This document shows positions 1 to 64,000 of a stretch of DNA of 64,000 nucleotides, piece by piece. The notes below the pieces were generated by a model. That model ran no database searches, was not told where the DNA came from, and saw nothing but the letters and a program-made list of their open reading frames with translations. The position numbers were made by a program, and so were the translations under genes. Origin of the DNA: Fusobacterium sp. (GTDB taxonomy: Bacteria; Cyanobacteriota; Vampirovibrionia; Gastranaerophilales; Gastranaerophilaceae); contig JAMPIJ010000002.1 of assembly GCA_023662905.1 (NCBI GenBank), positions 1 through 64,000 of the forward strand, read 5' to 3'. Position 1 is the first letter of the stretch; each line of letters starts with the position of its first letter.

Positions 1-68
1 GCCATAGTAAAGGCACCTAAGAGAGGCCCCCCCCCCCCTGTGCAAGGTAATACATTTCGTTTGTTCAT
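1..68 (-). CDS. Prepilin-like protein, copy 1 (5' end only; G-tract ON)
   Basis: This is the 5' end of a type IV prepilin-like gene that runs leftward out of the window. I chose the ATG at 68..66 because AAAGGA lies 8 nt upstream; the other ATG at 77 overlaps that ribosome site. The 22 visible codons encode a short leader, four Gly from twelve G, then PLLGA followed by FTM, which matches the FTMAEILL start of mature pilin in the four complete copies. The residue before the cleavage-site Phe is Ala, not the usual Gly. Twelve G keeps the ATG in frame with the pilin, so this copy reads as ON. The identity of the missing part is inferred from the paralogues. Confidence 0.75.
   Translation of the reverse strand, partial: MNKRNVLPCTGGGGPLLGAFTM
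27..38 (-). repeat. Homopolymer tract, 12 G (prepilin copy 1)
   Basis: Twelve consecutive C on the plus strand read as G12 in the leader of prepilin copy 1. The tract starts at a codon boundary, so twelve is the in-frame length. Tracts of this length are prone to slipped-strand change in bacteria. Confidence 0.9.
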
Positions 69-90
69 ATTTTCCATCCTTTCTGTTATC

Positions 91-119
91 AGTTTAAATC
101 ATGTTTTTTTATATGTCAA
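91..119 (-). promoter_or_regulatory. Promoter of prepilin copy 1
   Basis: TTGACA (119..114) and TAAACT (96..91) are separated by 17 nt. The spacer holds AAACATG at the same position as in the other four prepilin promoters. The start codon is about 25 nt further on. Confidence 0.7.
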
Positions 120-202
120 CCGTTACCGCCAGCGCGGTTCGCATTATGAAGCCGCGTTGACCCGCGGAAATTATAAAAAATGTAACAAACACACCCGTTT
201 TA

Positions 203-230
203 TTGTATTGGTTCATGTTTATAATATAAT
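203..230 (+). promoter_or_regulatory. Promoter of the symporter gene
   Basis: TTGTAT (203-208), 16 nt, TATAAT (225-230). A second TATAAT overlaps just upstream (220-225). The 78-248 stretch otherwise holds only the prepilin promoter and GC-rich sequence with no gene I can see. Confidence 0.5.
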
Positions 231-248
231 AGCTTTGAGGTGCTTTAA

Positions 249-1502
249 TTGAAACACACTAAACTGACGTCATTAATATTTTTAGCATTAATACTAGGGA
301 TAATTTTTGGTGCTGTGGCGCCTGATTTGGCTGTGAAAATGCAGCCTTTTGCGACAATTTTTCTCCGAATGGTTAAAATGATTATCGCACCGCTCCTATT
401 TGCAACGCTCGTTGTCGGAATCGCAGGACACGGAGATGTTAAACAACTTAGCAAAATAGGGATTAAAACAATTGTTTATTTTGAAATAGTCACGACACTG
501 GCACTTTTCATAGGGCTTATTGCAGGTAATATATTCCAGCCTGGGGTTGGGTTTTCACTTGACGCAACCGCCGGAAATCTTCAAGAAGCCGGTTTGATGG
601 CGGCAACAGATTCGCATACTTCAATACACCAAATGGTAATAAATATTTTCCCAACCAGTATTGTTGACGCGATGGCTAATGGAAACTTATTACAAATTGT
701 CGTATTTTCAATATTCTTTGCTCTGGCAATCTGCACTGTCGGAAAACCGGCAGAACCAGTCCTTGACCTGTTGAAATCCGTCAGCAAAATAATGTTTAAA
801 TTTACCGAATACGTAATGTATTTCGCGCCAATCGGTATTTTCGGCGCAATTTCATATACCATCGGTATCAATGGAATTAAAGTTTTGGGAAGCTATTTAA
901 AAGTTATCCTTAGCCTTTATGCCGCGCTGGCTGTGTTTGTAGTACTGGTTCTAATAATTGCGTGTAAAATCGCTAAAATTTCATTCCGCGCACTAATCAG
1001 AACGCTGGAAGAACCGGCATTACTCGCGTTTTCAACAGCAAGTTCCGAGGCGGCATTCCCAAAAGCAATCGAAATCATGGAAAACTTCGGGGTTCCGAAA
1101 AACATTGTAGGCTTTGTAATGCCTACTGGTTACACTTTCAACCTCGACGGAAGCACTCTTTACCTTGCGATTGCAGTTATATTTTCAGCGCAAATCGCAG
1201 GAATACACTTATCTTTTGAACAACAAATCGTCATAATGCTTGCACTGATGCTTACAAGCAAAGGTATCGCAGGTGTACCAAGGGTTTCATTAATCGTACT
1301 TGCCGGAACACTTGCAAGCTTTAACATACCAATTATCGGCGTCGCGATTCTTCTTGGAATCGACCAGATTCTTGACATGGGCCGCACAACCGTGAACCTT
1401 GTCGGTAACTGTATCGCAACAGTCGTTATTGCACGTTGGGAAAACCAATTTGATTATGATAAAATGAAAAATTATATAGCAGAACAACAAAGAACTGAAT
1501 AG
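249..1502 (+). CDS. Dicarboxylate/amino acid:cation symporter (DAACS family)
   Basis: A secondary transporter that probably brings in glutamate, aspartate or C4-dicarboxylates together with cations across the inner membrane. The 417-residue length and the many hydrophobic segments fit the GltP/DctA family. Family hallmarks are a serine-rich stretch near residue 258 (STASSEAAFPKAIE), TGYTFNLDGSTLY near 290, and a C-terminal helix with GRTTVNLVGN. Translation starts at TTG: GAGG lies 8 nt upstream and there is no in-frame ATG nearby. ileS follows 10 nt after the stop, so the two are probably co-transcribed. The exact substrate cannot be told from sequence alone. Confidence 0.88.
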   Translation: MKHTKLTSLIFLALILGIIFGAVAPDLAVKMQPFATIFLRMVKMIIAPLLFATLVVGIAGHGDVKQLSKIGIKTIVYFEIVTTLALFIGLIAGNIFQPGVGFSLDATAGNLQEAGLMAATDSHTSIHQMVINIFPTSIVDAMANGNLLQIVVFSIFFALAICTVGKPAEPVLDLLKSVSKIMFKFTEYVMYFAPIGIFGAISYTIGINGIKVLGSYLKVILSLYAALAVFVVLVLIIACKIAKISFRALIRTLEEPALLAFSTASSEAAFPKAIEIMENFGVPKNIVGFVMPTGYTFNLDGSTLYLAIAVIFSAQIAGIHLSFEQQIVIMLALMLTSKGIAGVPRVSLIVLAGTLASFNIPIIGVAILLGIDQILDMGRTTVNLVGNCIATVVIARWENQFDYDKMKNYIAEQQRTE

Positions 1503-1512
1503 AGGGAATAAT

Positions 1513-4326
1513 ATGGAAACAAAACAAGATTACAAAGAAACGTTAAACCTCCCGCAAACCACGCTTGCGATGCGCGCAAACGCTACGGTTAGAGAGCTGG
1601 AAATCCAAAAATTCTGGGAAGAAAACAAAATTTATGACAAAAATATCGCTCAACGCGATAAAACTAACAAATTCATTCTTCACGACGGCCCTCCATACTT
1701 GAGCAGTGAAAAAATTCACGTTGGTACTGCATTAAACAAAATTTTAAAAGATATTTTAACTAAATATAAAGCACAAAAAGGGTTCTACGCGCCTTATGTT
1801 CCGGGCTACGACGGCCACGGGCTTCCGATTGAAAACGCTGTTGTTAAAACAATCAAAGGCGGCCGCTCAGCGCTTACTCCGGCAGAATTAAGAGAAAAAT
1901 GCCGCGAATTCGCACACAAAAACCTCAAAGGTCAGGAAAGTGAATTCAAACGTTTAGGCGTTTGGGGCGACTGGGAACACCCTTACCTGACAATCGACGC
2001 AGCTTATGAAGCCGAACAGGTTCGAGTTTTCGGCGAAATGTATAAAAAGGGTTACATCGAAAAAGGTTTGAAACCGGTTTACTGGTGCGCGTCTTGCGAA
2101 ACCGCGCTTGCAGAAGCAGAAGTTGAATACGCAGACCACACATCAACTTCAATCTATGTAAGATTTAAGTTCGACGACGAGTCAACAAAGAAAATCCAAT
2201 CGCTTATAGGTACAGAAAACAGTTCAATATTCTCTGTAATTTGGACAACAACCCCTTGGACAATTCCGTCTAACATGGCGATTTCTATGCACCCTAAATT
2301 TGAATACACATTCTTTGAAAAGGGTGGCGATGTTTATGTAATCGCTCAAGGCTTACTCGGCGCATTCCTCGCTGATGTTCAGTGGGAAGAAAGCGATATC
2401 AAAGTTATCGGCTCTTGCACAGGCGCGGACTTAGAACTTTTGGCAACAAAACACCCGCTAGTTGACAGAAAATCCCCGATTATCCTTGGCGAACACGTAA
2501 CACTTGAAGCCGGAACCGGTGCGGTTCACACAGCCCCAGGCCACGGTCTTGAAGACTACGAAGTCGGATGCAAATACGGAATCGAAGTATTTTCACCGCT
2601 CGACAGCCGCGGCGTTTGGACAGAAGCAGTTCAAGATAAGGATTTAGAGGGCGTTCCTTACTACAAAGGAAACTCTATCGTAATCGAAAAACTTCAAAAT
2701 TGCGGCGCGCTTCTTGCACAACAAGACATCCAACACAGCTACCCGCACTGCTGGAGATGTAAAAACCCTGTAATTTACCGCGCAACACCTCAATGGTTCG
2801 TTAAAGTTGATAAATTCAGAGAAGAAACTTTAGACGCAATCAAAGGGGTAAAATGGATTCCTGCAAGCGGCGAAGCACGTATTTCAAACATGGTTCAAAA
2901 CCGTACAGACTGGTGTATTTCCCGCCAGCGCGCATGGGGCGTTCCAATTCCAGTTTTCTACTGCGACGATTGCGGCGAAGTTATCGTAACAGACCAAACA
3001 ATCAACCACGTTGCAGAAATCTTTGAAAAAGAAAGCTCAGACGCCTGGGTTAAACACGCAACAGCTGAACTTCTTCCACAAGGGTTCAAATGCCCTAAAT
3101 GCGGCAAAACGCACATTTCAAAAGAAAACGACATTATGGACGTTTGGTTCGACTCAGGCATAAGCTGGAGAGCTGTCGTTGAAAAACGCAGCGCAGAACT
3201 CGGCCACACCCCTGTTGAAATGTACCTTGAGGGTTCTGACCAACACCGCGGTTGGTTCCAATCTTCACTCTTGACCGCAATGGCAACCGAGGGCAAAGCG
3301 CCTTACAAAACAGTTCTTACTCACGGATTCGTATTCGGTGAAGACGGCCGCAAGATGTCAAAATCCTTAGGCAACTACATCAGACCGGACGATATCATCA
3401 AAAACTACGGCGCTGATATTCTAAGACTCTGGGCAGCATCAGTTGACTACAGAAACGACACCAAAATCGGCGACAACATCGTTAAACAACTTGTCGAAAT
3501 TTTCAAAAAGACACGTAACACCGTAAGATTCTTGCTCGGAAACATCTACGATTTTGACCCTGCAACTGATTACGTAAAATACGATGAACTCAAAAATATC
3601 GACAAATTCGCACTCCACAAACTCAATAAAGTCGTGGCAGAAGTAAGCGAAAGTTTTGAAAACTACGAATTCTATAAATACTTCCAAGCGCTTCAAAACT
3701 TCGCGGCAGTCGATTTGAGTGCGTTCTACCTTGATATTGTAAAAGACAGACTTTATACAGCGGGCAAAAAATCACTTTCACGCCGCGCATGCCAGACAGT
3801 TCTGTTTGAAATCTCACAAAGCTTAATCAGAATGCTTGCCCCTGTAATGCCACACCAGGCAGAAGACATGTGGATGAGCGTTCCGGAAGCGCAGAAAAAC
3901 GATTTAGAAAGTATCTTGCTTTCTAATTGGGTAGAAGTGAAACCTGAATGGACAAACGCACAGCTTGAAGAAGATTTCACGAAGATTTTGAAAGCGCGCG
4001 AAGTCGTAACCCGTGCAATCGAACCGCTTAGAGCCGACAAAAAAGTCGGAAGTTCATTAGAGGTTGCGGTTTGGGTGAAAGCGGAAGACAATTCGGTATT
4101 AAAAGCGAATGAAAGCGAACTTTGCAACATCTTTATTACGTCTCAAGCACACGTAGCAGAAAACGCACCCGCAGATGTATTGAACGAACACACAGAAGAC
4201 GGATTCACTGTTTGGGTCACAAAAGCAGAGGGTGAAAAATGCGAACGCTGCTGGAAATACCGTAAACTTGGCGAACACGCTGGACACGAAACGATTTGTT
4301 CAGAGTGTTACGAAGCGATTAAATAA
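1513..4326 (+). CDS. ileS: Isoleucyl-tRNA synthetase
   Basis: Charges tRNA-Ile with isoleucine in the cytoplasm. It is 937 aa, normal for bacterial IleRS. Visible landmarks are HDGPPY at residues 57-62, an editing (CP1) domain with TTTPWTIPSN and GTGAVHTAPGHG, WCISRQRAWGVPIP, KMSKS near residue 614, and a C-terminal zinc finger (CERC..CSEC). One signature is unusual: the segment usually written ANGxIHIGH reads LSSEKIHVGT, so the second His of HIGH is Thr (residue 72) and the loop is one residue longer. Everything else looks intact and functional. It ends at a strong terminator shared with the convergent gene at 4362. Confidence 0.97.
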   Translation: METKQDYKETLNLPQTTLAMRANATVRELEIQKFWEENKIYDKNIAQRDKTNKFILHDGPPYLSSEKIHVGTALNKILKDILTKYKAQKGFYAPYVPGYDGHGLPIENAVVKTIKGGRSALTPAELREKCREFAHKNLKGQESEFKRLGVWGDWEHPYLTIDAAYEAEQVRVFGEMYKKGYIEKGLKPVYWCASCETALAEAEVEYADHTSTSIYVRFKFDDESTKKIQSLIGTENSSIFSVIWTTTPWTIPSNMAISMHPKFEYTFFEKGGDVYVIAQGLLGAFLADVQWEESDIKVIGSCTGADLELLATKHPLVDRKSPIILGEHVTLEAGTGAVHTAPGHGLEDYEVGCKYGIEVFSPLDSRGVWTEAVQDKDLEGVPYYKGNSIVIEKLQNCGALLAQQDIQHSYPHCWRCKNPVIYRATPQWFVKVDKFREETLDAIKGVKWIPASGEARISNMVQNRTDWCISRQRAWGVPIPVFYCDDCGEVIVTDQTINHVAEIFEKESSDAWVKHATAELLPQGFKCPKCGKTHISKENDIMDVWFDSGISWRAVVEKRSAELGHTPVEMYLEGSDQHRGWFQSSLLTAMATEGKAPYKTVLTHGFVFGEDGRKMSKSLGNYIRPDDIIKNYGADILRLWAASVDYRNDTKIGDNIVKQLVEIFKKTRNTVRFLLGNIYDFDPATDYVKYDELKNIDKFALHKLNKVVAEVSESFENYEFYKYFQALQNFAAVDLSAFYLDIVKDRLYTAGKKSLSRRACQTVLFEISQSLIRMLAPVMPHQAEDMWMSVPEAQKNDLESILLSNWVEVKPEWTNAQLEEDFTKILKAREVVTRAIEPLRADKKVGSSLEVAVWVKAEDNSVLKANESELCNIFITSQAHVAENAPADVLNEHTEDGFTVWVTKAEGEKCERCWKYRKLGEHAGHETICSECYEAIK

Positions 4327-4332
4327 CTAAAA

Positions 4333-4362
4333 AAAACGAGGCATCATCGATGCCTCGTTTTT
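4333..4362. terminator. Bidirectional terminator after ileS
   Basis: AAAACGAGGCATC and GATGCCTCGTTTT form a 13-bp stem with a 3-nt loop. A-runs and T-runs on both sides serve ileS (+) and the 4362 gene (-). Confidence 0.9.
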
Positions 4363-6104
4363 TATTCTTTCAATAATCTTTCAGCCTCAGCTCTATCTAC
4401 GCCGGAAGAACTTCCATCAATATAGAATTGACCATACTGCGATGTAACGGTATGTCCATTAACATGCTGTTGTGACATCATACCACCAAGACCGCCGTGA
4501 GCCATATTTGCACAATCATCCAACGCCTTAGTTACTTGTTCACCTAGCTGAATATCTTGAACACTTACATGCGAGTTTTCAATTCCAGCTCTCTGATTTC
4601 TCAAATCAGCTTCTCTAGCTTCCGCTTTGTTCATACGATTTCTAGCTCGTATCTCGCCTTTAGTCGTTGCATGACCCGTTTGAGCTTGACCTGTTAAATT
4701 CATATCTGCTTCGGCTTGATTTGATTTTGTTTCAGCATTTCCAATTTGCGTGTCGAGTTTACCCATCTTCTTAGCTTCGTCTTGTGACATTTTAGTCAAA
4801 CGAGCTTTTTGATTAGTAATCTCAGATTGTAACGAACTGTATTCTTTGTCTAATTTTTCAAATTTTTCTACATCAGCTTCTGCATTTGCTTTTTGCGTTT
4901 CTAGTTCTTGTAATGCATCCTGTTTTTCCTGCAATGTTTTTTGATTTGCTTCTAATTCTTTTTGTTTTGCCTCAAGATTTTTCTTAGCGCCCTCTAATTT
5001 TTCTTTAGAGTCAGCAAGTTTTTGTTTTGCATCAGCGACACCTTTTTTGCTGTTATCTACATTATTCAAAGCTTTTGCTTCTTCCTGTTCAGCTTTAGTT
5101 AAATTTTGTTCCGCTTGGGTCAATTCGCCTTTAGCAGTAGCCAAATCAGCTTTTGCCTGTGTTAACTGTGCTTCAATAGACGCTTTTTGTTCTGGTGGTG
5201 CAGACGCCAATTGAGTTTCTAAGCTACTAACTTTTCCTTCAGCCGTAGCAACATTACCCTCAGCAGTTTGGACTCCTGCTTGTGCAGTTTTGGTATTACC
5301 AACAGCTGTTTTATAGTCTGCACTTGCCTTACTAAGTTCGCCTTGAGCCTCTTGAATATTACGTTCTTCTTTACCAACTTTTGATTCAAACGAACTTACA
5401 CCGTCTTTAGCAGTCTTAACATTCTGTTCTGCGGTTTTAACATCTTTTTCTGCATTCTCAATTGTATTATTTTCTTTAAATGCATCCAACTTTTTCTGAG
5501 CGACATCAGCCTTACCTTTGGCCTGATTACGACTCATTTGTAAATCACCATTCAAATATGTTTCAGCATCCTTAATTGCTGCCTGTAAATCAGCAGATGT
5601 AGTTGCCCCCTCCATCTTAGAAACACATGTGTCTCCATCAAGCGCAATTTGTTTTGCTACATCAATATTACTTGCGTTACCGGTAGAACCAGACTTATCA
5701 GCGCCATCGGTACCTTTGGTATTATTTTGTTGATTCAATTTATCAATATCAGATGGCTGTTTAGTCTTACCAGCTTTAGCTGTGCCAACCAAATCACCAA
5801 TACCTTTCGCTAGTTGCAAAGAACTTTGTGCAATAGCATTCCACATAGCGATTTTTTCCATCGTACTCATTTTTTGAGTACCTTGACAACAACCCGCACC
5901 GCCGGTATTCACAATTACAGCTCTGCCATTAATCTGGCGGCTCATTGCTGTATATGAAGTTCTTCCGCTCGGCTTATTTCTATCTGCAAGCTGAATTCTA
6001 GTTTGCATAAGCGAATTGCGTTGAACCCCGCCTCCTTTGTTAGAAGAACCGGAGCCGCCGCCATATACGCGATTATTCATAATTGAACCTGTTGTAATGC
6101 TCAT
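4362..6104 (-). CDS. Long coiled-coil protein, function unknown
   Basis: I do not recognise this 580-aa protein. Residues 1-130 are low in charge and rich in Gly, Ser and Asn, with a CC pair in GGAGCCQGT and an amphipathic stretch MEKIAMWNAIAQSSLQLAKG. Residues about 190-470 form a very long Ala/Lys/Glu/Gln coiled coil with repeated TAEx-VxTAxG units. A shorter C-terminal part contains HVNGHTVTSQYGQFYIDG. There is no signal peptide or membrane segment. GAGAGAG lies just upstream of the ATG. The layout (disordered head, long rod, compact tail) suits a filament, spacer or secreted structural protein, but that is only inference. It is a single transcription unit ending at the ileS terminator. 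Confidence 0.85.
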   Translation of the reverse strand: MSITTGSIMNNRVYGGGSGSSNKGGGVQRNSLMQTRIQLADRNKPSGRTSYTAMSRQINGRAVIVNTGGAGCCQGTQKMSTMEKIAMWNAIAQSSLQLAKGIGDLVGTAKAGKTKQPSDIDKLNQQNNTKGTDGADKSGSTGNASNIDVAKQIALDGDTCVSKMEGATTSADLQAAIKDAETYLNGDLQMSRNQAKGKADVAQKKLDAFKENNTIENAEKDVKTAEQNVKTAKDGVSSFESKVGKEERNIQEAQGELSKASADYKTAVGNTKTAQAGVQTAEGNVATAEGKVSSLETQLASAPPEQKASIEAQLTQAKADLATAKGELTQAEQNLTKAEQEEAKALNNVDNSKKGVADAKQKLADSKEKLEGAKKNLEAKQKELEANQKTLQEKQDALQELETQKANAEADVEKFEKLDKEYSSLQSEITNQKARLTKMSQDEAKKMGKLDTQIGNAETKSNQAEADMNLTGQAQTGHATTKGEIRARNRMNKAEAREADLRNQRAGIENSHVSVQDIQLGEQVTKALDDCANMAHGGLGGMMSQQHVNGHTVTSQYGQFYIDGSSSGVDRAEAERLLKE

Positions 6105-6238
6105 GCAAACTCTCTCTTGTTATTGCTATACAAATTAATAAAGTATTTATTTTTCGGGTAAATTCAATAACAGAAAGATTTGTTACATTACTTTACAATT
6201 GGGTAAAAATAGACACATAATAATATTATACCCATTTT

Positions 6239-7489
6239 TTATTCAGCAATACCAGGTTCAAGCTCCATTCCTAAGAATTTTTTACGAAACGCAAACTGTG
6301 CTTTTGGAAGACCGTAAGCAAGCAAGAAACTGCTTATTCCGACATTAGCCAGAATATTCACCGCTTTCAAGCCTTTTGCTTTTTTCATAAATTTCACGAC
6401 ATCGCCTGAATTTACAGCATTTTTAGAAATATTCTCAATGCTATCGCGGAATGCTTTTAGTTCTTTTAAATCTACATATTTGCGAGGATCACGAACACCA
6501 TTTTCTAGCATTGTAACCTTTTTGTATTTATCAGCATATTTTACAAAAAGGCTTTTCGGATTATTGTCTACGAAGTCAAGAAGTTCTTTTTCTGATTTTG
6601 CATCAGGAACCGTAAGTTTATTATTTTTAATTGCGTCGATAAACTCTTTATCATCAAGCATTTTAATATCAAGGTTCAGGTTAGTATTAAGCATTTTACC
6701 TGTTGATTTATCGAGGAATTTCGCAAGCATTCCAGGGAAGACAAAGTTAAGGAACATCATACCAGCCATTTTAACCCCAACATCAATCGCAGCGTCACGG
6801 TTACGTGCTGTAATCAAACGTCCAACAGCATAACCGCCGTCAGTAACCGCCATTTTTTGAACAGTAGACATCTCGGCAAGAGATGAAAGACCACCCTTAA
6901 ACGAAATATTTTTTGACGCAAAATCGTCCATTGATTTCATTTGTGGGACAAAAGTATCAGCTTGCTGAGCGGCTTCACGTTTTTGCGCCATTTGACGTTT
7001 AGTATTTGCTGTCCAGGCAAAAATAAGTTTTGGGATTACAAAGCCCATCAAAGCAATTGGAATTGCAGTTTCGGCAAGAATTTTTCCACCCAAAAGTTTT
7101 TTATATTTTGCCTGATTATTTTTCAAGAATTCTAAATCCTTAACCGCTTCGGGTGCCAAATCCTTGAATTTCTTAATGTTATAATCAAGCCCTTGATTTG
7201 CTTCCTCTTTAAGCAATTTAGAGCTAATTTCAGGATTAAAACCGTTTTTCTTGAATACTTTGGCGCCAATCTTTTCAAGCAACGGGATTCCGCCGAGCCA
7301 AACAGCAGAAACAGTGTACTCATCAACCAAGCGCTCGCGGGTCGCAAGCATCGCAATATCCTTATCGCTTTCGTTCTGCTTGTAAGTCAGCGCGACTTTT
7401 GTCGGAACTTCGATACCGCAATCGCGCAGTAGTAAAGGATAAATGCTATTATTATTTCCTATTGCTGATATTATATTTGTTATTGTCAT
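6239..7489 (-). CDS. Conserved-looking membrane-associated protein, unknown function
   Basis: A 416-aa protein I cannot name. It has several hydrophobic stretches (around residues 140-160, 245-265 and 385-400) separated by Lys/Asp-rich segments, which suggests a protein that associates with or crosses the membrane. The start ATG is supported by GGAG 10 nt upstream. Its general build resembles the gene at 24399: an N-terminal amphipathic region, 'LL.K.G' helices and a C-terminal membrane segment followed by a basic tail. The two may be distant paralogues. It is transcribed away from thrS, and a 304-nt region separates the two genes. Confidence 0.8.
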   Translation of the reverse strand: MTITNIISAIGNNNSIYPLLLRDCGIEVPTKVALTYKQNESDKDIAMLATRERLVDEYTVSAVWLGGIPLLEKIGAKVFKKNGFNPEISSKLLKEEANQGLDYNIKKFKDLAPEAVKDLEFLKNNQAKYKKLLGGKILAETAIPIALMGFVIPKLIFAWTANTKRQMAQKREAAQQADTFVPQMKSMDDFASKNISFKGGLSSLAEMSTVQKMAVTDGGYAVGRLITARNRDAAIDVGVKMAGMMFLNFVFPGMLAKFLDKSTGKMLNTNLNLDIKMLDDKEFIDAIKNNKLTVPDAKSEKELLDFVDNNPKSLFVKYADKYKKVTMLENGVRDPRKYVDLKELKAFRDSIENISKNAVNSGDVVKFMKKAKGLKAVNILANVGISSFLLAYGLPKAQFAFRKKFLGMELEPGIAE

Positions 7490-7533
7490 TTGTTTATTTC
7501 TCCAATCTCACATCTAAAACTACCTATAAAAAA

Positions 7534-7596
7534 GGTTATAATGTGAAATTGAAATTCGGGTTGATGCATAACATTTGCGCAAAACACATTATAACC
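7534..7596. repeat. 12-bp perfect inverted repeat between divergent genes
   Basis: GGTTATAATGTG (7534-7545) and its exact reverse complement (7585-7596) are separated by 39 nt. Each arm contains a TATAAT-like -10 element. It lies in the 304-nt region between the 6239 gene and thrS. Confidence 0.6.
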
Positions 7597-7709
7597 ACGC
7601 CTTAATGGCAATGATGATAATGATGATGTCGTTTTACGCTTGGAGTAAACATTGTTAAAAATTCTTTCTTTTTCTACTACACTATTAATATAAAACGCTG
7701 AAAAAATAA

Positions 7710-7736
7710 TTGCAAGCATTTTGTTCATGTTATAAT
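7710..7736 (+). promoter_or_regulatory. Promoter of thrS
   Basis: TTGCAA (7710-7715), 15 nt, then an extended -10 TGtTATAAT (TATAAT at 7731-7736), 57 nt before the chosen thrS ATG. Confidence 0.6.
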
Positions 7737-7793
7737 GTCATACGTAGATAATACCTCTTGCAAATGTTGTTGCTTGAGGAGGAAGGAAAAATT

Positions 7794-9587
7794 ATGGAAA
7801 AAGACAATTCAACATTACACGTGTTGAGACACTCAACATCACACATCATGGCACAAGCCGTTCAAAAGCTGTTCCCGAATGCAAAGTTGGCAATCGGACC
7901 GGCTACCGCAGACGGTTTTTACTACGATTTTGACTTAACAGACGGCCACGCTTTCACGGCTGATGACCTCGTTAAAATCGAAGAAGAAATGAAAAACATC
8001 GTTAAACAAAACTTAACGTTTGAAAAATACGAAGTTGAAGATGTTGATGCAAAGATCGCTGAATTCAAATCTCAAGGCGAAATTTACAAAGCAGAATTAC
8101 TTGAAGAACACAGAAACGACAAGCCGACCTTGTACTTAACCAAAGACAAAGACGGAAACGTATTGTTCAATGACTTGTGCGCAGGACCACACATCCCGAA
8201 CACAACATATATTAAACCAAACGCATTCAAACTTCTCAAAGTTGCAGGTGCTTACTGGCGCGGTAACGAAAAGAACAAAATGCTTCAAAGAATTTACGCA
8301 ACTGCTTACTGGAACAAAGAGGATTTACAAGCATACTTAACATTCCTTGAAGAAGCAGAAAAACGCGACCACAGAAAACTCGGCAGCCAGTTAGATCTTT
8401 TCTCAGTAAGAGAAGAACTCGGCGCAGGCCTTGTTTTATGGCACCCGAACCTTGGTATCGTTCGTGAAGAAATCGAAAACTACTGGAGATCTGAACACAG
8501 AAAACGTGATTACGTAATCGTTCACTCACCTCAAATTGCAAAATCAAAACTTTGGGAAATCTCAGGTCACATGGATCACTACCAAGAAAACATGTTCTTT
8601 GTAAAAAAAGACGAAGAGGGCGACGATCAATATGTAATCAAACCTATGAACTGTCCGTTCCACATCTTGATTTACCAATCAACAAGACACTCTTACCGTT
8701 CATTGCCACTTCGTATGGCAGAACTCGGAACAGTTTACAGAAAAGAAAAATCAGGTGCATTATCAGGTTTAACCCGTGTACAAGGCTTCACACAAGACGA
8801 TGCGCACATTTTCTGCACACCGGAACAATTGGTAGATGAAATCAATGATATTATTGATTTTGTTGCAGACACAATGGCTATGTTCAAAATGGATTTTGAA
8901 GTTGAACTTTCAACCCGTCCTGAAAGCTTTGTCGGCGAAATCGAAAACTGGAACAAAGCAGAAGCAGGCTTGAAAGAAGCTATGGAACGCCGCGGAATGA
9001 AATACGAAATCAACGAAGGTGACGGCGCATTCTACGGTCCGAAAATCGACTTTAAAGTTAAAGACGCAATCGGCAGAACATGGCAATGTGCAACCATTCA
9101 ATTAGACTTCAACTTACCAGCAAGATTTGATATTAAATATCAAGATAAAGACGGCCAGTTGAAAACTCCGTTGATGCTACACCGCGTAATTTTCGGATCT
9201 ATGGAACGTTTCCACGGAATCTTAATCGAACACTTTGCCGGCTGCTTCCCTACTTGGCTTGCACCGACACAAGTTTCAATTGTTCCTATCAGCAACGAAA
9301 AACACGCTGATTTCGCAGCAGAGGTTTACAAAAAAATGCGTGCAGCAGGAATCCGTGCGAAACTCGACGACCGTTCAGAAAGTATGAACTACAAAATCCG
9401 CGAAAGCTTGCAGGATAAGAAAGTTCCATACGTTTGCGTAATTGGCGACAAAGAAATCGAAACGAACTCAGTAGCAGTTCGCGCACGCGGAATCGGTCAG
9501 GTTGGAACATTCAAAGTTGATGACTTCGTAGACAAAATTGTTGATGAAATCAAAAACAGAAACCTTGAATCATTCGCAAAGGCATAA
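7794..9587 (+). CDS. thrS: Threonyl-tRNA synthetase, without TGS domain
   Basis: Charges tRNA-Thr with threonine. I start it at the ATG at 7794 because a strong GAGGAGGAAGG lies 7 nt upstream; the upstream in-frame start at 7758 has no such site. The resulting 597-aa protein begins directly in the editing domain (HSTSH motif at residues 12-16), so the N-terminal TGS domain of roughly 60 residues found in the E. coli type is missing. The catalytic core is complete: KPMNCPFHILIY, RMAELGTVYRKEKSGALSGLTRVQGF, and a C-terminal anticodon-binding domain ending in VAVRARG. It is a monocistronic unit ending in a terminator shared with nagZ. Confidence 0.96.
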   Translation: MEKDNSTLHVLRHSTSHIMAQAVQKLFPNAKLAIGPATADGFYYDFDLTDGHAFTADDLVKIEEEMKNIVKQNLTFEKYEVEDVDAKIAEFKSQGEIYKAELLEEHRNDKPTLYLTKDKDGNVLFNDLCAGPHIPNTTYIKPNAFKLLKVAGAYWRGNEKNKMLQRIYATAYWNKEDLQAYLTFLEEAEKRDHRKLGSQLDLFSVREELGAGLVLWHPNLGIVREEIENYWRSEHRKRDYVIVHSPQIAKSKLWEISGHMDHYQENMFFVKKDEEGDDQYVIKPMNCPFHILIYQSTRHSYRSLPLRMAELGTVYRKEKSGALSGLTRVQGFTQDDAHIFCTPEQLVDEINDIIDFVADTMAMFKMDFEVELSTRPESFVGEIENWNKAEAGLKEAMERRGMKYEINEGDGAFYGPKIDFKVKDAIGRTWQCATIQLDFNLPARFDIKYQDKDGQLKTPLMLHRVIFGSMERFHGILIEHFAGCFPTWLAPTQVSIVPISNEKHADFAAEVYKKMRAAGIRAKLDDRSESMNYKIRESLQDKKVPYVCVIGDKEIETNSVAVRARGIGQVGTFKVDDFVDKIVDEIKNRNLESFAKA

Positions 9588-9592
9588 CAAAT

Positions 9593-9627
9593 AAAAATCC
9601 CGTCTAATCAAAGACGGGATTTTTTTA
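9593..9627. terminator. Bidirectional terminator thrS / nagZ
   Basis: AATCCCGTCT and AGACGGGATT form the stem around a 6-nt loop, with T-runs in both directions. It overlaps the last codons of nagZ. Confidence 0.88.
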
Positions 9628-10573
9628 ATTCAATTATTTTATTAAAAGAGTCATTTATTTTATCACGAAGTTCTGCGTCATTTCTAGCCATTTCCGCGAT
9701 TTTTTCGATTGTTTCGATGATATCAGGCGTTGAATTTCGATAGATAAACATATTTAATCCAGCTTTAATGCCTTTCACGCAGGCTTCAAGCGGTGTAAAC
9801 TGTTCTGCCACGCCTTTCATTATCATATCATCCGAAATAGCAACACCTTTAAAACCAAGTTTTTCGCGTAAATAACGTAGTGCATTGTCACTCATTGATG
9901 TCGGAATCACATCTTTATCAAAGCAAGTACAGTGAAGATGCGCAACCATAACCATATCAATTCCGCCTAAAATCGCAGATTTGAATGGTGCGATATGCAA
10001 ACGCTCCATCTCATCCAGCGGAATATCAATTTTAGGAAGTCCCAAATGACTGTCAACATTGGCGTCCCCATGCCCTGGGAAGTGTTTAACGCAAGGGATA
10101 ATCCCGTTTTGTTCGTATGTACGCGAAACAATTTTCTCTGCCTCAATAACCTCACCTGTTTTATCAGAAAACGCACGTTCACCAATAATCGGGTTCTGCG
10201 AATTTGTGTTAACATCAATGCACGGTGCAAAGTTCAAATTCATACCATAAGAACAAAGCTCTTGCGCGATTTGTTCTGTTTGTTCTTTCAGAATTCCTTT
10301 CTCAAAAGCATAACGCGCAGACAAATATTTCTTACCGCCATGAATATTCTCGGTGCGCTCAACTCTACCGCCCTCTTGATCAATTGAAAGAAACGGCGGA
10401 ATAAGCGCCAATTTACGACACTCATCTGTGACATTTTTAATCTGTTCGGGAGACAAGATATCTTTTGTAAAGAAAATTATTCCGCCAAGGCCAGAGCGCA
10501 GCGCCTCTTCATACCCACCGCCCTCTGTGCCAAGAATAAACATCTGGTAAACTTTTTCGCGCAACTCACTCAT
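9608..10573 (-). CDS. nagZ: Beta-N-acetylhexosaminidase (GH3, NagZ-like)
   Basis: Removes N-acetylglucosamine from muropeptides or related glycans during peptidoglycan recycling. It is 321 aa, the usual NagZ size. GH3 landmarks are SIDQEGGRVER near residue 62, KHFPGHGDANVDSH near 165 (the His/Asp loop typical of NagZ) and AISDDMIMKG near 245 (nucleophile Asp). No signal peptide is seen, which fits a cytoplasmic enzyme. The ATG overlaps the stop of the upstream unknown gene, so translation is probably coupled. It is the last gene of a leftward operon that starts at ribD. A secreted hexosaminidase role is less likely given the lack of a signal. Confidence 0.93.
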   Translation of the reverse strand: MSELREKVYQMFILGTEGGGYEEALRSGLGGIIFFTKDILSPEQIKNVTDECRKLALIPPFLSIDQEGGRVERTENIHGGKKYLSARYAFEKGILKEQTEQIAQELCSYGMNLNFAPCIDVNTNSQNPIIGERAFSDKTGEVIEAEKIVSRTYEQNGIIPCVKHFPGHGDANVDSHLGLPKIDIPLDEMERLHIAPFKSAILGGIDMVMVAHLHCTCFDKDVIPTSMSDNALRYLREKLGFKGVAISDDMIMKGVAEQFTPLEACVKGIKAGLNMFIYRNSTPDIIETIEKIAEMARNDAELRDKINDSFNKIIELKKSRL

Positions 10574-11151
10574 TACTTCACCTTTGAATAATATTCAATC
10601 ATTGGTTTAAAGTTGCCTGATTCAATAACGTTTTCAATTTGAGATAATAATTCTGCTTCATTTTCAACGGATTTTACGCCCTCAGGAAGCTTCAAGTCGT
10701 CAGCCTTACTAACCTTAATAAAGCCTTCGTTAAGTTTTAAGAATGCTTCATAATCATCCAAAATTGAACTATAAATTTCAGGGATTTCAAAATTTTGGCC
10801 TACATAGTACTTCATATCTTTCTTGAATTGTTCAAGATAATTTCTTACAAACTCAACTTCCTGAACATTTTCCGCCTCGTCATATTCACCGCCAAAGCAA
10901 ATATTATTTAAAATAAGTTTTTCAGGATAGTTTTTAGCTATATCAGCCCATAACACGCACGCCGCATAAAAACCGATGTTACGCTCAATAAGACGCCAAA
11001 GTTTGCCAGAATACGCCTTAAACTGTTGTTTTTTCTGCGCAAATTGGTACATGTTCAAATTATAATAAAAGCTTTCAACGTCACGTGAAATCAATGACAA
11101 ATGTATAGTAAAACCGGGGTCAAATTCTATCCCCTCATCAAAATTAATCAT
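10573..11151 (-). CDS. Unknown protein, 192 aa
   Basis: I do not recognise a family. The protein is soluble and mostly helical, with many aromatic residues in the first third (FYYNLNMYQF, LWRLIERNIGFYAACVLWADIAKNYPE) and an acidic C-terminal half. It starts at an ATG preceded by AAGGAGA. It sits between pabA (20 nt upstream) and nagZ (overlapping by one base) in the same operon. Nothing in the sequence ties it to folate or cell-wall work beyond this position. Confidence 0.85.
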   Translation of the reverse strand: MINFDEGIEFDPGFTIHLSLISRDVESFYYNLNMYQFAQKKQQFKAYSGKLWRLIERNIGFYAACVLWADIAKNYPEKLILNNICFGGEYDEAENVQEVEFVRNYLEQFKKDMKYYVGQNFEIPEIYSSILDDYEAFLKLNEGFIKVSKADDLKLPEGVKSVENEAELLSQIENVIESGNFKPMIEYYSKVK

Positions 11152-11171
11152 GCTTAAATCTCCTTATTCGC

Positions 11172-11720
11172 CTACATTGTAGCATGGATGAAGTTACCGA
11201 GCAACTCCAACCCGCCCTCGGTTAAAATGGCTTCTGGGTGAAACTGCACGCCATAAATAGGCAATTTTCGATGTTTTAACGCCATTATAACATTATCAGT
11301 CTGCGCAATAACCTCAAGGGATTCAGGCAGATTGCTTACAACTAGCGAATGATAGCGCGTTGCGTTAAACCCTTGCGGCAAGCCGGCAAATAACGGTTCG
11401 CCGTCCTTATAAAAGACCTTTGAAACCTTACCATGCATAGGTTCTTTTGCCTTGATTATTTCAGCCCCAAAGAATTTTGCAATACATTGATGCCCTAAAC
11501 AAACACCTAAAATCGGTTTTTCGCTATAATATTTTTTCAACACGGCCATAGAAAGTCCCGAATTATCAGGATTGCCAGCCCCGGGAGAAATAACAATTCT
11601 TTGAAAATCCACATCGGGCAAATGTTCATCGTTTTTCACAACAATTGGATTTTGACCGAGGATTTTAAAATATTGTACGAGATTATAAGTAAAAGAATCG
11701 TAATTATCTATAATAAGCAT
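11172..11720 (-). CDS. pabA: Aminodeoxychorismate/anthranilate synthase, glutamine amidotransferase subunit
   Basis: Releases ammonia from glutamine for its chorismate-using partner. It is a class I glutamine amidotransferase of 182 aa with all three catalytic elements visible: GVCLGHQ (Cys near residue 79) and FHPEA near 163 (His and Glu). Its start overlaps the end of the pabBC gene by 13 nt, so the two are translated together. Because that partner carries an aminodeoxychorismate lyase domain, the folate (p-aminobenzoate) role is preferred over tryptophan. Such subunits can serve both pathways. Confidence 0.92.
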   Translation of the reverse strand: MLIIDNYDSFTYNLVQYFKILGQNPIVVKNDEHLPDVDFQRIVISPGAGNPDNSGLSMAVLKKYYSEKPILGVCLGHQCIAKFFGAEIIKAKEPMHGKVSKVFYKDGEPLFAGLPQGFNATRYHSLVVSNLPESLEVIAQTDNVIMALKHRKLPIYGVQFHPEAILTEGGLELLGNFIHATM

Positions 11721-13282
11721 ACTTTCACCATCCCTCTCACGGAATTACAGCAGTAAATCGCCTCAGCATTCAATAAATCTTCTTTATAAAGCACCTTTTC
11801 TTCACTATTCAGTAACTGTCTATAAATTCCATTTAATAACCCGCATTTAATAGGAGGGGTATAGAATTTGCCGTTTTTTTCAATAATAACGTTGCTTCTG
11901 GCACCCTCTGTCAATTCACCACGCTCGTTGAAATAAATCTCATCAAAGACATCATTCTTAATTTTGTACCACGGACGAAAATCTGTTTTTATCCGTAAAT
12001 ATGGATTACTGCTGTCAGTGGTAGTTTCAGCAATACGAATATTAACATTTTCAACTGGTTTAAGCGGCAAATGCCGTACAATATATTCACCATTTAGTGA
12101 CGTTATGCGCAAAATTTCATTATCTGATTCAGGTTTTGCAAGCCACCCTATGCGTTCACGATGTTCTTTTTCAAAGAGGATTTTGCCAGCAACAACAGCC
12201 ATTGTTTCAACTTGACCCAACGGACGTTTTAGAAACGCTGATTTTAATAACGCTTCTTCCCACTCCTCCTCTGCCGCGGAATCCCAAACTATCGCACCGC
12301 CTGTATGACAAATATAATGAGCGGCGCCGGCTTTTTTTTGCAAAATTCTAATCGGCACACTAAATTCTACAAAATCACTGTGAATCAAACCGATTGCGCC
12401 ACAGTAGATACCGCGTTCACATTCCTCAACCTCATCAATCACGCGCATTGTAGACACTTTCGGAGCGCCGGTAATTGAGCCGCAAGGAAAAATCGCCTCA
12501 AAAATATCACAGATAGTCGTGCCGTATGCCAGTTCTGCAGAAACCTCAGACGTCATCTGATGAAGAGTTTTATGAGTTTCAATTTCAAAAAGCTTATCAA
12601 CCCGAACTGTTCCAGTTTTTGCGATTCTACCTAAATCGTTACGCAACAAATCAACAATCATCACATTTTCAGCGCGATTTTTCTCATCATTTTGCAAAAA
12701 TTTCTTATTTTCTTCATCTTCTTGCGGTGTTTCGCCCCGCTTTACCGTGCCTTTCATAGGCTTTGTGAAAATGCAGCCGTTCTGAACTCTGAAAAACAAT
12801 TCAGGCGAAAACGATAAAACTTCCTCAAAATCGTTTTTAATATAAGCGTTATAAGGTGTCTTTTGCGAAGCCAGAAGCGAATTAAATAACTCCAACCCCT
12901 CACAGGATGTCCAGACAGCGTTCGGAATTGTGTAATTCACTTCATAAGTGTTACCAAGCGAAATCTGCTCTTTTATGTAATCTATTTTTTCAAAATATTG
13001 CTCCTTAGCAATTTGAGGATATAAAACAGTTTTACAATCTTGTTGCCCGGTTTGAGTAAAGGTTCGAAATTCTTTATAAACCTCGAAATATAATAGAGGC
13101 GATCCGCTAACCATATCAGATTTTTGAAAAAATTTATAAGCTTCATATTTAATATAACCGACAATGTAGTATTTAGCGCGAAGTTCCTCTATACGCTCAA
13201 GCGCCTTGAAAAACGAGGTTCTATCAAACGCCGAAATTATTTCAACCAGATTTTCAAACAATTTGTCGGAATATATTAACAA
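11708..13282 (-). CDS. pabB: Aminodeoxychorismate synthase component I fused to aminodeoxychorismate lyase (PabBC)
   Basis: A bifunctional folate enzyme that turns chorismate into p-aminobenzoate with PabA. Residues about 60-345 are the chorismate-binding domain (TKPMKGTVKRG, FPCGSITGAPKVSTMRVI, ECERGIYCGAIGLI). Residues about 350-524 look like a class IV PLP fold. RIKTDFRPWYK matches the usual KTT..R..Y lysine site, followed by ELTEGARSNVIIEKNGKFYTP and CGLLNGIYRQ. Both halves are short: the N-terminal non-catalytic part of PabB and the first lobe of PabC are trimmed. The fusion is known in many bacteria. The gene lies 32 nt downstream of the MEMO/AMMECR1-like gene in the ribD operon. Confidence 0.92.
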   Translation of the reverse strand: MLIYSDKLFENLVEIISAFDRTSFFKALERIEELRAKYYIVGYIKYEAYKFFQKSDMVSGSPLLYFEVYKEFRTFTQTGQQDCKTVLYPQIAKEQYFEKIDYIKEQISLGNTYEVNYTIPNAVWTSCEGLELFNSLLASQKTPYNAYIKNDFEEVLSFSPELFFRVQNGCIFTKPMKGTVKRGETPQEDEENKKFLQNDEKNRAENVMIVDLLRNDLGRIAKTGTVRVDKLFEIETHKTLHQMTSEVSAELAYGTTICDIFEAIFPCGSITGAPKVSTMRVIDEVEECERGIYCGAIGLIHSDFVEFSVPIRILQKKAGAAHYICHTGGAIVWDSAAEEEWEEALLKSAFLKRPLGQVETMAVVAGKILFEKEHRERIGWLAKPESDNEILRITSLNGEYIVRHLPLKPVENVNIRIAETTTDSSNPYLRIKTDFRPWYKIKNDVFDEIYFNERGELTEGARSNVIIEKNGKFYTPPIKCGLLNGIYRQLLNSEEKVLYKEDLLNAEAIYCCNSVRGMVKVCLL

Positions 13283-13314
13283 AGCACATCTCCCGACGTC
13301 AGATTAACATAAAA

Positions 13315-14199
13315 TCAGACTTCTATCAACACGGAGTCCATAATGTCATCACACAGAAGCGTCACCGAGATTTTCAGCCTGTCAAAATCCTCAGGTTTAA
13401 CCGGGGCAAACCTGTTATCCGAAAACGCAGCGCCGAATGTTCGTTTAACGAGCGCTTTAAAGAGTGGTTCGGGCGTTTTATAAGAGCCGCTTACTCCGCA
13501 AACGTAGCCGTCTTTTTCGAGAGTCACGAAAACCTTAAACTCCTGATTAAATACCTCGGGAAAATTAAAACATTCAGAACAGGCAATATGCAGGCTATTG
13601 CGCAGATTAAACCTGACGAAACGGCTGATTTCGTCTGAATAATATTGTTTAATATACTCGCATTTAGAGCCGGAATACAGCGCCCACGCGCCATAACCGA
13701 CAGTAGAAGCGGCATTTGTTGAGAATTCAGCAGAATTGGCAACTCCAAGGCGAATAAACGAATATCGTTTTTCAGAAGCATACCTCAATAGTGCCGGTAA
13801 AACCTCAAACGCAGAAAATTGTTCAAAAGTAACATCTGTAATCTTGTTATCCTCGATATTCATCGCAGTATACGAATCAAGCCTGCATGCGTCATTATAA
13901 TTAAACCCGCGGCTTAAATCACTAAAAAATATGTATGCAGTATCATCATAAAAATTCCCATCAAATTCGACAATTTCTCTATCATTAAAATGAATTTCAT
14001 TCGTAGGAGAATACACTGCAAGTTTTTTCAAATTCTTATCGAGCATCTTGTAGGCATATTCACTTATTTGGGTACAAAATTCATTATCACCATTTGGCAA
14101 AATCAGAATTTTAGTAACAAAAGATACGTCACCGATTGGTGACGTATCGGGTGTACAATTGAAACGATAGAAAGAATCAGATACTGAAAAGGTAAACAT
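13315..14199 (-). CDS. Degenerate MEMO plus AMMECR1 domain protein
   Basis: A 294-aa protein whose ends match two families often found together. Near residue 90, FFSDLSRGFNYNDACRLD lines up with the SSDLSHY....A..LD segment of MEMO. Residues about 225-290 (FVTLEKDGYVCGVSGSY, GAAFSDNRFAPV, LKISVTLL) match the core of AMMECR1. The MEMO half seems reduced: I see no PHAGY..SG motif, and the His of SDLSH is Arg. The AMMECR1 half stops right after the VSVL strand. In other bacteria these two domains occur with a radical SAM enzyme (AmmeMemoRadiSam), which is not in this window. Function unknown. It is in an operon with ribD and pabBC. Confidence 0.65.
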   Translation of the reverse strand: MFTFSVSDSFYRFNCTPDTSPIGDVSFVTKILILPNGDNEFCTQISEYAYKMLDKNLKKLAVYSPTNEIHFNDREIVEFDGNFYDDTAYIFFSDLSRGFNYNDACRLDSYTAMNIEDNKITDVTFEQFSAFEVLPALLRYASEKRYSFIRLGVANSAEFSTNAASTVGYGAWALYSGSKCEYIKQYYSDEISRFVRFNLRNSLHIACSECFNFPEVFNQEFKVFVTLEKDGYVCGVSGSYKTPEPLFKALVKRTFGAAFSDNRFAPVKPEDFDRLKISVTLLCDDIMDSVLIEV

Positions 14200-14249
14200 A
14201 TTCTGATTATAAATTCGAGCAGATGCAAAAAAATCAGAAAAAAGTCTAA

Positions 14250-15284
14250 TTATTTTCTATGCAGGATTAATAGAATATCGGGCAGGAATTTTACGACATC
14301 AGAGATTGTGAAAACTTCGGATTCACTTATGTCAAACACTGTTCTATAATCAAATGATGATTTTGCACTATTATCGCCAACGATCTTCGGCGCTATAAAA
14401 TTATAAATTTTATCTGCATAAGGAAGAAATGCACCGTTCAAGCGGCCGCCGCTTTCAACTAGAACGCTCATTATTTCAAGATTATAAAGCTCTTTAAGTA
14501 TAAATTCTATATCAAGCCCGCCCTCTTTTACCGGAGATTTTATGAATTTCACATTACTTTTGTCACTCTTAGGTGTCAGTTTTTCATCATAAAACACCAA
14601 AATTTCACCTTGTTGATAAATAGTAGAGGTCAAATCAGTGATCAAATTTCGGTCAAGAATAACTTTTTTAGCGTGAAGCATTGTCGGGTTATCAGAATTT
14701 ACGGTGACAGAAGACGTTAATATCGCGTCGTATTTTTCGCGTATATTTCGGACTTCCATTCGCGCCCTCTCAGACGTAATCCATTTTGAAGATCCATTGG
14801 AAGTTGCGATTTTGCCATCAAGCGTCGTTGCCGTCTTTATCGACACAAAAGTTCTACGCTCTTTTTGATTTACAATAAAAACCTCGTTGAGTTTGCGGCA
14901 TTCGTCCTCCATTACGCCCTCAACGACCTCAATTCCGGCCGCACGGAGTTTGGAAACCCCATCAACTTTCGGGTTTGGATCGCGCATGCCAATAACAACT
15001 GTTTTCAGCCCGTGTTCGATAATCAAATCCGTACACGGCGGAGTTTTACCGAAATGTGAACACGGTTCAAGATTAACATATAGAGTTCCGCCCTTAGCGT
15101 CACCAACATTGAGTTTCAAAAGAGCGTCGCGCTCGGCATGATTTTCGCCGTATTTGGCATGATAACCGGTTGAAATAACTTCACCATTCTTATCTAAAAC
15201 CACGCAGCCAACAAGCGGGTTAGGCGAAACTTTACCGCGTCCTTTCATTGCTAACTCTAAACAGATGTTCATATATCTTTGCAT
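14250..15284 (-). CDS. ribD: Riboflavin biosynthesis deaminase/reductase RibD
   Basis: Carries out two consecutive riboflavin steps: deamination of the pyrimidine intermediate, then reduction of its ribose side chain. It is 344 aa with the expected order of domains. The N-terminal deaminase has HAERDAL near residue 46 and PCSHFGKTPPCTDLI near 73 (zinc ligands). The C-terminal reductase has TLDGKIATSNGSSKWIT and VESGGRLNGAFL. No other rib genes are nearby, so the pathway is split up in this genome. It is the first gene of the leftward operon. The only odd point is the distance from the rest of the pathway. Confidence 0.95.
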   Translation of the reverse strand: MQRYMNICLELAMKGRGKVSPNPLVGCVVLDKNGEVISTGYHAKYGENHAERDALLKLNVGDAKGGTLYVNLEPCSHFGKTPPCTDLIIEHGLKTVVIGMRDPNPKVDGVSKLRAAGIEVVEGVMEDECRKLNEVFIVNQKERRTFVSIKTATTLDGKIATSNGSSKWITSERARMEVRNIREKYDAILTSSVTVNSDNPTMLHAKKVILDRNLITDLTSTIYQQGEILVFYDEKLTPKSDKSNVKFIKSPVKEGGLDIEFILKELYNLEIMSVLVESGGRLNGAFLPYADKIYNFIAPKIVGDNSAKSSFDYRTVFDISESEVFTISDVVKFLPDILLILHRK

Positions 15285-15346
15285 AATTGAATTCTAACAC
15301 TAACAGTGATATTATTGCAAATGTTGTTTATAAAAAGGAGAGATAT

Positions 15347-16003
15347 ATGGATATTAGATACTTAGGCCATAGCGCATTTGAATTTTCACACAATGACAAA
15401 CAGGTTCTTGTTGACCCGTATTTTACAAATGATAACTACAACTGGCGCGAACGCAATATTACAGATATTTTGTTAACCCACGCACACTATGACCACCTTG
15501 GTCAAGCCATTGAAATTGCCAAAGAAAAAGGTGCAACAATCACAGCTGTAGCCGAACTAGCCGGATATTGTCAAGAACAAGGCTGCAAAATTAATGCAGT
15601 GAACCTCGGCGGAAGAGTCACTTATGAGTGGGGAAGTGCCATTTTCTTACCGGCGTTCCACTCAAGTTCGCTTCCTGATGGACGCTATGCAGGTCATGCT
15701 GCCGCAATCCTTTTTGATATAGATTCAGTAAGAATTTATCACGCCGGCGACACATGCTTACACGAGGGAATGAAAACTGTTAAAGAACTTTATCGTCCTC
15801 AAGTTGCAATGCTTCCTATCGGCGGTACATTCACGATGGACGCTGAACATGCCGCAATCGCTGCTCAATGGATCGGTGCGCAAAGAGTTATTCCGATGCA
15901 CTTCAACACATTCCCTGAAATTCAGGCTGATTTAGACCGTTTTGCGATGTTATTACAAAACAACAACTCAATGCTTTTTGCACTAGACCCAAATAAACCA
16001 TAG
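15347..16003 (+). CDS. Metal-dependent hydrolase, UPF0173 / UlaG-like beta-lactamase fold
   Basis: A 218-aa metallo-beta-lactamase-fold hydrolase. Metal ligands are visible in THAHYDHLG near residue 45, HAGDTCLHEGM near 128, and the His of RVIPMHFN near the C-terminus. The start is the ATG at 15347 with AAAGGAGA upstream; the upstream TTG at 15287 lacks a ribosome site. Members of this family (UPF0173) are widespread and mostly lack a known substrate. It is divergent from ribD, with gshB 55 nt downstream. Confidence 0.88.
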   Translation: MDIRYLGHSAFEFSHNDKQVLVDPYFTNDNYNWRERNITDILLTHAHYDHLGQAIEIAKEKGATITAVAELAGYCQEQGCKINAVNLGGRVTYEWGSAIFLPAFHSSSLPDGRYAGHAAAILFDIDSVRIYHAGDTCLHEGMKTVKELYRPQVAMLPIGGTFTMDAEHAAIAAQWIGAQRVIPMHFNTFPEIQADLDRFAMLLQNNNSMLFALDPNKP

Positions 16004-16058
16004 GGCTATTGCAGAAAATTAATTTTTAATCTTTTATGTATTTGAAAAGAGGAAAAAT

Positions 16059-17021
16059 ATGAGAGTTTTATTTATCATCGACAGAATTGAGTTGAAATAT
16101 TTTGAGTTCAACGATTTAGTTACAAATTTCTGGTTTATAAAAGGGCTACTGGAAAAAGGCGCAAGCGTAGATATCGCAACGATTGACAACCTCGGACTTG
16201 ATAACGGCACAGCTTATTCAAACAGCAGAAAAAGTTACCTGAAAGACGGAAACATTTTCTATGAGAAAGAAATGTCACAGCAGGAAATCGAAAGCTACGA
16301 CCTTGTTATGTTCCGCCCTGACCCGCCGGTGGATTTGGACTATATCAACGCAACTTACGTATTCGATTTTGTCGATGAAACTAAAACTCGCGTGATAAAT
16401 TCGCCGCGTGCTATCAGAAACTTTAACGAAAAGCTTCATACTGTTAAATTCAAGCACCTCATGCCTGAAAACATTGTGACGAATTCAAAGACGGATATTC
16501 TGACGTTTTTAGAAAAACACGAACATCTTGTTTTGAAACCGCTTAACTCTTGTTTTGGTCAGGGCGTAATGCTTTTGAACAAAGGCGATGCGAACACTAC
16601 AGCAATTATCAACACAATGACCGCTAACGGAACCCGTATGATTATGGTTCAAAAATACATCGAAAAAGCGAAGCTTGGCGACAAGCGCGTACTTTTCTTA
16701 GGTGGCGAAGTGCTTGACTACGCAATCCAAAAACTTCCGGGGGAAAATGATTTTAAATTCAACGACCACTGCGACAAAAATATTATCCGAGCTGAAGTCA
16801 CTGCGGAAGAAAAAGAAGCGTTCAAACCTGTTGCACAGGCGCTTAATGAAATGGGGCTTTCAATGGTTGGATTAGATGTTATCGACGGCAAAATCATCGA
16901 AATTAACGTCACAAGCCCGTGTTATTTTATAAAAGAAATCAACCAGCATTTCGGGATACACCTTGAAGAAACACTGGTTGATTACCTAATGAATTCTAGC
17001 CGAGTTCTGACGCTTTCTTAG
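16059..17021 (+). CDS. gshB: Glutathione synthase-like ATP-grasp enzyme
   Basis: Likely adds glycine to gamma-glutamylcysteine using ATP. At 320 aa it has normal GshB length. The order fits the family: N-terminal domain with MFRPDPPVDLDYINATY near residue 85, then ATP-grasp with HLVLKPLNSCFGQGV near 165 and GDKRVLFLGGEVL, and the metal site IEINVTSPC near 285. AGAGGAAAAAT precedes the ATG. No glutamate-cysteine ligase is in the window, so glutathione synthesis is not proven and a related ligase activity is possible. The 3' end overlaps the convergent proC by 26 bp. Confidence 0.88.
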   Translation: MRVLFIIDRIELKYFEFNDLVTNFWFIKGLLEKGASVDIATIDNLGLDNGTAYSNSRKSYLKDGNIFYEKEMSQQEIESYDLVMFRPDPPVDLDYINATYVFDFVDETKTRVINSPRAIRNFNEKLHTVKFKHLMPENIVTNSKTDILTFLEKHEHLVLKPLNSCFGQGVMLLNKGDANTTAIINTMTANGTRMIMVQKYIEKAKLGDKRVLFLGGEVLDYAIQKLPGENDFKFNDHCDKNIIRAEVTAEEKEAFKPVAQALNEMGLSMVGLDVIDGKIIEINVTSPCYFIKEINQHFGIHLEETLVDYLMNSSRVLTLS

Positions 17022-17808
17022 TCGTGTCGGCTATAACTTTATCAAACAATTTATCTGACTGCTCTTCTTTCATCGTCTGAATACCCACGAAAGTGCAGCC
17101 ACCTTTTGTTGCAACGTTATCAATGAGGTTTTGAACCGTGAGTTCACCACGTTTTTCAACCATCATAGCAGAACCCAGCGCGGTTTGAGTTGCAAGAAGT
17201 AGTGATTTTTCGTATTCTAAGCCCAATTTTTCACCTGCACGCGCCATGTCTTCTATAACCTGATAGAAAAACGCCGGCCCTGAGCCTGAAATCGCGGTGA
17301 TTATATCCATTTGTTTTTCGTCCACAAGGATAGCTTTGCCAACATTTGACATTAAGTCAAGCACAAATTCCGCATCCTCATCTGTCGCGTTTGCGCCTTT
17401 CGCAACACCTGCCATTCCCGCACCCAGAAGCGCCGGTGTGTTTGGCATTACACGAATAACACGCTGTTCAGGTAAAACACCGTTAATCTTTTTGGTAGAA
17501 ACTCCTGCCGCAATCGAAATCAATAGTTTATCTTTATCAAAAACAGGTTTGATTTCCTCCAAAATATTCAAAACATACATCGGTTTTGTTGCAATGACAA
17601 GCACATCAACGTTTTTAGCAAGTTCCATATTATCAGAAACAACCTCAATTCCAAGTCTTTCTGACGCCAGCGACGCAATCTCGTTATTAACCTCAGAGCC
17701 AATAATTTCAAAGTTCTTAGCGCTGCAAGAGCCTAAAACACCTTTTATAATAGAGCCGGCCATCTTTCCACAACCGATAAAGCCCAGTTTTAAAACGTTT
17801 TTGTTCAT
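16996..17808 (-). CDS. proC: Pyrroline-5-carboxylate reductase
   Basis: Last step of proline synthesis, reducing pyrroline-5-carboxylate with NAD(P)H. It is 270 aa. The N-terminal Rossmann motif GFIGCGKMAGSIIKG is at residues 9-23, VIRVMPNTPALLGAGMAG near 117, and the C-terminal dimer domain has ITAISGSGPAFFYQVIEDM and DNVATKGGCTFVGIQTM. GGGAGG precedes the ATG. It is alone on the minus strand between gshB (overlapping tail to tail) and the rpmH promoter region. Confidence 0.96.
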   Translation of the reverse strand: MNKNVLKLGFIGCGKMAGSIIKGVLGSCSAKNFEIIGSEVNNEIASLASERLGIEVVSDNMELAKNVDVLVIATKPMYVLNILEEIKPVFDKDKLLISIAAGVSTKKINGVLPEQRVIRVMPNTPALLGAGMAGVAKGANATDEDAEFVLDLMSNVGKAILVDEKQMDIITAISGSGPAFFYQVIEDMARAGEKLGLEYEKSLLLATQTALGSAMMVEKRGELTVQNLIDNVATKGGCTFVGIQTMKEEQSDKLFDKVIADTTKKASELG

Positions 17809-17835
17809 AAAATTTAACCTCCCGTTTTTACTTAG

Positions 17836-17862
17836 TTGACTAATAATTTTCTTTGGTATAAC
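17836..17862 (+). promoter_or_regulatory. Promoter of rpmH-rnpA
   Basis: TTGACT (17836-17841) and an extended -10 TGgTATAAC (TATAAC at 17857-17862), 15 nt apart, 41 nt before rpmH. Confidence 0.6.
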
Positions 17863-17903
17863 ATAAAAATAAATCTGATTAAACTAGCAAAGGAAATAAA
17901 AAA

Positions 17904-18056
17904 ATGAAACGTACACTAGAAGGAACTAAAAGAAAAAGACAAATGGTAAGCGGCTTTAGAGCAAGAATGGCTACTCCAGGCGGACGTGAAGTATTAAACA
18001 GACGTCGTGCTAGAGGCCGTCACAAATTAGCTATCACAGCAAAGGAACGTGCTTAG
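17904..18056 (+). CDS. rpmH: Ribosomal protein bL34
   Basis: A 50-residue, very basic large-subunit protein. The sequence [13 protein letters not shown], then [23 protein letters not shown], matches bL34 end to end. AGGA lies 9 nt before the ATG. It is followed 8 nt later by rnpA, the conserved rpmH-rnpA order. It is shorter than most predicted genes and easy to miss. Confidence 0.97.
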
Positions 18057-18064
18057 GCGACTAA

Positions 18065-18418
18065 ATGCTCAAAAAGCAATACCGTTTAAAAAATAAAAAA
18101 GCATTTAATGCAATTTACAAACTAAAGAACTCCTCCCATAAGGGCGGAGTATCTTTGTTTGCAGGTCTTAAAAAGAAAGACGAAAACCAGCCTACTAAGG
18201 TTGGTTTTGTTGTGAGCAAAAAAACTCACAAACGTGCCGTTAAGCGAAATCGCTTACGCCGGCTCATGCGCGAAAGTTACCGCATTCTGCAAAAAGAAAA
18301 CAATCTTGCCGGCTCTCAAGCCTATATGTCATTGATTTTTGTCGGTGGCGAGCATGCCCTTGGGAAAAGTTTCCACGACATCAAACGCTACGTTTCAGAA
18401 CTTCTCGCGAGGCTTTAA
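18065..18418 (+). CDS. rnpA: Ribonuclease P protein component
   Basis: Protein subunit of RNase P, which trims the 5' leader from pre-tRNAs. It is 117 aa and basic, with the RNR signature region GFVVSKKTHKRAVKRNRLRRLMRESYR at about residues 50-76. It follows rpmH by 8 nt. Its TAA overlaps the ATG of the next gene (TAATG), so the unknown gene downstream is probably translated by coupling. In many bacteria yidD and yidC follow here; neither is present. Confidence 0.95.
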   Translation: MLKKQYRLKNKKAFNAIYKLKNSSHKGGVSLFAGLKKKDENQPTKVGFVVSKKTHKRAVKRNRLRRLMRESYRILQKENNLAGSQAYMSLIFVGGEHALGKSFHDIKRYVSELLARL

Positions 18419-18945
18419 TGATTTTTGAGGGAGCATTTGTAGACAACGCGTTTAAATTTGAGGATTTAAGGCAGTATGCAATCATGCCGTCTGACGCGTT
18501 TTCAACATCAGATGGTTCAAATTCAATATACAAATATGCACTAAAAGAATCTGAATACCCGACTCTTATTCTAACAGATCCGCTCAAAGATGAAGAAGGG
18601 CATGTGCTTATCCCGGGGCATTACGAACTCGCAATCTCCGATATGAGAGATTATTTTATACTTATGCAGTCAAAAAAGCCGCTTGCGATCTTTCCGGTCT
18701 TTAAAGTCGAAGAAGACATGTCACAAATCGAACTAGAAAAAGACAAAGATTACAAAAAAATAATAAAAAAAAAGGAAAAAGAACGCAAAAAAGTTAACAA
18801 AAAACGCCGCGAAGCAGGCATGAGCGAAGACGAAGACAAAATTCCGATGGAAGCCAGCATTGAATACATTGAAGACGGCGGCTATTTCCTTATAAAATAC
18901 GAACGCGGTACAATCCGCGCGTGGAGTGCAATAAAAAGTTGGTAA
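18418..18945 (+). CDS. Unknown protein coupled to rnpA, 175 aa
   Basis: I do not recognise this protein. Residues 1-105 are compact and mixed, residues about 110-140 are a highly charged Lys/Glu run (encoded partly by a nine-A stretch), and the end (ASIEYIEDGGYFLIKYERGTIRAWSAI) looks like beta strands. There is no signal peptide and no membrane helix. It starts within the rnpA stop (TAATG). Its position in the rpmH-rnpA operon hints at a link to ribosome or membrane-insertion biology, but the sequence itself gives no support for that. Confidence 0.85.
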   Translation: MIFEGAFVDNAFKFEDLRQYAIMPSDAFSTSDGSNSIYKYALKESEYPTLILTDPLKDEEGHVLIPGHYELAISDMRDYFILMQSKKPLAIFPVFKVEEDMSQIELEKDKDYKKIIKKKEKERKKVNKKRREAGMSEDEDKIPMEASIEYIEDGGYFLIKYERGTIRAWSAIKSW

Positions 18946-18991
18946 AAAATTTTTCTGCATGCTATAATCCATAATTACAAAGAGGGAAAGC

Positions 18992-19660
18992 ATGCGACAA
19001 TCATCACTTTTAGATATAATTTCACCCGTCATGGTCGGCCCGTCAAGTTCCCACACAGCAGGCGCTGTACGTTTAGGACTTCTGGCTAAAAATGTTTATG
19101 ACGAACCTATTGAAAAAATAACATTCAAACTTTACAATTCCTACGCGCAAACAGGCAAAGGCCATGGAACAGACAAAGGCTTACTTGCAGGAGTTCTAGG
19201 GCTCGCGGTTGACGATGTGAGAATTAAAGACATATTTAATTCTGAAATAGCAAAGCACATCGACTACAAATTCGAATACTACAATGATTTTAACCGCCAC
19301 CCTAACGCCGTTGATTTTATCTTTGAGGGCAAAAATAAAATGCAAATCTCTGGCGATTCAATCGGCGCAGGCGAAATCGCAATCAGAAAAATTAACGATT
19401 TTTCTGTTAAATTCACAGGCAAATACAACACTCTTTTACTTGTTTACAAAGATGTTAAAGGAATGATTTCAAAAGTCAGTACAATTATTCAGGCGGAAGA
19501 CGTAAACATTGCCTCACTTCACTGCGACAGAAGCGGCAAGGGCGAAACTGCGTCTATGTGCATCTGTCTTGACGGCGATCTTGATAAAAACGCTATCAAT
19601 AAAATTGAAGAGATTAATCACCTTGATATGGTTAGATATGTAAGGAAATTAGGAAATTGA
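18992..19660 (+). CDS. sdaAB: L-serine dehydratase, iron-sulfur type, beta subunit
   Basis: With the alpha subunit next door it converts serine to pyruvate and ammonia using a 4Fe-4S cluster. It is 222 aa. SLLDIISPVMVGPSSSHTAG at residues 4-23 is the family start, and a C-terminal ACT-like domain begins near residue 148 (LLVYKDVKGMISKVSTIIQ). AGAGGGAAAG precedes the ATG. The stop overlaps the alpha-subunit start. Two-subunit serine dehydratases of this kind are common in anaerobes. Confidence 0.94.
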   Translation: MRQSSLLDIISPVMVGPSSSHTAGAVRLGLLAKNVYDEPIEKITFKLYNSYAQTGKGHGTDKGLLAGVLGLAVDDVRIKDIFNSEIAKHIDYKFEYYNDFNRHPNAVDFIFEGKNKMQISGDSIGAGEIAIRKINDFSVKFTGKYNTLLLVYKDVKGMISKVSTIIQAEDVNIASLHCDRSGKGETASMCICLDGDLDKNAINKIEEINHLDMVRYVRKLGN

Positions 19661-20532
19661 AAATAAATACATTTGATGAATTAAAAGCCTCTTGCATGGC
19701 TGAAAATAAAAAGATTTACGAAATTGCACAGGAAAACGAAGCGCAAAAAAGCGACATCAGCGTAGAAGATTTGCGTGCAATTGTAAAAACTAACATAATC
19801 GCAATGAAAGATGCAATTCATACAGGCCTTAACTCATCCGAAAAATCTTACAGCGGAATGAGCGGCGGCGATTGCAAAAAATTACAGGATAAATTCACAA
19901 ACAAATCGTCACTTCTTGGTATCATTTTCGAGAAAATTACAACTTATGCGCTTGCGACATCAGAAGAAAACGCCCGTATGGGGAAAATTGTAGCCTGCCC
20001 GACAGCGGGTTCTTGCGGAATTGTTCCGTCAGTTCTGGTTGCAGTATCAGAAGAAATAAATGCGAGTGAAGATGAACAAATTAACGCGCTTATAACAGCC
20101 GGCGAAATTGGAAGAATTATTTCCAATAAAGTTCAGCTTGCAGGCGCCGTTGCAGGTTGTCAGGCAGAATGCGGTGTGGCTTCTGCGATGGCAGCAGGTG
20201 CGCTCGCGCAGCTTCGTGGCGAAAACATTGACAATATTCTCTCTGCAGTCGCGCTCGCGATGAAAAATCTTCTAGGCCTCACCTGTGACCCTGTTTGCGG
20301 CCTAGTAGAAGTACCTTGTATTAAACGCAATCCTTTCCTAGGTGTACACGCCGTAACGGCTTATGAACTGGCTTCTGCCGGAATTAAATCTCTTATTCCG
20401 CTTGATGAAGTAATCGACACGCTTGAACAAACAGGCCAGCTGATGTCCCCGTCTTTAAAAGAAAGTTCGCAAGCAGGACTAGCTAAAACAAAAACCGGTC
20501 TGGAATTAGAAAAGCAATTTTACACAAAATAG
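19657..20532 (+). CDS. sdaAA: L-serine dehydratase, iron-sulfur type, alpha subunit
   Basis: Catalytic subunit of serine dehydratase, 291 aa. Landmarks are GMSGGDCKKL, ACPTAGSCGIVPSVL near residue 113, GCQAECGVASAMAAGAL near 165 and GLTCDPVCGLVEVPC near 207; the Cys residues bind the iron-sulfur cluster. It starts at TTG, overlapping the beta-subunit TGA, with AGGAAATTAGGAAA upstream. A terminator hairpin lies about 100 nt after the stop. Confidence 0.95.
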   Translation: MKINTFDELKASCMAENKKIYEIAQENEAQKSDISVEDLRAIVKTNIIAMKDAIHTGLNSSEKSYSGMSGGDCKKLQDKFTNKSSLLGIIFEKITTYALATSEENARMGKIVACPTAGSCGIVPSVLVAVSEEINASEDEQINALITAGEIGRIISNKVQLAGAVAGCQAECGVASAMAAGALAQLRGENIDNILSAVALAMKNLLGLTCDPVCGLVEVPCIKRNPFLGVHAVTAYELASAGIKSLIPLDEVIDTLEQTGQLMSPSLKESSQAGLAKTKTGLELEKQFYTK

Positions 20533-20628
20533 CTATAATAATTAGGCTGATTGGCTAATAGGCAAAACAGTATGATTTGGGTTTAATATAATTAAATCTT
20601 TTTCATACTTCCAGCTATTCTTAATTCC

Positions 20629-20658
20629 AGACCTGTCAAGAACAGGTCTTTTCTTTTA
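20629..20658 (+). terminator. Terminator after sdaAA
   Basis: AGACCTGT / ACAGGTCT stem with a 5-nt loop followed by TTTTCTTTT. The 20533-20655 gap holds nothing else recognisable. Confidence 0.8.
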
Positions 20659-21430
20659 TAATAAATTCATCATCCTTAATTTTGCAATTCTTTCACTGAA
20701 AATAGCAGTCAAATCAACAGGTAACCCTAAAAATACTCTATTGTCTTCAGAAAGATTTTTTACAAGATTTTTCACCGAACCAATTCGTTTATTGGTCATA
20801 TTTTGTTCATTTTTGTGAAACATATGCGAAAGCGACGGAGGTGTCTGAGGCTCCTTAGGATTAAGCAGATAATTCAGCGACACCGCCAGATCTGTTCTGT
20901 GAAGTCCTAATAAGCAAGCCATATAGACCCTACCTCTTTCCATAAGTTTGAAAAACTTATCCAAATCTTTCACAAAAACCTCACGGTTTGCTCGAAATTC
21001 CTCAAACGATTCCTTTGAAGTGCCGCGGGGATTAAACATTGACATATTCTCTTTTATTTTAAAGTTGAAATACTCAAGCCCGTTAGCCTCACACTTTCTA
21101 GCGTATTTAGATTCACTGCTTCCCTCTATTCTAAAATCTATAACAGTTTCAATCCCCGACTCTCTGAGTTCATCAAAAACCTGTTTAGGCTTATTAAACA
21201 AACTTTGCCCTCTGACTGAACTGGAATCAACCAGACGAAAATTCTTAATACCTAATTGTTTCATTCTTACAATATCAATAGCGTCCGAATGCCGGATAAA
21301 GGAGTCCCCCCCCCCCGTGCGAAACAGGACGAACGGAAGTTAAGGGGTCTGAAATTTGCCCGCCCTGCTGCGGATTATTTATATTATTCGATTTAAAGGC
21401 CAAAGCTGGCAAAATTTTATTTACAAACAT
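20656..21430 (-). CDS. Tyrosine-phosphatase-like protein with G-tract near its 5' end (frame OFF in this sequence)
   Basis: The body (from the ATG at 21264, 202 aa) looks like a cysteine phosphatase of the DSP/PTP superfamily: RGQSLF near residue 19, GIETVIDFR near 35 and a P-loop-like ACLLGLHRT near 116 that fits CX5R. The frame stays open upstream of that ATG, through a run of 11 G, to codons with no good start. From the ATG at 21430 a different frame runs for about 40 codons into the tract and then stops soon after it. With 10 or 13 G the two parts would join into one protein of about 257 aa. Neither ATG has a clear ribosome site, so the true start is uncertain. Function and target are unknown. 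Confidence 0.6.
21306..21316 (-). repeat. Homopolymer tract, 11 G (phosphatase-like gene)
   Basis: Eleven C on the plus strand. Reading from the ATG at 21430, 11 G leads to an early TGA. Ten or 13 G would join the phosphatase frame. Confidence 0.85.
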
Positions 21431-21465
21431 ACGATAATATAAAATTCAAACATAAAATTTTTTGC

Positions 21466-21471
21466 TATAAT
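21466..21471 (+). promoter_or_regulatory. queF: Extended -10 of queF, probable leaderless transcript
   Basis: TGcTATAAT ends 6 nt before the queF ATG, so transcription should begin at or next to the start codon. No ribosome-binding site is present. Confidence 0.5.
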
Positions 21472-21477
21472 AATTCT

Positions 21478-22377
21478 ATGAACAATTTAACAGAACAAAT
21501 CGCTTCAACACACCTTGGCAAAAAAGTCAACGGTAGTGAACTTTACGACCCGTCATTGCTAGTCGCAATTCCACGGATTGAAAACCGCAAACAATATAAA
21601 ATTGAAAACAACGCGCTTCCATTCAAAGGATGGGATATCTGGCATGCGTACGAATTCTCATCAATGACACAAAACGGAGTTCCTATAACAAGAGTGTTGA
21701 AGCTTAAATACAACTGCGACAGCGAATTTCTGGTAGAATCAAAGTCCTTAAAATTATACCTGAATTCGTTCAATATGAGCCGTTTTGGCGCCAATACAAC
21801 CGAATGTCTAGAGATATGCAAAAAAACAATTCAAAAAGATTTAAGTGAGAAACTTCAAACCGAAGTCTTTGTGGATTTTCTAAACGATAACAGCGCTAAA
21901 TGTGAAATTTTTCAAGATTTTACCAATATTATGGAGTTTGTCGACGAAAGAGGATTAAAAATCGAGAAATTCAAAGAAGCACCGGAATTGCTTGAGGTTG
22001 AAGAAACACCTGAGCCTAATACGTATTATTTAACATTTGACTCATTACGCTCGAATTGCAGAGTAACCCACCAGCCTGATTTCGGTGATGCGTTTATCTA
22101 CTATAAGTCACGCAAACATATTAAAGAAGACAGTCTGATAAAATATCTAAGTTCATTCCGCTCTGAATATCATTTCCACGAAGAATGCTGTGAGATGATT
22201 TACAAACGCATTTTTGACCTCTTGGACGATGAAGATGAGCTTTTTGTCTGCGCACTCTATACAAGACGCGGCGGAATAGATATTTGTCCAACACGTTGGA
22301 GTAAAAATTGTAATATAGAAGACGTGCAAAAATTGCTTGATACCAATAAATACGCACGCAAAAGTATAAAGCAATAA
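21478..22377 (+). CDS. queF: NADPH-dependent 7-cyano-7-deazaguanine reductase
   Basis: Reduces preQ0 to preQ1 for the queuosine modification of tRNA. It is 299 aa, the long two-domain form. Recognisable parts are VESKSLKLYLNSFNMSRFG near residue 84, the catalytic Cys in SNCRVTHQPDFGD near 191, FRSEYHFHEECCEMIYKRI near 222 and YTRRGGIDICPTRW near 261. The start ATG follows a -10 box by 6 nt, so the mRNA is probably leaderless. It is divergent from the phosphatase-like gene. tRNA-Lys is the next gene, 44 nt downstream. Confidence 0.93.
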   Translation: MNNLTEQIASTHLGKKVNGSELYDPSLLVAIPRIENRKQYKIENNALPFKGWDIWHAYEFSSMTQNGVPITRVLKLKYNCDSEFLVESKSLKLYLNSFNMSRFGANTTECLEICKKTIQKDLSEKLQTEVFVDFLNDNSAKCEIFQDFTNIMEFVDERGLKIEKFKEAPELLEVEETPEPNTYYLTFDSLRSNCRVTHQPDFGDAFIYYKSRKHIKEDSLIKYLSSFRSEYHFHEECCEMIYKRIFDLLDDEDELFVCALYTRRGGIDICPTRWSKNCNIEDVQKLLDTNKYARKSIKQ

Positions 22378-22381
22378 TCAC

Positions 22382-22409
22382 TTGAAAAAATTTTTGTTGG
22401 GAGTAGAAT
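22382..22409 (+). promoter_or_regulatory. Promoter of tRNA-Lys
   Basis: TTGAAA (22382-22387), 16 nt, TAGAAT (22404-22409), 12 nt before the tRNA. Confidence 0.6.
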
Positions 22410-22421
22410 TGAATTAGCAAC

Positions 22422-22494
22422 GGGCTTATAGCTCAGCCGGTAGAGCAGTTGACTCTTAATCAATTGGTCGAGGGTTCGAATCCCTCTGAGCCCA
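22422..22494 (+). tRNA. tRNA-Lys (anticodon CTT)
   Basis: A 73-nt cloverleaf. The acceptor stem is GGGCTTA / TGAGCCC, the D arm GCTC..GAGC, the anticodon loop CTCTTAA with anticodon CTT, and the T arm GAGGGTTCGAATCCCTC. The discriminator is A; CCA is not encoded. A terminator follows at once. Confidence 0.96.
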
Positions 22495-22495
22495 T

Positions 22496-22530
22496 AAACG
22501 ACACTCACTATTGTGGGTGTCGTTTTTTGT
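22496..22530 (+). terminator. Terminator after tRNA-Lys
   Basis: AACGACAC / GTGTCGTT stem followed by a T-run. Confidence 0.85.
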
Positions 22531-22654
22531 TAATTTTTGTAACAATAATTGAAGTTCTTATGCTAAAATTCCGACTTAACAACTAAGGAAACAAAACAAG
22601 GGCGAATTACGCACAGGTCGAGAGTAATTCGTAAAAAACAAAAGGAACAAAGTT

Positions 22655-24415
22655 ATGGGAATGGCAGCTTCACAAGCCAGATTTCTAGGCCTCACAGCCA
22701 GAAAGAATAACGTAGAATACGAAGGACAGCAGATTAACCAACAAAGAACTGCGCTGTCTAACACTTCTGCAAGCTACTATACCGATTTATTAGGTATGGC
22801 AGTTCCGGTTTGCCCTGCTGTTGAAGACTATACCCAAACAATTTACAGCTTTAACGATGGTGCTTTAACAAACTCTATCACTTCACTTATTGCAAAAAAT
22901 GACGGAACCTATAACGTTAGCTATCTTTCAAGCTACACAAACGATTTCGCAATCGTTTCAGGCGGTTCTACAAGTATTGTTAAAGACACTCAAAATGGTT
23001 ACATGGTTGGAGCTCAAAAACTTAAAGGATTAGGCGACGACCTTAACTGGGCTTATGTTATAAGAGAAGAATCACAAACATACAGATTATATCAAAACGG
23101 TGATAACTACAGCTACACTGACGTAAACGGCGCAAACAAAACATTAATTCCAACAACATACGATATTATCACCGGAGTTATAGGCCCTGAACCACAAGAA
23201 TCTGATTATAATATGGGCCACTTAATCGAAAACTACGAAAATACGGGCTGTTTCAGTTCAGTAAAATCAAGCACTGGCACAACAAGAGCTTACCACATGG
23301 AACACAACTTATGCCATCTTATGTGGACAGACGGAAGAGATTCTATCACCTCAAGTGACGGCGTTACTGTAACAAGAACTGCTGCTGCCGGAAACAATTA
23401 TTCATTTGCTGGATACGGCCAATCTACAACTTATGATCCAAATAACCATGAGTTGCAAACCGCACTTTCAAAAGATTTCCCTGATATCTACCAACAACTT
23501 GTTGATTTATACATTGATACACTTTTATACATGGAAGACACAAATAACAATAATCTTAAAACAAACTTCTACACAATGACCGGCAGAGAAAATGCACAAC
23601 CTGCTGACATAAACGAAATGTACCCTGAATGGTTAAACTTATGGGAAACCATCGGAGATTTAGATTATTCAGAAGCATTCTACAATGATCACAACGCTTG
23701 GCAAGAAAAATACAATGTTTATGACGGCAACTATGTTGATGCAACTGATCATACACAAGTTTACACAGTAAAAGAAAGAATAATGTATTACGATGGAAAC
23801 GATGCATATCTAAAAAGCCTTTCACACGACCAACTTGAAAATCTTTATGCAGAAGAAGTTACATATCGTGATATGCTTGAAGAACAATACGGCAAATCAG
23901 AAAACGGCTGGTATGTAAGATACGTTCAAAACACATCTACAAACGAATGGGAACCGATTTTCTACAACGGCGACGACATTGAATACGGTTTTCAAGACAA
24001 CTACCTGAATATAAGAACTCACGTTGACACATATAAAATCGGTTCTCAACAAGTTCAAAATGAAATCAAAGGCAGAACAGCTTATATGGAACAAGATTCC
24101 ACCGGCAGATATATTAACATTACGTTTGTAGAAGAAGACGGTTCACAAAGAACTTATGCTCTTTCTACCAATACCGTAACCGATAACGACGCATACAACG
24201 ACGCAATGAACCAATATGAATACGACAAAGCATTATATGACCAATCTATCGCTGAAATTAACGCTAAAATCGAAATCATTCAAGCTGAAGACAAAAACCT
24301 TGAACTTAGATTAAAACAACTTGATACAGAACACGACGCTATTTCAAACGAACTTGATGCAGTAAGCAAAGTTGTTGAAAAGAACGTTGAAAGTTCATTC
24401 AAAACATTCGGTTAA
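22655..24415 (+). CDS. Large unknown protein with structural-type N-terminus, 586 aa
   Basis: I cannot assign a family. Residues 1-35 (GMAASQARFLGLTARKNN, then EGQQINQQRTALSN) form a regular Gln/Ala-rich helix. The long middle is rich in Tyr, Asn, Asp, Ser and Thr, like a surface or secreted beta protein. The last about 80 residues are a coiled coil (QSIAEINAKIEIIQAEDKNL...). The helical ends with a beta-rich centre recall flagellar hook-associated or filament proteins, but that is a resemblance only. No classical signal peptide is present. AAAGGAAC precedes the ATG and a -10 (TGcTAAAAT) lies near 22564. The 3' end overlaps the convergent gene by 17 bp. Confidence 0.85.
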   Translation: MGMAASQARFLGLTARKNNVEYEGQQINQQRTALSNTSASYYTDLLGMAVPVCPAVEDYTQTIYSFNDGALTNSITSLIAKNDGTYNVSYLSSYTNDFAIVSGGSTSIVKDTQNGYMVGAQKLKGLGDDLNWAYVIREESQTYRLYQNGDNYSYTDVNGANKTLIPTTYDIITGVIGPEPQESDYNMGHLIENYENTGCFSSVKSSTGTTRAYHMEHNLCHLMWTDGRDSITSSDGVTVTRTAAAGNNYSFAGYGQSTTYDPNNHELQTALSKDFPDIYQQLVDLYIDTLLYMEDTNNNNLKTNFYTMTGRENAQPADINEMYPEWLNLWETIGDLDYSEAFYNDHNAWQEKYNVYDGNYVDATDHTQVYTVKERIMYYDGNDAYLKSLSHDQLENLYAEEVTYRDMLEEQYGKSENGWYVRYVQNTSTNEWEPIFYNGDDIEYGFQDNYLNIRTHVDTYKIGSQQVQNEIKGRTAYMEQDSTGRYINITFVEEDGSQRTYALSTNTVTDNDAYNDAMNQYEYDKALYDQSIAEINAKIEIIQAEDKNLELRLKQLDTEHDAISNELDAVSKVVEKNVESSFKTFG

Positions 24416-25673
24416 GCTTTTGCGAACTCGTCAATATGATATTTTGAGGTTCTTGTTGCTTTGCCTGATGATCGTAACGATATTTTGTCCAGATTCTTGT
24501 AACAGCACTCAATGTAAAGCCCATTGCAACAAGGCTGAACAAATACGGAACGCCCGTTATAATTGATTTTTGTTTAATTAATTTTGCAAGTTCAGCATCT
24601 TTTGATGTCTTATTTGCCAGCGCAAGTTTTTCGGCGATTTGCGGCAACTCTTTCCGCGTAGGCACATCCGCGATATTTCCGGCTTTATCGCGCTTGATTA
24701 ATTCTGGAAACTTTCCTTTATTGGCAAGAATTTTCTTGAACCCACCATCCAGAAGCGCGGAGCCAAATATCGTATATAAAACAACTAGCGGAACACGTGT
24801 CCAAACTTCTAAATAATCCAGTTTACCTCTATCTTTAGCGGCACTTGCGTATCCGAACAAGCCCGTCGTACAAATTACAGCAAGTTGACCTTTACTCAAC
24901 GCTAATTTACCGTTGTTATTATCAAAATCAAGTTTCAGGTAGTTTTTTAAGAACTTGTTAGTTTTTTCGGATTTAATATTCAATAATTCTGAAATTTTCG
25001 CCCCCGGTTCAAGAAGTGCCTCGGAGAATTTCAAGGCTGTTTTTGATTTATGCCCTAAAGCCGCAAGTCCTAAGCCTGCACCCACACCGGCGGCACAAAT
25101 CAGTCCTGTTTTCAAAAGCGCCTTTTTAGAATGCTCTTCAACGCGTTTTTGTTGTTCTTTGTCTTCTTTTTTATCTTTGTTGAGGTTCGCAACATTGTTA
25201 AAATCGCTGACCTTAAAGACTTTTAGCGTGAATAAATTTTTCGCGAACCCGATAGAATACTCTAACGCCGGCACAGACACACACCCGAGAATAACTCCGG
25301 CCTTAGTTGATATAAGACGATTTTTAACATCTTCATCCATTTTAGATTTTTTAATACTCTCTAAACTCTCAGGAAGCTTTTTCACAATAGTGTCTTTGAT
25401 GGCTTTTGGCTGAACACCTTTGAACAATTTGTTTCTAAAAAGTTTTTCGCCAAAGAACGGTGTGGCGAAATAAAATAATCCCGATTCTAAGAACTCAAGG
25501 AACGAGAACTCACAAAAATCAACGACACTTCTTGAAAAAACAGCTTTTGGAAACCAGTTTGTGAGAGTGCCTTGTATAAATCTTGTTGATGATAAATTTT
25601 CCTGTGACTTTAAGAACCCGTCGAGTGCGCGGGTAGAACGTGTAAATCCTGTATTATTAATTTTGGGTATCAA
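24399..25673 (-). CDS. Unknown membrane protein, about 424 aa
   Basis: No recognised family. Several hydrophobic stretches are seen (AGVILGCVSVPALEY, TGLICAAGVGAGLGLAALG, LAVICTTGLFGYASAA, VPLVVLYTIFGSALL, VPYLFSLVAMGFTLSAV) between charged segments. I prefer the TTG at 25673 as start because AGGAG lies 8 nt upstream of it; the ATG at 25697 has no ribosome site and sits just after a strong terminator. Its layout resembles the 6239 protein. It follows the Met-rich micro-gene on the same strand but is separated from it by that terminator, so it needs read-through or its own promoter. Confidence 0.78.
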   Translation of the reverse strand: MIPKINNTGFTRSTRALDGFLKSQENLSSTRFIQGTLTNWFPKAVFSRSVVDFCEFSFLEFLESGLFYFATPFFGEKLFRNKLFKGVQPKAIKDTIVKKLPESLESIKKSKMDEDVKNRLISTKAGVILGCVSVPALEYSIGFAKNLFTLKVFKVSDFNNVANLNKDKKEDKEQQKRVEEHSKKALLKTGLICAAGVGAGLGLAALGHKSKTALKFSEALLEPGAKISELLNIKSEKTNKFLKNYLKLDFDNNNGKLALSKGQLAVICTTGLFGYASAAKDRGKLDYLEVWTRVPLVVLYTIFGSALLDGGFKKILANKGKFPELIKRDKAGNIADVPTRKELPQIAEKLALANKTSKDAELAKLIKQKSIITGVPYLFSLVAMGFTLSAVTRIWTKYRYDHQAKQQEPQNIILTSSQKLNRMF

Positions 25674-25700
25674 TGTTATATCTCCTATAAATTCCATACT

Positions 25701-25728
25701 AAAAAACCGCCTCTTTCGAAGGCGGTTT
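25701..25728 (-). terminator. Terminator of the Met-rich micro-gene
   Basis: AACCGCCT / AGGCGGTT stem with a 7-nt loop, then six T on the minus strand. It lies 25 nt after the micro-gene stop and just before the 24399 gene. Confidence 0.88.
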
Positions 25729-25752
25729 GTTTTGCTTATCTTTTTTATTTAT

Positions 25753-25839
25753 CTAACACATTCGATTAGCAAGACAATTACCACCTTCAACGAGGCTACG
25801 CATCATCATTTGCATCATCATAGTGTTATTTTTCGGCAT
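25753..25839 (-). CDS. Met-rich 28-residue peptide
   Basis: A complete small gene too short for most gene finders. The peptide starts MPKNNT, has MMMQMMM at residues 7-13, then a short Gly/Asn/Cys-containing tail ending in MC. AAGGAA lies 10-11 nt before the ATG. A consensus promoter lies about 25 nt upstream and an intrinsic terminator 25 nt downstream, so it forms its own transcription unit. Seven clustered Met and two Cys could suggest metal binding or membrane contact, but I have no family match and do not assign a function. The alternative is a non-coding RNA that happens to contain an open frame. Confidence 0.6.
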   Translation of the reverse strand: MPKNNTMMMQMMMRSLVEGGNCLANRMC

Positions 25840-25864
25840 TTAATAAATTTCCTTTTCTGCAAGA

Positions 25865-25893
25865 ATACTATTACAAGGATAATATCTTGTCAA
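25865..25893 (-). promoter_or_regulatory. Consensus promoter of the Met-rich micro-gene
   Basis: TTGACA (25893..25888), 17 nt, TAGTAT (25870..25865). Confidence 0.75.
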
Positions 25894-25986
25894 CCCTGCT
25901 TCACCTTTCTTCACATATTTGTCATGCCGGTTAAATTTCTTTACAATTTAGAAGAGCAGTTTTTATAAGACAAAGGAGTCAAAATT

Positions 25987-28422
25987 ATGTTAAAAAAACT
26001 ATTCGCTCCCCTCTTTGCATTTTTTGCAATGGTTTTTATGGGATGCAGTTCTGCATTTGCAGGCGAGGCTGATTTGGTCGTGCCAAACATCAGCTCATCT
26101 CCGGAAAGCTTTAACTATCTCGTTATAGGGCTGGTTATTTCTGTTATCGGGGTTATTTTTGGTTTTATTGAGTTCCTCAAGATTAAAAAACTTCCGGTTC
26201 ACCATGCTATGGCTGAAGTCGGAAACACGATCTTTGAAACTTGTAAAACTTACCTTATTCAACAAGGTAAATTTCTTATTGTATTAGAAATTTTAATCGG
26301 TCTATGTATTGCGTTTTACTTTGGTTACTTGCAACACATGGGCGTTGCGGGTGTATTGACGATTTTGGGTTGGTCTGTAATCGGTATTCTCGGTTCGTAT
26401 GGCGTTGCGTGGTTCGGTATCAGAATGAACACACTTGCTAACTCTAGAACAGCTTTCGCGTCTTTGAAAGGCAACCCGCTGAACATTATGAACATTCCGT
26501 TGAAAGCAGGCATGAGCATTGGTGTTTTGCTTGTTTCTGTTGAATTAATCATGATGTTAATCATTTTATTATTCGTTCCTGGTGAAATCGCAGGCGCTTG
26601 CTTTATCGGTTTTGCTATCGGTGAATCTCTTGGTGCTTCTGCACTTCGTGTTGCAGGTGGTATCTTCACAAAAATCGCGGATATCGGTTCTGACTTAATG
26701 AAAATCCAATTCGGTATCAAAGAAGATGACCCGAGAAATCCTGGGGTTATCGCAGATTGTACCGGTGACAACGCTGGCGACTCTATCGGCCCTACTGCCG
26801 ACGGTTTTGAAACTTACGGCGTTACAGGTGTTGCACTTGTTTCATTCATCTTACTCGGCGTTGCGCCTGAATATCAAATCCAATTACTCACATGGATTTT
26901 CGTTATGAGATTCCTTATGATTGCAACTTCTGTTGTTTCATACTGGATTAATGGAATTTTCAACGTATTCTATGCTAAAAAAGCAGAAAAATTCGACTTT
27001 GAACAGCCTTTAACAAACCTTGTATGGCTGACTTCAATTCTTTCAATCGCTATGACTTACGGAGTAAGCTATGCGTTATTGGGTAACATCGGCGGATGCT
27101 GCATGTTGAACAAATTGTGGCTTGTACTTGCTACAATCATCTCTTGCGGTACATTGGGCGCTGCGTTAATCCCTGAATTTACAAAAATCTTTACTTCTCC
27201 TAAAGCTAAACACACAGAAGAAGTTGTTACAGCTTCACGTGAGGGCGGTTCATCTTTGACAATCCTTTCAGGTATTGTTGCAGGTAACTTCTCAGGCTTC
27301 TGGATTGGTATGGTAATCGTATTATTGATGGCACTTTCTTATGTTGCAAGCTTATACATTCCGCACTCATTTATGGTTTATCCGTCAGTGTTTGCGTTTG
27401 GCCTTGTAGCATTTGGCTTCCTAGGAATGGGGCCTGTTACAATTGCTGTTGACAGCTACGGTCCTGTTACAGACAACGCTCAATCAGTTTACGAACTCTC
27501 ATTAATCGAAGAGTTACCAAATGTTCAGGAAGAAATCAAAAATGATTTCGGCTTTGAACCAAACTTCGACGTTGCAAAACAATACTTAGAAGAAAACGAT
27601 GGTGCCGGAAACACATTCAAAGCAACATCTAAACCGGTTCTTATCGGTACAGCGGTTGTTGGTGCAACAACAATGATTTTCTCATTGATTCTAGTAATCC
27701 AAAACACTTTAGGCGTTGAACCTGAAGCTATTTTGAACCTGTTAAATCCTTACACAATCCTCGGTTTCTTAACCGGTGGTGCGGTAATCTACTGGTTCTC
27801 AGGCGCATCTATGCAGGCTGTAACAACAGGTGCATACAGAGCCGTTGCGTATATCGGTCAAAATATGAAACAAATTTTGACCAATGAAAACAAAAAAAGT
27901 GCAGATATTTCAGCGTCAAAAGAAGTCGTTAAGATTTGTACCCAATACGCTCAAAAAGGTATGGTAAACATCTTTATCGCTCTATTTGCATTCGCTCTAG
28001 CGTTTGCTTGCCTTTCAGCTCCAACAGCGAACAGCAACAATCCGGTATCATTCTTCGTAAGCTACCTGATTGCAATCGCTGTATTCGGTTTGTTTCAAGC
28101 CGTATTTATGGCTAATGCCGGCGGATGTTGGGATAACGCTAAGAAAATCGTTGAATGCGACCTTAAAGAAAAAGGAACACCACTTCACGATGCAACCGTT
28201 GTCGGCGATACTGTAGGTGATCCGTTCAAAGATACTTCATCTGTTGCGATGAACCCGATTATCAAGTTCACAACTTTATTCGGCTTACTTGCAATGGAAA
28301 TCGCTATCAACGAATCATTTAAAGCGTTCGCACCGATTGTCGGCTGGGTACTTCTCGTAATCGCGTTAATTTTCGTAATTCGTTCATTCTACGCAATGAG
28401 AATACCTCAAGGCAACAAATAA
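25987..28422 (+). CDS. hppA: Membrane-bound ion-translocating pyrophosphatase
   Basis: Splits pyrophosphate and pumps H+ and/or Na+ across the membrane. It is 811 aa with about 16 hydrophobic segments. Substrate-binding signatures are EDDPRNPGVIADCTGDNAGDS near residue 247 and NAGGCWDNAKKIVE near 710, with VGDTVGDPFKDTSSVAMNP near 738. The position that separates K+-dependent from K+-independent enzymes reads GNTFKAT, which suggests K+ independence. The DCTGDNAGDSIGPTADGFETYG wording fits a divergent subfamily. The first 25 residues look like a signal sequence with a Cys after a hydrophobic core (FMGCSSAFAGE). AAAGGAG precedes the ATG, and a terminator follows. Confidence 0.95.
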   Translation: MLKKLFAPLFAFFAMVFMGCSSAFAGEADLVVPNISSSPESFNYLVIGLVISVIGVIFGFIEFLKIKKLPVHHAMAEVGNTIFETCKTYLIQQGKFLIVLEILIGLCIAFYFGYLQHMGVAGVLTILGWSVIGILGSYGVAWFGIRMNTLANSRTAFASLKGNPLNIMNIPLKAGMSIGVLLVSVELIMMLIILLFVPGEIAGACFIGFAIGESLGASALRVAGGIFTKIADIGSDLMKIQFGIKEDDPRNPGVIADCTGDNAGDSIGPTADGFETYGVTGVALVSFILLGVAPEYQIQLLTWIFVMRFLMIATSVVSYWINGIFNVFYAKKAEKFDFEQPLTNLVWLTSILSIAMTYGVSYALLGNIGGCCMLNKLWLVLATIISCGTLGAALIPEFTKIFTSPKAKHTEEVVTASREGGSSLTILSGIVAGNFSGFWIGMVIVLLMALSYVASLYIPHSFMVYPSVFAFGLVAFGFLGMGPVTIAVDSYGPVTDNAQSVYELSLIEELPNVQEEIKNDFGFEPNFDVAKQYLEENDGAGNTFKATSKPVLIGTAVVGATTMIFSLILVIQNTLGVEPEAILNLLNPYTILGFLTGGAVIYWFSGASMQAVTTGAYRAVAYIGQNMKQILTNENKKSADISASKEVVKICTQYAQKGMVNIFIALFAFALAFACLSAPTANSNNPVSFFVSYLIAIAVFGLFQAVFMANAGGCWDNAKKIVECDLKEKGTPLHDATVVGDTVGDPFKDTSSVAMNPIIKFTTLFGLLAMEIAINESFKAFAPIVGWVLLVIALIFVIRSFYAMRIPQGNK

Positions 28423-28465
28423 TTGTAAACAATTATTAAGCCAATATATACAATAAAAAGCAATT

Positions 28466-28507
28466 TTTGCTCTCTTATATACTTTATATATAAGAGAGCG
28501 TTTTTAT
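28466..28507 (+). terminator. Terminator after hppA
   Basis: GCTCTCTTATATA / TATATAAGAGAGC stem followed by GTTTTTATT. Confidence 0.85.
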
Positions 28508-28524
28508 TAAGAGGTTCAAGAGAG

Positions 28525-28857
28525 ATGTCATACCATTCACAAGGTATAAATGCAGTTCAGAATACAGTTTCCGCAAGTTCGGCAGCTGCAAGTTCTCTTG
28601 GCGGAACACCTCCACCAAGCCAAAATTGCTCAACATCTACAGGTTACACACAAAACAACAAAGAAACCGAACGTGATGGACACGGCAATGGCGATAAAGC
28701 CTTTGATAGAGATTATTCAAAAAAAGGCAAAGAACAACAAGAAGCGCTAAAAAAATCAATTAAACACTACACAAAAGCAGAACAATATGCAAACAATGAC
28801 AAACTTCTTGGCGCGCTAGGCGTTTACGGGTTTGTAACTGTCAATAAGAGAGTATAA
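28525..28857 (+). CDS. Small unknown protein, 110 aa
   Basis: No family recognised. The first half is Ser/Ala/Asn-rich and probably disordered (SASSAAASSLGGTPPPSQ). The second half is charged (KKGKEQQEALKKSIKHYTKAEQY) and ends in a short hydrophobic patch (LLGALGVYGFVTV). AGAG precedes the ATG. It is the first gene of a three-gene unit with 28869 and 29265, after the hppA terminator. Confidence 0.75.
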   Translation: MSYHSQGINAVQNTVSASSAAASSLGGTPPPSQNCSTSTGYTQNNKETERDGHGNGDKAFDRDYSKKGKEQQEALKKSIKHYTKAEQYANNDKLLGALGVYGFVTVNKRV

Positions 28858-28868
28858 GAGAGGCAGAT

Positions 28869-29237
28869 ATGGTCGATTCAGTAGCAAAAACAACAAGTAC
28901 ACCAATTCAAAATAACAATATTAATAATAAGGTTGTAAACCCTAAAAACGTTCCATACAAAAGAACTAATGAAGAAATCTTATCTTTACGTTCAAGCCTT
29001 ATGGAAGCAATTAACGCAGGGTTCAATGGCTGGAAAGACTTATTTTCAAGTTCAAACCCTGACACACTTGCCTATCTTGACCTTTCAACAACATCACGTG
29101 TAAGCGGTTCTGCCCCGGGTCATTACATCAGAACCTGCCAGCAAGGTGTAAACGAAGAAGATCCTGAATCTTCTTGGATGACAGTTCCAGACAGACACCT
29201 CTGGTGCGCACAATCAAAAATGGATTGCTATTGTTAA
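28869..29237 (+). CDS. Small unknown protein, 122 aa, Cys-rich end
   Basis: No family recognised. The N-terminus is Asn/Thr-rich and probably disordered (STPIQNNNINNKVVNPKN), followed by a helical part and a C-terminus with four Cys in the last about 35 residues (TCQQG, LWCAQSKMDCYC). AGAGAGG lies 5 nt before the ATG. It sits 11 nt after the previous gene, so the two are co-transcribed. Confidence 0.75.
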   Translation: MVDSVAKTTSTPIQNNNINNKVVNPKNVPYKRTNEEILSLRSSLMEAINAGFNGWKDLFSSSNPDTLAYLDLSTTSRVSGSAPGHYIRTCQQGVNEEDPESSWMTVPDRHLWCAQSKMDCYC

Positions 29238-29264
29238 TAAAAAATAATATAATAGAGAAAAATC

Positions 29265-30182
29265 ATGAGTATTCAAGTTGACACAAATTTAGCATATTTA
29301 CAGAACAAGCTGGGAATCAGCGCTCAGATTTTCACGGAAAAATACCAGAACAAAAGTGTTACCGAGATTATCAAGGAAGAGGCTGAGAAAGGCAACCAGC
29401 TTGCCATTGCGCTTGCGAGCGAATTGCTTAACAACGTCAACCTTGTTATGGAAATTTTCGGACTTGCAAACTCTGAAAACAGGCTCGAAATCATGAGCGA
29501 AATGACCGACGAACAGTTGAATAAATTTTTGCCTGAGATGGATAAAAACGATTTAGTTCAGGGCCTGAATTTCTTCACACAGGACAAACTGTTAAAAATG
29601 CTTGAGCAGGTTGAATCCGAGGATTTGGTGAAAGTTGTTCTCGAATTATTTTCAAAAGAAGAAGTTATGCGTCTTTTGCCGGAAGACCAGCTAGATAAAC
29701 TTTTGCAAAGCACAGAAATGGACAAAAATAAATTACTTGTTCATCTCAAATCGCTTCCGCCGGTATATCTTGCGCAGATGATTGAAAACGTAACAGGCAG
29801 CGAGGTTGAAGACACCAATCAATTGAATATGATTAAAACTCTTGATGGTTTTAACCCTCTGGAGTTCAAGGACGCTCTTGTAAGCCTGCAATCTACGCCA
29901 AAACAGGAACTTGTTCTTTCACTCTCCAAAGAACATCCAGAATTAATGCAGCTTTTTGACCCGCATTCTTACACAAATATGATGAACACATACAAAGACA
30001 AATCAGAAGTCGTAAAAGCAATGAATGTCCTCGAACAGGATAATATTACAGAAATGATTAAAGAGTTGCCGGAAGACCTACTTTCTATTGTGATTGCGCA
30101 GATGGATGTTGATAAGTTCGCTGAAACGTTAATGAAGAAGAATCCGGAAGTAATGGCACAGATTATCGCGGGTAACGTCTAG
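29265..30182 (+). CDS. Helical-repeat protein (MgtE-N/FliG-like superhelix), 305 aa
   Basis: A soluble, almost entirely helical protein made of repeats of about 20-25 residues (LNKFLPEMDKNDLVQGLNF, LLKMLEQVESEDLVKVVLEL, VMRLLPEDQLDKLLQS). They resemble the N-terminal superhelix of MgtE or FliG, which mediates protein contacts. No transporter or motor domain follows, so it is a stand-alone repeat protein and its partner is unknown. It ends 4 bp inside the convergent cinA-C gene. Confidence 0.75.
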   Translation: MSIQVDTNLAYLQNKLGISAQIFTEKYQNKSVTEIIKEEAEKGNQLAIALASELLNNVNLVMEIFGLANSENRLEIMSEMTDEQLNKFLPEMDKNDLVQGLNFFTQDKLLKMLEQVESEDLVKVVLELFSKEEVMRLLPEDQLDKLLQSTEMDKNKLLVHLKSLPPVYLAQMIENVTGSEVEDTNQLNMIKTLDGFNPLEFKDALVSLQSTPKQELVLSLSKEHPELMQLFDPHSYTNMMNTYKDKSEVVKAMNVLEQDNITEMIKELPEDLLSIVIAQMDVDKFAETLMKKNPEVMAQIIAGNV

Positions 30183-30652
30183 CCGGCGGCCAAGATATAA
30201 TACAAAAACTCCAACGCTTCTTGTGCGAATTTCTGTTTCATTTCAACGCGCGGAGTTTCAGGGTTCAATTGAACCTTTTTCGTGTAAACTTTTTCACCAA
30301 CAGCAACAGAAATCCATAGAGTTCCAGCTGGTTTGTTTTCGCTATCCCCCGGGCCTGCAACGCCTGAGGTACAAAGCGCAACGTCAGCCTGTGCAGCTTT
30401 AAGCGTGCCTTTTGCCATCTCGATTACGCACTCTTCGCTTACTGCGCCATGTTTTATTAGGGTTTCGTGCCTAACCCCAAGAATCCGTTCTTTTGCCTCG
30501 TTCGCATAGGTTACGAAATTCAGCGTTATATAATCAGAACTTCCGGCAACATCAATAAGCCGCGAACTCACAAGCCCGCCCGTACAGGATTCTGATGTCG
30601 AAAGAATTAATTTTCTCTCTCTTAAAAATTGTCCAATTTTTCCCTCTAACAT
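30179..30652 (-). CDS. pncC: CinA C-terminal domain protein (nicotinamide-nucleotide amidase, PncC-like)
   Basis: Probably removes the amide from nicotinamide mononucleotide in NAD salvage. It is 157 aa, a single CinA-C domain without the N-terminal MoCF-like part. Typical stretches are STSESCTGGLVSSRL near residue 19, VTYANEAKERILGV near 47 and CTSGVAGPGDSENKPAGTLWISVA near 94. It is alone on the minus strand, with its tail overlapping the convergent helical-repeat gene by 4 bp. Confidence 0.92.
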   Translation of the reverse strand: MLEGKIGQFLRERKLILSTSESCTGGLVSSRLIDVAGSSDYITLNFVTYANEAKERILGVRHETLIKHGAVSEECVIEMAKGTLKAAQADVALCTSGVAGPGDSENKPAGTLWISVAVGEKVYTKKVQLNPETPRVEMKQKFAQEALEFLYYILAAG

Positions 30653-30730
30653 AATTTTATTGTATATTAAGAACTTGCAATATTCAATAAGATATATTAT
30701 TATAATAGATATGGTAAGAGGATAATAAGC

Positions 30731-31078
30731 ATGAGTAAAAATATTGACACAGTTCCTATAGAAGTAAGTATTCTAACGTCAGATCACGACATCAAAGGAG
30801 TTGTACACGTTTCTAAATATACAAACACTAACCGCGAATTAACAGACTTGTTAAACGATAGAGAACGCCGATTTTTGGCCGTAACAAACGCGGAAATTTA
30901 TCCTCGCAACACAAACCAACCGCCAAGAAAATATAATTTCTTGGAAATTCACATGGATTATGTGTTGATGGTTCACCCGTCATCTCAAGCTGTGTTCCAA
31001 TCTTCAGGCAAAACACAGGAAGATGTGGCAAGATTCAGAGATTTAAGACTTAAACTGAACCAAACTAAACCTTTTTAG
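30731..31078 (+). CDS. Conserved-looking small protein upstream of hisS, 115 aa
   Basis: I do not know this family. It is a compact mixed alpha/beta protein of 115 aa with VVHVSKYTNTNRELTDLLNDR in the middle and FLEIHMDYVLMVHP near residue 71. There is no signal peptide or membrane segment. A TATAAT at 30701-30706 and AAGAGGA upstream of the ATG support expression. It is the first gene of a unit followed by hisS (20 nt), a 60-aa protein and a lytic transglycosylase. Confidence 0.85.
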   Translation: MSKNIDTVPIEVSILTSDHDIKGVVHVSKYTNTNRELTDLLNDRERRFLAVTNAEIYPRNTNQPPRKYNFLEIHMDYVLMVHPSSQAVFQSSGKTQEDVARFRDLRLKLNQTKPF

Positions 31079-31098
31079 CATTATGGGATCAAATAAAT

Positions 31099-32325
31099 AT
31101 GGCAATAATTAAAGTACAAAAAGGGACAAAGGATATTTTGCCTCAGGAAGTCGAATCGTGGCATAACTTAGAGGCAAAAGCGTTAGAACTTTTTACAAAC
31201 TATGGTTATAAAGAGATAAGAACACCGATTTTCGAAGCGACAGAACTTTTTGCACGCGGCGTCGGCGATACAACAGATATCGTTAACAAAGAAATGTACA
31301 CATTTGAAAAAAGTGACCGCTCAATCACGCTTCGCCCTGAAAACACCGCAGGCGTTGTGCGTTCATTCATCGAAAACGGTATGTTCCGCCAACCAATGCC
31401 GGTAAAACTCTGGTACAAAGGCCCGATGTTCCGCTACGAACGCCCGCAGGCAGGCCGTCAAAGACAGTTCCACCAAATCGGCGTTGAAATGTTCGGAATT
31501 TCTGCGCCAACAGCTGACGCGGAAGCGATTTTGCTTGCTACCGAATACTTAAAAGCGTTAGGCTTAAACGATTTAACAGTTGAAATCAACTCTCTTGGCT
31601 GCCCGAAATGCCGTGAAGAATACAAAGCAAAAATCAAAGAAATTCTAAAACCTGAATTTGATAACCTTTGCGACGATTGCAAATCACGTTACGAAAAAAA
31701 CCCTTTGCGCCTACTTGACTGCAAAGTCGATAGCTGCAAAGCCATCTTTGAACGTCCTGAAATCAAAGCCGTTATCCAATCAGATTTTATCTGCGAAGAG
31801 TGTGCAGACCACTTCAACACACTCAAAGAATACCTCAACACCGCAGGCGTTAAATACGAAGAAAACAAACTTTTAGTGAGAGGCCTCGACTATTACAACC
31901 GCACCGTTTTTGAAATCAAATCAAACAATTTGGGTTCCCAAAACGCAGTCTGCGGCGGCGGGCGCTATGACAGCCTTGTTAAAAACCTCGGCGGTGACGA
32001 CACTCCTGCCGTCGGCTGGGCAATGGGTATGGAGCGTTTGAACTCTTTACTTCCGACGCTTGAACCTAAAAAACTCGACGCCTACATCGTTTCAAACGAC
32101 ATGGTAGAAGCCTTAAAACTCGCTCAGGAACTCCGCGCAAAGGGTATCAGCGTTGAATTTGACCTATCAAACAAGAAGTTCAACAAACAGCTTGAAAAAG
32201 CGTCAAAATGCGCAAATTATGCAATTTTCCTCGGTGAAGATGAGTTAAAAAATAACAACATTACGGTGAAAAATCTTTCCACAGGCGAGCAACAAACAAT
32301 TTTAAAAGAAAATTTAAACATCTAA
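31099..32325 (+). CDS. hisS: Histidyl-tRNA synthetase
   Basis: Charges tRNA-His. It is 408 aa, a class II enzyme. Motif 2 is MFRYERPQAGRQRQFHQIG near residue 110, the histidine-binding loop LVRGLDYYNRTVFEI is near 257, GGGRYDSLV near 287, and motif 3 VGWAMGMERL near 307. A short anticodon-binding domain completes the protein. Two CxxC pairs in the insertion (CPKCREEY, CDDCKSRY, CEECADHF) suggest a zinc-binding element, seen in some HisRS. It lies in an operon with flanking small genes. Confidence 0.96.
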   Translation: MAIIKVQKGTKDILPQEVESWHNLEAKALELFTNYGYKEIRTPIFEATELFARGVGDTTDIVNKEMYTFEKSDRSITLRPENTAGVVRSFIENGMFRQPMPVKLWYKGPMFRYERPQAGRQRQFHQIGVEMFGISAPTADAEAILLATEYLKALGLNDLTVEINSLGCPKCREEYKAKIKEILKPEFDNLCDDCKSRYEKNPLRLLDCKVDSCKAIFERPEIKAVIQSDFICEECADHFNTLKEYLNTAGVKYEENKLLVRGLDYYNRTVFEIKSNNLGSQNAVCGGGRYDSLVKNLGGDDTPAVGWAMGMERLNSLLPTLEPKKLDAYIVSNDMVEALKLAQELRAKGISVEFDLSNKKFNKQLEKASKCANYAIFLGEDELKNNNITVKNLSTGEQQTILKENLNI

Positions 32326-32335
32326 GGAGAACAAA

Positions 32336-32518
32336 ATGGACAAAGTTACTATCAGATCAGACAGAAAAACAGATTACAAATTTCAGTACAAAGGCGAAGA
32401 TGTAGTTCTCGGCGCCGGCAAAATCATCAGTATCGCTGACGGCTTGACCCATGTTGTTCTTCCAACCTGCGCAATGAAAATTATGAACAACTTAATCGTT
32501 ATTAAGGAAGACGTATAA
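32336..32518 (+). CDS. Small unknown protein, 60 aa
   Basis: A short beta-rich protein (VTIRSDRKTDYKFQYKG, ISIADGLTHVVLPT) that I cannot assign. AAGGAGA precedes the ATG, and it lies 10 nt after hisS and one base before the lytic transglycosylase start. Its 3' end carries the ribosome site (AGGAAG) of the next gene, so the two are tightly linked. Confidence 0.8.
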   Translation: MDKVTIRSDRKTDYKFQYKGEDVVLGAGKIISIADGLTHVVLPTCAMKIMNNLIVIKEDV

Positions 32519-32519
32519 A

Positions 32520-34517
32520 TTGCAATTCAACGGGGATATGGTAAAAAAATACGCGATAATCTCAGGCGTAATACTTGTGCTGGGCATATTTTGTGTGCTT
32601 GCAAAATTGTTCTTTGATTTTGTCGGCAACCCTGCAAGAGCCGATAAAATCTACACTCAGGCGCTTGCTGATTTTAATGCACAAAATTACTCAAACGCAT
32701 ATTACCAGTTCTCAAAAGTTTCGTATCTGTCAGAGTTAAAGCCTTACGCAATCTACCATAGAGCCGAATGCGCAAAGGCATTGAACGATTACAAATCCGA
32801 ACAAAAACAGTATTATTTATTGTTCAATATTTACCCTAAAAACGAACTTTCTCTGAAATCAAAATACTATTTTGCGATTGATATTGCGGATTCGAACCCG
32901 CGGCTTGCGCAAAAATATTTTGAGGAAATCATTCAAAAAACTCCCGAAAGCAACTATGCAACCGGCGCAAAATACCAGATTGCAAACATTTTAAACACAA
33001 AATATTCAAACTCAGCGCTTTCATCAGAACACGATAGAAACGAGATTGAAAAATATTTACGCGAATACCTGACAACCGCACCCGCAGGCCGCTGGGCGCT
33101 TAAAGCCGCAGATTTATGGCAGAATATTTCACCTAATCTAACAGACGATGACAAAAATATTATCGCCGAAACCTATATGCTTTATAACCTTGCGCAACGA
33201 GCGCAGACCCTGCTTGAGGATTCCGACCTCAACGTCACATGGGCAAAATACGCAAAAGCCGCGCTTCAATCTGGAGAAACAGGCAAAGCAAAATCCTTAA
33301 TCGAAACCGGACTTCACCAACAAAATTCAAAAGCTAAAGAATCTGATAAAAACACAGTAATCACACGATATCTTCAAACACAAAAAGATAAAGAAAAAGC
33401 AGTCGACGCGTTTCTCAGCGCCGCGCAGGGAAAAAATGACTTATTCCTGAAAAATTTGAAGTGTAAATATACCAAAAATTCAAACGCACAGCACCAATGC
33501 TATGCAAATATTTTAAAATACTATGACATTTCAAACTTTTCTGAATCTTTACTCGAAACCCTATTTATGGAAAGCGTTACCACCGGCCAGTATTCTAACG
33601 CAAAAAAACTAGGGCTTAAATATTTAGATAAATTTCCAACCTCAGAAAACGCCGCTGAAATTGCGTTCTGGATTGGAAAAATTAACAAACACAACAGTAA
33701 AAATCTTGAGGCAAACGAATATTTCCGCCGCGTGATCCTGAACTACCCTGATTCATATTATGCGTTTAGAAGTTACTTACAACTAAACGATATCAGAAAT
33801 TCCATCATAACAACAATGATTGAACCTAAAAACGTAATCTTCCCGTACTACGGTAAAGCCGGTGCGACGATTATAAAACTCGTTGAAATGGGAGATTTAA
33901 ACCTCATCTCACAAATCTACGAAGATGATAAATTTATTCAAAGTTGGGTTTTATACGAAAAAGGTGAAAAATCGCGTGCTATGTGTACCGCGCGCGACGC
34001 GATGGCTAAATTACCAGAAAAGCCTGAAAAATCCGACCTGCGCTGGCGCCTTGTTTACCCTGCATTTATGTATGATGAGATGAAAGAATTTGCACACGCG
34101 GTTGGCAACAATCCAGTCTTAATGCTTGCCCTAGCGCGCGAAGAAAGTTATTTCAACCCTAACGCTCACAGTTACGTGGGTGCGACTGGTTTAATGCAGT
34201 TGATGCCGACAACAGCCAAAGAAATTAATAGAATTCGCAATCTTGGCATGGAATCGCTAGAAGAATTACAAAACGCCGACACAAACCTGAAACTCGGCAA
34301 CCATTATTACAATTACCTGTTGAGAAATCTTGGCGAGAATAATATTCTGGCGGTCGGCGCTTACAATGGCGGAATAGGTTCAATCAGCCGTTGGAAACAA
34401 GGGCTTGAATACCGCGACATCGACGAATTTGTTGAAAAAATCCCGTATCCGGAAACAAAAACTTACATAAAAAAAGTCTTCCGTACTTACTGGAACTACG
34501 CAAGACTTTATTTATAG
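32520..34517 (+). CDS. Lytic transglycosylase with TPR-like repeats (Slt type)
   Basis: A periplasmic peptidoglycan-cleaving enzyme of 665 aa. A single membrane anchor lies at about residues 10-30 (AIISGVILVLGIFCVLA...), followed by a long helical solenoid with TPR-like units. The SLT domain is at about 535-660: LALAREESYFNPNAHS carries the catalytic Glu, then ATGLMQLMPTTAKEI and AVGAYNGGIGSISRW. It starts at TTG: AGGAAG lies 9 nt upstream, while the ATG at 32538 has poor spacing. It is the last gene of the hisS unit. A weak hairpin follows the stop. Confidence 0.9.
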   Translation: MQFNGDMVKKYAIISGVILVLGIFCVLAKLFFDFVGNPARADKIYTQALADFNAQNYSNAYYQFSKVSYLSELKPYAIYHRAECAKALNDYKSEQKQYYLLFNIYPKNELSLKSKYYFAIDIADSNPRLAQKYFEEIIQKTPESNYATGAKYQIANILNTKYSNSALSSEHDRNEIEKYLREYLTTAPAGRWALKAADLWQNISPNLTDDDKNIIAETYMLYNLAQRAQTLLEDSDLNVTWAKYAKAALQSGETGKAKSLIETGLHQQNSKAKESDKNTVITRYLQTQKDKEKAVDAFLSAAQGKNDLFLKNLKCKYTKNSNAQHQCYANILKYYDISNFSESLLETLFMESVTTGQYSNAKKLGLKYLDKFPTSENAAEIAFWIGKINKHNSKNLEANEYFRRVILNYPDSYYAFRSYLQLNDIRNSIITTMIEPKNVIFPYYGKAGATIIKLVEMGDLNLISQIYEDDKFIQSWVLYEKGEKSRAMCTARDAMAKLPEKPEKSDLRWRLVYPAFMYDEMKEFAHAVGNNPVLMLALAREESYFNPNAHSYVGATGLMQLMPTTAKEINRIRNLGMESLEELQNADTNLKLGNHYYNYLLRNLGENNILAVGAYNGGIGSISRWKQGLEYRDIDEFVEKIPYPETKTYIKKVFRTYWNYARLYL

Positions 34518-34540
34518 CCGGGGTCAACCGGCTCTCTTAT
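34515..34540 (+). terminator. Possible terminator after the lytic transglycosylase
   Basis: AGCCGG / CCGGCT stem with a 6-nt loop, overlapping the stop codon. The T-tail is poor (CTCTTATT). Confidence 0.4.
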
Positions 34541-34567
34541 TGGAACCCGTGCTTCCGGTCAACGTGG

Positions 34568-35565
34568 TTAGCGTCTAACACATCTGACGCGTCCATTACC
34601 GCCTGTACATCCAAGAAGCCATTGACCGGAGCTTAACCGTAAACACCACGCGGTATCTGATGTTGGCTGTATAGGTGCAGACCAAAAATCGCCAACATAA
34701 GTTTCAGAGTCATAATTAAATGTTACCAAATCGCGGTTATAAAATAATGATGCGAGTTCTTCTCTATTCGGCAAACGACTGTCAGAATCAATTGTCGTAC
34801 ATTTTTTGTTAATATTCATAGACATACGAACATCAGAATCTGACGCTGTATCAGCAGTTGTGGCAACAGGTGCCACTAATACGCTATCAGAAGCATATAG
34901 AGCCGTCATTATGCCCATATCTTTACCAAAAGTATTCGGCCCCTTAGAACCGTTCAAGTCATAAACAAAATTCGCACACATTTTTGGCTGCGACCAAAAG
35001 TCTGCACTTTCGTTAAGGTTAGAAGTACAATTCGGGTTATAATAAACCGCAATACTTTCGCCGTTGATAGTTTCAAACGCCGCGGCCTTTGTGTCAAACA
35101 TTACTGAATTACTTGTCATCAAAGGGTTTAACTCACTCATTGTTTTCGGGAACGACCTTGTAGTCCCGTTTAAAAGCGTAATTTTACTCGCCAAGCCACA
35201 ATCAGTCAGGTGATCGCCGTCACAAATATTGTTAATTTTCAAAACTTTTGCAAGCCCGCCGGTGACAAAAGTTTCAGCGGCAGTGTCGACAGCGGAAGCG
35301 GAATCAGTTGCTTCTGTCGTTGTTCCATAACCGTTCAGCGCCGGCATCAGAGCAATTGCCTGTGAAAATCTTGAATAAAGCGCTTTTCGTTGAGTGTTCC
35401 AAGTTCGTTCGTTAATGTTGCCTGTTAGCGACGGCAACGTAATCGCGGCGACAACGCCGATAATTGTGAGGGATAAAAGTATTTCGGCCATTGTGAAGCC
35501 GCGGCTTATGGCCTGCTCAGCAGTCCCCCCCCCCCTGTCCCTGTTAATACAGTTTTGTTGTTCAT
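34568..35565 (-). CDS. Prepilin-like protein, copy 2 (G-tract 11, OFF)
   Basis: A class III-type prepilin with a large C-terminal domain. From the ATG at 35565 (AAAGGA 8 nt upstream) the frame enters 11 G and hits TAA after 19 codons. The pilin frame itself is open for over 300 codons: leader end ISRG, cleavage before FTMAEILLSLTIIGVVAA, then a conserved MCANFVYDLNGSKGPNTFGKD region, and a C-terminal part (SRLPNREELASLFYN, DFWSAP, RVRCVRR) that resembles Lcl_C/DUF1566 lectin-like domains. Adding one G restores the frame. Neighbours are the lytic transglycosylase (convergent) and pth. The mature protein would sit in the inner membrane or in a pilus. Confidence 0.85.
35525..35535 (-). repeat. 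Homopolymer tract, 11 G (prepilin copy 2)
   Basis: Eleven C on the plus strand. Twelve would be in frame, so this copy is one G short. Confidence 0.9.
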
Positions 35566-35587
35566 AATTTCCATCCTTTCTGTAGCT

Positions 35588-35616
35588 ATTATGAACCATG
35601 TTTTCAATCATGTCAA
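35588..35616 (-). promoter_or_regulatory. Promoter of prepilin copy 2
   Basis: TTGACA (35616..35611), 17 nt with AAACATG at spacer positions 8-14, CATAAT (35593..35588). Confidence 0.8.
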
Positions 35617-35620
35617 GACA

Positions 35621-36178
35621 TCAGTTAAATCTGTTCTGAGCTTTTTCTATTCCGTCCTTAAAATAGCACAATGACGCCTCTATTGAAGTATCTAGCACAG
35701 ATTTTAGTGTTTCAAGCTGTTCTTTTGAAAAATTCTGCAGCACAAAATGTTCCGCAGGAACAGGCGGCTGCGGCCCGATTCCGACTTTCAAACGTGCAAA
35801 TTTATTTCCGCCAACGTGCTGAATAATAGACTTAATCCCGTTATGACCGCCATCTGAGCCGCTTGCGCGAAAACGAATTTTACCCAACTCCAACGACAAA
35901 TCATCGTAAATTACAAGCACATCTTTTACGTCAATCTTGTAATAATCCATCGTGGCACGGAGCGCTTCACCCGACAGATTCATAAATGTCGTAGGCTTCA
36001 CAAGCAAAAATTCTTCACCATCCAGTCTAACCTTTGCGATGAAAGATTTCAGTTTTTTCTCCTCGCGAAACGAAAAATTCTCACGTGCTGCGAGTCTATC
36101 AAGAACCATAAAACCCGCATTATGACGGGTAAAAACGTATTTTTCTCCAACATTTCCAAGGCCAATAATCAGTTTCAC
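35621..36178 (-). CDS. pth: Peptidyl-tRNA hydrolase
   Basis: Frees tRNAs from stalled peptidyl-tRNA. It is 185 aa. Catalytic and binding residues are visible: GLGNVGEKY near residue 6 (Asn), TRHNAGF near 18 (catalytic His), FMNLSGEA near 66 and VIYDDLSLELGKIR near 90 (Asp), then GGHNGIKSI. GGAGCG lies upstream of the start. The -35 box of prepilin copy 2 lies a few bases after its stop. Confidence 0.96.
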   Translation of the reverse strand: MKLIIGLGNVGEKYVFTRHNAGFMVLDRLAARENFSFREEKKLKSFIAKVRLDGEEFLLVKPTTFMNLSGEALRATMDYYKIDVKDVLVIYDDLSLELGKIRFRASGSDGGHNGIKSIIQHVGGNKFARLKVGIGPQPPVPAEHFVLQNFSKEQLETLKSVLDTSIEASLCYFKDGIEKAQNRFN

Positions 36179-36308
36179 GGGAACGCTCCTTTTATATGTA
36201 TAATTTTACCTCAAATATAAATTACCTGTTTAGATTAGTAAATTTTCGCTTAACAAAAAGAAAAAAAATTCATACAGTAATAATGAACAAAGGAGTTGAA
36301 ATAAAGCC

Positions 36309-36872
36309 ATGAAAAATAAATCAACAACAGAGAAAAAAAGTGCCAAAATTGTAAACGACTTTTTAGACAAAAACTCTTTGCATAAGAAAGATTTTGCAGA
36401 AATGATAGGCGTAACGCTTTCTTATGTTTATAACTTGATTGATGAAACTATTCCGTTTTCAACACGTGGAACAACGCTTGAGAGAATTGCGACGGTCATG
36501 GAAATCGAGCCTGAAGTCTTTGAGGAATACAAAATCCCGCAAGAGCCTAGATTTATCGATGAATCTGTTATCTTCATCAAGGATGTGTTGAAAGATTCAA
36601 AAACTTCTGTCGTAAATTTCTTGAAATCATTCCCACGCAAAAAGCGTCTTGAAATTGTAGACATTCTGCGCGGTGCAATGCCTATTCCGATTGACTATCA
36701 GGAATTAAACATGATTGGTCAAACGCTTAACCTTAGCCAAAAGGATATTTATGCACTGTGGGAAAAACGCCTCAGAGAAGTTTTAGAAATCAACGGAATG
36801 AATATTTACGCGAACTCAAATCTTATTAACGCTATGTTTGAGTGTGCAAAGAAAGAAATTTTAGTTGACTAA
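36309..36872 (+). CDS. XRE-family helix-turn-helix protein, 187 aa
   Basis: A DNA-binding regulator candidate. Residues about 15-70 form a Cro/C1-type HTH (LHKKDFAEMIGVTLSYVYNLID...TLERIATVMEIEPEVFEEY). The rest is helical without an obvious ligand-binding or toxin domain. AAAGGAG precedes the ATG. It points towards the HTH/zinc-ribbon gene at 36869, overlapping its stop by 4 bp. Targets are unknown. The gap upstream (36179-36308) is AT-rich with nothing else visible. Confidence 0.82.
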   Translation: MKNKSTTEKKSAKIVNDFLDKNSLHKKDFAEMIGVTLSYVYNLIDETIPFSTRGTTLERIATVMEIEPEVFEEYKIPQEPRFIDESVIFIKDVLKDSKTSVVNFLKSFPRKKRLEIVDILRGAMPIPIDYQELNMIGQTLNLSQKDIYALWEKRLREVLEINGMNIYANSNLINAMFECAKKEILVD

Positions 36873-37273
36873 TGGGTAATCTGGAAAGAACATTTTGAGC
36901 AATGAGCTTTCGGATGAAGTACAAGGTTGTCTTCTAAATCGTACATTCTCTCAACTTTAGTGACAAGCGGCGCACTGCAAACAGGGCATTTCAGACCGCC
37001 TGCGCCGTTCAAAATCAATTCTTTCAAACTATCAATTATCTCAACAGATGTGACAGGAAGATTAAAATCTTTCTCGAGCGCCTTAATTTCTTCCGGCAGG
37101 CATCTTAGACCTTTAGCCAAATTTTGTCTGACAGTAACAGACAAGAATAAATCTTTACCCGCCTCGATATCTTCTATAATCTGCAAATCCAGATTAGACA
37201 CCATTGCGAGTCCTTTTGGCGAAAGCCCTAAATTATCACGTTTTTTCTGCACAAATTGCGCTAATGTTTTCAT
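36869..37273 (-). CDS. HTH plus zinc-ribbon protein, 134 aa
   Basis: A small two-part protein. Residues 1-60 look like an XRE-type HTH (LAQFVQKKRDNLGLSPKGLAMVS...IEAGKDLFLSVTVRQNLAKGL). Residues about 95-130 form a zinc ribbon (CPVC, then CSKC). It lies 11 nt downstream of dnaE on the same strand and is probably co-transcribed with it. A regulator or a replication-linked accessory protein are both possible. Confidence 0.78.
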   Translation of the reverse strand: MKTLAQFVQKKRDNLGLSPKGLAMVSNLDLQIIEDIEAGKDLFLSVTVRQNLAKGLRCLPEEIKALEKDFNLPVTSVEIIDSLKELILNGAGGLKCPVCSAPLVTKVERMYDLEDNLVLHPKAHCSKCSFQITH

Positions 37274-37284
37274 AAATTATTACC

Positions 37285-40200
37285 TTATGCTAACTTTGAA
37301 TCTATCGTCCGCACTGACACCTCAATCCTACCTGAGAACTTCGCTTTAAGCGTATTAATCAGGTCATTTGAGGTGTTAACCCAGCAGTTAGAGTTGGAAA
37401 GGATTTTGACCTTGCCAGTTTCATCACTTACTGTGACGGTTACAGGGTCTGAGCCTGAATGTTCGTTCAAGAAACTTTTCATATACATCAATTCTTCAAA
37501 CTTAAAGTCATCAAGAAGTTCAATGTTAAATATATTTGAGTTATCAATTGCTTTAACGCTGTCAACAACAAGCGATACCCCATCTTCATCCCCACGACGG
37601 TTAACTTTTCCGGAAATAATAACGCGCTGTTCGGATTCAAGCAGTGAATCGTATTCCATAAGTTTATTGTTGAAACAAATAACTTCAACTTTTCCCGACA
37701 AGTCCTCGACAGTGATAAATTTCAGGAATTTTGTCGGGTCTTTTTTCGTTGGAATTTTACGAGTTGTCGTAATCAAACCGCAGATTGTTGCAGGTTTATC
37801 GTTTGGAAGTTCATTGAGTTCCGAAATCTTGTGCGTCATCAGGAACGGCAATTTGTCCCTGATTGATGAAAGTGGATGGCTCGTGACATAAAACCCTAAA
37901 AACTCTTTTTCAAAAAGCTGGATTTGTCTTGCATCATATTCTTCATCAGAACCCGCAAGCTGGAAGCCCTCATATCCAATATCATTATCCTCGCCAAGAC
38001 CTGCAAAAAGGCTTACCTGACCGAGTGCTTTTGCCTGATTTTCTTTACTTGCAGTGTTGACGATATATTCAAGGTTATCAAGAAGCTGTTTGCGGCTTTT
38101 TTCGATATTTGAAAACGCACCAGCCTTAATCAAACCTTCTAAAACGCGCTTGTTAGAACATTTAGGGTCAACGCGTTTGCAGAAGTCATATATTGATTTA
38201 AAATCACCGTTTGCTTCACGTTCTTTAAGAATCGCTTCAACGACAGCTTCACCAACCTGTTTGATTGACGCAAGCCCGAAACGAATGTTCTCACCATCGG
38301 GATAAAATTCAGAATATGACTTATTGATATCCGGCGGAAGAACTTTAATACCTTTTTTAAGCGCTTCCTCGATGTATAACTGAGTTTTGTCCTGATCGCT
38401 CGAAACACTTGAAAGCAGGCAGGAAAGATATTCGATAGTATAGTGGCATTTAAGCCAAGCTGTCTGGTAAGAAACGAACGCATAAGCGGCAGAGTGCGAC
38501 CGGTTAAAACAGTAAGACGCAAATTTTTCAATCTGTTCAAATAGAGTATTGGCATCTTCTTTACTCATACCGTGTGCAGCAGAACGCTCAATGAACAAGC
38601 CTTTTTGCTTCTGCATTTCTTCGAGTTTCTTTTTACCCATCATACGACGAACCATGTCCGCTTGACCGAGTGAATAATCGGCAAGAATCTGGAACACCTG
38701 CATGATTTGCTCCTGATAAACAATGGTTCCGTAGGTATCTTTCAGGACGGATTCCAAAAGCGGGTGCGCGTAAACAATTTCTTTACGGCCGTGTTTTCTG
38801 TCTACGAACTCATCGACCATGCCAGATTCCAACGGCCCTGGGCGGAAAAGTGCAACAAGTGCGCCTAAATCTTCAAAAACGTCCGGTTTCAAACGTTTTA
38901 CAAGCGCTTTCATGCCTGAAGATTCTAACTGGAACACACCGTCAGTGTCGCCCTGCATAAGCATATCGTAAGTTGGCCTGTCATCGAGTGCGATTTTGTT
39001 AATCTCAATATCTTCACCGCGAAGTTTCTTAATAAGCGCGATGGTTTTGAAAATAATCGTAAGGTTTCGAAGCCCCAAAAAGTCCATTTTAAGTAACGAA
39101 AGAACCTCAGTAACCTCGTGAGGCGGATAACCGGTCTGAACAATACCATCTTTTGACGGCTGAATAGGAATAATCGTGTTCAGCGGTGCGTGAGAAATAA
39201 TTACACCCGCCGCGTGCGTACCTGTGCCGCACTTCATCCCCTCGATGGCTTTTGCCATATCAATAAGTTTTTTCACACCGATTGTCTTGCCTGTGTCGCG
39301 GTCAACAACAATCTGGTAATCATCATCATAAAGTTGCCTTAATTCCATCCCCGGAAGCAAAGCGTCGTCAATATGCGTTTTAGGTTCTGACGGAATAAGA
39401 GCCGCAAGCCTGTTACTTTCCGCAAACGGAATACGAAGAACACGCGCAACGCCTTTAAGTGCGGCTTTTGCTGCATAAGTACTGAACGTAATAATCTGAC
39501 AAACTCTGTCCTCACCGTACTTTTTGGTAACGTAATCGATTACTTCGCCGCGGCGTTCAATACAGAAGTCAATATCGACATCGGGCATGGTGTAACGTTC
39601 AGGGTTCAAGAAACGTTCAAACAACAGATTGTGCTTAATCGGGTCAAGGTCAGTGATTTCAAGGGCATACGCAACAACCGAACCCGCTGCGGAACCACGT
39701 CCCGGGCCTACCGGAATACCATTTGTTTTTGCATAATGGATAAAGTCCCAAGTAATCAGGAAGTATGCCGCAAATCCCATTTGAGTAATAATTCCGAGTT
39801 CATAATCGACACGTTTTTTAATATCGTCTTCAATTGTGCCGTAACGTTTTTTAATCCCCTCGTATGTGATATGTTCTAAATAGCTTTCGATCGTAAACCC
39901 TTGCGGAACATCATAATGCGGAAGCGGAGCCTTGCCCATTTCAATAATCAAATGGCATTTTTCCGCAATTTCGACCGTATTATTAATACATTCTTCAAAT
40001 AACGCGCTATCCATCCACTTGAAAGAATCGCGAAGTTCTGTCGCGGTTTTTACATAAAACTCGTTATTTGAGAACTTAAATCTGTTTTCATCATCCTTAA
40101 ACGCGTTGGTTTGCAAGCACAAAAGAGTATCGTGCGCATCAGCATCTTCACGGCGAAGATAGTGTGAGTCGTTTGTAATAACCATCTTTATACCGAGTTC

Positions 40201-40785
40201 CTGCGCGATTTTGATTAAGATAGGGTTGGTGCGTTTTTGTTCTTCCAAACCGTGGTCTTGGAGTTCGATATAATAATCCTCGCCAAACATATCCTGATAT
40301 TGTTTAGCGCAAGCCTTAGCTTTCTCCTCATCGCCTTTCAAAAGCCATTGTAAAACTTCGCCCCCTAAGCAGGCAGAGCAACAAATTAGGCCCTCATGGT
40401 ATTGTTGGAGAAGTTCCCAGTTAATACGCGGTTTGTGATAGAACCCCTCACACCACGCAATAGAAACAAGTTTCAAAAGGTTAGAATACCCTTGATTATT
40501 CTTAGCGATTAAAACTAAGTGATAAAGCGGGTTATTTGCGGCATTTTTGACATGAATATCGTCATTGTGAACATAAAACTCGCAGCCAATAAGCGGTTTT
40601 ACGCCGCGTTCTTTGGCTTCCACATATAATTCCAGTGCCGAATACATAACCCCGTGGTCAGTGATCGCTACTGCGGGCATTTCGTGTTCTTTAGCGAAAT
40701 TACAAAGGTCTTTAACTCTTATCGCACCGTCCAGAAGCGAATACTCACTGTGGACATGCAAAGGTACATATTTCATATCAGCCAT
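37285..40785 (-). CDS. dnaE: DNA polymerase III alpha subunit
   Basis: Replicative DNA polymerase subunit, 1166 aa. It starts with the PHP domain (PLHVHSEYSLLDG near residue 7). The palm carries GRGSAAGSVVAY near 362 and MPDVDIDFC near 398 (catalytic Asp pair). Finger and little-finger parts follow (TYGTIVYQEQIMQVF, FNRSHSAAYAFVSYQTAWLK), then an OB fold near 985 (PATICGLITTTRKIPTK). It matches DnaE rather than PolC, with no exonuclease insertion. A TATAAT lies at 40798..40793, a few bases before the start. Confidence 0.97.
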   Translation of the reverse strand: MADMKYVPLHVHSEYSLLDGAIRVKDLCNFAKEHEMPAVAITDHGVMYSALELYVEAKERGVKPLIGCEFYVHNDDIHVKNAANNPLYHLVLIAKNNQGYSNLLKLVSIAWCEGFYHKPRINWELLQQYHEGLICCSACLGGEVLQWLLKGDEEKAKACAKQYQDMFGEDYYIELQDHGLEEQKRTNPILIKIAQELGIKMVITNDSHYLRREDADAHDTLLCLQTNAFKDDENRFKFSNNEFYVKTATELRDSFKWMDSALFEECINNTVEIAEKCHLIIEMGKAPLPHYDVPQGFTIESYLEHITYEGIKKRYGTIEDDIKKRVDYELGIITQMGFAAYFLITWDFIHYAKTNGIPVGPGRGSAAGSVVAYALEITDLDPIKHNLLFERFLNPERYTMPDVDIDFCIERRGEVIDYVTKKYGEDRVCQIITFSTYAAKAALKGVARVLRIPFAESNRLAALIPSEPKTHIDDALLPGMELRQLYDDDYQIVVDRDTGKTIGVKKLIDMAKAIEGMKCGTGTHAAGVIISHAPLNTIIPIQPSKDGIVQTGYPPHEVTEVLSLLKMDFLGLRNLTIIFKTIALIKKLRGEDIEINKIALDDRPTYDMLMQGDTDGVFQLESSGMKALVKRLKPDVFEDLGALVALFRPGPLESGMVDEFVDRKHGRKEIVYAHPLLESVLKDTYGTIVYQEQIMQVFQILADYSLGQADMVRRMMGKKKLEEMQKQKGLFIERSAAHGMSKEDANTLFEQIEKFASYCFNRSHSAAYAFVSYQTAWLKCHYTIEYLSCLLSSVSSDQDKTQLYIEEALKKGIKVLPPDINKSYSEFYPDGENIRFGLASIKQVGEAVVEAILKEREANGDFKSIYDFCKRVDPKCSNKRVLEGLIKAGAFSNIEKSRKQLLDNLEYIVNTASKENQAKALGQVSLFAGLGEDNDIGYEGFQLAGSDEEYDARQIQLFEKEFLGFYVTSHPLSSIRDKLPFLMTHKISELNELPNDKPATICGLITTTRKIPTKKDPTKFLKFITVEDLSGKVEVICFNNKLMEYDSLLESEQRVIISGKVNRRGDEDGVSLVVDSVKAIDNSNIFNIELLDDFKFEELMYMKSFLNEHSGSDPVTVTVSDETGKVKILSNSNCWVNTSNDLINTLKAKFSGRIEVSVRTIDSKLA

Positions 40786-40804
40786 AATAAATATTATAAT
40801 ACAA

Positions 40805-40830
40805 ACAGCCCTGTCGAAACAGGGCTGTAA
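40805..40830 (-). terminator. Probable terminator between prepilin copy 3 and dnaE
   Basis: ACAGCCCTG / CAGGGCTGT stem with a 6-nt loop, followed on the minus strand by TTGTATT. The T-tail is modest. Confidence 0.6.
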
Positions 40831-40881
40831 ATTTTTATTAACGTTAACGGCTCACGCTCCATCCTGAACCCGTGCTTAAGG

Positions 40882-41946
40882 TCAGCGTTTTATACAGCGG
40901 ACATTCAACTTATCACCTCGAGAATACCGAATTTTTCTGCCCGAACCAAGCCCCACAGCATAAGCCGTATTAGCCGATGCCAACGTTGATGACCAAACTC
41001 CGGCCGCAGAATGAAAGTCAAACAAATCCTGATTAATGAATAATACTATCAATTCTTCAATATTCGGCATTCTTGTATCACTATCATACTTTGTACAATA
41101 AGCAGGAGCATTTCTATGTTCTATAAGTTCTTCCGCATTGCGAATAACTGGTACAGGAGCAACGACAACTGTATCTGTCGGATACATAGCACTTATGACA
41201 CCAATATCCTTTCCTACAGTATTAGGCCCCTTATTGCCATTTAAATCATATACAAAGTTTGCACAAATATAGGGCTGGGTAAGCCACCACACATCAGAAC
41301 CGCTCTCTTGATTTAGCGACATAATACAATTAGGATTGTAGAATACTAAAACTGATTCGCCATTCGCCGTTTCAAAAGCGGCAGCTTTGGTATCAAGAGC
41401 GGCATAAGAATATGACAAACTAGTATCTACAGCGTAAGTAAAATACTGATTCAACGTACCAAAAGTATTTGGCATTGACATACTGTTTCCGGCTAAGGTT
41501 GTAATATCAGGTGAAAGTCCGCAATCTTTCAGGTGGTCTGAGTCGCAAATATTGTTAATTTTTAGAACTTTTGCAAGCCCATCCGTGATAAAAGTTTCAG
41601 CGGCGGTATCCTCGGTTACGGACTGAGAACCATCTTCCCCAAATGTTCCTGTAAGTTTTCCGTAACCGTTAAGCGCAGGCATAAGAGAAATCGCCTGTGA
41701 AAACCGCGCATAAAGAGCTTTTCTTTGCGTGTTCCACGTCCGCTCGTTAATGTTGCCAGTTAGCGACGGCAGTGTAATAGCGGCAACTACGCCGATAATT
41801 GTTAATGACAATAAGATTTCTGCCATTGTAAATGCACGGGACTTCGTCCACGCGCTCGGGTTGCAATGGGTGGCTCCCGACTCAGTCGGGCGGCTCAGCA
41901 GGCTCCCCCCCCCCCCTGTCCATGTTAATACAGTTTTGTTGTTCAT
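40882..41946 (-). CDS. Prepilin-like protein, copy 3 (G-tract 12, ON)
   Basis: Full-length in-frame prepilin of 354 aa from the ATG at 41946 (AAAGGA 8 nt upstream). The leader is unusually long, about 34 residues: MNNKTVLTWT, four Gly from the tract, then a Ser/Arg/Thr-rich insert ending in KSRA. Cleavage would fall before FTMAEILLSLTIIGVVAA, so the -1 residue is Ala instead of Gly. The mature part holds PYICANFVYDLNGNKGPNTVGKD and a C-terminal lectin-like region (TRMPNIEELIVLF, WSSTLAS, LNVRCIKR). Its promoter is back-to-back with that of lptC. It is flanked by dnaE downstream. Confidence 0.9.
   Translation of the reverse strand: MNNKTVLTWTGGGGSLLSRPTESGATHCNPSAWTKSRAFTMAEILLSLTIIGVVAAITLPSLTGNINERTWNTQRKALYARFSQAISLMPALNGYGKLTGTFGEDGSQSVTEDTAAETFITDGLAKVLKINNICDSDHLKDCGLSPDITTLAGNSMSMPNTFGTLNQYFTYAVDTSLSYSYAALDTKAAAFETANGESVLVFYNPNCIMSLNQESGSDVWWLTQPYICANFVYDLNGNKGPNTVGKDIGVISAMYPTDTVVVAPVPVIRNAEELIEHRNAPAYCTKYDSDTRMPNIEELIVLFINQDLFDFHSAAGVWSSTLASANTAYAVGLGSGRKIRYSRGDKLNVRCIKR
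41905..41916 (-). repeat. Homopolymer tract, 12 G (prepilin copy 3)
   Basis: Twelve C on the plus strand. The tract encodes four Gly in the leader and keeps the pilin in frame. Confidence 0.9.
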
Positions 41947-41972
41947 AATTTCCATCCTTTCATTATGCTTTC

Positions 41973-42001
41973 ATTATGTAACATGTTTTACATTTAGTCA
42001 A
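41973..42001 (-). promoter_or_regulatory. Promoter of prepilin copy 3
   Basis: TTGACT (42001..41996), 17 nt with AAACATG at spacer positions 8-14, CATAAT (41978..41973). A direct repeat of TTTCATTATG lies next to it. Confidence 0.8.
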
Positions 42002-42016
42002 GTTTTATGCTAATAT
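41987..42016 (+). promoter_or_regulatory. Promoter of lptC, overlapping the prepilin copy 3 promoter
   Basis: TTTACA (41987-41992), 18 nt, extended -10 TGcTAATAT (TAATAT at 42011-42016). It shares about 15 bp with the oppositely directed prepilin promoter. Confidence 0.5.
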
Positions 42017-42024
42017 ATTATATT

Positions 42025-42615
42025 ATGAAGTGGCAGAGTTTTACCAACAAACAAAAAATATATATTATCGCAGCCGGAGTAATAACTTTTATCCTTTTGT
42101 GGTCGTTCTTTTCGGCAAAACTTTTAACCTCAGGGCTTAACAGAAAAGCTATCGCACAGGGAGAAGACAGCCAGCAAGCCGCCGTTGAGGGAATTATCCT
42201 GACTGAAACAAAAGACGAAGAAAAATACTGGGAAATCTACGGCGATACAGGCGTTTATGACAGTAAACAGGAAGTTGCAACTCTCAATGGGGTTCTGGCA
42301 AACTTCTACAAAGAAAATCAGGTTTCAATGAGTATCACATCTTCTAAAGGCACATACAACGCGAAAGAAAAGACTATTACGCTTTTCGAAGACACTTATC
42401 TTGTGATAAAAGAGGGTTTAACGCTCAACGCTGACAAACTCGTTTGGAGCGGGAACGACCAGCCTATTTTCGCATACGGAAATGTATTACTCACAAAAGA
42501 CAATTCATTGATGGCTACCGCTGACGAAATCGAAATCAGCGCCGACTATTCAGACATAAAAATTAAAGGACATACAACTTCAAAAATATACGACAGGAGA
42601 AAAGATGGAAAATAA
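42025..42615 (+). CDS. lptC: LptC-like lipopolysaccharide export protein
   Basis: Bitopic inner-membrane protein of the LPS transport bridge. A hydrophobic helix at about residues 13-32 is followed by a periplasmic beta-jellyroll (GIILTETKDEEKYWEIYGDTGVYD, SMSITSSKGTYNAKEKTITL). From the ATG at 42025 it has 196 aa; the in-frame ATG at 42007 lies within the -10 region, so I do not use it. There is no ribosome site, so the mRNA may be leaderless. Its stop overlaps the lptA-like start. It is the first gene of a six-gene unit running to aroE. Confidence 0.82.
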   Translation: MKWQSFTNKQKIYIIAAGVITFILLWSFFSAKLLTSGLNRKAIAQGEDSQQAAVEGIILTETKDEEKYWEIYGDTGVYDSKQEVATLNGVLANFYKENQVSMSITSSKGTYNAKEKTITLFEDTYLVIKEGLTLNADKLVWSGNDQPIFAYGNVLLTKDNSLMATADEIEISADYSDIKIKGHTTSKIYDRRKDGK

Positions 42616-43591
42616 AAAATTCCTGACAGCAATAATAATCACAGCAGTTTTCGGGCTGACTTCGCTCGTTTGCTTCGCGTCTGACCTCGTAATCGAATCT
42701 AAGAACCAATCTTATTCAGAGGAAGAGAGCAAAATCAAGTTTGACGGCGACGTAAACGTAACAATTGACGACTTGCACATTGTGGGCGAAAGCGCTGATG
42801 TTACGGTTATTAACAACGAAAAACTCGATACTGCAACTTTCTACGATAAACCTTATGCCTACGAAAACAAAGCGAACAAAAAACGCGAAGTTAAGGCAAA
42901 TATCCTTAAAGTTTCGCTTATCAAGAAAACAGTCAGGGCAGAGGGAGATACTCAAACAATTATTTTCGACGGTCAAACGCCAATCGCAGTTGTGAACGCC
43001 GATATGCAGGAATACAATACAAAAACCGGCGTTATGGTCGCAGAGGGAAATGTTACCATCGACTATAAAGATATTAAAGCGTTCTCTGACGATGCAGAGT
43101 TTAAGACCGACAAAAACGGTGACCTGAAAGACATTAAACTCAACGGCAACGCTATTGTAAAAAGCGAAGAAAACGAAGTTCACGCAGATAAAATCACCTA
43201 TAACGCTTCAACAAACTACTTTGTTGCAACAGGCAGAACCAATACAAAAGCGGTTAACAAAGACGGTAATGTCTTAAACCTTTACTCAGACCGTCAGGAA
43301 TTCAACCAGCTTACAAACTTTTTCAACGCGACTGGGCGCGTAAAAGTTTACTATGAAGACTATTTTGCACAAGGGCCAAAAATTGTTGTTTATCCTGACA
43401 AAGTAACTAAAAAACCGGGGCAAATTTATTTTGTCGGCCGTTCAAGCATTACCCAAGGTATGAGAACAATTTTTGCGGATAAAATTATGATGACAACCAA
43501 CCCGAAAAACTTCAAAGCAGAAGGCAACACTAGAACAGTTATCAAAAACATCAACGAAAGCCACGATTCAGATATGGGATTAGGACTGTGA
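42605..43591 (+). CDS. lptA: LptA/OstA-like periplasmic LPS transport protein
   Basis: A signal peptide (residues 1-26, cleavage after CFAS) is followed by a run of OstA-type beta repeats (SEEESKIKFDGDVNVTIDDL, TGVMVAEGNVTIDYKDIKAFSD, NEVHADKITYNASTNYFVATG). At 328 aa it is longer than E. coli LptA and may span more of the periplasm. It overlaps lptC by 11 nt, which supports the paired role in carrying lipopolysaccharide to the outer membrane. This pair is the main evidence that the organism is diderm. Confidence 0.85.
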   Translation: MENKKFLTAIIITAVFGLTSLVCFASDLVIESKNQSYSEEESKIKFDGDVNVTIDDLHIVGESADVTVINNEKLDTATFYDKPYAYENKANKKREVKANILKVSLIKKTVRAEGDTQTIIFDGQTPIAVVNADMQEYNTKTGVMVAEGNVTIDYKDIKAFSDDAEFKTDKNGDLKDIKLNGNAIVKSEENEVHADKITYNASTNYFVATGRTNTKAVNKDGNVLNLYSDRQEFNQLTNFFNATGRVKVYYEDYFAQGPKIVVYPDKVTKKPGQIYFVGRSSITQGMRTIFADKIMMTTNPKNFKAEGNTRTVIKNINESHDSDMGLGL

Positions 43592-43598
43592 GGACACA

Positions 43599-44372
43599 AT
43601 GGAAAAGAAAGTACAAGAGGCATTAAAATTATATAACGAGAAAGAATATCAAAAAGCACTTGATATCTTCTCATCAATACTTGAAACAAACGAAGATAAT
43701 GCAGAAATTTATAACAACATCGCGACCTGTTATCTTCAGTTAGGCGACCTTGAAAAGGCTGAAAAGAACTATCTCAAAGCCCAATCGCTGAACCCGAAAA
43801 TCCCTCAGGTTTATGTAAACCTTGCAGATATTTACTTCAAACAAAACGACATCGATAGCGGCATCCAGTTGATTTCACAAGGGATTTACGAAATCCCTGA
43901 TAATATGGTTCTGCGCCACTATCTAGCAAGATTTTATATGGAAGATGCGCGACTTGACCTTGCGATTGACGAGTTGTATAAAATTCTTGATGAACAGCCT
44001 GACAACTACGACGCCTACTACGACCTTGCAAAAGTCAATTTTGAACTCGGCAACTACGATGTTGCAATCGAAAACTTTGAGAATGTTTTGAACTACAAAG
44101 ACAACGAATGGGTTCATTTCTATCTTGGTGAAGCGTATGAAGCTAATAACGAAATCGACAAGGCGATGTCAAACTACTTAAAAGCAATCGCGCTTAAATC
44201 AGATTTTATTCCGCCGTACAAAAAAGTTGCGATTTTATTCCTTGCACGCGGCGATTACGAGGACGCAATCGAGTATTTTGAAGACTATTTAACAATGGAA
44301 ATTTCTGACGACGAAAAAGAAAAAATCAGCGCACTTGTAGAAAGAATTAAAAAAACGCATGTTGAAAAATAA
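43599..44372 (+). CDS. TPR-repeat protein, 257 aa
   Basis: Seven or so tetratricopeptide repeats fill the protein (ALKLYNEKEYQKALDIF, AEIYNNIATCYLQLGDLEKAEKNY, PQVYVNLADIYFKQNDIDSG, DAYYDLAKVNFELGNYDVAIENF). There is no signal peptide and no catalytic domain, so it is a protein-contact module. It lies 7 nt after lptA and overlaps dprA by 14 nt. The partner is unknown. Confidence 0.85.
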   Translation: MEKKVQEALKLYNEKEYQKALDIFSSILETNEDNAEIYNNIATCYLQLGDLEKAEKNYLKAQSLNPKIPQVYVNLADIYFKQNDIDSGIQLISQGIYEIPDNMVLRHYLARFYMEDARLDLAIDELYKILDEQPDNYDAYYDLAKVNFELGNYDVAIENFENVLNYKDNEWVHFYLGEAYEANNEIDKAMSNYLKAIALKSDFIPPYKKVAILFLARGDYEDAIEYFEDYLTMEISDDEKEKISALVERIKKTHVEK

Positions 44373-45453
44373 GTACTGGATAGCATTTTCATCAATAGAA
44401 AGTATCGACAGCGCGTTTATTTTGCGTCTGTTCCATTATTTTGGCGACATCGAAACCGCATACAGGGCAAACGAACGCGAATTCCAAAACATCGACGGTT
44501 TGAGCGTTAAAAAGGCTGAAAATTTCATCGCTGCACGCAAAAATATTGATATCGAAAAAGTTTTTGCCGAAGTCGAAAACCGCGGGATTAAGTTTCTGAC
44601 GTTTGCGGATGAAAATTACCCGTTTATGCTCAAACAAATCTACAATCCGCCTGCTGTTTTGTATTATAAGGGAGATTTGTCACGCATTAATTTCAACAAA
44701 ACTTTAGCGGTTGTTGGTTCAAGACGGGCTTCGACTTACGCAAAAGACGCGTTAAAACTCGTGTTAAAAGATTTACAAAACACTGATATCACTATTGTTT
44801 CGGGCTTAGCGTCAGGTATCGACACAACTGCCCACAACATTGCAATCGAAAACGGCCTAAAGACAATAGGCGTTATTGCAAGCGGCTTTGATTACACATA
44901 TCCGGCAGGTAACAAAAGCCTTTACGAGGCAATAGAAAAAGAACACGGCGTAATTTTCACTGAATACTATCCGACTTTTGAGCCGATGAAATTCCGTTTT
45001 CCACAAAGAAACAGAATCGTGTCAGGGCTTTCATACGGAACAGTTGTCGCAGAAGCCTCACTCAAAAGCGGTGCGCTGATTACTGCAAACTTAACGCTTG
45101 AACAGGGCAGAGATTTGATGTGCATTCCGGGGCTAATTACGAACCCGAACACTCAAGGAATTTACCGACTGCTTAAAAACGGCGCGTCACTTGTGACCTG
45201 TACGGAAGACATCCTCAGCGTTCTTGGCTGGGAAGTCGAACAGCAACAACAATTAAATTTAGCATCAACATTATATCTAAATATTGAAGAAGCAAAAGTT
45301 TTATCATTTCTTGAGGTTGAAGAAAAGAATTTTGACGAGTTACAGCAATGTACTAAAATGGATATTGAAACCCTTTTAACGAACTTGACTTTACTCGAAC
45401 TTAAAGGGATAATTAAAAAAGTCGATGGCGACAGATACAAGAGAGAGGTTTAA
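44359..45453 (+). CDS. dprA: DNA processing protein DprA
   Basis: Loads RecA on incoming single-stranded DNA during natural transformation. It is 364 aa. An N-terminal helical SAM-like part is followed by the Rossmann-like core: LAVVGSRRASTYAKDAL near residue 114, IVSGLASGIDTTAHNIAI near 149, GVIASGFDYTYPAGNKSLYE, FPQRNRIVSGLSYGTVVAEA near 213 and SGALITANLTLEQGRD. A C-terminal winged-helix segment is present. Along with the prepilin family it fits a cell that may take up DNA, though no competence machinery is in the window. Confidence 0.95.
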   Translation: MLKNKYWIAFSSIESIDSAFILRLFHYFGDIETAYRANEREFQNIDGLSVKKAENFIAARKNIDIEKVFAEVENRGIKFLTFADENYPFMLKQIYNPPAVLYYKGDLSRINFNKTLAVVGSRRASTYAKDALKLVLKDLQNTDITIVSGLASGIDTTAHNIAIENGLKTIGVIASGFDYTYPAGNKSLYEAIEKEHGVIFTEYYPTFEPMKFRFPQRNRIVSGLSYGTVVAEASLKSGALITANLTLEQGRDLMCIPGLITNPNTQGIYRLLKNGASLVTCTEDILSVLGWEVEQQQQLNLASTLYLNIEEAKVLSFLEVEEKNFDELQQCTKMDIETLLTNLTLLELKGIIKKVDGDRYKREV

Positions 45454-45455
45454 AC

Positions 45456-47768
45456 GTGGCAGAAAAAGCACCTGCAAAAGAAAAGACAGCTAAAAAAGAA
45501 AAAGCTTTACTAATAGTCGAGTCTCCTGCAAAATCAAAAACTATCAAAAAGATTTTGGGCGACAGTTTTCAGATTGAAGCAAGTTACGGACATGTGCGCA
45601 ACCTGCCGACAAACACGCTTGGGTTTGACGTAAATAACAACTTCAAACCTACTTTTGAAATCATTCCTGAAAAAAAAGCTGTTGTAAAAAAGCTGAACGA
45701 TCTTGCCAAACGTGCCGACAAAGTTTACCTTGCATCCGACCCTGACCGTGAGGGAGAAGCGATTGCATGGCATGTTCGCCAGTTATTAGAGGTACCGGAA
45801 GACAAGATTTTCCGAATTGAGTTTAACGAAATCACCCCGAAAGCCGTCAAACACGCGGTTGAAAACTTCCGAACAATAAATATGGACATGGTACAGGCGC
45901 AACAAACCCGCCAGATTTTGGACAAACTCGTAGGTTACAAATTAAGCCCTATCTTGTGGCAGAAACTAGGCAACCGCCATCTTTCAGCCGGTCGCGTTCA
46001 GTCCGTTGCACTCCGTATGATTTGTGAACGCGAAGAAGAAATCGAAGCTTTCGTTCCAGTCGAATACTGGTCAATCGCCGCAGATTTAGCCAAAGAATCA
46101 GGCGAACTCTTCAGCGCAGAACTCACTAAATACAAAGACAAAAAAGTCGAAATTCCAAACAAAGAAGCCGCTGACGCTATAGTTGAATACCTTACCAATT
46201 ATCAGGGCTACGAGGTTTCAAAGGTTACAAACAAAGAAACCAAACGCAAACCAACCGCGCCTTTCATAACCTCAACGCTTCAACGTGAAGCCAGTTCAAA
46301 ACTTGGCTACGGGGTTCAAAAAACAATGCAGATTGCGCAAAAATTATACGAAGGTATTGAACTCGAAAACGGCGCCGTCGGTCTTATCACCTATATGAGA
46401 ACCGATAGTGTACGTATTTCTGATGATGCGCAGGCTGCGGCAAAAGATTTTATTCTGAACAACTACGGCGAAAAATACTATCCGGAAACACCAAACAGTT
46501 ACGTCAAAGGCAAACAAAACGTACAGGACGCCCACGAAGCGATACGTCCGTCATATCCAGAACGCACGCCGGATAGCATTAAACAATATCTTTCAAACGA
46601 GCAATACCGCCTCTACAAACTCATCTGGAACAAATTCATGTCCTCCCAAATGTCTAACGCGGTCGTTGCAAACAAAGCCGTTGAAATTTCAGCAGGCGAC
46701 TACACACTAAGAACCAGCACAAGCAAAATCATGTTTGACGGTTTCTTGAAACTATATAATGACGCAGAAGAGGATGACGGCGATTCTAAAAACAAAATGC
46801 CGGATTTGAACAAAGGCGACAAATTAACGCTCAAAAAACTCAATCCGAAACAACACTTCACCCAGCCGCCTCCAAGATACTCAGAAGCAACACTGGTTAA
46901 AGCGCTTGAAGAACATGGAATCGGACGTCCGTCAACTTACGCGTCTATTATCACAAAAATTCAAACCCGTGGATACGTTGAAAAGCTTGAAAAAGCACTT
47001 GCACCAACGCTTCTTGGCCGAACCGTCTGCAAACAGCTTGTTCAACAGTTCACAGAAGTTATGGACTATAAGTTCACGGCCGGCATGGAAACAAAACTGG
47101 ATAAAATCGCGGAGAAAAAAGCCATCTGGAACAAGGTTCTTCAGGAATTTTACGACGGATTTATGCCGGTTGTCGCCGAAGCCCAAAAAGATACAGGAAG
47201 AATTACAATCGAAACAAAAGTAAACTGTCCGAACTGCGGACGTCCTATGGCGCTTCGTACAAGCCGTTTCGGTCAACAATTCCTCGGCTGCACAGGCTAT
47301 CCGGAATGTAAAACAATTCTTTCGCTCAACGCAATGACAGAAATGGAAGCGCAAGGCGGCGCACAACCTACAAATGAGCCTGCAACATTAGAAGAAAAAT
47401 GCGAAAAATGCGGCGGTTCGCTCATTTTAAAAACCGGCCCTTACGGCAAATACACAGAATGCACGGAGTGCAAAGACCGCAAACCTTTCCGCAAATCCAC
47501 AGGCGTAAAATGTCCAAAATGCGGCGAGGGCGTAATCATCGAAAAGAAATCAAAACGCGGCTTAATTTTCTACGGCTGCAACAAATATCCAAACTGCGAC
47601 TTCACGCTCTGGAACGAACCAACAGGCGATGTCTGCCCTGATTGCGGCGCACTTTTAGTCAAAAAAGCGTCTAAAAAAGGTACCGTAATTTCTTGTTCAA
47701 ACAAAGAATGCATGCACAAGCCTGAAATCATTCCAATCGAAACAGAAGAGGGCGAAGAAAATGCTTAA
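45456..47768 (+). CDS. topA: DNA topoisomerase I
   Basis: Type IA topoisomerase that relaxes negative supercoils, 770 aa. The start is GTG with AGAGAGAGG upstream. The TOPRIM part has LIVESPAKSKTIKKIL near residue 18 and ASDPDREGEAIAWH near 94. The active Tyr lies in GLITYMRTDSVRIS near 312. The C-terminus carries four zinc-finger units (CPNC..CTGYPEC, CEKC..CTEC, CPKC..CNKYPNC, CPDC..CSNKEC), a common number for such enzymes. It overlaps aroE by 8 nt. Confidence 0.97.
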   Translation: MAEKAPAKEKTAKKEKALLIVESPAKSKTIKKILGDSFQIEASYGHVRNLPTNTLGFDVNNNFKPTFEIIPEKKAVVKKLNDLAKRADKVYLASDPDREGEAIAWHVRQLLEVPEDKIFRIEFNEITPKAVKHAVENFRTINMDMVQAQQTRQILDKLVGYKLSPILWQKLGNRHLSAGRVQSVALRMICEREEEIEAFVPVEYWSIAADLAKESGELFSAELTKYKDKKVEIPNKEAADAIVEYLTNYQGYEVSKVTNKETKRKPTAPFITSTLQREASSKLGYGVQKTMQIAQKLYEGIELENGAVGLITYMRTDSVRISDDAQAAAKDFILNNYGEKYYPETPNSYVKGKQNVQDAHEAIRPSYPERTPDSIKQYLSNEQYRLYKLIWNKFMSSQMSNAVVANKAVEISAGDYTLRTSTSKIMFDGFLKLYNDAEEDDGDSKNKMPDLNKGDKLTLKKLNPKQHFTQPPPRYSEATLVKALEEHGIGRPSTYASIITKIQTRGYVEKLEKALAPTLLGRTVCKQLVQQFTEVMDYKFTAGMETKLDKIAEKKAIWNKVLQEFYDGFMPVVAEAQKDTGRITIETKVNCPNCGRPMALRTSRFGQQFLGCTGYPECKTILSLNAMTEMEAQGGAQPTNEPATLEEKCEKCGGSLILKTGPYGKYTECTECKDRKPFRKSTGVKCPKCGEGVIIEKKSKRGLIFYGCNKYPNCDFTLWNEPTGDVCPDCGALLVKKASKKGTVISCSNKECMHKPEIIPIETEEGEENA

Positions 47769-48618
47769 ATTTGCGATTTTGGGCTATCCGATAGGCCATT
47801 CCATTTCACCGCAAATCCACAAAGCCGGATTTGAAAGCCTTGGCATAGAAGCGGATTACGAAATCCTAGAAACCGCCCCCGAAAACCTCGTTGATAGAAT
47901 TCGCGACCTTAAAATCAACGACTACGCGGGCGTAAACGTAACGATTCCACTCAAAGTCAAAATTGCAATTTTTGTGGATGAAGTAGACCCAAACGCCGAC
48001 CTTGCAGGCGCAATTAACACTATCAAAATCGGCGCGGATAAGACGTTAAGCGGCTACAACACAGATATTATCGGGTTCAAGTCCCCTCTTCCACCATCAT
48101 TAGACGGAAAAGAGGTTACAATCCTCGGCACCGGCGGGGCTTCACGCGCAGTCACCGTTGCCTGCACGCAACTCGGCGTAAAAAAAGTAAATTTCTACAC
48201 GCGCAACATCCCGAACGCCTTGGATTTCGTAAAATTCTTCCGCGAACTTGCGCCGCAAATAGAATTCACGTTAAATCAGATTGAAACGCTCAAAGACCTT
48301 TCAACAACCGACCTGCTTGTAAATACAACCCCAATCGGGATGAAAGGCCACTCTGCAGACCAAAGCCCTGTTGATAAAAAAGTTTTAGAAACGCTTTCAA
48401 AAACTGCGACGGTCTACGATATTGTTTACAACCCGACGGAAACTGTTTTGTTAGAAGACGCACATCATCTGGGCTTAAAAACAATCAGCGGGCTTGACAT
48501 GCTTGTCGCACAAGCCGTTGCCGCGCAGAAAATTTGGTTTGGCAGAACCCCCGATTTTGAAAAAATGAAACTTGCGGGTGAGCGCGCACTATCAAATTAT
48601 AAAATTGATTATATATAA
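47761..48618 (+). CDS. aroE: Shikimate dehydrogenase
   Basis: Reduces 3-dehydroshikimate with NADPH in the chorismate pathway. It is 285 aa. Signatures are GYPIGHSISPQIHKAGF near residue 7, NVTIPLKVKI near 60 (catalytic Lys), GYNTDIIGF near 97, ILGTGGASRAV near 121 and NTTPIGM near 194. It is the last gene of the lptC-aroE unit and ends at a terminator shared with tRNA-Leu. It also supplies chorismate for the pab genes in this window. Confidence 0.95.
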   Translation: MLKFAILGYPIGHSISPQIHKAGFESLGIEADYEILETAPENLVDRIRDLKINDYAGVNVTIPLKVKIAIFVDEVDPNADLAGAINTIKIGADKTLSGYNTDIIGFKSPLPPSLDGKEVTILGTGGASRAVTVACTQLGVKKVNFYTRNIPNALDFVKFFRELAPQIEFTLNQIETLKDLSTTDLLVNTTPIGMKGHSADQSPVDKKVLETLSKTATVYDIVYNPTETVLLEDAHHLGLKTISGLDMLVAQAVAAQKIWFGRTPDFEKMKLAGERALSNYKIDYI

Positions 48619-48650
48619 TAAAAAAGAGGTCTGTTAGACCTCTTTTTTAT
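48619..48650. terminator. Bidirectional terminator aroE / tRNA-Leu
   Basis: AAAAAAGAGGTCT / AGACCTCTTTTTT stem with a 3-nt loop. T-runs are present in both directions. Confidence 0.92.
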
Positions 48651-48734
48651 GGTGTCGACGGCGAGACTTGAACTCGCAAGGATTTCTCCACACGCCCCTC
48701 AAACGTGCGCGTATACCGATTCCGCCACGCCGAC
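48650..48734 (-). tRNA. tRNA-Leu (anticodon GAG)
   Basis: A class II tRNA of 85 nt with encoded CCA. The acceptor stem is GTCGGCG / CGTCGAC with one G-U pair. The anticodon loop TTGAGGG gives anticodon GAG, and a long variable arm follows. The T arm is GCGAGTTCAAGTCTCGC. The discriminator base is A. A terminator lies just downstream. Confidence 0.96.
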
Positions 48735-48751
48735 TTACGTTGGCATGACCT

Positions 48752-48780
48752 ATATTAACACGGACATACAAAAAACGCAA
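48752..48780 (-). promoter_or_regulatory. Promoter of tRNA-Leu
   Basis: TTGCGT (48780..48775), 17 nt, TAATAT (48757..48752). Confidence 0.65.
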
Positions 48781-48787
48781 TCTCTAC

Positions 48788-48816
48788 TTGAAAAAAATTT
48801 TTCATCGCCTTATAAT
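48788..48816 (+). promoter_or_regulatory. typA: Promoter of typA
   Basis: TTGAAA (48788-48793), 17 nt, TATAAT (48811-48816). Confidence 0.75.
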
Positions 48817-48860
48817 GAACGTAAGATTTACACTTTTAACAACAAGAATGGTGGATTTTT

Positions 48861-50660
48861 ATGACGAAATATAATGAAAATATTAGAAACATCGCGATTA
48901 TCGCTCACGTTGACCACGGTAAAACTACCCTCGTCGACTGTCTTTTGAAACAAGCCGGCGTTTTTCGCGATAACCAACAGGTTCAAGAACGCGTTCTTGA
49001 CAGCAACGATATCGAAAAAGAAAGAGGGATTACTATTCTTTCTAAAAACATTTCTATCAACTACAAAGGTTGCAAAATCAACGTAGTTGACACCCCTGGT
49101 CACGCTGACTTCGGTGGTGAAGTTGAACGAGTTCTTGGCATGGTGGACGGTGCGCTATTAATCGTTGACGCAGCAGAAGGCCCTATGCCGCAAACACGCT
49201 TCGTTCTTTCAAAAGCGCTCGAATTAGGTTTGAGAATCGTCGTTGTTATCAACAAAATCGACAAACCGGCAGCGGATCCGCACAGTGCGCTTGATAAAGT
49301 TTTTGACCTGTTCACAGAATTAACCGACCGCGAAGATCTTATCGACTTCCCATACATCTTCGCAAGCAGTTTGAACGGTTTTGCAATCAACGACTTAGAA
49401 GACGAACGCAAAGACATGATTCCGCTTCTCGATTGCATTATGGAAAATATCAAACCGCCGGTCGCAAACATTGATTTGCCGCTTCAATTCCAAGCAACAA
49501 CCCTTGACTACAACGACTATGTAGGCAGAATCGTAATCGGTCGTATCGTTAACGGTAAAGTCAAATCTCAAGAACAAGTTTGCGTCGTAAAAGCTGACGG
49601 AAGCCAAGAACGCGGCAAAATTACAAAACTTTTTGGATTCAAAGACCTTGGCCGTGTTGAAATTGAAGACGCGACAGCAGGTGACATCGTTGGTATTGCA
49701 GGGTTTGCCGACATTCAAATCGGTGAAACAATCTGCGAACTAAACAATCCTAATCCGTTGCCTTTAATCAAAGTCGACGAACCAACCTTACAAATGAACT
49801 TCTCTGTAAACGACAGCCCATTCGCAGGCACAGAAGGCAAATTCGTAACCTCCCGTCAAATCAGAAAACGTCTTTACAACGAACTTGAAAAGAACGTAAG
49901 CTTACGTGTTGAAGATACCGAAAACACCGATGTATTTAAAGTTTCAGGCCGTGGCGAACTTCACTTAGGCATCTTAATCGAAACAATGCGCCGTGAGGGT
50001 TATGAATTCCAAGTTTCAAAACCTGAAGTAATCTACAAAGAAATTAACGGTCAACAATGCGAACCTTACGAAAACCTAATCGTAGACGTTCCAGAGGGTT
50101 ACGCAGGCTCTGCAATCGAAAAACTTTCAGGCCGCAAAGGCGAAATGAAAGAAATGAACAACGCAAAAGGCAGAACAACTTTAACATTCCATATTCCTGC
50201 GCGCGGCTTAATCGGTTTCAGAAGCGAATTTATCCGTATGACACGCGGCGAGGGAATTATGTATCATACATTCCTCGACTACCGTCCATACGCAGGCGAT
50301 ATTCCGCGTCAACGCAACGGCTCAATCATCGCTTGGGAACAAGGTGAAGCTATCCCTTACGCTCTTGCACAATTTGAAGACAGAGGCGTATTCTTCGTTG
50401 TTCCAAAAACTAAAGTTTACAAAGGAATGATTATCGGTGAATGCAACAAACCGCAAGACATTTCAGTAAACATCTGTAAAACTAAAAAGTTAACCAATAT
50501 GCGTAGCGCAACTGCAGACGTAATGGTAACGCTTCAAGCGCCGAAAATCATGTCACTTGAAGACAGTTTAGAATACATCGGCGACGACGAACTGGTTGAA
50601 ATCACACCGGAAAATGTCAGAATCCGAAAAGCCGATTTAAACAAAAAAATCTATAACTAA
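48861..50660 (+). CDS. typA: Translational GTPase TypA/BipA
   Basis: Ribosome-binding GTPase linked to stress and ribosome assembly, 599 aa. G motifs are visible: [12 protein letters not shown] near residue 15, [10 protein letters not shown] (switch I), [15 protein letters not shown] near 76 and INKIDKP near 130. The C-terminal half has the EF-G-like domains and the TypA-specific end ([44 protein letters not shown]). It has its own promoter and is divergent from tRNA-Leu. Confidence 0.96.
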
Positions 50661-50662
50661 GA

Positions 50663-50686
50663 AAAGCGCCCACTGGGCGCTTTATT
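50663..50686. terminator. Terminator typA / prepilin copy 4
   Basis: AAAGCGCCCA / TGGGCGCTTT hairpin between the two convergent genes. Confidence 0.8.
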
Positions 50687-51675
50687 AGTTGCGTTTTACA
50701 CAAATAACATATCGAGATTTGTCTTTAGCCGTTGGATATTTTATACCTCCATAATATCCAAAGACCCAAGCAGTATCTTTATCTATATTAGTTGATGACC
50801 ACGTAAATCCACCATCCCAATCAAATAATTGTCGATTGTAATACATAGATAACAACTCTTCAATATTAGGCATTCTCGATTCAGAGTCATTGTCTTTGCA
50901 TAATTTACTAGCCTCAGCATATTTCTTGGATTGATTCATAATTTTAGGTTGGAGAGGCATGACAACTACAGAATCCGATGAATAAATTATTGACATTATA
51001 CCAATATCTTTACCAACAGTATTTGGGCCTTTAGAGCCATTCAGGTCAAAAACCATATTTGCACAAACCTGTTGCTTAACATAATTCCCCTGATTTCCTT
51101 CAACATCTTGCCCTTGATAAAGAACATCGGGAGCAGTACAGTTTGGGTTATAGAATGTTAAAATAGATTCGCCGTTCGCAGTCTCAAACGCTGCAGGATT
51201 CGCAACAATCATATTCAACGATGTAGCCTTTTCTAGTAATCCAGAATTCAAATCTGATAACGTCATTGGTAAATCACTTGTGTTGCCACCTAACGTTGTT
51301 ATTTTACTTGCCATACCGCAATCCCAAACATGTTCAGTATCACAGATATTGTTAATTTTTAGAACTTTGGAAAGTCCTGATGTAATAAAGGTTTCGGCAA
51401 CATTATCTACAGCGGAACTGCTTGCGGTTGCAGCAGCAAAAGTTCCATAACCATTCAATGCCGGCATTAGCGCAATTGCTTGCGACATGCGAGCGTATAA
51501 GGCTTTTCGCTGAGTGTTCCAAGTTCGCTCGTTAATGTTACCTGTTAGTGACGGCAGCGTTATCGCTGCAACGACGCCGATAATTGTTAGCGAGAGCAAT
51601 ATCTCTGCCATTGTAAAGCCGGTTAAGGAACTCCCCCCCCCCCCCTGCAAAAATGTTCATAAGTTTGTTTTTCAT
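50685..51675 (-). CDS. Prepilin-like protein, copy 4 (G-tract 13, OFF)
   Basis: From the ATG at 51675 (AGGA 7 nt upstream) the frame reads MKNKLMNIFA, enters 13 G and ends at TAA after 45 codons. The pilin frame is open for over 300 codons: SSLTG, cleavage before FTMAEILLSLTIIGVVAA, then QVCANMVFDLNGSKGPNTVGKD and a C-terminal part with SRMPNIEELLSMYYN, FTWSST and YVICVKRN. One G fewer (12) would join both parts. A TTG just before the tract is in the pilin frame but has no ribosome site, so I do not accept it as start. Its promoter starts at the base after the prs terminator hairpin. Confidence 0.85.
51633..51645 (-). repeat. Homopolymer tract, 13 G (prepilin copy 4)
   Basis: Thirteen C on the plus strand, one more than the in-frame length of 12. 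Confidence 0.9.
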
Positions 51676-51700
51676 TTGTTCATCCTTTCTTTCTACGTTC

Positions 51701-51729
51701 ATTATGTAGCATGTTTATTAATAAGTCAA
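51701..51729 (-). promoter_or_regulatory. Promoter of prepilin copy 4
   Basis: TTGACT (51729..51724), 17 nt with AAACATG at spacer positions 8-14, CATAAT (51706..51701). Confidence 0.82.
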
Positions 51730-51747
51730 GAGGGGCTTGCGCCCCTC
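51730..51747 (-). terminator. Terminator hairpin after prs, abutting the prepilin copy 4 promoter
   Basis: GAGGGGC / GCCCCTC stem with a 4-nt loop. The T-rich tail is the -35 region (TTGACTTATT) of prepilin copy 4. Confidence 0.65.
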
Positions 51748-51752
51748 AATTT

Positions 51753-52763
51753 TTAAACTGTCATTTCTTTTTCAAATCCGAATAGTGAACTTACTGATTC
51801 GTCATCGTGAATTCTTGAAATTGCCTGTCCGAGTAACGGTGCAACTGATAACTGTTTTACGTTTTCCGGCATTTTTGACATATCAAGCGGAATTGTATTC
51901 GTTACGATACATTGTTTAATCGGCGCATTGGCAAGTCTTTCAAGCGCAGGGCCTGAGAATACAGGGTGAACCGCGCATACATATACTTCTTTAGCACCCT
52001 CTTTCATAAGAAGTTTTGACGCTTCGCAAATAGTTCCTGCTGTATCAATCATGTCATCATACATCACACAAACTTTGCCTTTAACGTCACCGATTACGTA
52101 ATTTGCAATAGCTTCGTTATGTTTGTCACGGCGTTTATCAATAATTGCAAGAGAGCAACCGATATCTTTAGCGAAATGTCTTGTACGTTGAACACCGCCT
52201 GTATCAGGGCTGACTGCAACCATATCGTCAGGATTAATATTCAAACTTTTAATATAATTTACAAGAATAGGTGTTGCATAGATGTGGTCAACAAGGATAT
52301 TAAAGAAACCTTGAATTTGTCCTGTGTGCAAATCCATAGCAAGAACTCTGTCTGCACCGGCTGTAGTCAACAAATCTGCTACGAGTTTTGCTGTAATAGC
52401 TTCACGGCCGGAAGTTTTTCTATCCTGTCTTGCGTATCCGTAGTATGGAATTACTGCTGTAATGGTCTTTGCACTTGCACGTTTGAAAGCATCAATTATA
52501 ATAAGCAACTCCATCAAGTTTTCGTTAACAGGATTACAAAGAGGTTGAATAATAAAAACATCATCCCCACGAACACTTTCTTTAACCTGAACATAAATTT
52601 CACCGTCAGCGAAATTTTTAACAAGCATAGGCCCGATTGTTGTGCCTAAGTAATCAGCGATTTCCTGAGCCAATTTAGTATTAGAACGACCTGCAAAAAG
52701 TTTAATGTCATGTGTCGGATTAATTGAGCGTTCTAATTGTTTCAAAGTTTCTTGTAAAACCAT
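51753..52763 (-). CDS. prs: Ribose-phosphate pyrophosphokinase
   Basis: Makes PRPP from ribose 5-phosphate and ATP. It is 336 aa. Landmarks are DIKLFAGRSNTKLAQEIADYLG near residue 20, RQDRKTSGREAITAKLVADLL near 111, AMDLHTGQIQGFF near 139 and MYDDMIDTAGTI near 235 (PRPP loop). AAAGGG lies upstream of the ATG. It is monocistronic and followed by prepilin copy 4. Confidence 0.97.
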   Translation of the reverse strand: MVLQETLKQLERSINPTHDIKLFAGRSNTKLAQEIADYLGTTIGPMLVKNFADGEIYVQVKESVRGDDVFIIQPLCNPVNENLMELLIIIDAFKRASAKTITAVIPYYGYARQDRKTSGREAITAKLVADLLTTAGADRVLAMDLHTGQIQGFFNILVDHIYATPILVNYIKSLNINPDDMVAVSPDTGGVQRTRHFAKDIGCSLAIIDKRRDKHNEAIANYVIGDVKGKVCVMYDDMIDTAGTICEASKLLMKEGAKEVYVCAVHPVFSGPALERLANAPIKQCIVTNTIPLDMSKMPENVKQLSVAPLLGQAISRIHDDESVSSLFGFEKEMTV

Positions 52764-52800
52764 TTTCTTTATAACCCTTTCATAATTTTCAGCCTTAATA

Positions 52801-52829
52801 ATTATAAAACTGATAATCTATATCTACAA
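52801..52829 (-). promoter_or_regulatory. prs: Promoter of prs
   Basis: TTGTAG (52829..52824), 17 nt, TATAAT (52806..52801). Confidence 0.65.
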
Positions 52830-52896
52830 GCGTATTTTAAGTTTTATAAAGTCTGTGAAGAAAAATTTTTGCGGGAATGTAAAAAATAGTTAACAA

Positions 52897-52925
52897 AAAA
52901 CGGGAGAATTGCTCTCCCGTTTAAA
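52897..52925 (-). terminator. Terminator after the 52930 gene
   Basis: AAACGGGAGA / TCTCCCGTTT hairpin just after the stop, followed on the minus strand by a T-run. Confidence 0.8.
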
Positions 52926-52929
52926 ACAC

Positions 52930-53496
52930 CTATTCGTCAATAATCGTACCGGGTAATACCTGTAATTGCATATTTCCACTAATCCACGGATCGCGTGCTT
53001 CCTTACGCAAGCATTCACGTTTTTCAATCAAATTGCCGTCCTTATCATATCTAAGTTCAATAACCTTATCACGACTATTGTCTGTCGCTTTCTCGTCAAC
53101 AATAACATCCGTCCAGAATTCTGAACCATCTTCGGCATATTCAACATCATAATTAGACAAAACTTTACCGTCTGGTGAGGTTATTTCAACCTTTCCGAAT
53201 CCATCTTTTTTATCAACAGTCTTGGTAATCGTGTTCCCGTTTGCGTCTTCATAATGCTGAATATAACTTCTACTAGTCATCATATCAAGGCCAGTCAATT
53301 TCCATTCTGATTTATTTTGAGGATAAACAAATTTCTTTCCATTTTTCTCAACGGCTAAACCTTTGATTTGAAAATCAGTTCCTGACGAGTCCAACTTCTT
53401 GGCAAAAAACTCGTAGCTTTCATTACTCTGTTTTCCTTTTACCTCACGTGTTGGATAATCAGAACGTAAGTGAATCCCATTAACATTCAACGTCAT
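52930..53496 (-). CDS. Unknown beta-rich protein, 188 aa
   Basis: No family recognised. The sequence is hydrophilic with repeated turn-forming units of the type Y-x-D-x-G (YEDANGNTITKTVDKKDGFG, SPDGKVLSNYDVEYAEDGSEFW, LRYDKDGNLIEKRE). These recall repeated beta-hairpin modules such as MORN or YD-type repeats. There is no signal peptide. GAAAGGAAGT precedes the ATG. It is divergent from the 53781 gene, which carries a similar KEVRYRSDGEIETK unit, across a region with large inverted repeats. Confidence 0.78.
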   Translation of the reverse strand: MTLNVNGIHLRSDYPTREVKGKQSNESYEFFAKKLDSSGTDFQIKGLAVEKNGKKFVYPQNKSEWKLTGLDMMTSRSYIQHYEDANGNTITKTVDKKDGFGKVEITSPDGKVLSNYDVEYAEDGSEFWTDVIVDEKATDNSRDKVIELRYDKDGNLIEKRECLRKEARDPWISGNMQLQVLPGTIIDE

Positions 53497-53520
53497 AAGT
53501 ACTTCCTTTCTTTTTTATGT

Positions 53521-53550
53521 CGTACACCACAATATGTATTGTGTTGTACG
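53521..53550. repeat. Large inverted repeat upstream of the 52930 gene
   Basis: Two 14-nt arms (CGTACACCACAATA and TATTGTGTTGTACG) around 2 nt, with one mismatch. A related ACAACACAATACATA recurs at 53671-53685. The rest of the 53497-53780 gap holds no gene I can see. Confidence 0.65.
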
Positions 53551-53780
53551 GTAGGCCGAAAACATCGATTTATCAGACATTCCCACGAAGGAACTCCTTT
53601 AATAACTGCGTACAACAAAGAAAAATCTACATTAAAAATTTAAAGTTTTATCAACGGTTTTCCGACAGACACAACACAATACATAATAAGGTGTGTGTTA
53701 AGTTTTGTTACGTTTACGCAATTTTTCCAGCGCCAAAACCTTTATATAAATAAGGTTAGGAAAATAGGTTAGTTATATTT

Positions 53781-54425
53781 ATGTACAATGTGTATCCATA
53801 CGTATACCCGAATATGCGTACATCGCGACGCGGGGAACACGAAAATATCGGTGCAAATCTGCCGTTTAAACGCGGAGATTTGGAAGGTTATGTTGCGGCA
53901 AAAGATTTTGCGAGTAAGCCATACGCGGCCTGTACGCGGGCAAATGCTATGGCCAAAATTCACTCGGGAAATGTTCTTCGAGCCGATATGACGCCGAAAG
54001 AATATATAAATCTTCTCATAAAGCAGGGGCAGGTTCCGGACAAACATTTCAAGTACCGGCAAACGGATACCGGTTATGAGATTTCGGAAATAAATTCATG
54101 CAAGGAGGTAACCAAAAAAGTTATCTTCAACAAGCCTGAATACGATAGTGACAATCCGGTCGTGTGCAAATATTACACGCCGGATACAGGACGGCAATTC
54201 AAGGAGGTTCGATATCGCTCCGACGGCGAGATAGAAACAAAAACTGACTATGAAGATATTTTCGATGAGTCCGAAACCATTGAACAAATGCAAAAGCTGG
54301 AAGAACTTCAAAAGGCAGGGCCGCAAACGATTCCACCAGAAAGCGGCGGGAACCCGTTCATGACAGAACCGCCAGATTTGCCAAGTACTTCAAGCGGACA
54401 TAAGCTGGAATTTACCGAGCTTTAA
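53781..54425 (+). CDS. Unknown protein, 214 aa
   Basis: Not recognised. The start is Tyr/Pro-rich (MYNVYPYVYPNMRTSRRG), the middle is mixed, and a turn-rich unit (YYTPDTGRQFKEVRYRSDGEIETKTDYED) resembles the 52930 protein. The end is Pro/Ser-rich and probably disordered (PPESGGNPFMTEPPDLPSTSSG). No signal peptide and no clear ribosome site are seen. A GC-rich hairpin at 54460-54484 follows. Its base composition is a little more GC-rich than its neighbours, which could mean a separate origin. Confidence 0.72.
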   Translation: MYNVYPYVYPNMRTSRRGEHENIGANLPFKRGDLEGYVAAKDFASKPYAACTRANAMAKIHSGNVLRADMTPKEYINLLIKQGQVPDKHFKYRQTDTGYEISEINSCKEVTKKVIFNKPEYDSDNPVVCKYYTPDTGRQFKEVRYRSDGEIETKTDYEDIFDESETIEQMQKLEELQKAGPQTIPPESGGNPFMTEPPDLPSTSSGHKLEFTEL

Positions 54426-54459
54426 AGCCTTACTCCTGCCTCTGCTCGCAAAAGAGAAA

Positions 54460-54484
54460 GAGGAGGTTTTATGATAACCTCCTC
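54460..54484. terminator. Hairpin after the 53781 gene
   Basis: GAGGAGGTT / AACCTCCTC stem with a 7-nt loop. There is no T-run, so termination is uncertain. Confidence 0.45.
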
Positions 54485-54526
54485 ATAGTCAACAGAAAGG
54501 ATATTAAATTATATAATTCTTATAAA

Positions 54527-55708
54527 TTATGCTTTGTTTAATTTAGCCAAAGCTGCTGTTGCTGTTTCTTGAACGTTTTTGTCCTGATCGTTCTTAGCGA
54601 TTGTGAAGATTGTATTCAAATCTTCTTTGTATTCAGGGCGTTCAATATAGCTTAATGATTCGATTGCTGATGCTCTAACCATCGGGTTAGGGTTTGATTT
54701 CAATTGTTCAACAACTGAAACTGCGCCTGGTAATTCAGTAATCGGAACTACTTGACCTGATAATTTTTCTACTTCGTCACCGAAGAGTTTTTGCATAATT
54801 GCCATTGTGAAGAGGGCATAGCTTTTGTTTCTTTCAGCTTGTTCTTTCGGTGTCATTGTGTTAGCGAGTTCTTTTTCTGCATCAGAAACTTCTTTACCGG
54901 TCATAATTTTTTGTCTTGCTTCCATTTGTTCTTTAGAAGGGCCGACTAATTCTTTTGTATCAGCGCTCAAGATATCTGTTAAAGATTTAACAACTCTTTC
55001 GTCTAACAATTCAGTAGCTTTTTGCGGGTCTTGGTTAACCATCATTGCGATGTTTTCCATTGCTGATGCTTGTTTTTCATAGTCAGGATTTGTTAATTCT
55101 GCGATGAAAGCGTTGATATCAACTTGTGGTTTAAGTTCTTGTGGTTGTTCAACTTCAACAGCCGGTTTAGCATCTTCTGCTTTAACTTCTTCTTGCGATT
55201 TAACGTCTTGAGCAACTGCCTGAGTGATTACAGGTTCAGGAACAGCAACTGCTGATGGAGCGTTGAAGTTTTGTTGAATAACTTGCGGTTGAACTGCCGG
55301 TTGAGCAACAGGTTGTTCAGCTACCGGAGCCGGTGCAGGTTGTGGAGCTACTGCTTGCGGTTGTGCTGATTGCGCAGTGCAAATAGGGCATGTGCAAGGC
55401 ATTGTTTGTGCAGGCATGTAGTAAGGTTGTTGAGCCGCTTGCGGGTAATTATATAAATCTGCTTGCGGGTAAGAATAGTAAGGCATTGTTGGTGCTGCAT
55501 AGCCGCCTACTTGCGGTTGTTGAGCGCCAGGAGCCTGTACTGATGCGCCGTTAATTGCAATTTTTACGGCATTGTAATCCGCTTGAGGTGCTTGCGGCTG
55601 CATATACATAGGGTTTTGCATATACTGTTGTTGCTGCAAGTGATACGGATTTTGAATACTTGGTGCTTGAATCATATAATTTGTTCCTTTCAGATAACTT
55701 ATATTCAC
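54527..55708 (-). CDS. Gln/Pro/Tyr-rich protein with HEAT-like repeats, 393 aa
   Basis: Residues 1-190 are low-complexity and rich in Gln, Pro, Ala and Tyr (QQQQYMQNPMYMQPQAPQ, QPAPAPVAEQPVAQPAVQP), with one CxCPIC motif near residue 110. Residues about 195-393 are helical with HEAT-like units (PNPMVRASAIESLSYI, DKNVQETATAALAKL). Two starts are possible: GTG at 55708 with AAAGGAG 6 nt upstream, or ATG at 55675 with AAAGGA 9 nt upstream; I keep the longer one. No signal peptide is present. Disordered head plus repeat domain suggests a scaffold, but the role is unknown. Confidence 0.82.
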   Translation of the reverse strand: MNISYLKGTNYMIQAPSIQNPYHLQQQQYMQNPMYMQPQAPQADYNAVKIAINGASVQAPGAQQPQVGGYAAPTMPYYSYPQADLYNYPQAAQQPYYMPAQTMPCTCPICTAQSAQPQAVAPQPAPAPVAEQPVAQPAVQPQVIQQNFNAPSAVAVPEPVITQAVAQDVKSQEEVKAEDAKPAVEVEQPQELKPQVDINAFIAELTNPDYEKQASAMENIAMMVNQDPQKATELLDERVVKSLTDILSADTKELVGPSKEQMEARQKIMTGKEVSDAEKELANTMTPKEQAERNKSYALFTMAIMQKLFGDEVEKLSGQVVPITELPGAVSVVEQLKSNPNPMVRASAIESLSYIERPEYKEDLNTIFTIAKNDQDKNVQETATAALAKLNKA

Positions 55709-55836
55709 TTTCTACTCCTTTAATATCCCTCAAGAAAAAAAATTGCTAAATTTATCGATTTTTTTAATAATTCTTAACAATGTCCCTGAATCAACTAAAA
55801 GAAATAAAATAGATATATTTACATAACTTTATTGTA

Positions 55837-55866
55837 TTACAATAAAACTTATTTTTATGATATAAT
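55837..55866 (+). promoter_or_regulatory. Promoter of the transketolase-ftsEX unit
   Basis: TTACAA (55837-55842), 18 nt, extended -10 TGaTATAAT (TATAAT at 55861-55866). Confidence 0.5.
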
Positions 55867-55908
55867 GTGATTGTTGTTACATTGTTTTACAAATTAATGG
55901 GGGGTATG

Positions 55909-56853
55909 ATGTCCGTGAACACGAAAGAAAGACGCTCAATACGTAATGTTTTCGGTGAAACTTTAGCAAAACTCGGTGAAACCAATAAAGATATTGTTGT
56001 TTTAGATGCGGATCTGGCATGCTCAACTCAAACCCAAATTTTTGGAAAGAAGTTTCCAGACAGATTTTTTGACGCAGGAATCGCAGAACAGGATATGGTA
56101 GCAACTGCCGCAGGACTGGCTTCTGCCGGTAAAATTCCTTTTGCGGCAACTTTTGCGATATTCGCGACAGGAAGAACTTACGACCAGATTAGAAACTCTG
56201 TTGCATACCCGAAACTTAACGTTAAAATCGTCGGAACACACGGCGGTGTAACGGTCGGCGAAGACGGCGCAAGCCATCAGGCGCTCGAAGATGTTGCGCT
56301 CATGCGCTCAATTCCTAATATGATGGTAATCGTTCCATCTGACTGCAAAGAGTGCGAAGAAGTTATAAAATTCGCCGCTGAATACAAAGGCCCGATGTAC
56401 ATTAGACTTGCACGCACAAACCTCATCGATCTTTTCGATGAAAATTATAAATTCAACCCGTACACAGCTTCTGTCTTGAGAGAAGGGAAAGATTTTACCG
56501 TAATTTCTAACGGTGAAACCCTTGCGGAAGTAATTATGGCCGCTGATATTCTCAAAGAAAAGGGCATTGAAATCGAAATCATAAGCATGCCTGTAATCAA
56601 ACCTATAGATACAAATACTATAATTAAAAGCGCAGAAAAAACAGGTTATGTCGTAACAGTTGAAAACCACTCTGTAATAAATGGTCTTGGAAGCGCTGTT
56701 TGTGAAGTTTTATCAGAAAAGCTTCCGACCCGCGTTCACAGAATCGGTGTTCACGATGAATTCGGCCAAAGCGGAAAATGGGCTGAACTTATGGCTCATT
56801 ACGGACTCACTGCAGAAAAAATAGCTTTACAAATAGAAGAATTAAGGAAATAA
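55909..56853 (+). CDS. Transketolase C-terminal subunit
   Basis: The pyrimidine-binding and C-terminal half of a split transketolase. DAGIAEQDMVATAAGLASAG near residue 57 carries the Glu that activates thiamine diphosphate, followed by GTHGGVTVGEDGASHQALED near 105 and a C-terminal domain with VENHSVINGLGSAV. The N-terminal (TPP phosphate-binding) subunit is not in the window, and the upstream gene is on the other strand. I start at the ATG at 55909; GTG at 55915 is also possible because the GGGGGG ribosome site is close. ftsE follows after one base. Confidence 0.9.
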   Translation: MSVNTKERRSIRNVFGETLAKLGETNKDIVVLDADLACSTQTQIFGKKFPDRFFDAGIAEQDMVATAAGLASAGKIPFAATFAIFATGRTYDQIRNSVAYPKLNVKIVGTHGGVTVGEDGASHQALEDVALMRSIPNMMVIVPSDCKECEEVIKFAAEYKGPMYIRLARTNLIDLFDENYKFNPYTASVLREGKDFTVISNGETLAEVIMAADILKEKGIEIEIISMPVIKPIDTNTIIKSAEKTGYVVTVENHSVINGLGSAVCEVLSEKLPTRVHRIGVHDEFGQSGKWAELMAHYGLTAEKIALQIEELRK

Positions 56854-56854
56854 C

Positions 56855-57535
56855 ATGATTCAATTCAGAAATGTAACCAAAAAATATAAAAACGGCAAAT
56901 ACGCCCTAAATAATATTAACCTTGATATTGCTCCGGGGGAATTTGTTTTCGTCGTAGGCGCTTCCGGTGCCGGCAAATCAACTTTGATGAAGCTTCTGTA
57001 TCACGAAGAAGTTCCGACATCAGGGTTTGTAACAATCTGCGGCAAAGATATCGGACAGCTTAAAAATGACGAAGTTCCGATTTTGAGAAGACAGATGGGT
57101 ATCGTTTTTCAGGACTACAAACTTCTACAAAACAAAACCGTTTACGACAACGTCGCATACGTTATCAGAACGCTCGGAATAAGCACAAAAGAAATCCGCT
57201 CACGTGTTACAAGTGCCTTGAGCGTTGTAGGTTTAAGCGATAAACTAACAGCTTACCCTGGAGAACTCTCAGGCGGCGAACAACAAAGAGTCGGGATCGC
57301 AAGAGCGCTCGTCAGCGGCCCTAGATTACTCATCGCGGACGAACCGACAGGAAACCTCGATCCGACAAACTCCATGGAAATTATGCAAATCTTAGACCAG
57401 ATTAACCAGAGAGGTATTACAGTTATCGTTTCAACTCACGATGAAGTAATGGTTAACTATATGAGAAAACGCGTTATAACACTCGGTTTCGGCGAAATTA
57501 TTAGAGATAAACAAGCAGGTACCTATGAACAATAG
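56855..57535 (+). CDS. ftsE: Cell division ATP-binding protein FtsE
   Basis: ATPase of the FtsEX complex, which controls peptidoglycan hydrolases at the septum. It is 226 aa. Walker A is GASGAGKSTLMK near residue 36, the signature LSGGEQQRVGIARAL near 137, Walker B LLIADEPTGNLDP near 158, and the switch His lies in VSTHD near 194. It overlaps ftsX by 11 nt, the usual arrangement. Confidence 0.96.
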   Translation: MIQFRNVTKKYKNGKYALNNINLDIAPGEFVFVVGASGAGKSTLMKLLYHEEVPTSGFVTICGKDIGQLKNDEVPILRRQMGIVFQDYKLLQNKTVYDNVAYVIRTLGISTKEIRSRVTSALSVVGLSDKLTAYPGELSGGEQQRVGIARALVSGPRLLIADEPTGNLDPTNSMEIMQILDQINQRGITVIVSTHDEVMVNYMRKRVITLGFGEIIRDKQAGTYEQ

Positions 57536-58439
57536 TAAAATGAGAATAAGACACAACGCTAAAAAACATCATTCAACAAGCGATAAAATGTGCGAAGTCA
57601 GAATTTTATACAGACTTGTAAAAGAAGCCATTAACGATTTAAAAGGAACAGGGCTTCTGGTTAACATCGTTATCATCACGACAATGACGGCGATTTTGAC
57701 AATTTTCGGCGTATTCTTCCGCTCTACATTGTCTATTTCATCATTTGCAAAAGAACTCGGAAAAGTTCTTGAGGTTTCTGTTTACTTGAAAAACGATTCT
57801 AATATAGATTACGCGACAAAACAAATCGAAGAAATCGACCACGTAACCAAAATTACACTTGTTCCAAAACAAGTTTCTTGGAATTCATTGAAAAAAGAAC
57901 TTGATTTGCCGGATATTACAAACCCGCTTCCTGACACACTTCACGTCAGAATCGACAAACCTGCAAATGTTGAAGCCGTATGTGATTCCGTCAAAAAACT
58001 GTCTTATGTCGAAGACGTAAACTATGCAAAGGATTTAGCAGAAAAAATCAACACAGCAAATAATATCCTCTCGCATTTGATGTTTGTTGTTGTTGCGGTA
58101 ATAGGTATATTAACGATAACAATTATCAATAACACAATTTTGCTTGTAATCCAATCACGCAAAGATGAAATTGAAATCATGCGATTAATGGGTGTAAGCA
58201 ACTGGTACATAAGATTTCCACTATTATTGCAGGGCGCATATTACGGATTTATGGGCGCTTTAATCTCAATTATCCCTGTTTATATGGTTCACAAACACCT
58301 GATGACGGTGCATAACTTCTTCTTTGTACCTAGTGCAGACTATGCGCTAAACCTTGTTATATTAACTGTTTTCCTTGTCGGTATGGTGTTTGGTGCCGGC
58401 GGAAGCTTTATTTGTATCAAAAAACACCTTCAGGTTTAG
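57525..58439 (+). CDS. ftsX: Cell division protein FtsX
   Basis: Membrane partner of FtsE, 304 aa. A basic cytoplasmic start is followed by a first membrane helix near residue 45 (LLVNIVIITTMTAILTIFGVFF), a periplasmic loop of about 115 residues, and three further helices (FVVVAVIGILTITIINNTILL, GAYYGFMGALISIIPVYM, LVILTVFLVGMVFGAGGSF). The four-helix topology fits FtsX. It lies just before the REC/GGDEF-like gene. Confidence 0.94.
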   Translation: MNNSKMRIRHNAKKHHSTSDKMCEVRILYRLVKEAINDLKGTGLLVNIVIITTMTAILTIFGVFFRSTLSISSFAKELGKVLEVSVYLKNDSNIDYATKQIEEIDHVTKITLVPKQVSWNSLKKELDLPDITNPLPDTLHVRIDKPANVEAVCDSVKKLSYVEDVNYAKDLAEKINTANNILSHLMFVVVAVIGILTITIINNTILLVIQSRKDEIEIMRLMGVSNWYIRFPLLLQGAYYGFMGALISIIPVYMVHKHLMTVHNFFFVPSADYALNLVILTVFLVGMVFGAGGSFICIKKHLQV

Positions 58440-58442
58440 TAT

Positions 58443-59612
58443 ATGAGTAAAATTGCAATAATATCAGAAAGAGCTGAAGTTATCGCCTCGCTTGAGGCTA
58501 AATTGGTTTTGCTGCGCGAAAATGATTCTATTGTAAAATGCAAAACGTCTGAAATGTACAAACAATCAGCGAATTGTGACATAATATTGTTCCACACCGA
58601 CAAAATAGATGATATTACTCTGACTGCGATATCTAATCTTAAAAAGCCAAACAACGCTTTAATTTTGTTATCAGATGAAATAGATTCTAAAGCCTTATTA
58701 AACGCTTACGACACAGGGGCCAACGATTTTTGCGCAACGACAGTAACAAATTTTGAACTTCTAATCAAAATTATCAACGCTAAAAAGGCATTAAAATGCG
58801 CTAAAACAATCGAACGTTTCAAAAAACAACTCCGCGATAAAGGCGTTATGAAACAAAATTCTGATATTTACACTCACATCAACGAAGTTGTAAACGCTAA
58901 TTTTTACGCAGAAATACTAAATGCAACAATTTTAGCCATCAGCATAGAAGACAATACTGATATAGAACCACGGCTTCAAACACTGCTTCGCGCCTCAGAT
59001 TTTATCATTAACTATGACGATTATAAATATTTGCTGATTCTGCCTGAAACAGAGCTTAAAAATGGCGAAATAGTGTTTGAAAAGCTAAAGAAAAGACTTG
59101 GCGCCGACATTACAGGAATTTTATTCAAATACAATGAAGAATCCTCAAAAGAACTTCTATCTAAGCTTAAAAGGTTAGAAATTCAACGAGAAGAGCAGAA
59201 ACTTACGCTTCTCACCGACGATAAATTGGAAGAAACCGAATCTGATTGGTTAATGGATGAAAAATCTGAAACCGGCAATTTCAAACTTTTCCAGAATATT
59301 TATAATAATAAGAGCGAAAATGTCATAGAACCGGCGTTTTACAGAACCAAACAAAAATACGAGAAGAATTTTCAAAACACTAAAATTAAGTATTATACAG
59401 ACAAAAACAGGGCAGAATTTCTGCTGATAAATTTTGATCAGACGAATTCATTCCAAATAATATACAAAAACAGTGCAAAAGTTGGGATTCAAATGCAATA
59501 CAGCGGCCTTGACGCACCGGAGAATGAAACTTTTGAACTTCCGTTCTCAAAATTAAACATAAGAAGTCTGTGCGATCTTCTAGAAAAATTTATTAACATA
59601 GGAGCCAAATAA
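58443..59612 (+). CDS. Receiver-like plus degenerate GGDEF protein, 389 aa
   Basis: The N-terminal about 120 residues have the layout of a response-regulator receiver (IAIISERAEVIASLEAKL, DIILFHTDKIDDITL, LILLSDEIDSKALLNAYDTGANDFCATTV), but the usual acidic pocket and phospho-Asp are not clear. The middle part LLRASDFIINYDDYKYLLILPETE matches GGDEF domains with the GGDEF signature replaced by YDDYK, so it should not make cyclic-di-GMP. A third part of about 130 residues is unknown. It follows ftsX by 3 nt. It may act as a binding or scaffolding regulator. Confidence 0.7.
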   Translation: MSKIAIISERAEVIASLEAKLVLLRENDSIVKCKTSEMYKQSANCDIILFHTDKIDDITLTAISNLKKPNNALILLSDEIDSKALLNAYDTGANDFCATTVTNFELLIKIINAKKALKCAKTIERFKKQLRDKGVMKQNSDIYTHINEVVNANFYAEILNATILAISIEDNTDIEPRLQTLLRASDFIINYDDYKYLLILPETELKNGEIVFEKLKKRLGADITGILFKYNEESSKELLSKLKRLEIQREEQKLTLLTDDKLEETESDWLMDEKSETGNFKLFQNIYNNKSENVIEPAFYRTKQKYEKNFQNTKIKYYTDKNRAEFLLINFDQTNSFQIIYKNSAKVGIQMQYSGLDAPENETFELPFSKLNIRSLCDLLEKFINIGAK

Positions 59613-60149
59613 ATGAGTTTATTAAACGTAGAAAACTGCCTGCTAGTGGCAATAGATTTCCAAGAACGCCTTGTTGGCATGCTCGAAAAACCTGACTGTG
59701 CCGTAAAAATGGAGAAATTAATCACCGCAGCCGGTATCCTAAAGATACCGACAATTGTAACGGAACAATACCCACAAGGATTGGGCAAAACCGTTACAAA
59801 TATTGATGTTTCGGGCGCTACCGTTATCGAAAAAACAGCATTTTCTGCAATGCAGCAAGAGGAATTTAAGACTGCCGTAGAAGCCAGCGGAAAGAAACAA
59901 ATCATCATCGGCGGCATTGAAACTCACATCTGCGTACACCAGACTGTCGCAGAATTAATCGAGGCTGGATACGAGGTTTACGTGGTTAAAGACGCCTGCG
60001 CGAGCCGCAACAAGGCTGAATTTAAGGCCGGAATTGAAGCGATGAAACAGAACGGGGCAAAGATAACATGTCTTGAAATAGTTCTTTTTGAACTGCTTCG
60101 CACCTCACGGAATCCAAACTTCAAACCAATCCAAGCATTAATCAAATAA
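59613..60149 (+). CDS. Isochorismatase-family cysteine hydrolase
   Basis: A 178-aa cysteine hydrolase. The triad is visible: Asp in VAIDFQERL near residue 14, Lys in VIEKTAFSAM near 73 and Cys in GIETHICVHQTVAELIEAGY near 107. The closest resemblance is to YcaC-like members, whose substrates are mostly unknown; a role in siderophore synthesis is not suggested by the neighbours. It follows directly on the REC/GGDEF gene and ends at a terminator shared with prepilin copy 5. Confidence 0.9.
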   Translation: MSLLNVENCLLVAIDFQERLVGMLEKPDCAVKMEKLITAAGILKIPTIVTEQYPQGLGKTVTNIDVSGATVIEKTAFSAMQQEEFKTAVEASGKKQIIIGGIETHICVHQTVAELIEAGYEVYVVKDACASRNKAEFKAGIEAMKQNGAKITCLEIVLFELLRTSRNPNFKPIQALIK

Positions 60150-60178
60150 AAAAGGAGCCTTACGGCTCCTTTTTTTTA
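60148..60178. terminator. Bidirectional terminator, hydrolase / prepilin copy 5
   Basis: AAAGGAGCC / GGCTCCTTT stem with A-runs and T-runs on the two sides. Confidence 0.88.
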
Positions 60179-61192
60179 TCGTTTTACACACCTTACGGAA
60201 TTACCGTGGGTTTTATTTTGAGCAAAAGCATACAAGCCGGTATAAACTACACTCCAATTTAAGGTTGAAGAAACGGTCGAAGATGTCCAATAATGGTTAT
60301 CTGTAGCTGAAAAAGCCGCGAGTCTTTTATTGTAAAAGACTGACATTAATTCTTCAATATTCGGTAACCTCATTTCTGAATCAAAATTACGACATTCTTT
60401 ATTACCACTAGAAACATTATGCATCCCTGAAACATCACGAATTGCAGGATACGGCGCAACAACATGTGAATCTGTAGAATAAAACGCCGTCATAAACCCG
60501 ATATCTTTTCCGACAGTATTCGGCCCTTTGCTTCCGTTCAAATCAAACACAAAATTGACGCACATCATAGGTAAAATTTTATATGTTCCTTCGCCTAATA
60601 ACTGGTTACTACCGCAAGACGGATTATAATACACTAGAATACTTTCACCATTTGCAGTTTCAAACGCTGCAGCCTTTGTGTTAAAAACGGGATAACTAGA
60701 CAACTCTGTACCATCATTATTCGTAAGCGGACAAAAATCATCTAATTCTTCAATATCACTTAAATTAATCGGCCCACCATTAAGTGTTCCGCCATCCATC
60801 GGAGTAATTTTTTCGGGAAGCCCGCAGTCAGTTAAACTCCCCGCCGCGCAGATATTGTTAATTTTCAGAACTTTAGAAAGTCCATTAGTAATAAAAGTTT
60901 CTGCCGCAGTATCGACCGCTGACGCAGAAGATGTCGCATCAGTCGTGGTTCCATAGCCATTCAATGCCGGCATAAGAGAAATTGCCTGCGACATACGAGC
61001 ATATAAGGCTTTTCGCTGCGTGTTCCAAGTTCGCTCGTTAATGTTTCCAGTGAGCGACGGAAGCGTTATCGCCGCAACAACACCGATAATTGTTAATGAT
61101 AATAAAATTTCTGCCATCGTGAATCCGGCAGACAGGCGGCTAAGAAAACTCCCCCCCCCCCCTGCAAAAATGTTCATAAGTTTGTTTTTCAT
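60176..61192 (-). CDS. Prepilin-like protein, copy 5 (G-tract 12, ON)
   Basis: Full-length in-frame prepilin, 338 aa, from the ATG at 61192 with AAAGGA 8 nt upstream. The leader reads MKNKLMNIFA, four Gly from the tract, then SFLSRLSAG. Cleavage is predicted before FTMAEILLSLTIIGVVAA, with Gly at -1 and Glu at +5. The mature part carries paired Cys (NNICAAGSLTDCGL), MMCVNFVFDLNGSKGPNTVGKD and a C-terminal lectin-like region (MRLPNIEELMSVFYN, NHYWTSSTVSS, NSVRCVKR). The protein would be inserted in the inner membrane and assembled into, or at the tip of, a type IV-like pilus. Its -35 box lies within the hairpin that ends the PAP2-like gene. Confidence 0.92.
   Translation of the reverse strand: MKNKLMNIFAGGGGSFLSRLSAGFTMAEILLSLTIIGVVAAITLPSLTGNINERTWNTQRKALYARMSQAISLMPALNGYGTTTDATSSASAVDTAAETFITNGLSKVLKINNICAAGSLTDCGLPEKITPMDGGTLNGGPINLSDIEELDDFCPLTNNDGTELSSYPVFNTKAAAFETANGESILVYYNPSCGSNQLLGEGTYKILPMMCVNFVFDLNGSKGPNTVGKDIGFMTAFYSTDSHVVAPYPAIRDVSGMHNVSSGNKECRNFDSEMRLPNIEELMSVFYNKRLAAFSATDNHYWTSSTVSSTLNWSVVYTGLYAFAQNKTHGNSVRCVKR
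61151..61162 (-). repeat. Homopolymer tract, 12 G (prepilin copy 5)
   Basis: Twelve C on the plus strand, encoding four Gly in the leader; the in-frame length. Confidence 0.9.
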
Positions 61193-61213
61193 AAGTCCAT
61201 CCTTTCTATTCGT

Positions 61214-61242
61214 AGTTTAAACCATGTTTATAAAAATATCAA
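61214..61242 (-). promoter_or_regulatory. Promoter of prepilin copy 5
   Basis: TTGATA (61242..61237), 17 nt with AAACATG at spacer positions 8-14, TAAACT (61219..61214). Confidence 0.75.
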
Positions 61243-61262
61243 GGGGGTAAGCCCTTGATATT
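61235..61262 (-). terminator. Terminator after the PAP2-like gene, containing a prepilin -35 box
   Basis: AATATCAAGGG / CCCTTGATATT stem with a 6-nt loop, followed on the minus strand by TTTTTAT. One arm includes the -35 box of prepilin copy 5. Confidence 0.8.
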
Positions 61263-61725
61263 AATTAAATAAATATGTATGCATTACAAACGAGTAAACA
61301 ATTCCCAGTGCTGCACCGACAAAAACTTCAAACGGCGTATGTCCGAGAAGTTCTTTAAGTTTTCCGCCGATTGCCTGCACATCGTGATTGTAAAAATCGT
61401 CCATCATTCTATTCAAGCATGCCGCGGTTTTACCTGCCGCACGTCTTAGGCCTGCTGCGTCGTACATTGTAACAAGCGCAAACGCACTTGATACAGCAAA
61501 AACTGTTGATGTAAATCCATCAATAAGCCCAACTGTTGTTGTTACAGCCATTACGCCTGCTGAGTGTGCGCTTGGCATGCCGCCTGTTGTTGTGAAGATT
61601 TTGAAATTAAACTTCTTATCAACAAACGCAAATGTAAATAGCTTCAAAACCTGCGCACAAACCGCGGCTGAAAGCCCTAAAAATAACACCTCAAGGCCAT
61701 TATTTCTCATAAATTCAATTAACAT
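61261..61725 (-). CDS. Divergent PAP2-family membrane protein
   Basis: A 154-aa membrane protein of the divergent PAP2 family (DUF212). The hallmark TTGGMPSAHSAGVMA is near residue 46, followed by YDAAGLRRAAGKTA and LGHTPFEVFVGAALGI. Family members are predicted phosphatases of lipid phosphates. It lies directly downstream of the prenyl diphosphate synthase gene with no gap, so it may act on prenyl phosphates, which is inference from position. Confidence 0.88.
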   Translation of the reverse strand: MLIEFMRNNGLEVLFLGLSAAVCAQVLKLFTFAFVDKKFNFKIFTTTGGMPSAHSAGVMAVTTTVGLIDGFTSTVFAVSSAFALVTMYDAAGLRRAAGKTAACLNRMMDDFYNHDVQAIGGKLKELLGHTPFEVFVGAALGIVYSFVMHTYLFN

Positions 61726-62589
61726 CTATACTCCTGTTCGCTTTCTAATCCCTTTTACTATCTCTCTCAGAATTTCGGAATTGTATTTGTCGATTATAAC
61801 ATTACATTCATCTAAAAGGCAAGTTAGTTTACATTTCGCATTATCCAAACCGTACATGCTTACATAAGTAAGTTTTCCGGAGTTTGCGTCTTTGCCTAAG
61901 GTTTTGCCCATTGTCTCAAAATCAGATATAACATCAAGAATATCGTCAGCGATTTGGAACGCTAACCCGAAGTTTTTAGCGAAATCACGAACTTCTGCAA
62001 TCTGTTCGCATGTTGCGCCAGCGATTCTAGCGCCGGAAACGATTGCAAGGCGGAATAAATCACCTGTTTTGTGGTCATGGATAAACTCTAATTTCTCAGC
62101 GCTATGAGTTTCAGGGTGTCCCTCGGATTCAATATCAACGACTTGGCCTGCGATTACGCCACGCGCACCTGCCGCGGTAAAGAAATCGTCCAACACCTGC
62201 AATAAAACATCAGATGGAAGATTTTTTGAATTTCTCAATATGACCTGCGGCGCAAAAGAAATTAAAGCGTCACCTGCCAAAACGGCTGTCGCTTCACCAA
62301 AAACCTTGTGATTTGAGGGTTTACCGCGTCTAAAATCATCGTTATCCATACACGGCAAGTCGTCGTGAATAAGCGTTTGAGCATGAAGCATTTCAATAGC
62401 ACAGGCTGTCGGAAGCGCATCTTCGAGTTTTCCGCCAAGTGCGCGGCAAATTTCAAGACATAAAACCGGTCTTAGCCTTTTTCCCTCTAACAAAACCGTG
62501 TAACGCATCGACTTAAAAAGGTCTTCAGGGTATTCAACGGGTAAAAACTTTTCTAAACTCTCATCAACAAGTTTTATTAAATTATTCAT
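61726..62589 (-). CDS. ispA: Polyprenyl (geranyl/farnesyl) diphosphate synthase
   Basis: Joins C5 isoprenoid units into short-chain prenyl diphosphates, 287 aa. The first Asp-rich motif is HDDLPCMDNDDFRRGKP near residue 77 (DDxxxxD form, typical of bacterial FPP/GGPP synthases), and the second is QIADDILDV near 212. GKRLRPVLCLEICRALGG is near residue 35. It overlaps rsgA by 8 nt. Product length cannot be read safely from the sequence. Confidence 0.92.
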   Translation of the reverse strand: MNNLIKLVDESLEKFLPVEYPEDLFKSMRYTVLLEGKRLRPVLCLEICRALGGKLEDALPTACAIEMLHAQTLIHDDLPCMDNDDFRRGKPSNHKVFGEATAVLAGDALISFAPQVILRNSKNLPSDVLLQVLDDFFTAAGARGVIAGQVVDIESEGHPETHSAEKLEFIHDHKTGDLFRLAIVSGARIAGATCEQIAEVRDFAKNFGLAFQIADDILDVISDFETMGKTLGKDANSGKLTYVSMYGLDNAKCKLTCLLDECNVIIDKYNSEILREIVKGIRKRTGV

Positions 62590-63589
62590 GTTCTACATCC
62601 TTATAAAGGTTCTGTTTCAAGGTATTACGGGCAGATTGGCGCTTACGTTCACTGATTTTAACCGCAGTTTTATTATTAATTTTCTTTTTCGCAGTTTCGA
62701 CTTTTTTGCCCTCATACTTAACTTTTTCTTTGTATTCTCTAGCTTCTTCGACAAAAGCAAGATAACTTGCATAGCGCGAATATGGAATTTTGTCCATATT
62801 ATCAAGCACTGCACAGCCTGATTCGAGGTGGTGCAGACAGTCCGCGAACTTACATTGCCCGCGGTAGCAGGCGATTTCATCAAAAAGCAGGTCAACTTCT
62901 GTCGGAAGAATAAAATCAAATTTCAGGTTGCTAAACCCCGGAGTGTCGATAATTTTCGTCTGCGGATTAATTTTCATAATCTCGCAATGGCGGGTGGTAT
63001 GGGTTCCGCGTCCGGTTTTAGAACTAATTTCTTTAGTTTTAAGATGAAATTCAGGGTTAATAGCGTTAATCAAACTTGATTTTCCAACACCCGAACTTCC
63101 GCAAAGAACACTCGTTTTGCCATCGAGAACTTGTTCAAAAACTTTTACGCCCCAATGTTCCTTGGCAGACGTGAAGAAAATTTGATACCCGAGCGGCTCA
63201 TAAATAGATTTGATGAGTTCCAAAAGCCCGTCTTCAATGTCCAAATCCTCTTTATTAAAACAAAGTTTAACATCCAGTCCGTAATATTTTGCAAACGCAA
63301 TGTATCTATCAAGCTGGTTAAAATCCAAATCCGGCGACTTTAAAGCCGACACAACGACAATCTGGTCAACATTCGCAACACTCGGACGCGGGATAAAAGA
63401 TTTTCTAGGCAAAATTTTCGTAATAAATCCGTTTTCAAACTCCACAAAATCGCCAACAAGAATTTTTTCGTTCTGTTTCTTTAACACTTCGCGGACTTTA
63501 CATTCAAAAATTTCCTCCCCCGAGGTCACATAATAAAAATCCGAATGTATCTTGTAAACTTGCCCGTTTTGCATAATTTTATAATACAC
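62582..63589 (-). CDS. rsgA: Ribosome small-subunit maturation GTPase RsgA
   Basis: Circularly permuted GTPase that checks late 30S assembly. It is 335 aa: an OB-like N-terminus, then G motifs in permuted order, with CFNKEDL (G4) near residue 110, GSSGVGKSSLINAI (G1) near 165 and DTPGFSNL (G3) near 215. A zinc finger follows (CYRGQCKFADCLHHLESGCAV) near 240. The C-terminus is very basic. It is the first gene of the leftward rsgA-ispA-PAP2 unit. Confidence 0.94.
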   Translation of the reverse strand: MYYKIMQNGQVYKIHSDFYYVTSGEEIFECKVREVLKKQNEKILVGDFVEFENGFITKILPRKSFIPRPSVANVDQIVVVSALKSPDLDFNQLDRYIAFAKYYGLDVKLCFNKEDLDIEDGLLELIKSIYEPLGYQIFFTSAKEHWGVKVFEQVLDGKTSVLCGSSGVGKSSLINAINPEFHLKTKEISSKTGRGTHTTRHCEIMKINPQTKIIDTPGFSNLKFDFILPTEVDLLFDEIACYRGQCKFADCLHHLESGCAVLDNMDKIPYSRYASYLAFVEEAREYKEKVKYEGKKVETAKKKINNKTAVKISERKRQSARNTLKQNLYKDVEHE

Positions 63590-63625
63590 AAAAAAGCCAG
63601 TTTCGTAAAGGAAAGTTAATAAAGT

Positions 63626-63653
63626 TTGTAAAATGAGATTTTCATGCTAGAAT
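63626..63653 (+). promoter_or_regulatory. efp: Promoter of efp
   Basis: TTGTAA (63626-63631), 16 nt, extended -10 TGcTAGAAT (TAGAAT at 63648-63653). Confidence 0.55.
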
Positions 63654-63694
63654 GGGATATAAAAGAGATATTATAATCAAAAAAGGGGAAAAAT

Positions 63695-64000
63695 ATGATT
63701 TCTGTAAACGATTTAAAAACAGGCTTGACGCTTGAATTAGACAACGGCTTATGGTCAGTTGTAGAATTTTTACACGTTAAACCAGGTAAAGGTGCAGCGT
63801 TTGTAAGAACAAAACTTAAAAACGTAGAAACCGGCAACGTTCTTGAAAAAACATTCAGAGCCGGCGAAAAAGTTGGAAAAGCTACTCTCGACAGACGCGA
63901 AATGCAATACCTTTACAAAGAAGGCGCTGACTTCGTTATGATGGATATGGAATCATACGAACAATTACCGTTGACAGAAATTCAAGTAGGCGACGGAATT
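63695..64000 (+). CDS. efp: Elongation factor P (5' part, cut by the window end)
   Basis: Helps ribosomes through proline runs. The first 102 residues are visible: the KOW-like domain with [17 protein letters not shown], whose Lys after KPG is the residue modified in many bacteria, then the start of the OB domain. AAAGGGGA precedes the ATG. The gene continues beyond the window. Confidence 0.95.

Follow-up and report, generated by a model that had tools for sequence, protein, structure and literature searches.

Probable phase variation of a phosphatase-like gene through a G-tract in a relative of Gastranaerophilus

On the minus strand of the DNA analysed here (the window, 64,000 nucleotides at the start of contig JAMPIJ010000002.1), a run of 11 G lies between a short frame with its own ATG and a longer frame encoding a protein that resembles tyrosine phosphatases. 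This arrangement raises the question of where the phosphatase-like gene begins, at an internal ATG downstream of the tract or at the ATG upstream of it, and hence whether the length of the tract determines if the enzyme is made. Our analyses support the upstream start, and we consider it highly probable that the gene is switched on and off by translational phase variation through the G-tract.

Reading frames at the tract and the start of the gene

An earlier note, made from the sequence of the window, had described the ATG at 21430 as opening a 51-codon frame that enters the G11 (C11 on the plus strand) and then stops, and this description proved exact in every detail, with a 51-aa minus-strand ORF starting with MFVNKILPALAFKSN and ending with SHGGGGLLYPAFGRY (Table 1). 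The frame of the 202-aa ORF, said in the same note to stay open upstream of its first ATG through the 11-G run, is indeed open for 227 codons. When the tract was rewritten in silico to lengths of 8 to 17 G, a single long protein was obtained only at 10, 13 and 16 G (257, 258 and 259 aa, respectively), and all other lengths gave a product of 50-55 aa; the predicted fusion at 10 or 13 G was thus reproduced, with 16 G behaving likewise. As in contingency loci, a repeat of hypermutable length is located within the coding region, after the upstream ATG and ahead of the catalytic half, and only one residue class of tract length yields the full protein.

Table 1. Positions of the features at the locus and of the other G-tracts in the window
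Feature	Positions	Strand	Basis or remark
Probable leaderless promoter preceding the upstream ATG	21431..21470	-	Sequence; putative function
51-codon frame, upstream ATG through tract to stop; predicted OFF-state product	21275..21430	-	ORF reading and in-silico tract rewriting
N-terminal segment of the full-length protein, 38 codons (MFVNKILPALAFKSN...RPVSH)	21317..21430	-	Family comparison
G11 tract, putative slippage switch	21306..21316	-	Out of phase in the assembly; in phase at 10, 13, 16
Catalytic half, frame open from tract to stop, 215 codons	20656..21303	-	Homologue alignment, profile matches
202-aa ORF from the internal ATG; Met without conservation beyond G006	20656..21264	-	ORF list, homologues
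Divergent neighbour, QueF-type 7-cyano-7-deazaguanine reductase; outside the switch	21478..22377	+	Neighbour annotation
G11-G13 tracts in pilin-like genes	27-38, 35525-35535, 41905-41916, 51633-51645, 61151-61162	-	Window scan

Homologues with a matching upstream part, which the earlier note had anticipated, were found in several relatives. In two lineages the tract is absent and the protein is fused in one frame: in an uncultured Melainabacteria contig (L057, CATLEG010000044, 66% identity), the single frame starts with MFVPKISFSIPLQ and reads into the phosphatase (...SLEH|DVFTHNSEIDINRLKGLD), and in genomes G002 and G003 it runs MRITSLHSFINFRSRE...MKPQ|DTFVRQPHSLNVVQLKILD. In Ca. Gastranaerophilus phascolarctosicola Zag_221 (G004, MOYE01000001), both halves are present around a tract, which shares its codon boundary (SH|poly-G|DLFIRQ, compared with SH|poly-G|DSFIRH in the window) and phase rule with that of the window. 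The full-length product is therefore kept in relatives, contiguously in L057, G002 and G003 and as both halves in G004. The G004 tract is interrupted by NN, like many tracts of that assembly, and in G006 (82% identity) the contig begins exactly at the tract position, its first 52 bases being C in what has the appearance of a sequencing artefact; because one tract is split and the other is hidden at a contig end, neither length is reliable. At the point corresponding to the tract, L057 has CAT-GAT, whose one G agrees with the n = 1 mod 3 rule, and since this single G shares the phase class of 10 and 13, an ancestral G expanded within a linker can be regarded as the source of the tract. The tree does not distinguish a single gain of the tract from its loss.

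The upstream region also points to the ATG at 21430. An AT-rich -10 sequence (TATATTAT) adjoins this ATG and the motif TAGCAAA lies about 35 nt upstream of it, at a spacing that is equal in the window, G004, G002 and L057, an arrangement that fits a probable leaderless transcript beginning at the ATG itself. A gene beginning instead at the internal ATG (21264), with the tract as an irrelevant upstream feature, would be consistent with the completeness of the 202-aa ORF from that position, with its coverage of the conserved core and with the presence of a Met at the same position in G006. However, this Met is replaced by Leu in L057, G002 and G004, where the frames continue to the upstream ATG; no in-frame ATG, GTG or TTG is present between the tract and 21264; the ribosome-binding sequence preceding 21264 is weak; and the conserved, probable promoter is located at the upstream ATG. 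The earlier note had named homologues beginning at the internal ATG, with nothing conserved upstream, as the observation that would count against its proposal, and the opposite was found. An internal start is accordingly the least probable of the alternatives considered here, and the comparisons support the upstream ATG as the true start of the phosphatase, with the tract setting the frame of a conserved longer protein.

The phosphatase-like protein

The protein is probably a Cys-based phosphatase of the DSP/PTP-like type, as judged from its sequence. Its catalytic half contains a CX5R active-site loop (CLLGLHR, codons 130-136 of that frame), in which C130, G133, R136 and the adjoining T137 are invariant in 13 homologues. 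The window protein matched Y_phosphatase3 (PF13350) at 17.4 bits, below the gathering cut-off of 22.2, and it likewise remained below the curated Pfam gathering cut-offs in general; we therefore call it phosphatase-like. Members of its family matched Y_phosphatase2/3, PTP-NADK, Tc-R-P and DSPc (best E 7e-7), and a family profile search retrieved the DUF442 phosphatase 3gxg at 0.0075. An AlphaFold model built from four sequences was poor (pLDDT 51), its best Foldseek matches being DSP/PTPs with E of 2e-3 or worse. A PDB search with the single sequence gave nothing useful, a search of NCBIfam gave no match, and no relative was found in viral contigs.

With DSP/PTP-like phosphatases (PF13350, PTP-NADK PF22741 and Tc-R-P PF22785), the window protein has in common the CX5R loop and, putatively, the order of secondary-structure elements, and the best profile or fold matches of its family are the DUF442 phosphatase 3gxg, TpbA (4r0s) and PFA-DSP (7mo-series). 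It differs from these known enzymes in its N-terminal segment and its C-terminal region, and belongs to a separate family in Gastranaerophilales. This family is represented in 15 of the 99 relatives, frequently by tandem pairs, and almost every member has an N-terminal extension of 40-100 aa. In the N-terminal segment of the window protein no signal peptide was recognised by eye. A motif picked post hoc, F-[KRTSGE]-[SAGN], occurs in 11 of the 13 family members examined (3.2 in shuffles), and its enrichment was confined to this family. As a genome-wide sorting tag the motif was rejected, since among 52 window ORFs it was present in 9 N-termini and 13 interiors, without enrichment. The suggestion in the earlier note that the enzyme may be host-directed is unsupported by anything we found.

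Several lines of evidence bear on whether the gene is alive. Over the 202 codons, dN/dS was 0.077 against G006 and 0.12-0.15 against L057, G002 and G004. Purifying selection on a half that is out of frame in the assembly, together with the invariant CX5R, suggests a switchable gene and not a relic; such strong selection is what a reversible switch would predict.

G-tracts in the window, the genome and the family

Dinucleotide shuffles put the expected number of runs of at least 9 G at 0.01 per window, whereas six tracts (23 overlapping 9-mers) are present, all reading G on the minus strand. The lengths of G-runs in the window are bimodal, with 72 of length 4, 10 of length 5 and one of length 6, none of 7-10, and then the tracts of 11-13. 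Each of the five tracts other than that of the phosphatase lies between a short leader and a pilin start of the FTMAEILLSLTIIGVVAAITLPSLTG type. In the genome as a whole (G000, 1.74 Mb, congeneric with Gastranaerophilus), tracts of at least 10 G number 108, most of them in leaders of pilin-like genes, directly before G|FTMAEIL. The counts in the other genomes of this genus are 87-127, with G005, which has none, as the exception, and those in the remaining genomes examined from the family are 0 to 124. In G005 (L219-L226), which has no tract of at least 10 G, the pilin leaders consist of few residues and run straight into FTMAEIL. Among the 59 pilin tracts of G000 with a clear start, 22 are in frame (ON) and the other two phases account for 19 and 18, the thirds predicted by unbiased random switching. 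At pilin loci of G000 (for example window 41905, L082, L090, L116, L124 and L132), a 3' module AGCCTGCTGAGCCGCCCGACT... is found behind different leaders, and the same leaders also precede different 3' modules, a pattern resembling recombination between pilin leader and body with the tract as the joint.

About ten non-pilin genes, plus some promoters, also carry tracts in G000. In addition to the phosphatase, the carriers include an RHS-repeat protein (L061), a multi-HTH protein (L118), a glucosaminidase/transglycosylase-like protein (L129), a phosphoribosyltransferase-like protein adjoining an N-run (L147) and a protein resembling, by eye, family-2 glycosyltransferases (L110), with several further carriers unclassified. 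Three of the nine non-pilin genes with two clear halves are in frame (the set being the phosphatase, L061, L062, L098, L110, L111, L118, L129 and L140). L067 and L086 were discounted as probable misassemblies across N-runs. In four promoter regions (L083, L088, L089 and L107), tracts reading C on the coding strand lie either a short way before a start codon or between sequences that may be promoter elements, and transcriptional phase variation is possible there. The non-pilin carriers and promoter tracts together indicate switching beyond pilins, in agreement with the earlier note, which had suggested that the switch was not limited to them.

The tracts have sequence features in common. In G000 (L059-L148), 41 of the 64 pilin tracts and 8 of the 18 non-pilin ones have CTNANCNG within 18 nt on their 3' side; in G002/G003 (L149-L218), 36 of 45 pilin and 13 of 23 non-pilin tracts do so, compared with 0 or 1 at control positions. 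The motif occurs in different frames, in promoters and in antisense, whatever the gene or strand, and T never precedes a tract, the preceding base being A in 101 cases and C in 67. In two genomes from other genera of the family (G027 and G046, L238-L267), G-tracts number in the tens and are followed by constant 3' sequences of their own, CACAGGCSTAGTCTCCTTTT and TAACGAACCTCAAGGGAGACAAGGG. The frame-independent flank, the biased preceding base and the constant flanks of other genera suggest that an element was copied, and not that the runs lengthened independently. We would extend this only tentatively to the view that the tracts of the genus are copies of one element (A/C, G10-17, 2-6 nt, CTNANCNG) placed in frames, promoters and antisense, perhaps with a dedicated mechanism that spreads them or maintains their length, and that well over 100 genes, enzymes included, may be independently and stochastically switched. 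The flank of the phosphatase tract, ACTCCTTTATCCGGC, is one mismatch from CTNANCNG and was considered as a copy of the shared element, but the stretch aligns as protein with relatives lacking the tract (DSFIRH with DTFVRQ and DVFTHN), so descent as coding sequence explains it better.

Length differences and disturbed assemblies were found at the tracts. Between near-orthologous tracts of the sister species G002 and G003, with flanks about 95% identical, the lengths were 13 and 14 in two cases and 12 and 15 in one. By our own count, 25 of the 100 listed tracts of G000 are no more than 100 bp away from the end of a contig, compared with about 0.6 expected, an excess that heterogeneity of tract length or sequencing failure would produce. 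Assemblies also break or gain NN at tracts (L056, positions 1-52, with 52 C at a contig start; L004/L058, G6NNG13), and tract lengths in the public genomes of this group are therefore probably misreported.

The proposed switch and its relation to known systems

In the mechanism that we propose, transcription would start from the probably leaderless promoter at 21430, and slipped-strand mispairing during replication would alter the length of the tract. Lengths of 1 mod 3 (10, 13, 16) would give the full enzyme, a protein of about 258 aa with a 38-residue N-terminal segment, a short tract-encoded Gly linker and a Cys-based phosphatase domain, and other lengths would lead to a translation stop about 9-12 codons past the tract and a peptide of 50-55 aa. 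The assembly, with 11 G, may thus be the record of an OFF cell line, at a locus that would belong to a genome-wide set of about 108 tracts acting chiefly on pilin-like genes. We infer the slippage at this locus, the OFF product, the phosphatase activity and any population-level role; one genome per species, in assembled form, was compared at the locus.

Two further explanations were weighed against this switch. Long homopolymers are known slippage sites, and slippage of RNA polymerase or the ribosome on the G11 might yield some full-length enzyme at every tract length, as the retention of open halves on both sides of the tract would allow; DNA-level length differences between near-orthologues nevertheless exist, and expression slippage, which we regard as unlikely, would supplement and not replace switching in the DNA. 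Somewhat less likely still, the gene may be a frameshifted pseudogene, or the 11 G a sequencing or assembly miscount of a fixed in-frame tract. Short reads are error-prone at homopolymers of such length, so that the count of 11 is possibly off by one, and the assemblies of G004 and G006 show visible disturbance at the equivalent tract, but a dN/dS of 0.08 and an intact active site speak against decay. A miscount, moreover, would leave the switch in place, since the contig breaks at tracts fit length heterogeneity and the tracts of the genome occupy all three phases.

The proposed mechanism would be that of the contingency genes of Campylobacter and Neisseria, by analogy with their loci: the G-tract lies in the 5' part of the frame, ON and OFF depend on length modulo 3, homologues exist with and without the tract, and many loci are present per genome. 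In Campylobacter, tracts of 7-8 G or more are hypermutable. The present case differs from these genera in its host, a Gastranaerophilus relative within the Vampirovibrionia/Melainabacteria, and in the gene, a phosphatase, and from Campylobacter also in the number and length of its tracts, approximately 108 of 10-16 G, most of which lie in pilin genes and which have a common 3' flank motif. For Campylobacter jejuni, the median number of poly-G tracts per genome is 20, mostly of 9-10 G and mostly with G on the coding strand (PMC6321876). According to another report, the gut commensal Bifidobacterium breve has phase-variable pilus expression, by a slippage ON/OFF switch like that proposed here, in another phylum and with another pilus type (PMC9187656). 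In the open-access literature, we found no report of phase variation for Gastranaerophilales/Melainabacteria and no phase-variable poly-G tyrosine phosphatase.

If the proposed switch is correct, a regulatory-type enzyme, besides surface pilins, would be under stochastic genetic switching, and this in an uncultured gut lineage neighbouring the Cyanobacteria whose long G-tracts per genome exceed those of the standard Campylobacter example. With the enzyme in an unbroken frame, the sister species that lack the tract would provide a natural comparison for the capture of a gene by a phase-variation system.

Follow-up and report, generated by a model that had tools for sequence, protein, structure and literature searches.

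The locus described here raises the question of whether a prepilin gene that is out of frame by one G in a long G run is switched off, misread or dead. The gene is the fourth of five similar copies (copy 4) in the window, the whole stretch of 64,000 nucleotides that was analysed. It begins at an ATG (51675, minus strand) preceded by a Shine-Dalgarno sequence (AAAGGATG), and a run of 13 G lies downstream of this ATG, at 51633-51645. With 13 G, the length given by the assembly consensus, the ATG frame stops after 45 codons and the 45-residue product begins MKNKLMNIFAGGGGEFLNRLYNG. Our frame check at 12 G gives a 329-residue prepilin (MKNKLMNIFAGGGGSSLTG, followed after the predicted cleavage site by FTMAEILLSLTIIGVVAAITLPSL...), and at 14 G only 17 residues. 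An earlier note had claimed that 13 G end the ATG frame after 45 codons and that 12 G would join an intact pilin; both claims were confirmed, the restored protein being a type IV pilin with 310 mature residues. Copy 4 is recorded OFF in the assembly consensus, by a 5' coding repeat that moves the frame as in SSR phase variation. Its features, all on the minus strand, are as follows.

51701..51729, minus: sigma-70-like promoter, TTGACT-17-CATAAT, upstream of copy 4 (read directly)
51681..51690, minus: Shine-Dalgarno region, AGAAAGGATG (read directly)
51646..51675, minus: ATG start at 51675 with the leader's first half, MKNKLMNIFA
51648..51650, minus: TTG in the pilin frame at 13 G, lacking a Shine-Dalgarno sequence, judged probably incidental
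51633..51645, minus: 13-G tract in the prepilin leader, the putative phase switch (sequence and frames)
51618..51632, minus: remaining half of the leader, reading SSLTG in the pilin frame, up to the predicted prepilin-peptidase site between G and F (class III signal peptide rule, PMC9934059)
50688..51617, minus: mature pilin of 310 residues, followed by its stop codon (50685-50687)
50688..50982, minus: predicted C-type-lectin/Lcl-like C-terminal module, residues ~213-310 (profile and fold matches)

Across the whole window there are six G runs of 11-13, in every case on the minus strand, and no further G run of seven or more was found there. Matches to G9 number 23, compared with a mean of 0.01 in shuffles of the window. 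Five of the six runs lie in pilin leaders, namely that of copy 4 and the following.

1..68, minus: copy 1, cut by the start of the window and contig; 12 G at 27-38, in frame (ON)
34568..35565, minus: copy 2; 11 G at 35525-35535, OFF from the Shine-Dalgarno-preceded ATG 35565
40882..41946, minus: copy 3; 12 G at 41905-41916, ON
60176..61192, minus: copy 5; 12 G at 61151-61162, ON

At 11 G, an ATG within the promoter of copy 2 opens a frame of 347 codons. The picture in the earlier note, of an OFF prepilin with tracts on both sides of 12 (11 G in copy 2, 13 in copy 4), agrees with the lengths of 9-16 that we found genome-wide. The sixth run, at 21306, is in another gene. This non-pilin gene (~20656-21430, minus strand) has 11 G at 21306-21316 and a frame from ATG 21430 that ends at 51 amino acids; with 10 G the frame would reach 257 amino acids, with a weak tyrosine-phosphatase-like match.

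The protein encoded by copy 4 at 12 G carries the hallmarks of a type IV prepilin, SSLTG/FTMAEILLSL, with Gly at -1, a hydrophobic first segment and Glu at +5. The class III signal peptide rule calls for a short hydrophilic leader up to Gly or Ala, and then a hydrophobic segment (PMC9934059). F1 and E5 are invariant in 54 sequences. The N_methyl profile was matched at E 0.06 by copy 4 and at E 9e-4 by copy 5, both below the curated cut-off. A structure model of copy 4 built from the alignment of 54 sequences (pLDDT 91, pTM 0.86) has a 48-residue helix at the N-terminus (3-50), together with a beta-rich head and a module at the C-terminus. Pfam Lcl_C (PF07603) matches copy 4 with E 6e-5 and matches 38 of the 54 family members at E below 0.01; the copy 4 score of 23.7 bits is under the curated cut-off of 34.9, and the module is therefore named Lcl-like rather than Lcl. 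Among the fold-search matches listed, which are those for the lectin domain, the C-terminal domain of Legionella Lcl (8q4e; Z 12.8, 107 residues, rmsd 4.1) and the tip, or C-terminal, domain of Bdellovibrio Bd2740 (8oks; Z 12.9, 96 residues, rmsd 2.8) rank above a long list of C-type lectins. Copy 4 is predicted to encode a pilin of modular build, tipped with a C-type-lectin/Lcl-like module. The genome also encodes a prepilin peptidase, assembly ATPases and platform proteins (PF01478, PF00437 and PF00482, all over cut-off).

This genome, a fragmented 1.74-Mb MAG of the Gastranaerophilales (Melainabacteria), belongs to a gut bacterium that is a distant relation of cyanobacteria, and it contains 112 poly-G runs of at least nine. 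The base before the run is A in 86 cases and C in 26. Like the run at 21306, many other C-preceded tracts stand before long non-pilin frames. The genome has ~105-114 paralogous pilins (~114 close matches to the pilin N-terminus, some of them halves at contig ends), and from the stretches around tracts and pilins we recovered 103 full-length mature ORFs of 292-338 residues. Median identity among these 103 is 95% over the first 60 residues and only 42% beyond about position 130. A leader tract lies upstream in 66 of 106 recovered pilins; about ten have a short tract-free leader, e.g. MKKA/FTMAEIL, and contig ends or scaffold gaps interrupt most of the remainder. Two main leader types place the tract 30 nt (27-33) or 48-50 nt from the ATG, and TTGAC is found upstream in 61 of the 75 family genes with enough upstream sequence. 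Since the tract precedes the peptidase cleavage site, 3-G changes or insertions do not alter the mature pilin. Palindromic repeats such as CCGGCTGAGCCGG are lodged between the poly-G and the cleavage site of several leaders (L043, L053, L114, L065 and L077, and G002/G003 loci L327, L348, L334 and L353), an arrangement that would fit a cleaved leader tolerant of insertions.

We rejected the idea that the copies arose by recent duplication or by duplication in the assembly: four-fold sites are 39% identical (median) and no pair exceeds 95%. Contig ends were likewise set aside as evidence of tract heterogeneity. Of 108 ends, 67 fall near pilin 5' ends or tracts, yet many share exactly 55 bases with another copy, which points to repeated assembly k-mers. 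The longest exact stretch shared within the family is 86 bp. Copy 4 (L218) and a paralogue on contig C22 at ~67 kb (L099) have an exact stretch of 83 bp in common amid diverged DNA, which suggests local gene conversion.

In six of the seven genomes of the genus there are ~92-122 family members and 55-91 tracts preceded by A, and, among 99 genomes, N-terminal matches with E below 1e-20 were confined to the genus. The seventh (G005, locus L372) has seven family members and no A-preceded tract, and its prs gene is followed by a small pilin-like gene of another kind. This genome could serve to date either the expansion of the family or a loss. Copy 4 lies directly after prs, and a poly-G leader occupies this place in five of six congeners, with 13 G in G006, G001 and G002, 16 G in G003 and an 11-NN-run in G004. 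A pilin follows the leader in G006, G001, G004 and G002, and the G003 contig ends there. The three congener loci with 13 G are out of frame, as is copy 4. C-termini at this locus differ from species to species, and no congener gene was accepted as a strict orthologue of copy 4, the best C-terminal identity being 59%; for this reason the tract lengths at the copy-4 locus, 11-16 G, are locus-level comparisons. One clean orthologous pair of leaders, at another locus in G003 and G002, has 14 and 13 G with a single SNP in ~270 bp, so that tract length varies there amid conserved flanks. In the nearest named record, TypA is 97% identical and a family pilin lies at the same place beside typA, where the contig ends at the leader. 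At 79 loci in related genomes, 21 of 39 other type IV pilins of different sequence have a G9+ run, mostly of 10 G, within 200 bp upstream, and the principle is therefore wider than the family of copy 4. One related genome also holds three tandem genes (L209:4857, 6060 and 7253) in which a 12-G run precedes a similar frame (xxELVYMTYYRAIAI...), a candidate for a separate phase-variable family.

We consider it highly probable that copy 4 is a modular type IV prepilin gene switched by slipped-strand changes in the G run of its leader. With 12 (or 15) G the full prepilin would be translated, the prepilin peptidase would remove the leader together with its Gly run, and we infer that the mature pilin would be incorporated into a type IV filament, exposing a lectin-like and perhaps adhesive module. 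With 11, 13 or 14 G, translation would stop early. At least 66 paralogues have a tract, leader and start signals of their own, so that reversible switching within one population could give a clonal population many combinations of pilus subunits.

The broken frame at the annotated start would also be expected of a decaying pseudogene frozen by its frameshift. We find this very improbable, since the remaining ORF is intact and its N-terminus agrees with the family consensus, while four-fold sites agree only ~40% with other copies in a comparison that included one near-identical paralogue. Moreover, none of the 120 matched stretches in the genome contains an internal stop codon. Among the 57 pilin genes whose frame could be called, which required an identifiable start, 23 are ON and 34 OFF, all states being those of the assembly consensus. 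Their tracts measure 9 (1), 10 (6), 11 (18), 12 (22), 13 (8), 15 (1) and 16 (1) G. Selection for ON was rejected, as 23 of 57 is no different from one third (p = 0.26), and the ratio is what unselected frame drift would give. N-terminal identity is 95% for OFF copies and 93% for ON copies, and four-fold sites agree only 39% in both. Because conservation is as high in OFF as in ON copies despite their diverged synonymous sites, OFF fits a reversible state rather than decay; the main argument is that protein sequence, which dead genes would lose, has been kept at a large synonymous distance. A gene that is OFF in this sense may instead be leaky, if low levels of pilin arise at 13 G from the TTG or through slippage of polymerase or ribosome on the G run. 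That long runs can cause slippage is generally known. As the earlier note said, a TTG just upstream of the tract (at 51650) shares the pilin frame when the tract has 13 G, and the ORF from it (50685-51650, 321 aa) is open to the pilin stop. The note's further suggestion of a low-level start fared less well. The TTG has no Shine-Dalgarno sequence, its leader lacks Lys or any basic residue, and its frame is the rarest for start codons (9, compared with 16 and 33 in the remaining frames) among leaders with 30 nt between ATG and tract. For these reasons the TTG is probably incidental, a chance start, and we give little credence to a leaky copy 4. Copy 5 (tract at 61151) has an identical leader with the same TTG, out of frame. 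Chance starts such as this TTG and the promoter ATG of copy 2 could lead gene callers to annotate an intact gene and so hide the OFF state.

Two further readings bear on the tract itself. The thirteenth G may be a consensus error, so that copy 4 truly has 12 G and is ON, in a gene that would still be phase-variable. Long G runs are prone to error in sequencing and PCR, 12 is the commonest tract length, and the genome is a fragmented MAG. However, lengths of 9-16 are seen throughout this genome, and 13 G recur at the same locus in three separately assembled genomes, although a bias shared by these assemblies is possible. We judge an error unlikely. Alternatively, the tracts may mainly silence, with OFF copies serving as a store that recombines into expressed copies, as pilS does into pilE in Neisseria. 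Exact stretches of up to 86 bp common to diverged paralogues, among them the 83 bp of copy 4, speak for such a store, as do the C-termini that differ among species at the same locus. However, the copies are equipped with a leader, start signals and a full-length ORF of their own, most with a promoter-like TTGAC, and are not cut short at the 5' end as pilS is. A store as the principal role of the OFF copies therefore seems to us quite improbable, though recombination of this kind could operate alongside the switching that we favour.

One tract-free member of the copy-4 family appears to vary by a different route. The sole reverse transcriptase that we found (C22:112.7-113.4 kb, outside the window) is encoded together with Avd (PF22296) and a template repeat (TR) beside this pilin. 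The retroelement and its target are located as follows.

L365:1210-3130 and L268 (C22 ~112.4-116.0 kb in G000): diversity-generating retroelement and target pilin, the pilin at C22 ~115 kb

The variable repeat (VR) equals the template repeat in the G000 assembly. Of ten core TR-VR differences in G002, nine fall on adenines of the template, and the core of the variable repeat in G003 departs from the G002 template at adenines only. On the sequence evidence, here and in congeners, this paralogue is the target of a diversity-generating retroelement. Copy 4 was rejected as a target, no match to the TR being present in the window. The ~100-copy scale of the family, the lectin-like tip, the conservation of the locus within the genus and the link to a retroelement were all absent from the earlier reading.

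The retroelement target within the pilin family links two systems of diversification. On balance we favour, with some reserve, the view that an uncultured gut genus of Gastranaerophilales devotes ~5% of its genome to ~100 independently switched lectin-tipped type IV pilins and one tract-free member hypermutated by a retroelement. These would form a dual-mode, combinatorial system of surface recognition and one of the largest phase-variable sets known for a single gene family. A switch located in a leader that is later removed is economical, since the mature pilin is untouched when the tract changes in frame or repeats are inserted. The pil genes listed in previous work on Melainabacteria are all of the ordinary kind (PMC5877343). 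In the literature covered, which excluded preprints and most subscription papers, we found no report of phase-variable pilins in Melainabacteria, nor of this scale, lineage or dual diversification. According to a review of phase variation, genomes with many phase-variable loci are seemingly restricted to pathogens, and the review asks whether this reflects sampling bias (PMC11868660). The genus of copy 4 belongs to a gut lineage in which no pathogens are known, and it is a strong candidate for a counter-example.

Several known systems share parts of this arrangement. The Opa proteins of Neisseria are multicopy surface adhesins subject to slippage of a repeat in the leader-peptide sequence (PMC3960869, PMC5953494), and they resemble the present family in that each gene is switched by a repeat in its leader. 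However, Opa proteins are beta-barrels with CTCTT repeats and up to ~12 copies, whereas here the products are type IV pilins, the repeat is poly-G and the copies number ~100. Neisseria PilC1/PilC2 and pilS copies with repeat tracts (PMC5953494) also have poly-G within the coding sequence of a type IV pilus gene, but PilC is a pilus-associated protein with one or two copies and no pilin family. The average number of poly-G tracts in a Neisseria genome is 15-19 (PMC5953494), so that the 112 tracts of at least nine G found here are about six times that average, although the cut-offs may differ. In Streptococcus sanguinis PilC (PMC9934059), a lectin module is likewise grafted on a pilin module; judging from the matches listed, its lectin belongs to another fold family, and the pilin is single-copy and not phase-variable. 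Legionella Lcl (8q4e) and Bdellovibrio Bd2740 (8oks) share the fold of the C-terminal module, but carry it on other stalks and are only 16-23% identical. Finally, known retroelements with C-type-lectin targets (PMC8144416) have a reverse transcriptase, Avd, TR, VR and adenine-specific differences, as does the element beside the one pilin paralogue. In contrast to those systems, the target here is a type IV pilin, from a family otherwise diversified by phase variation.
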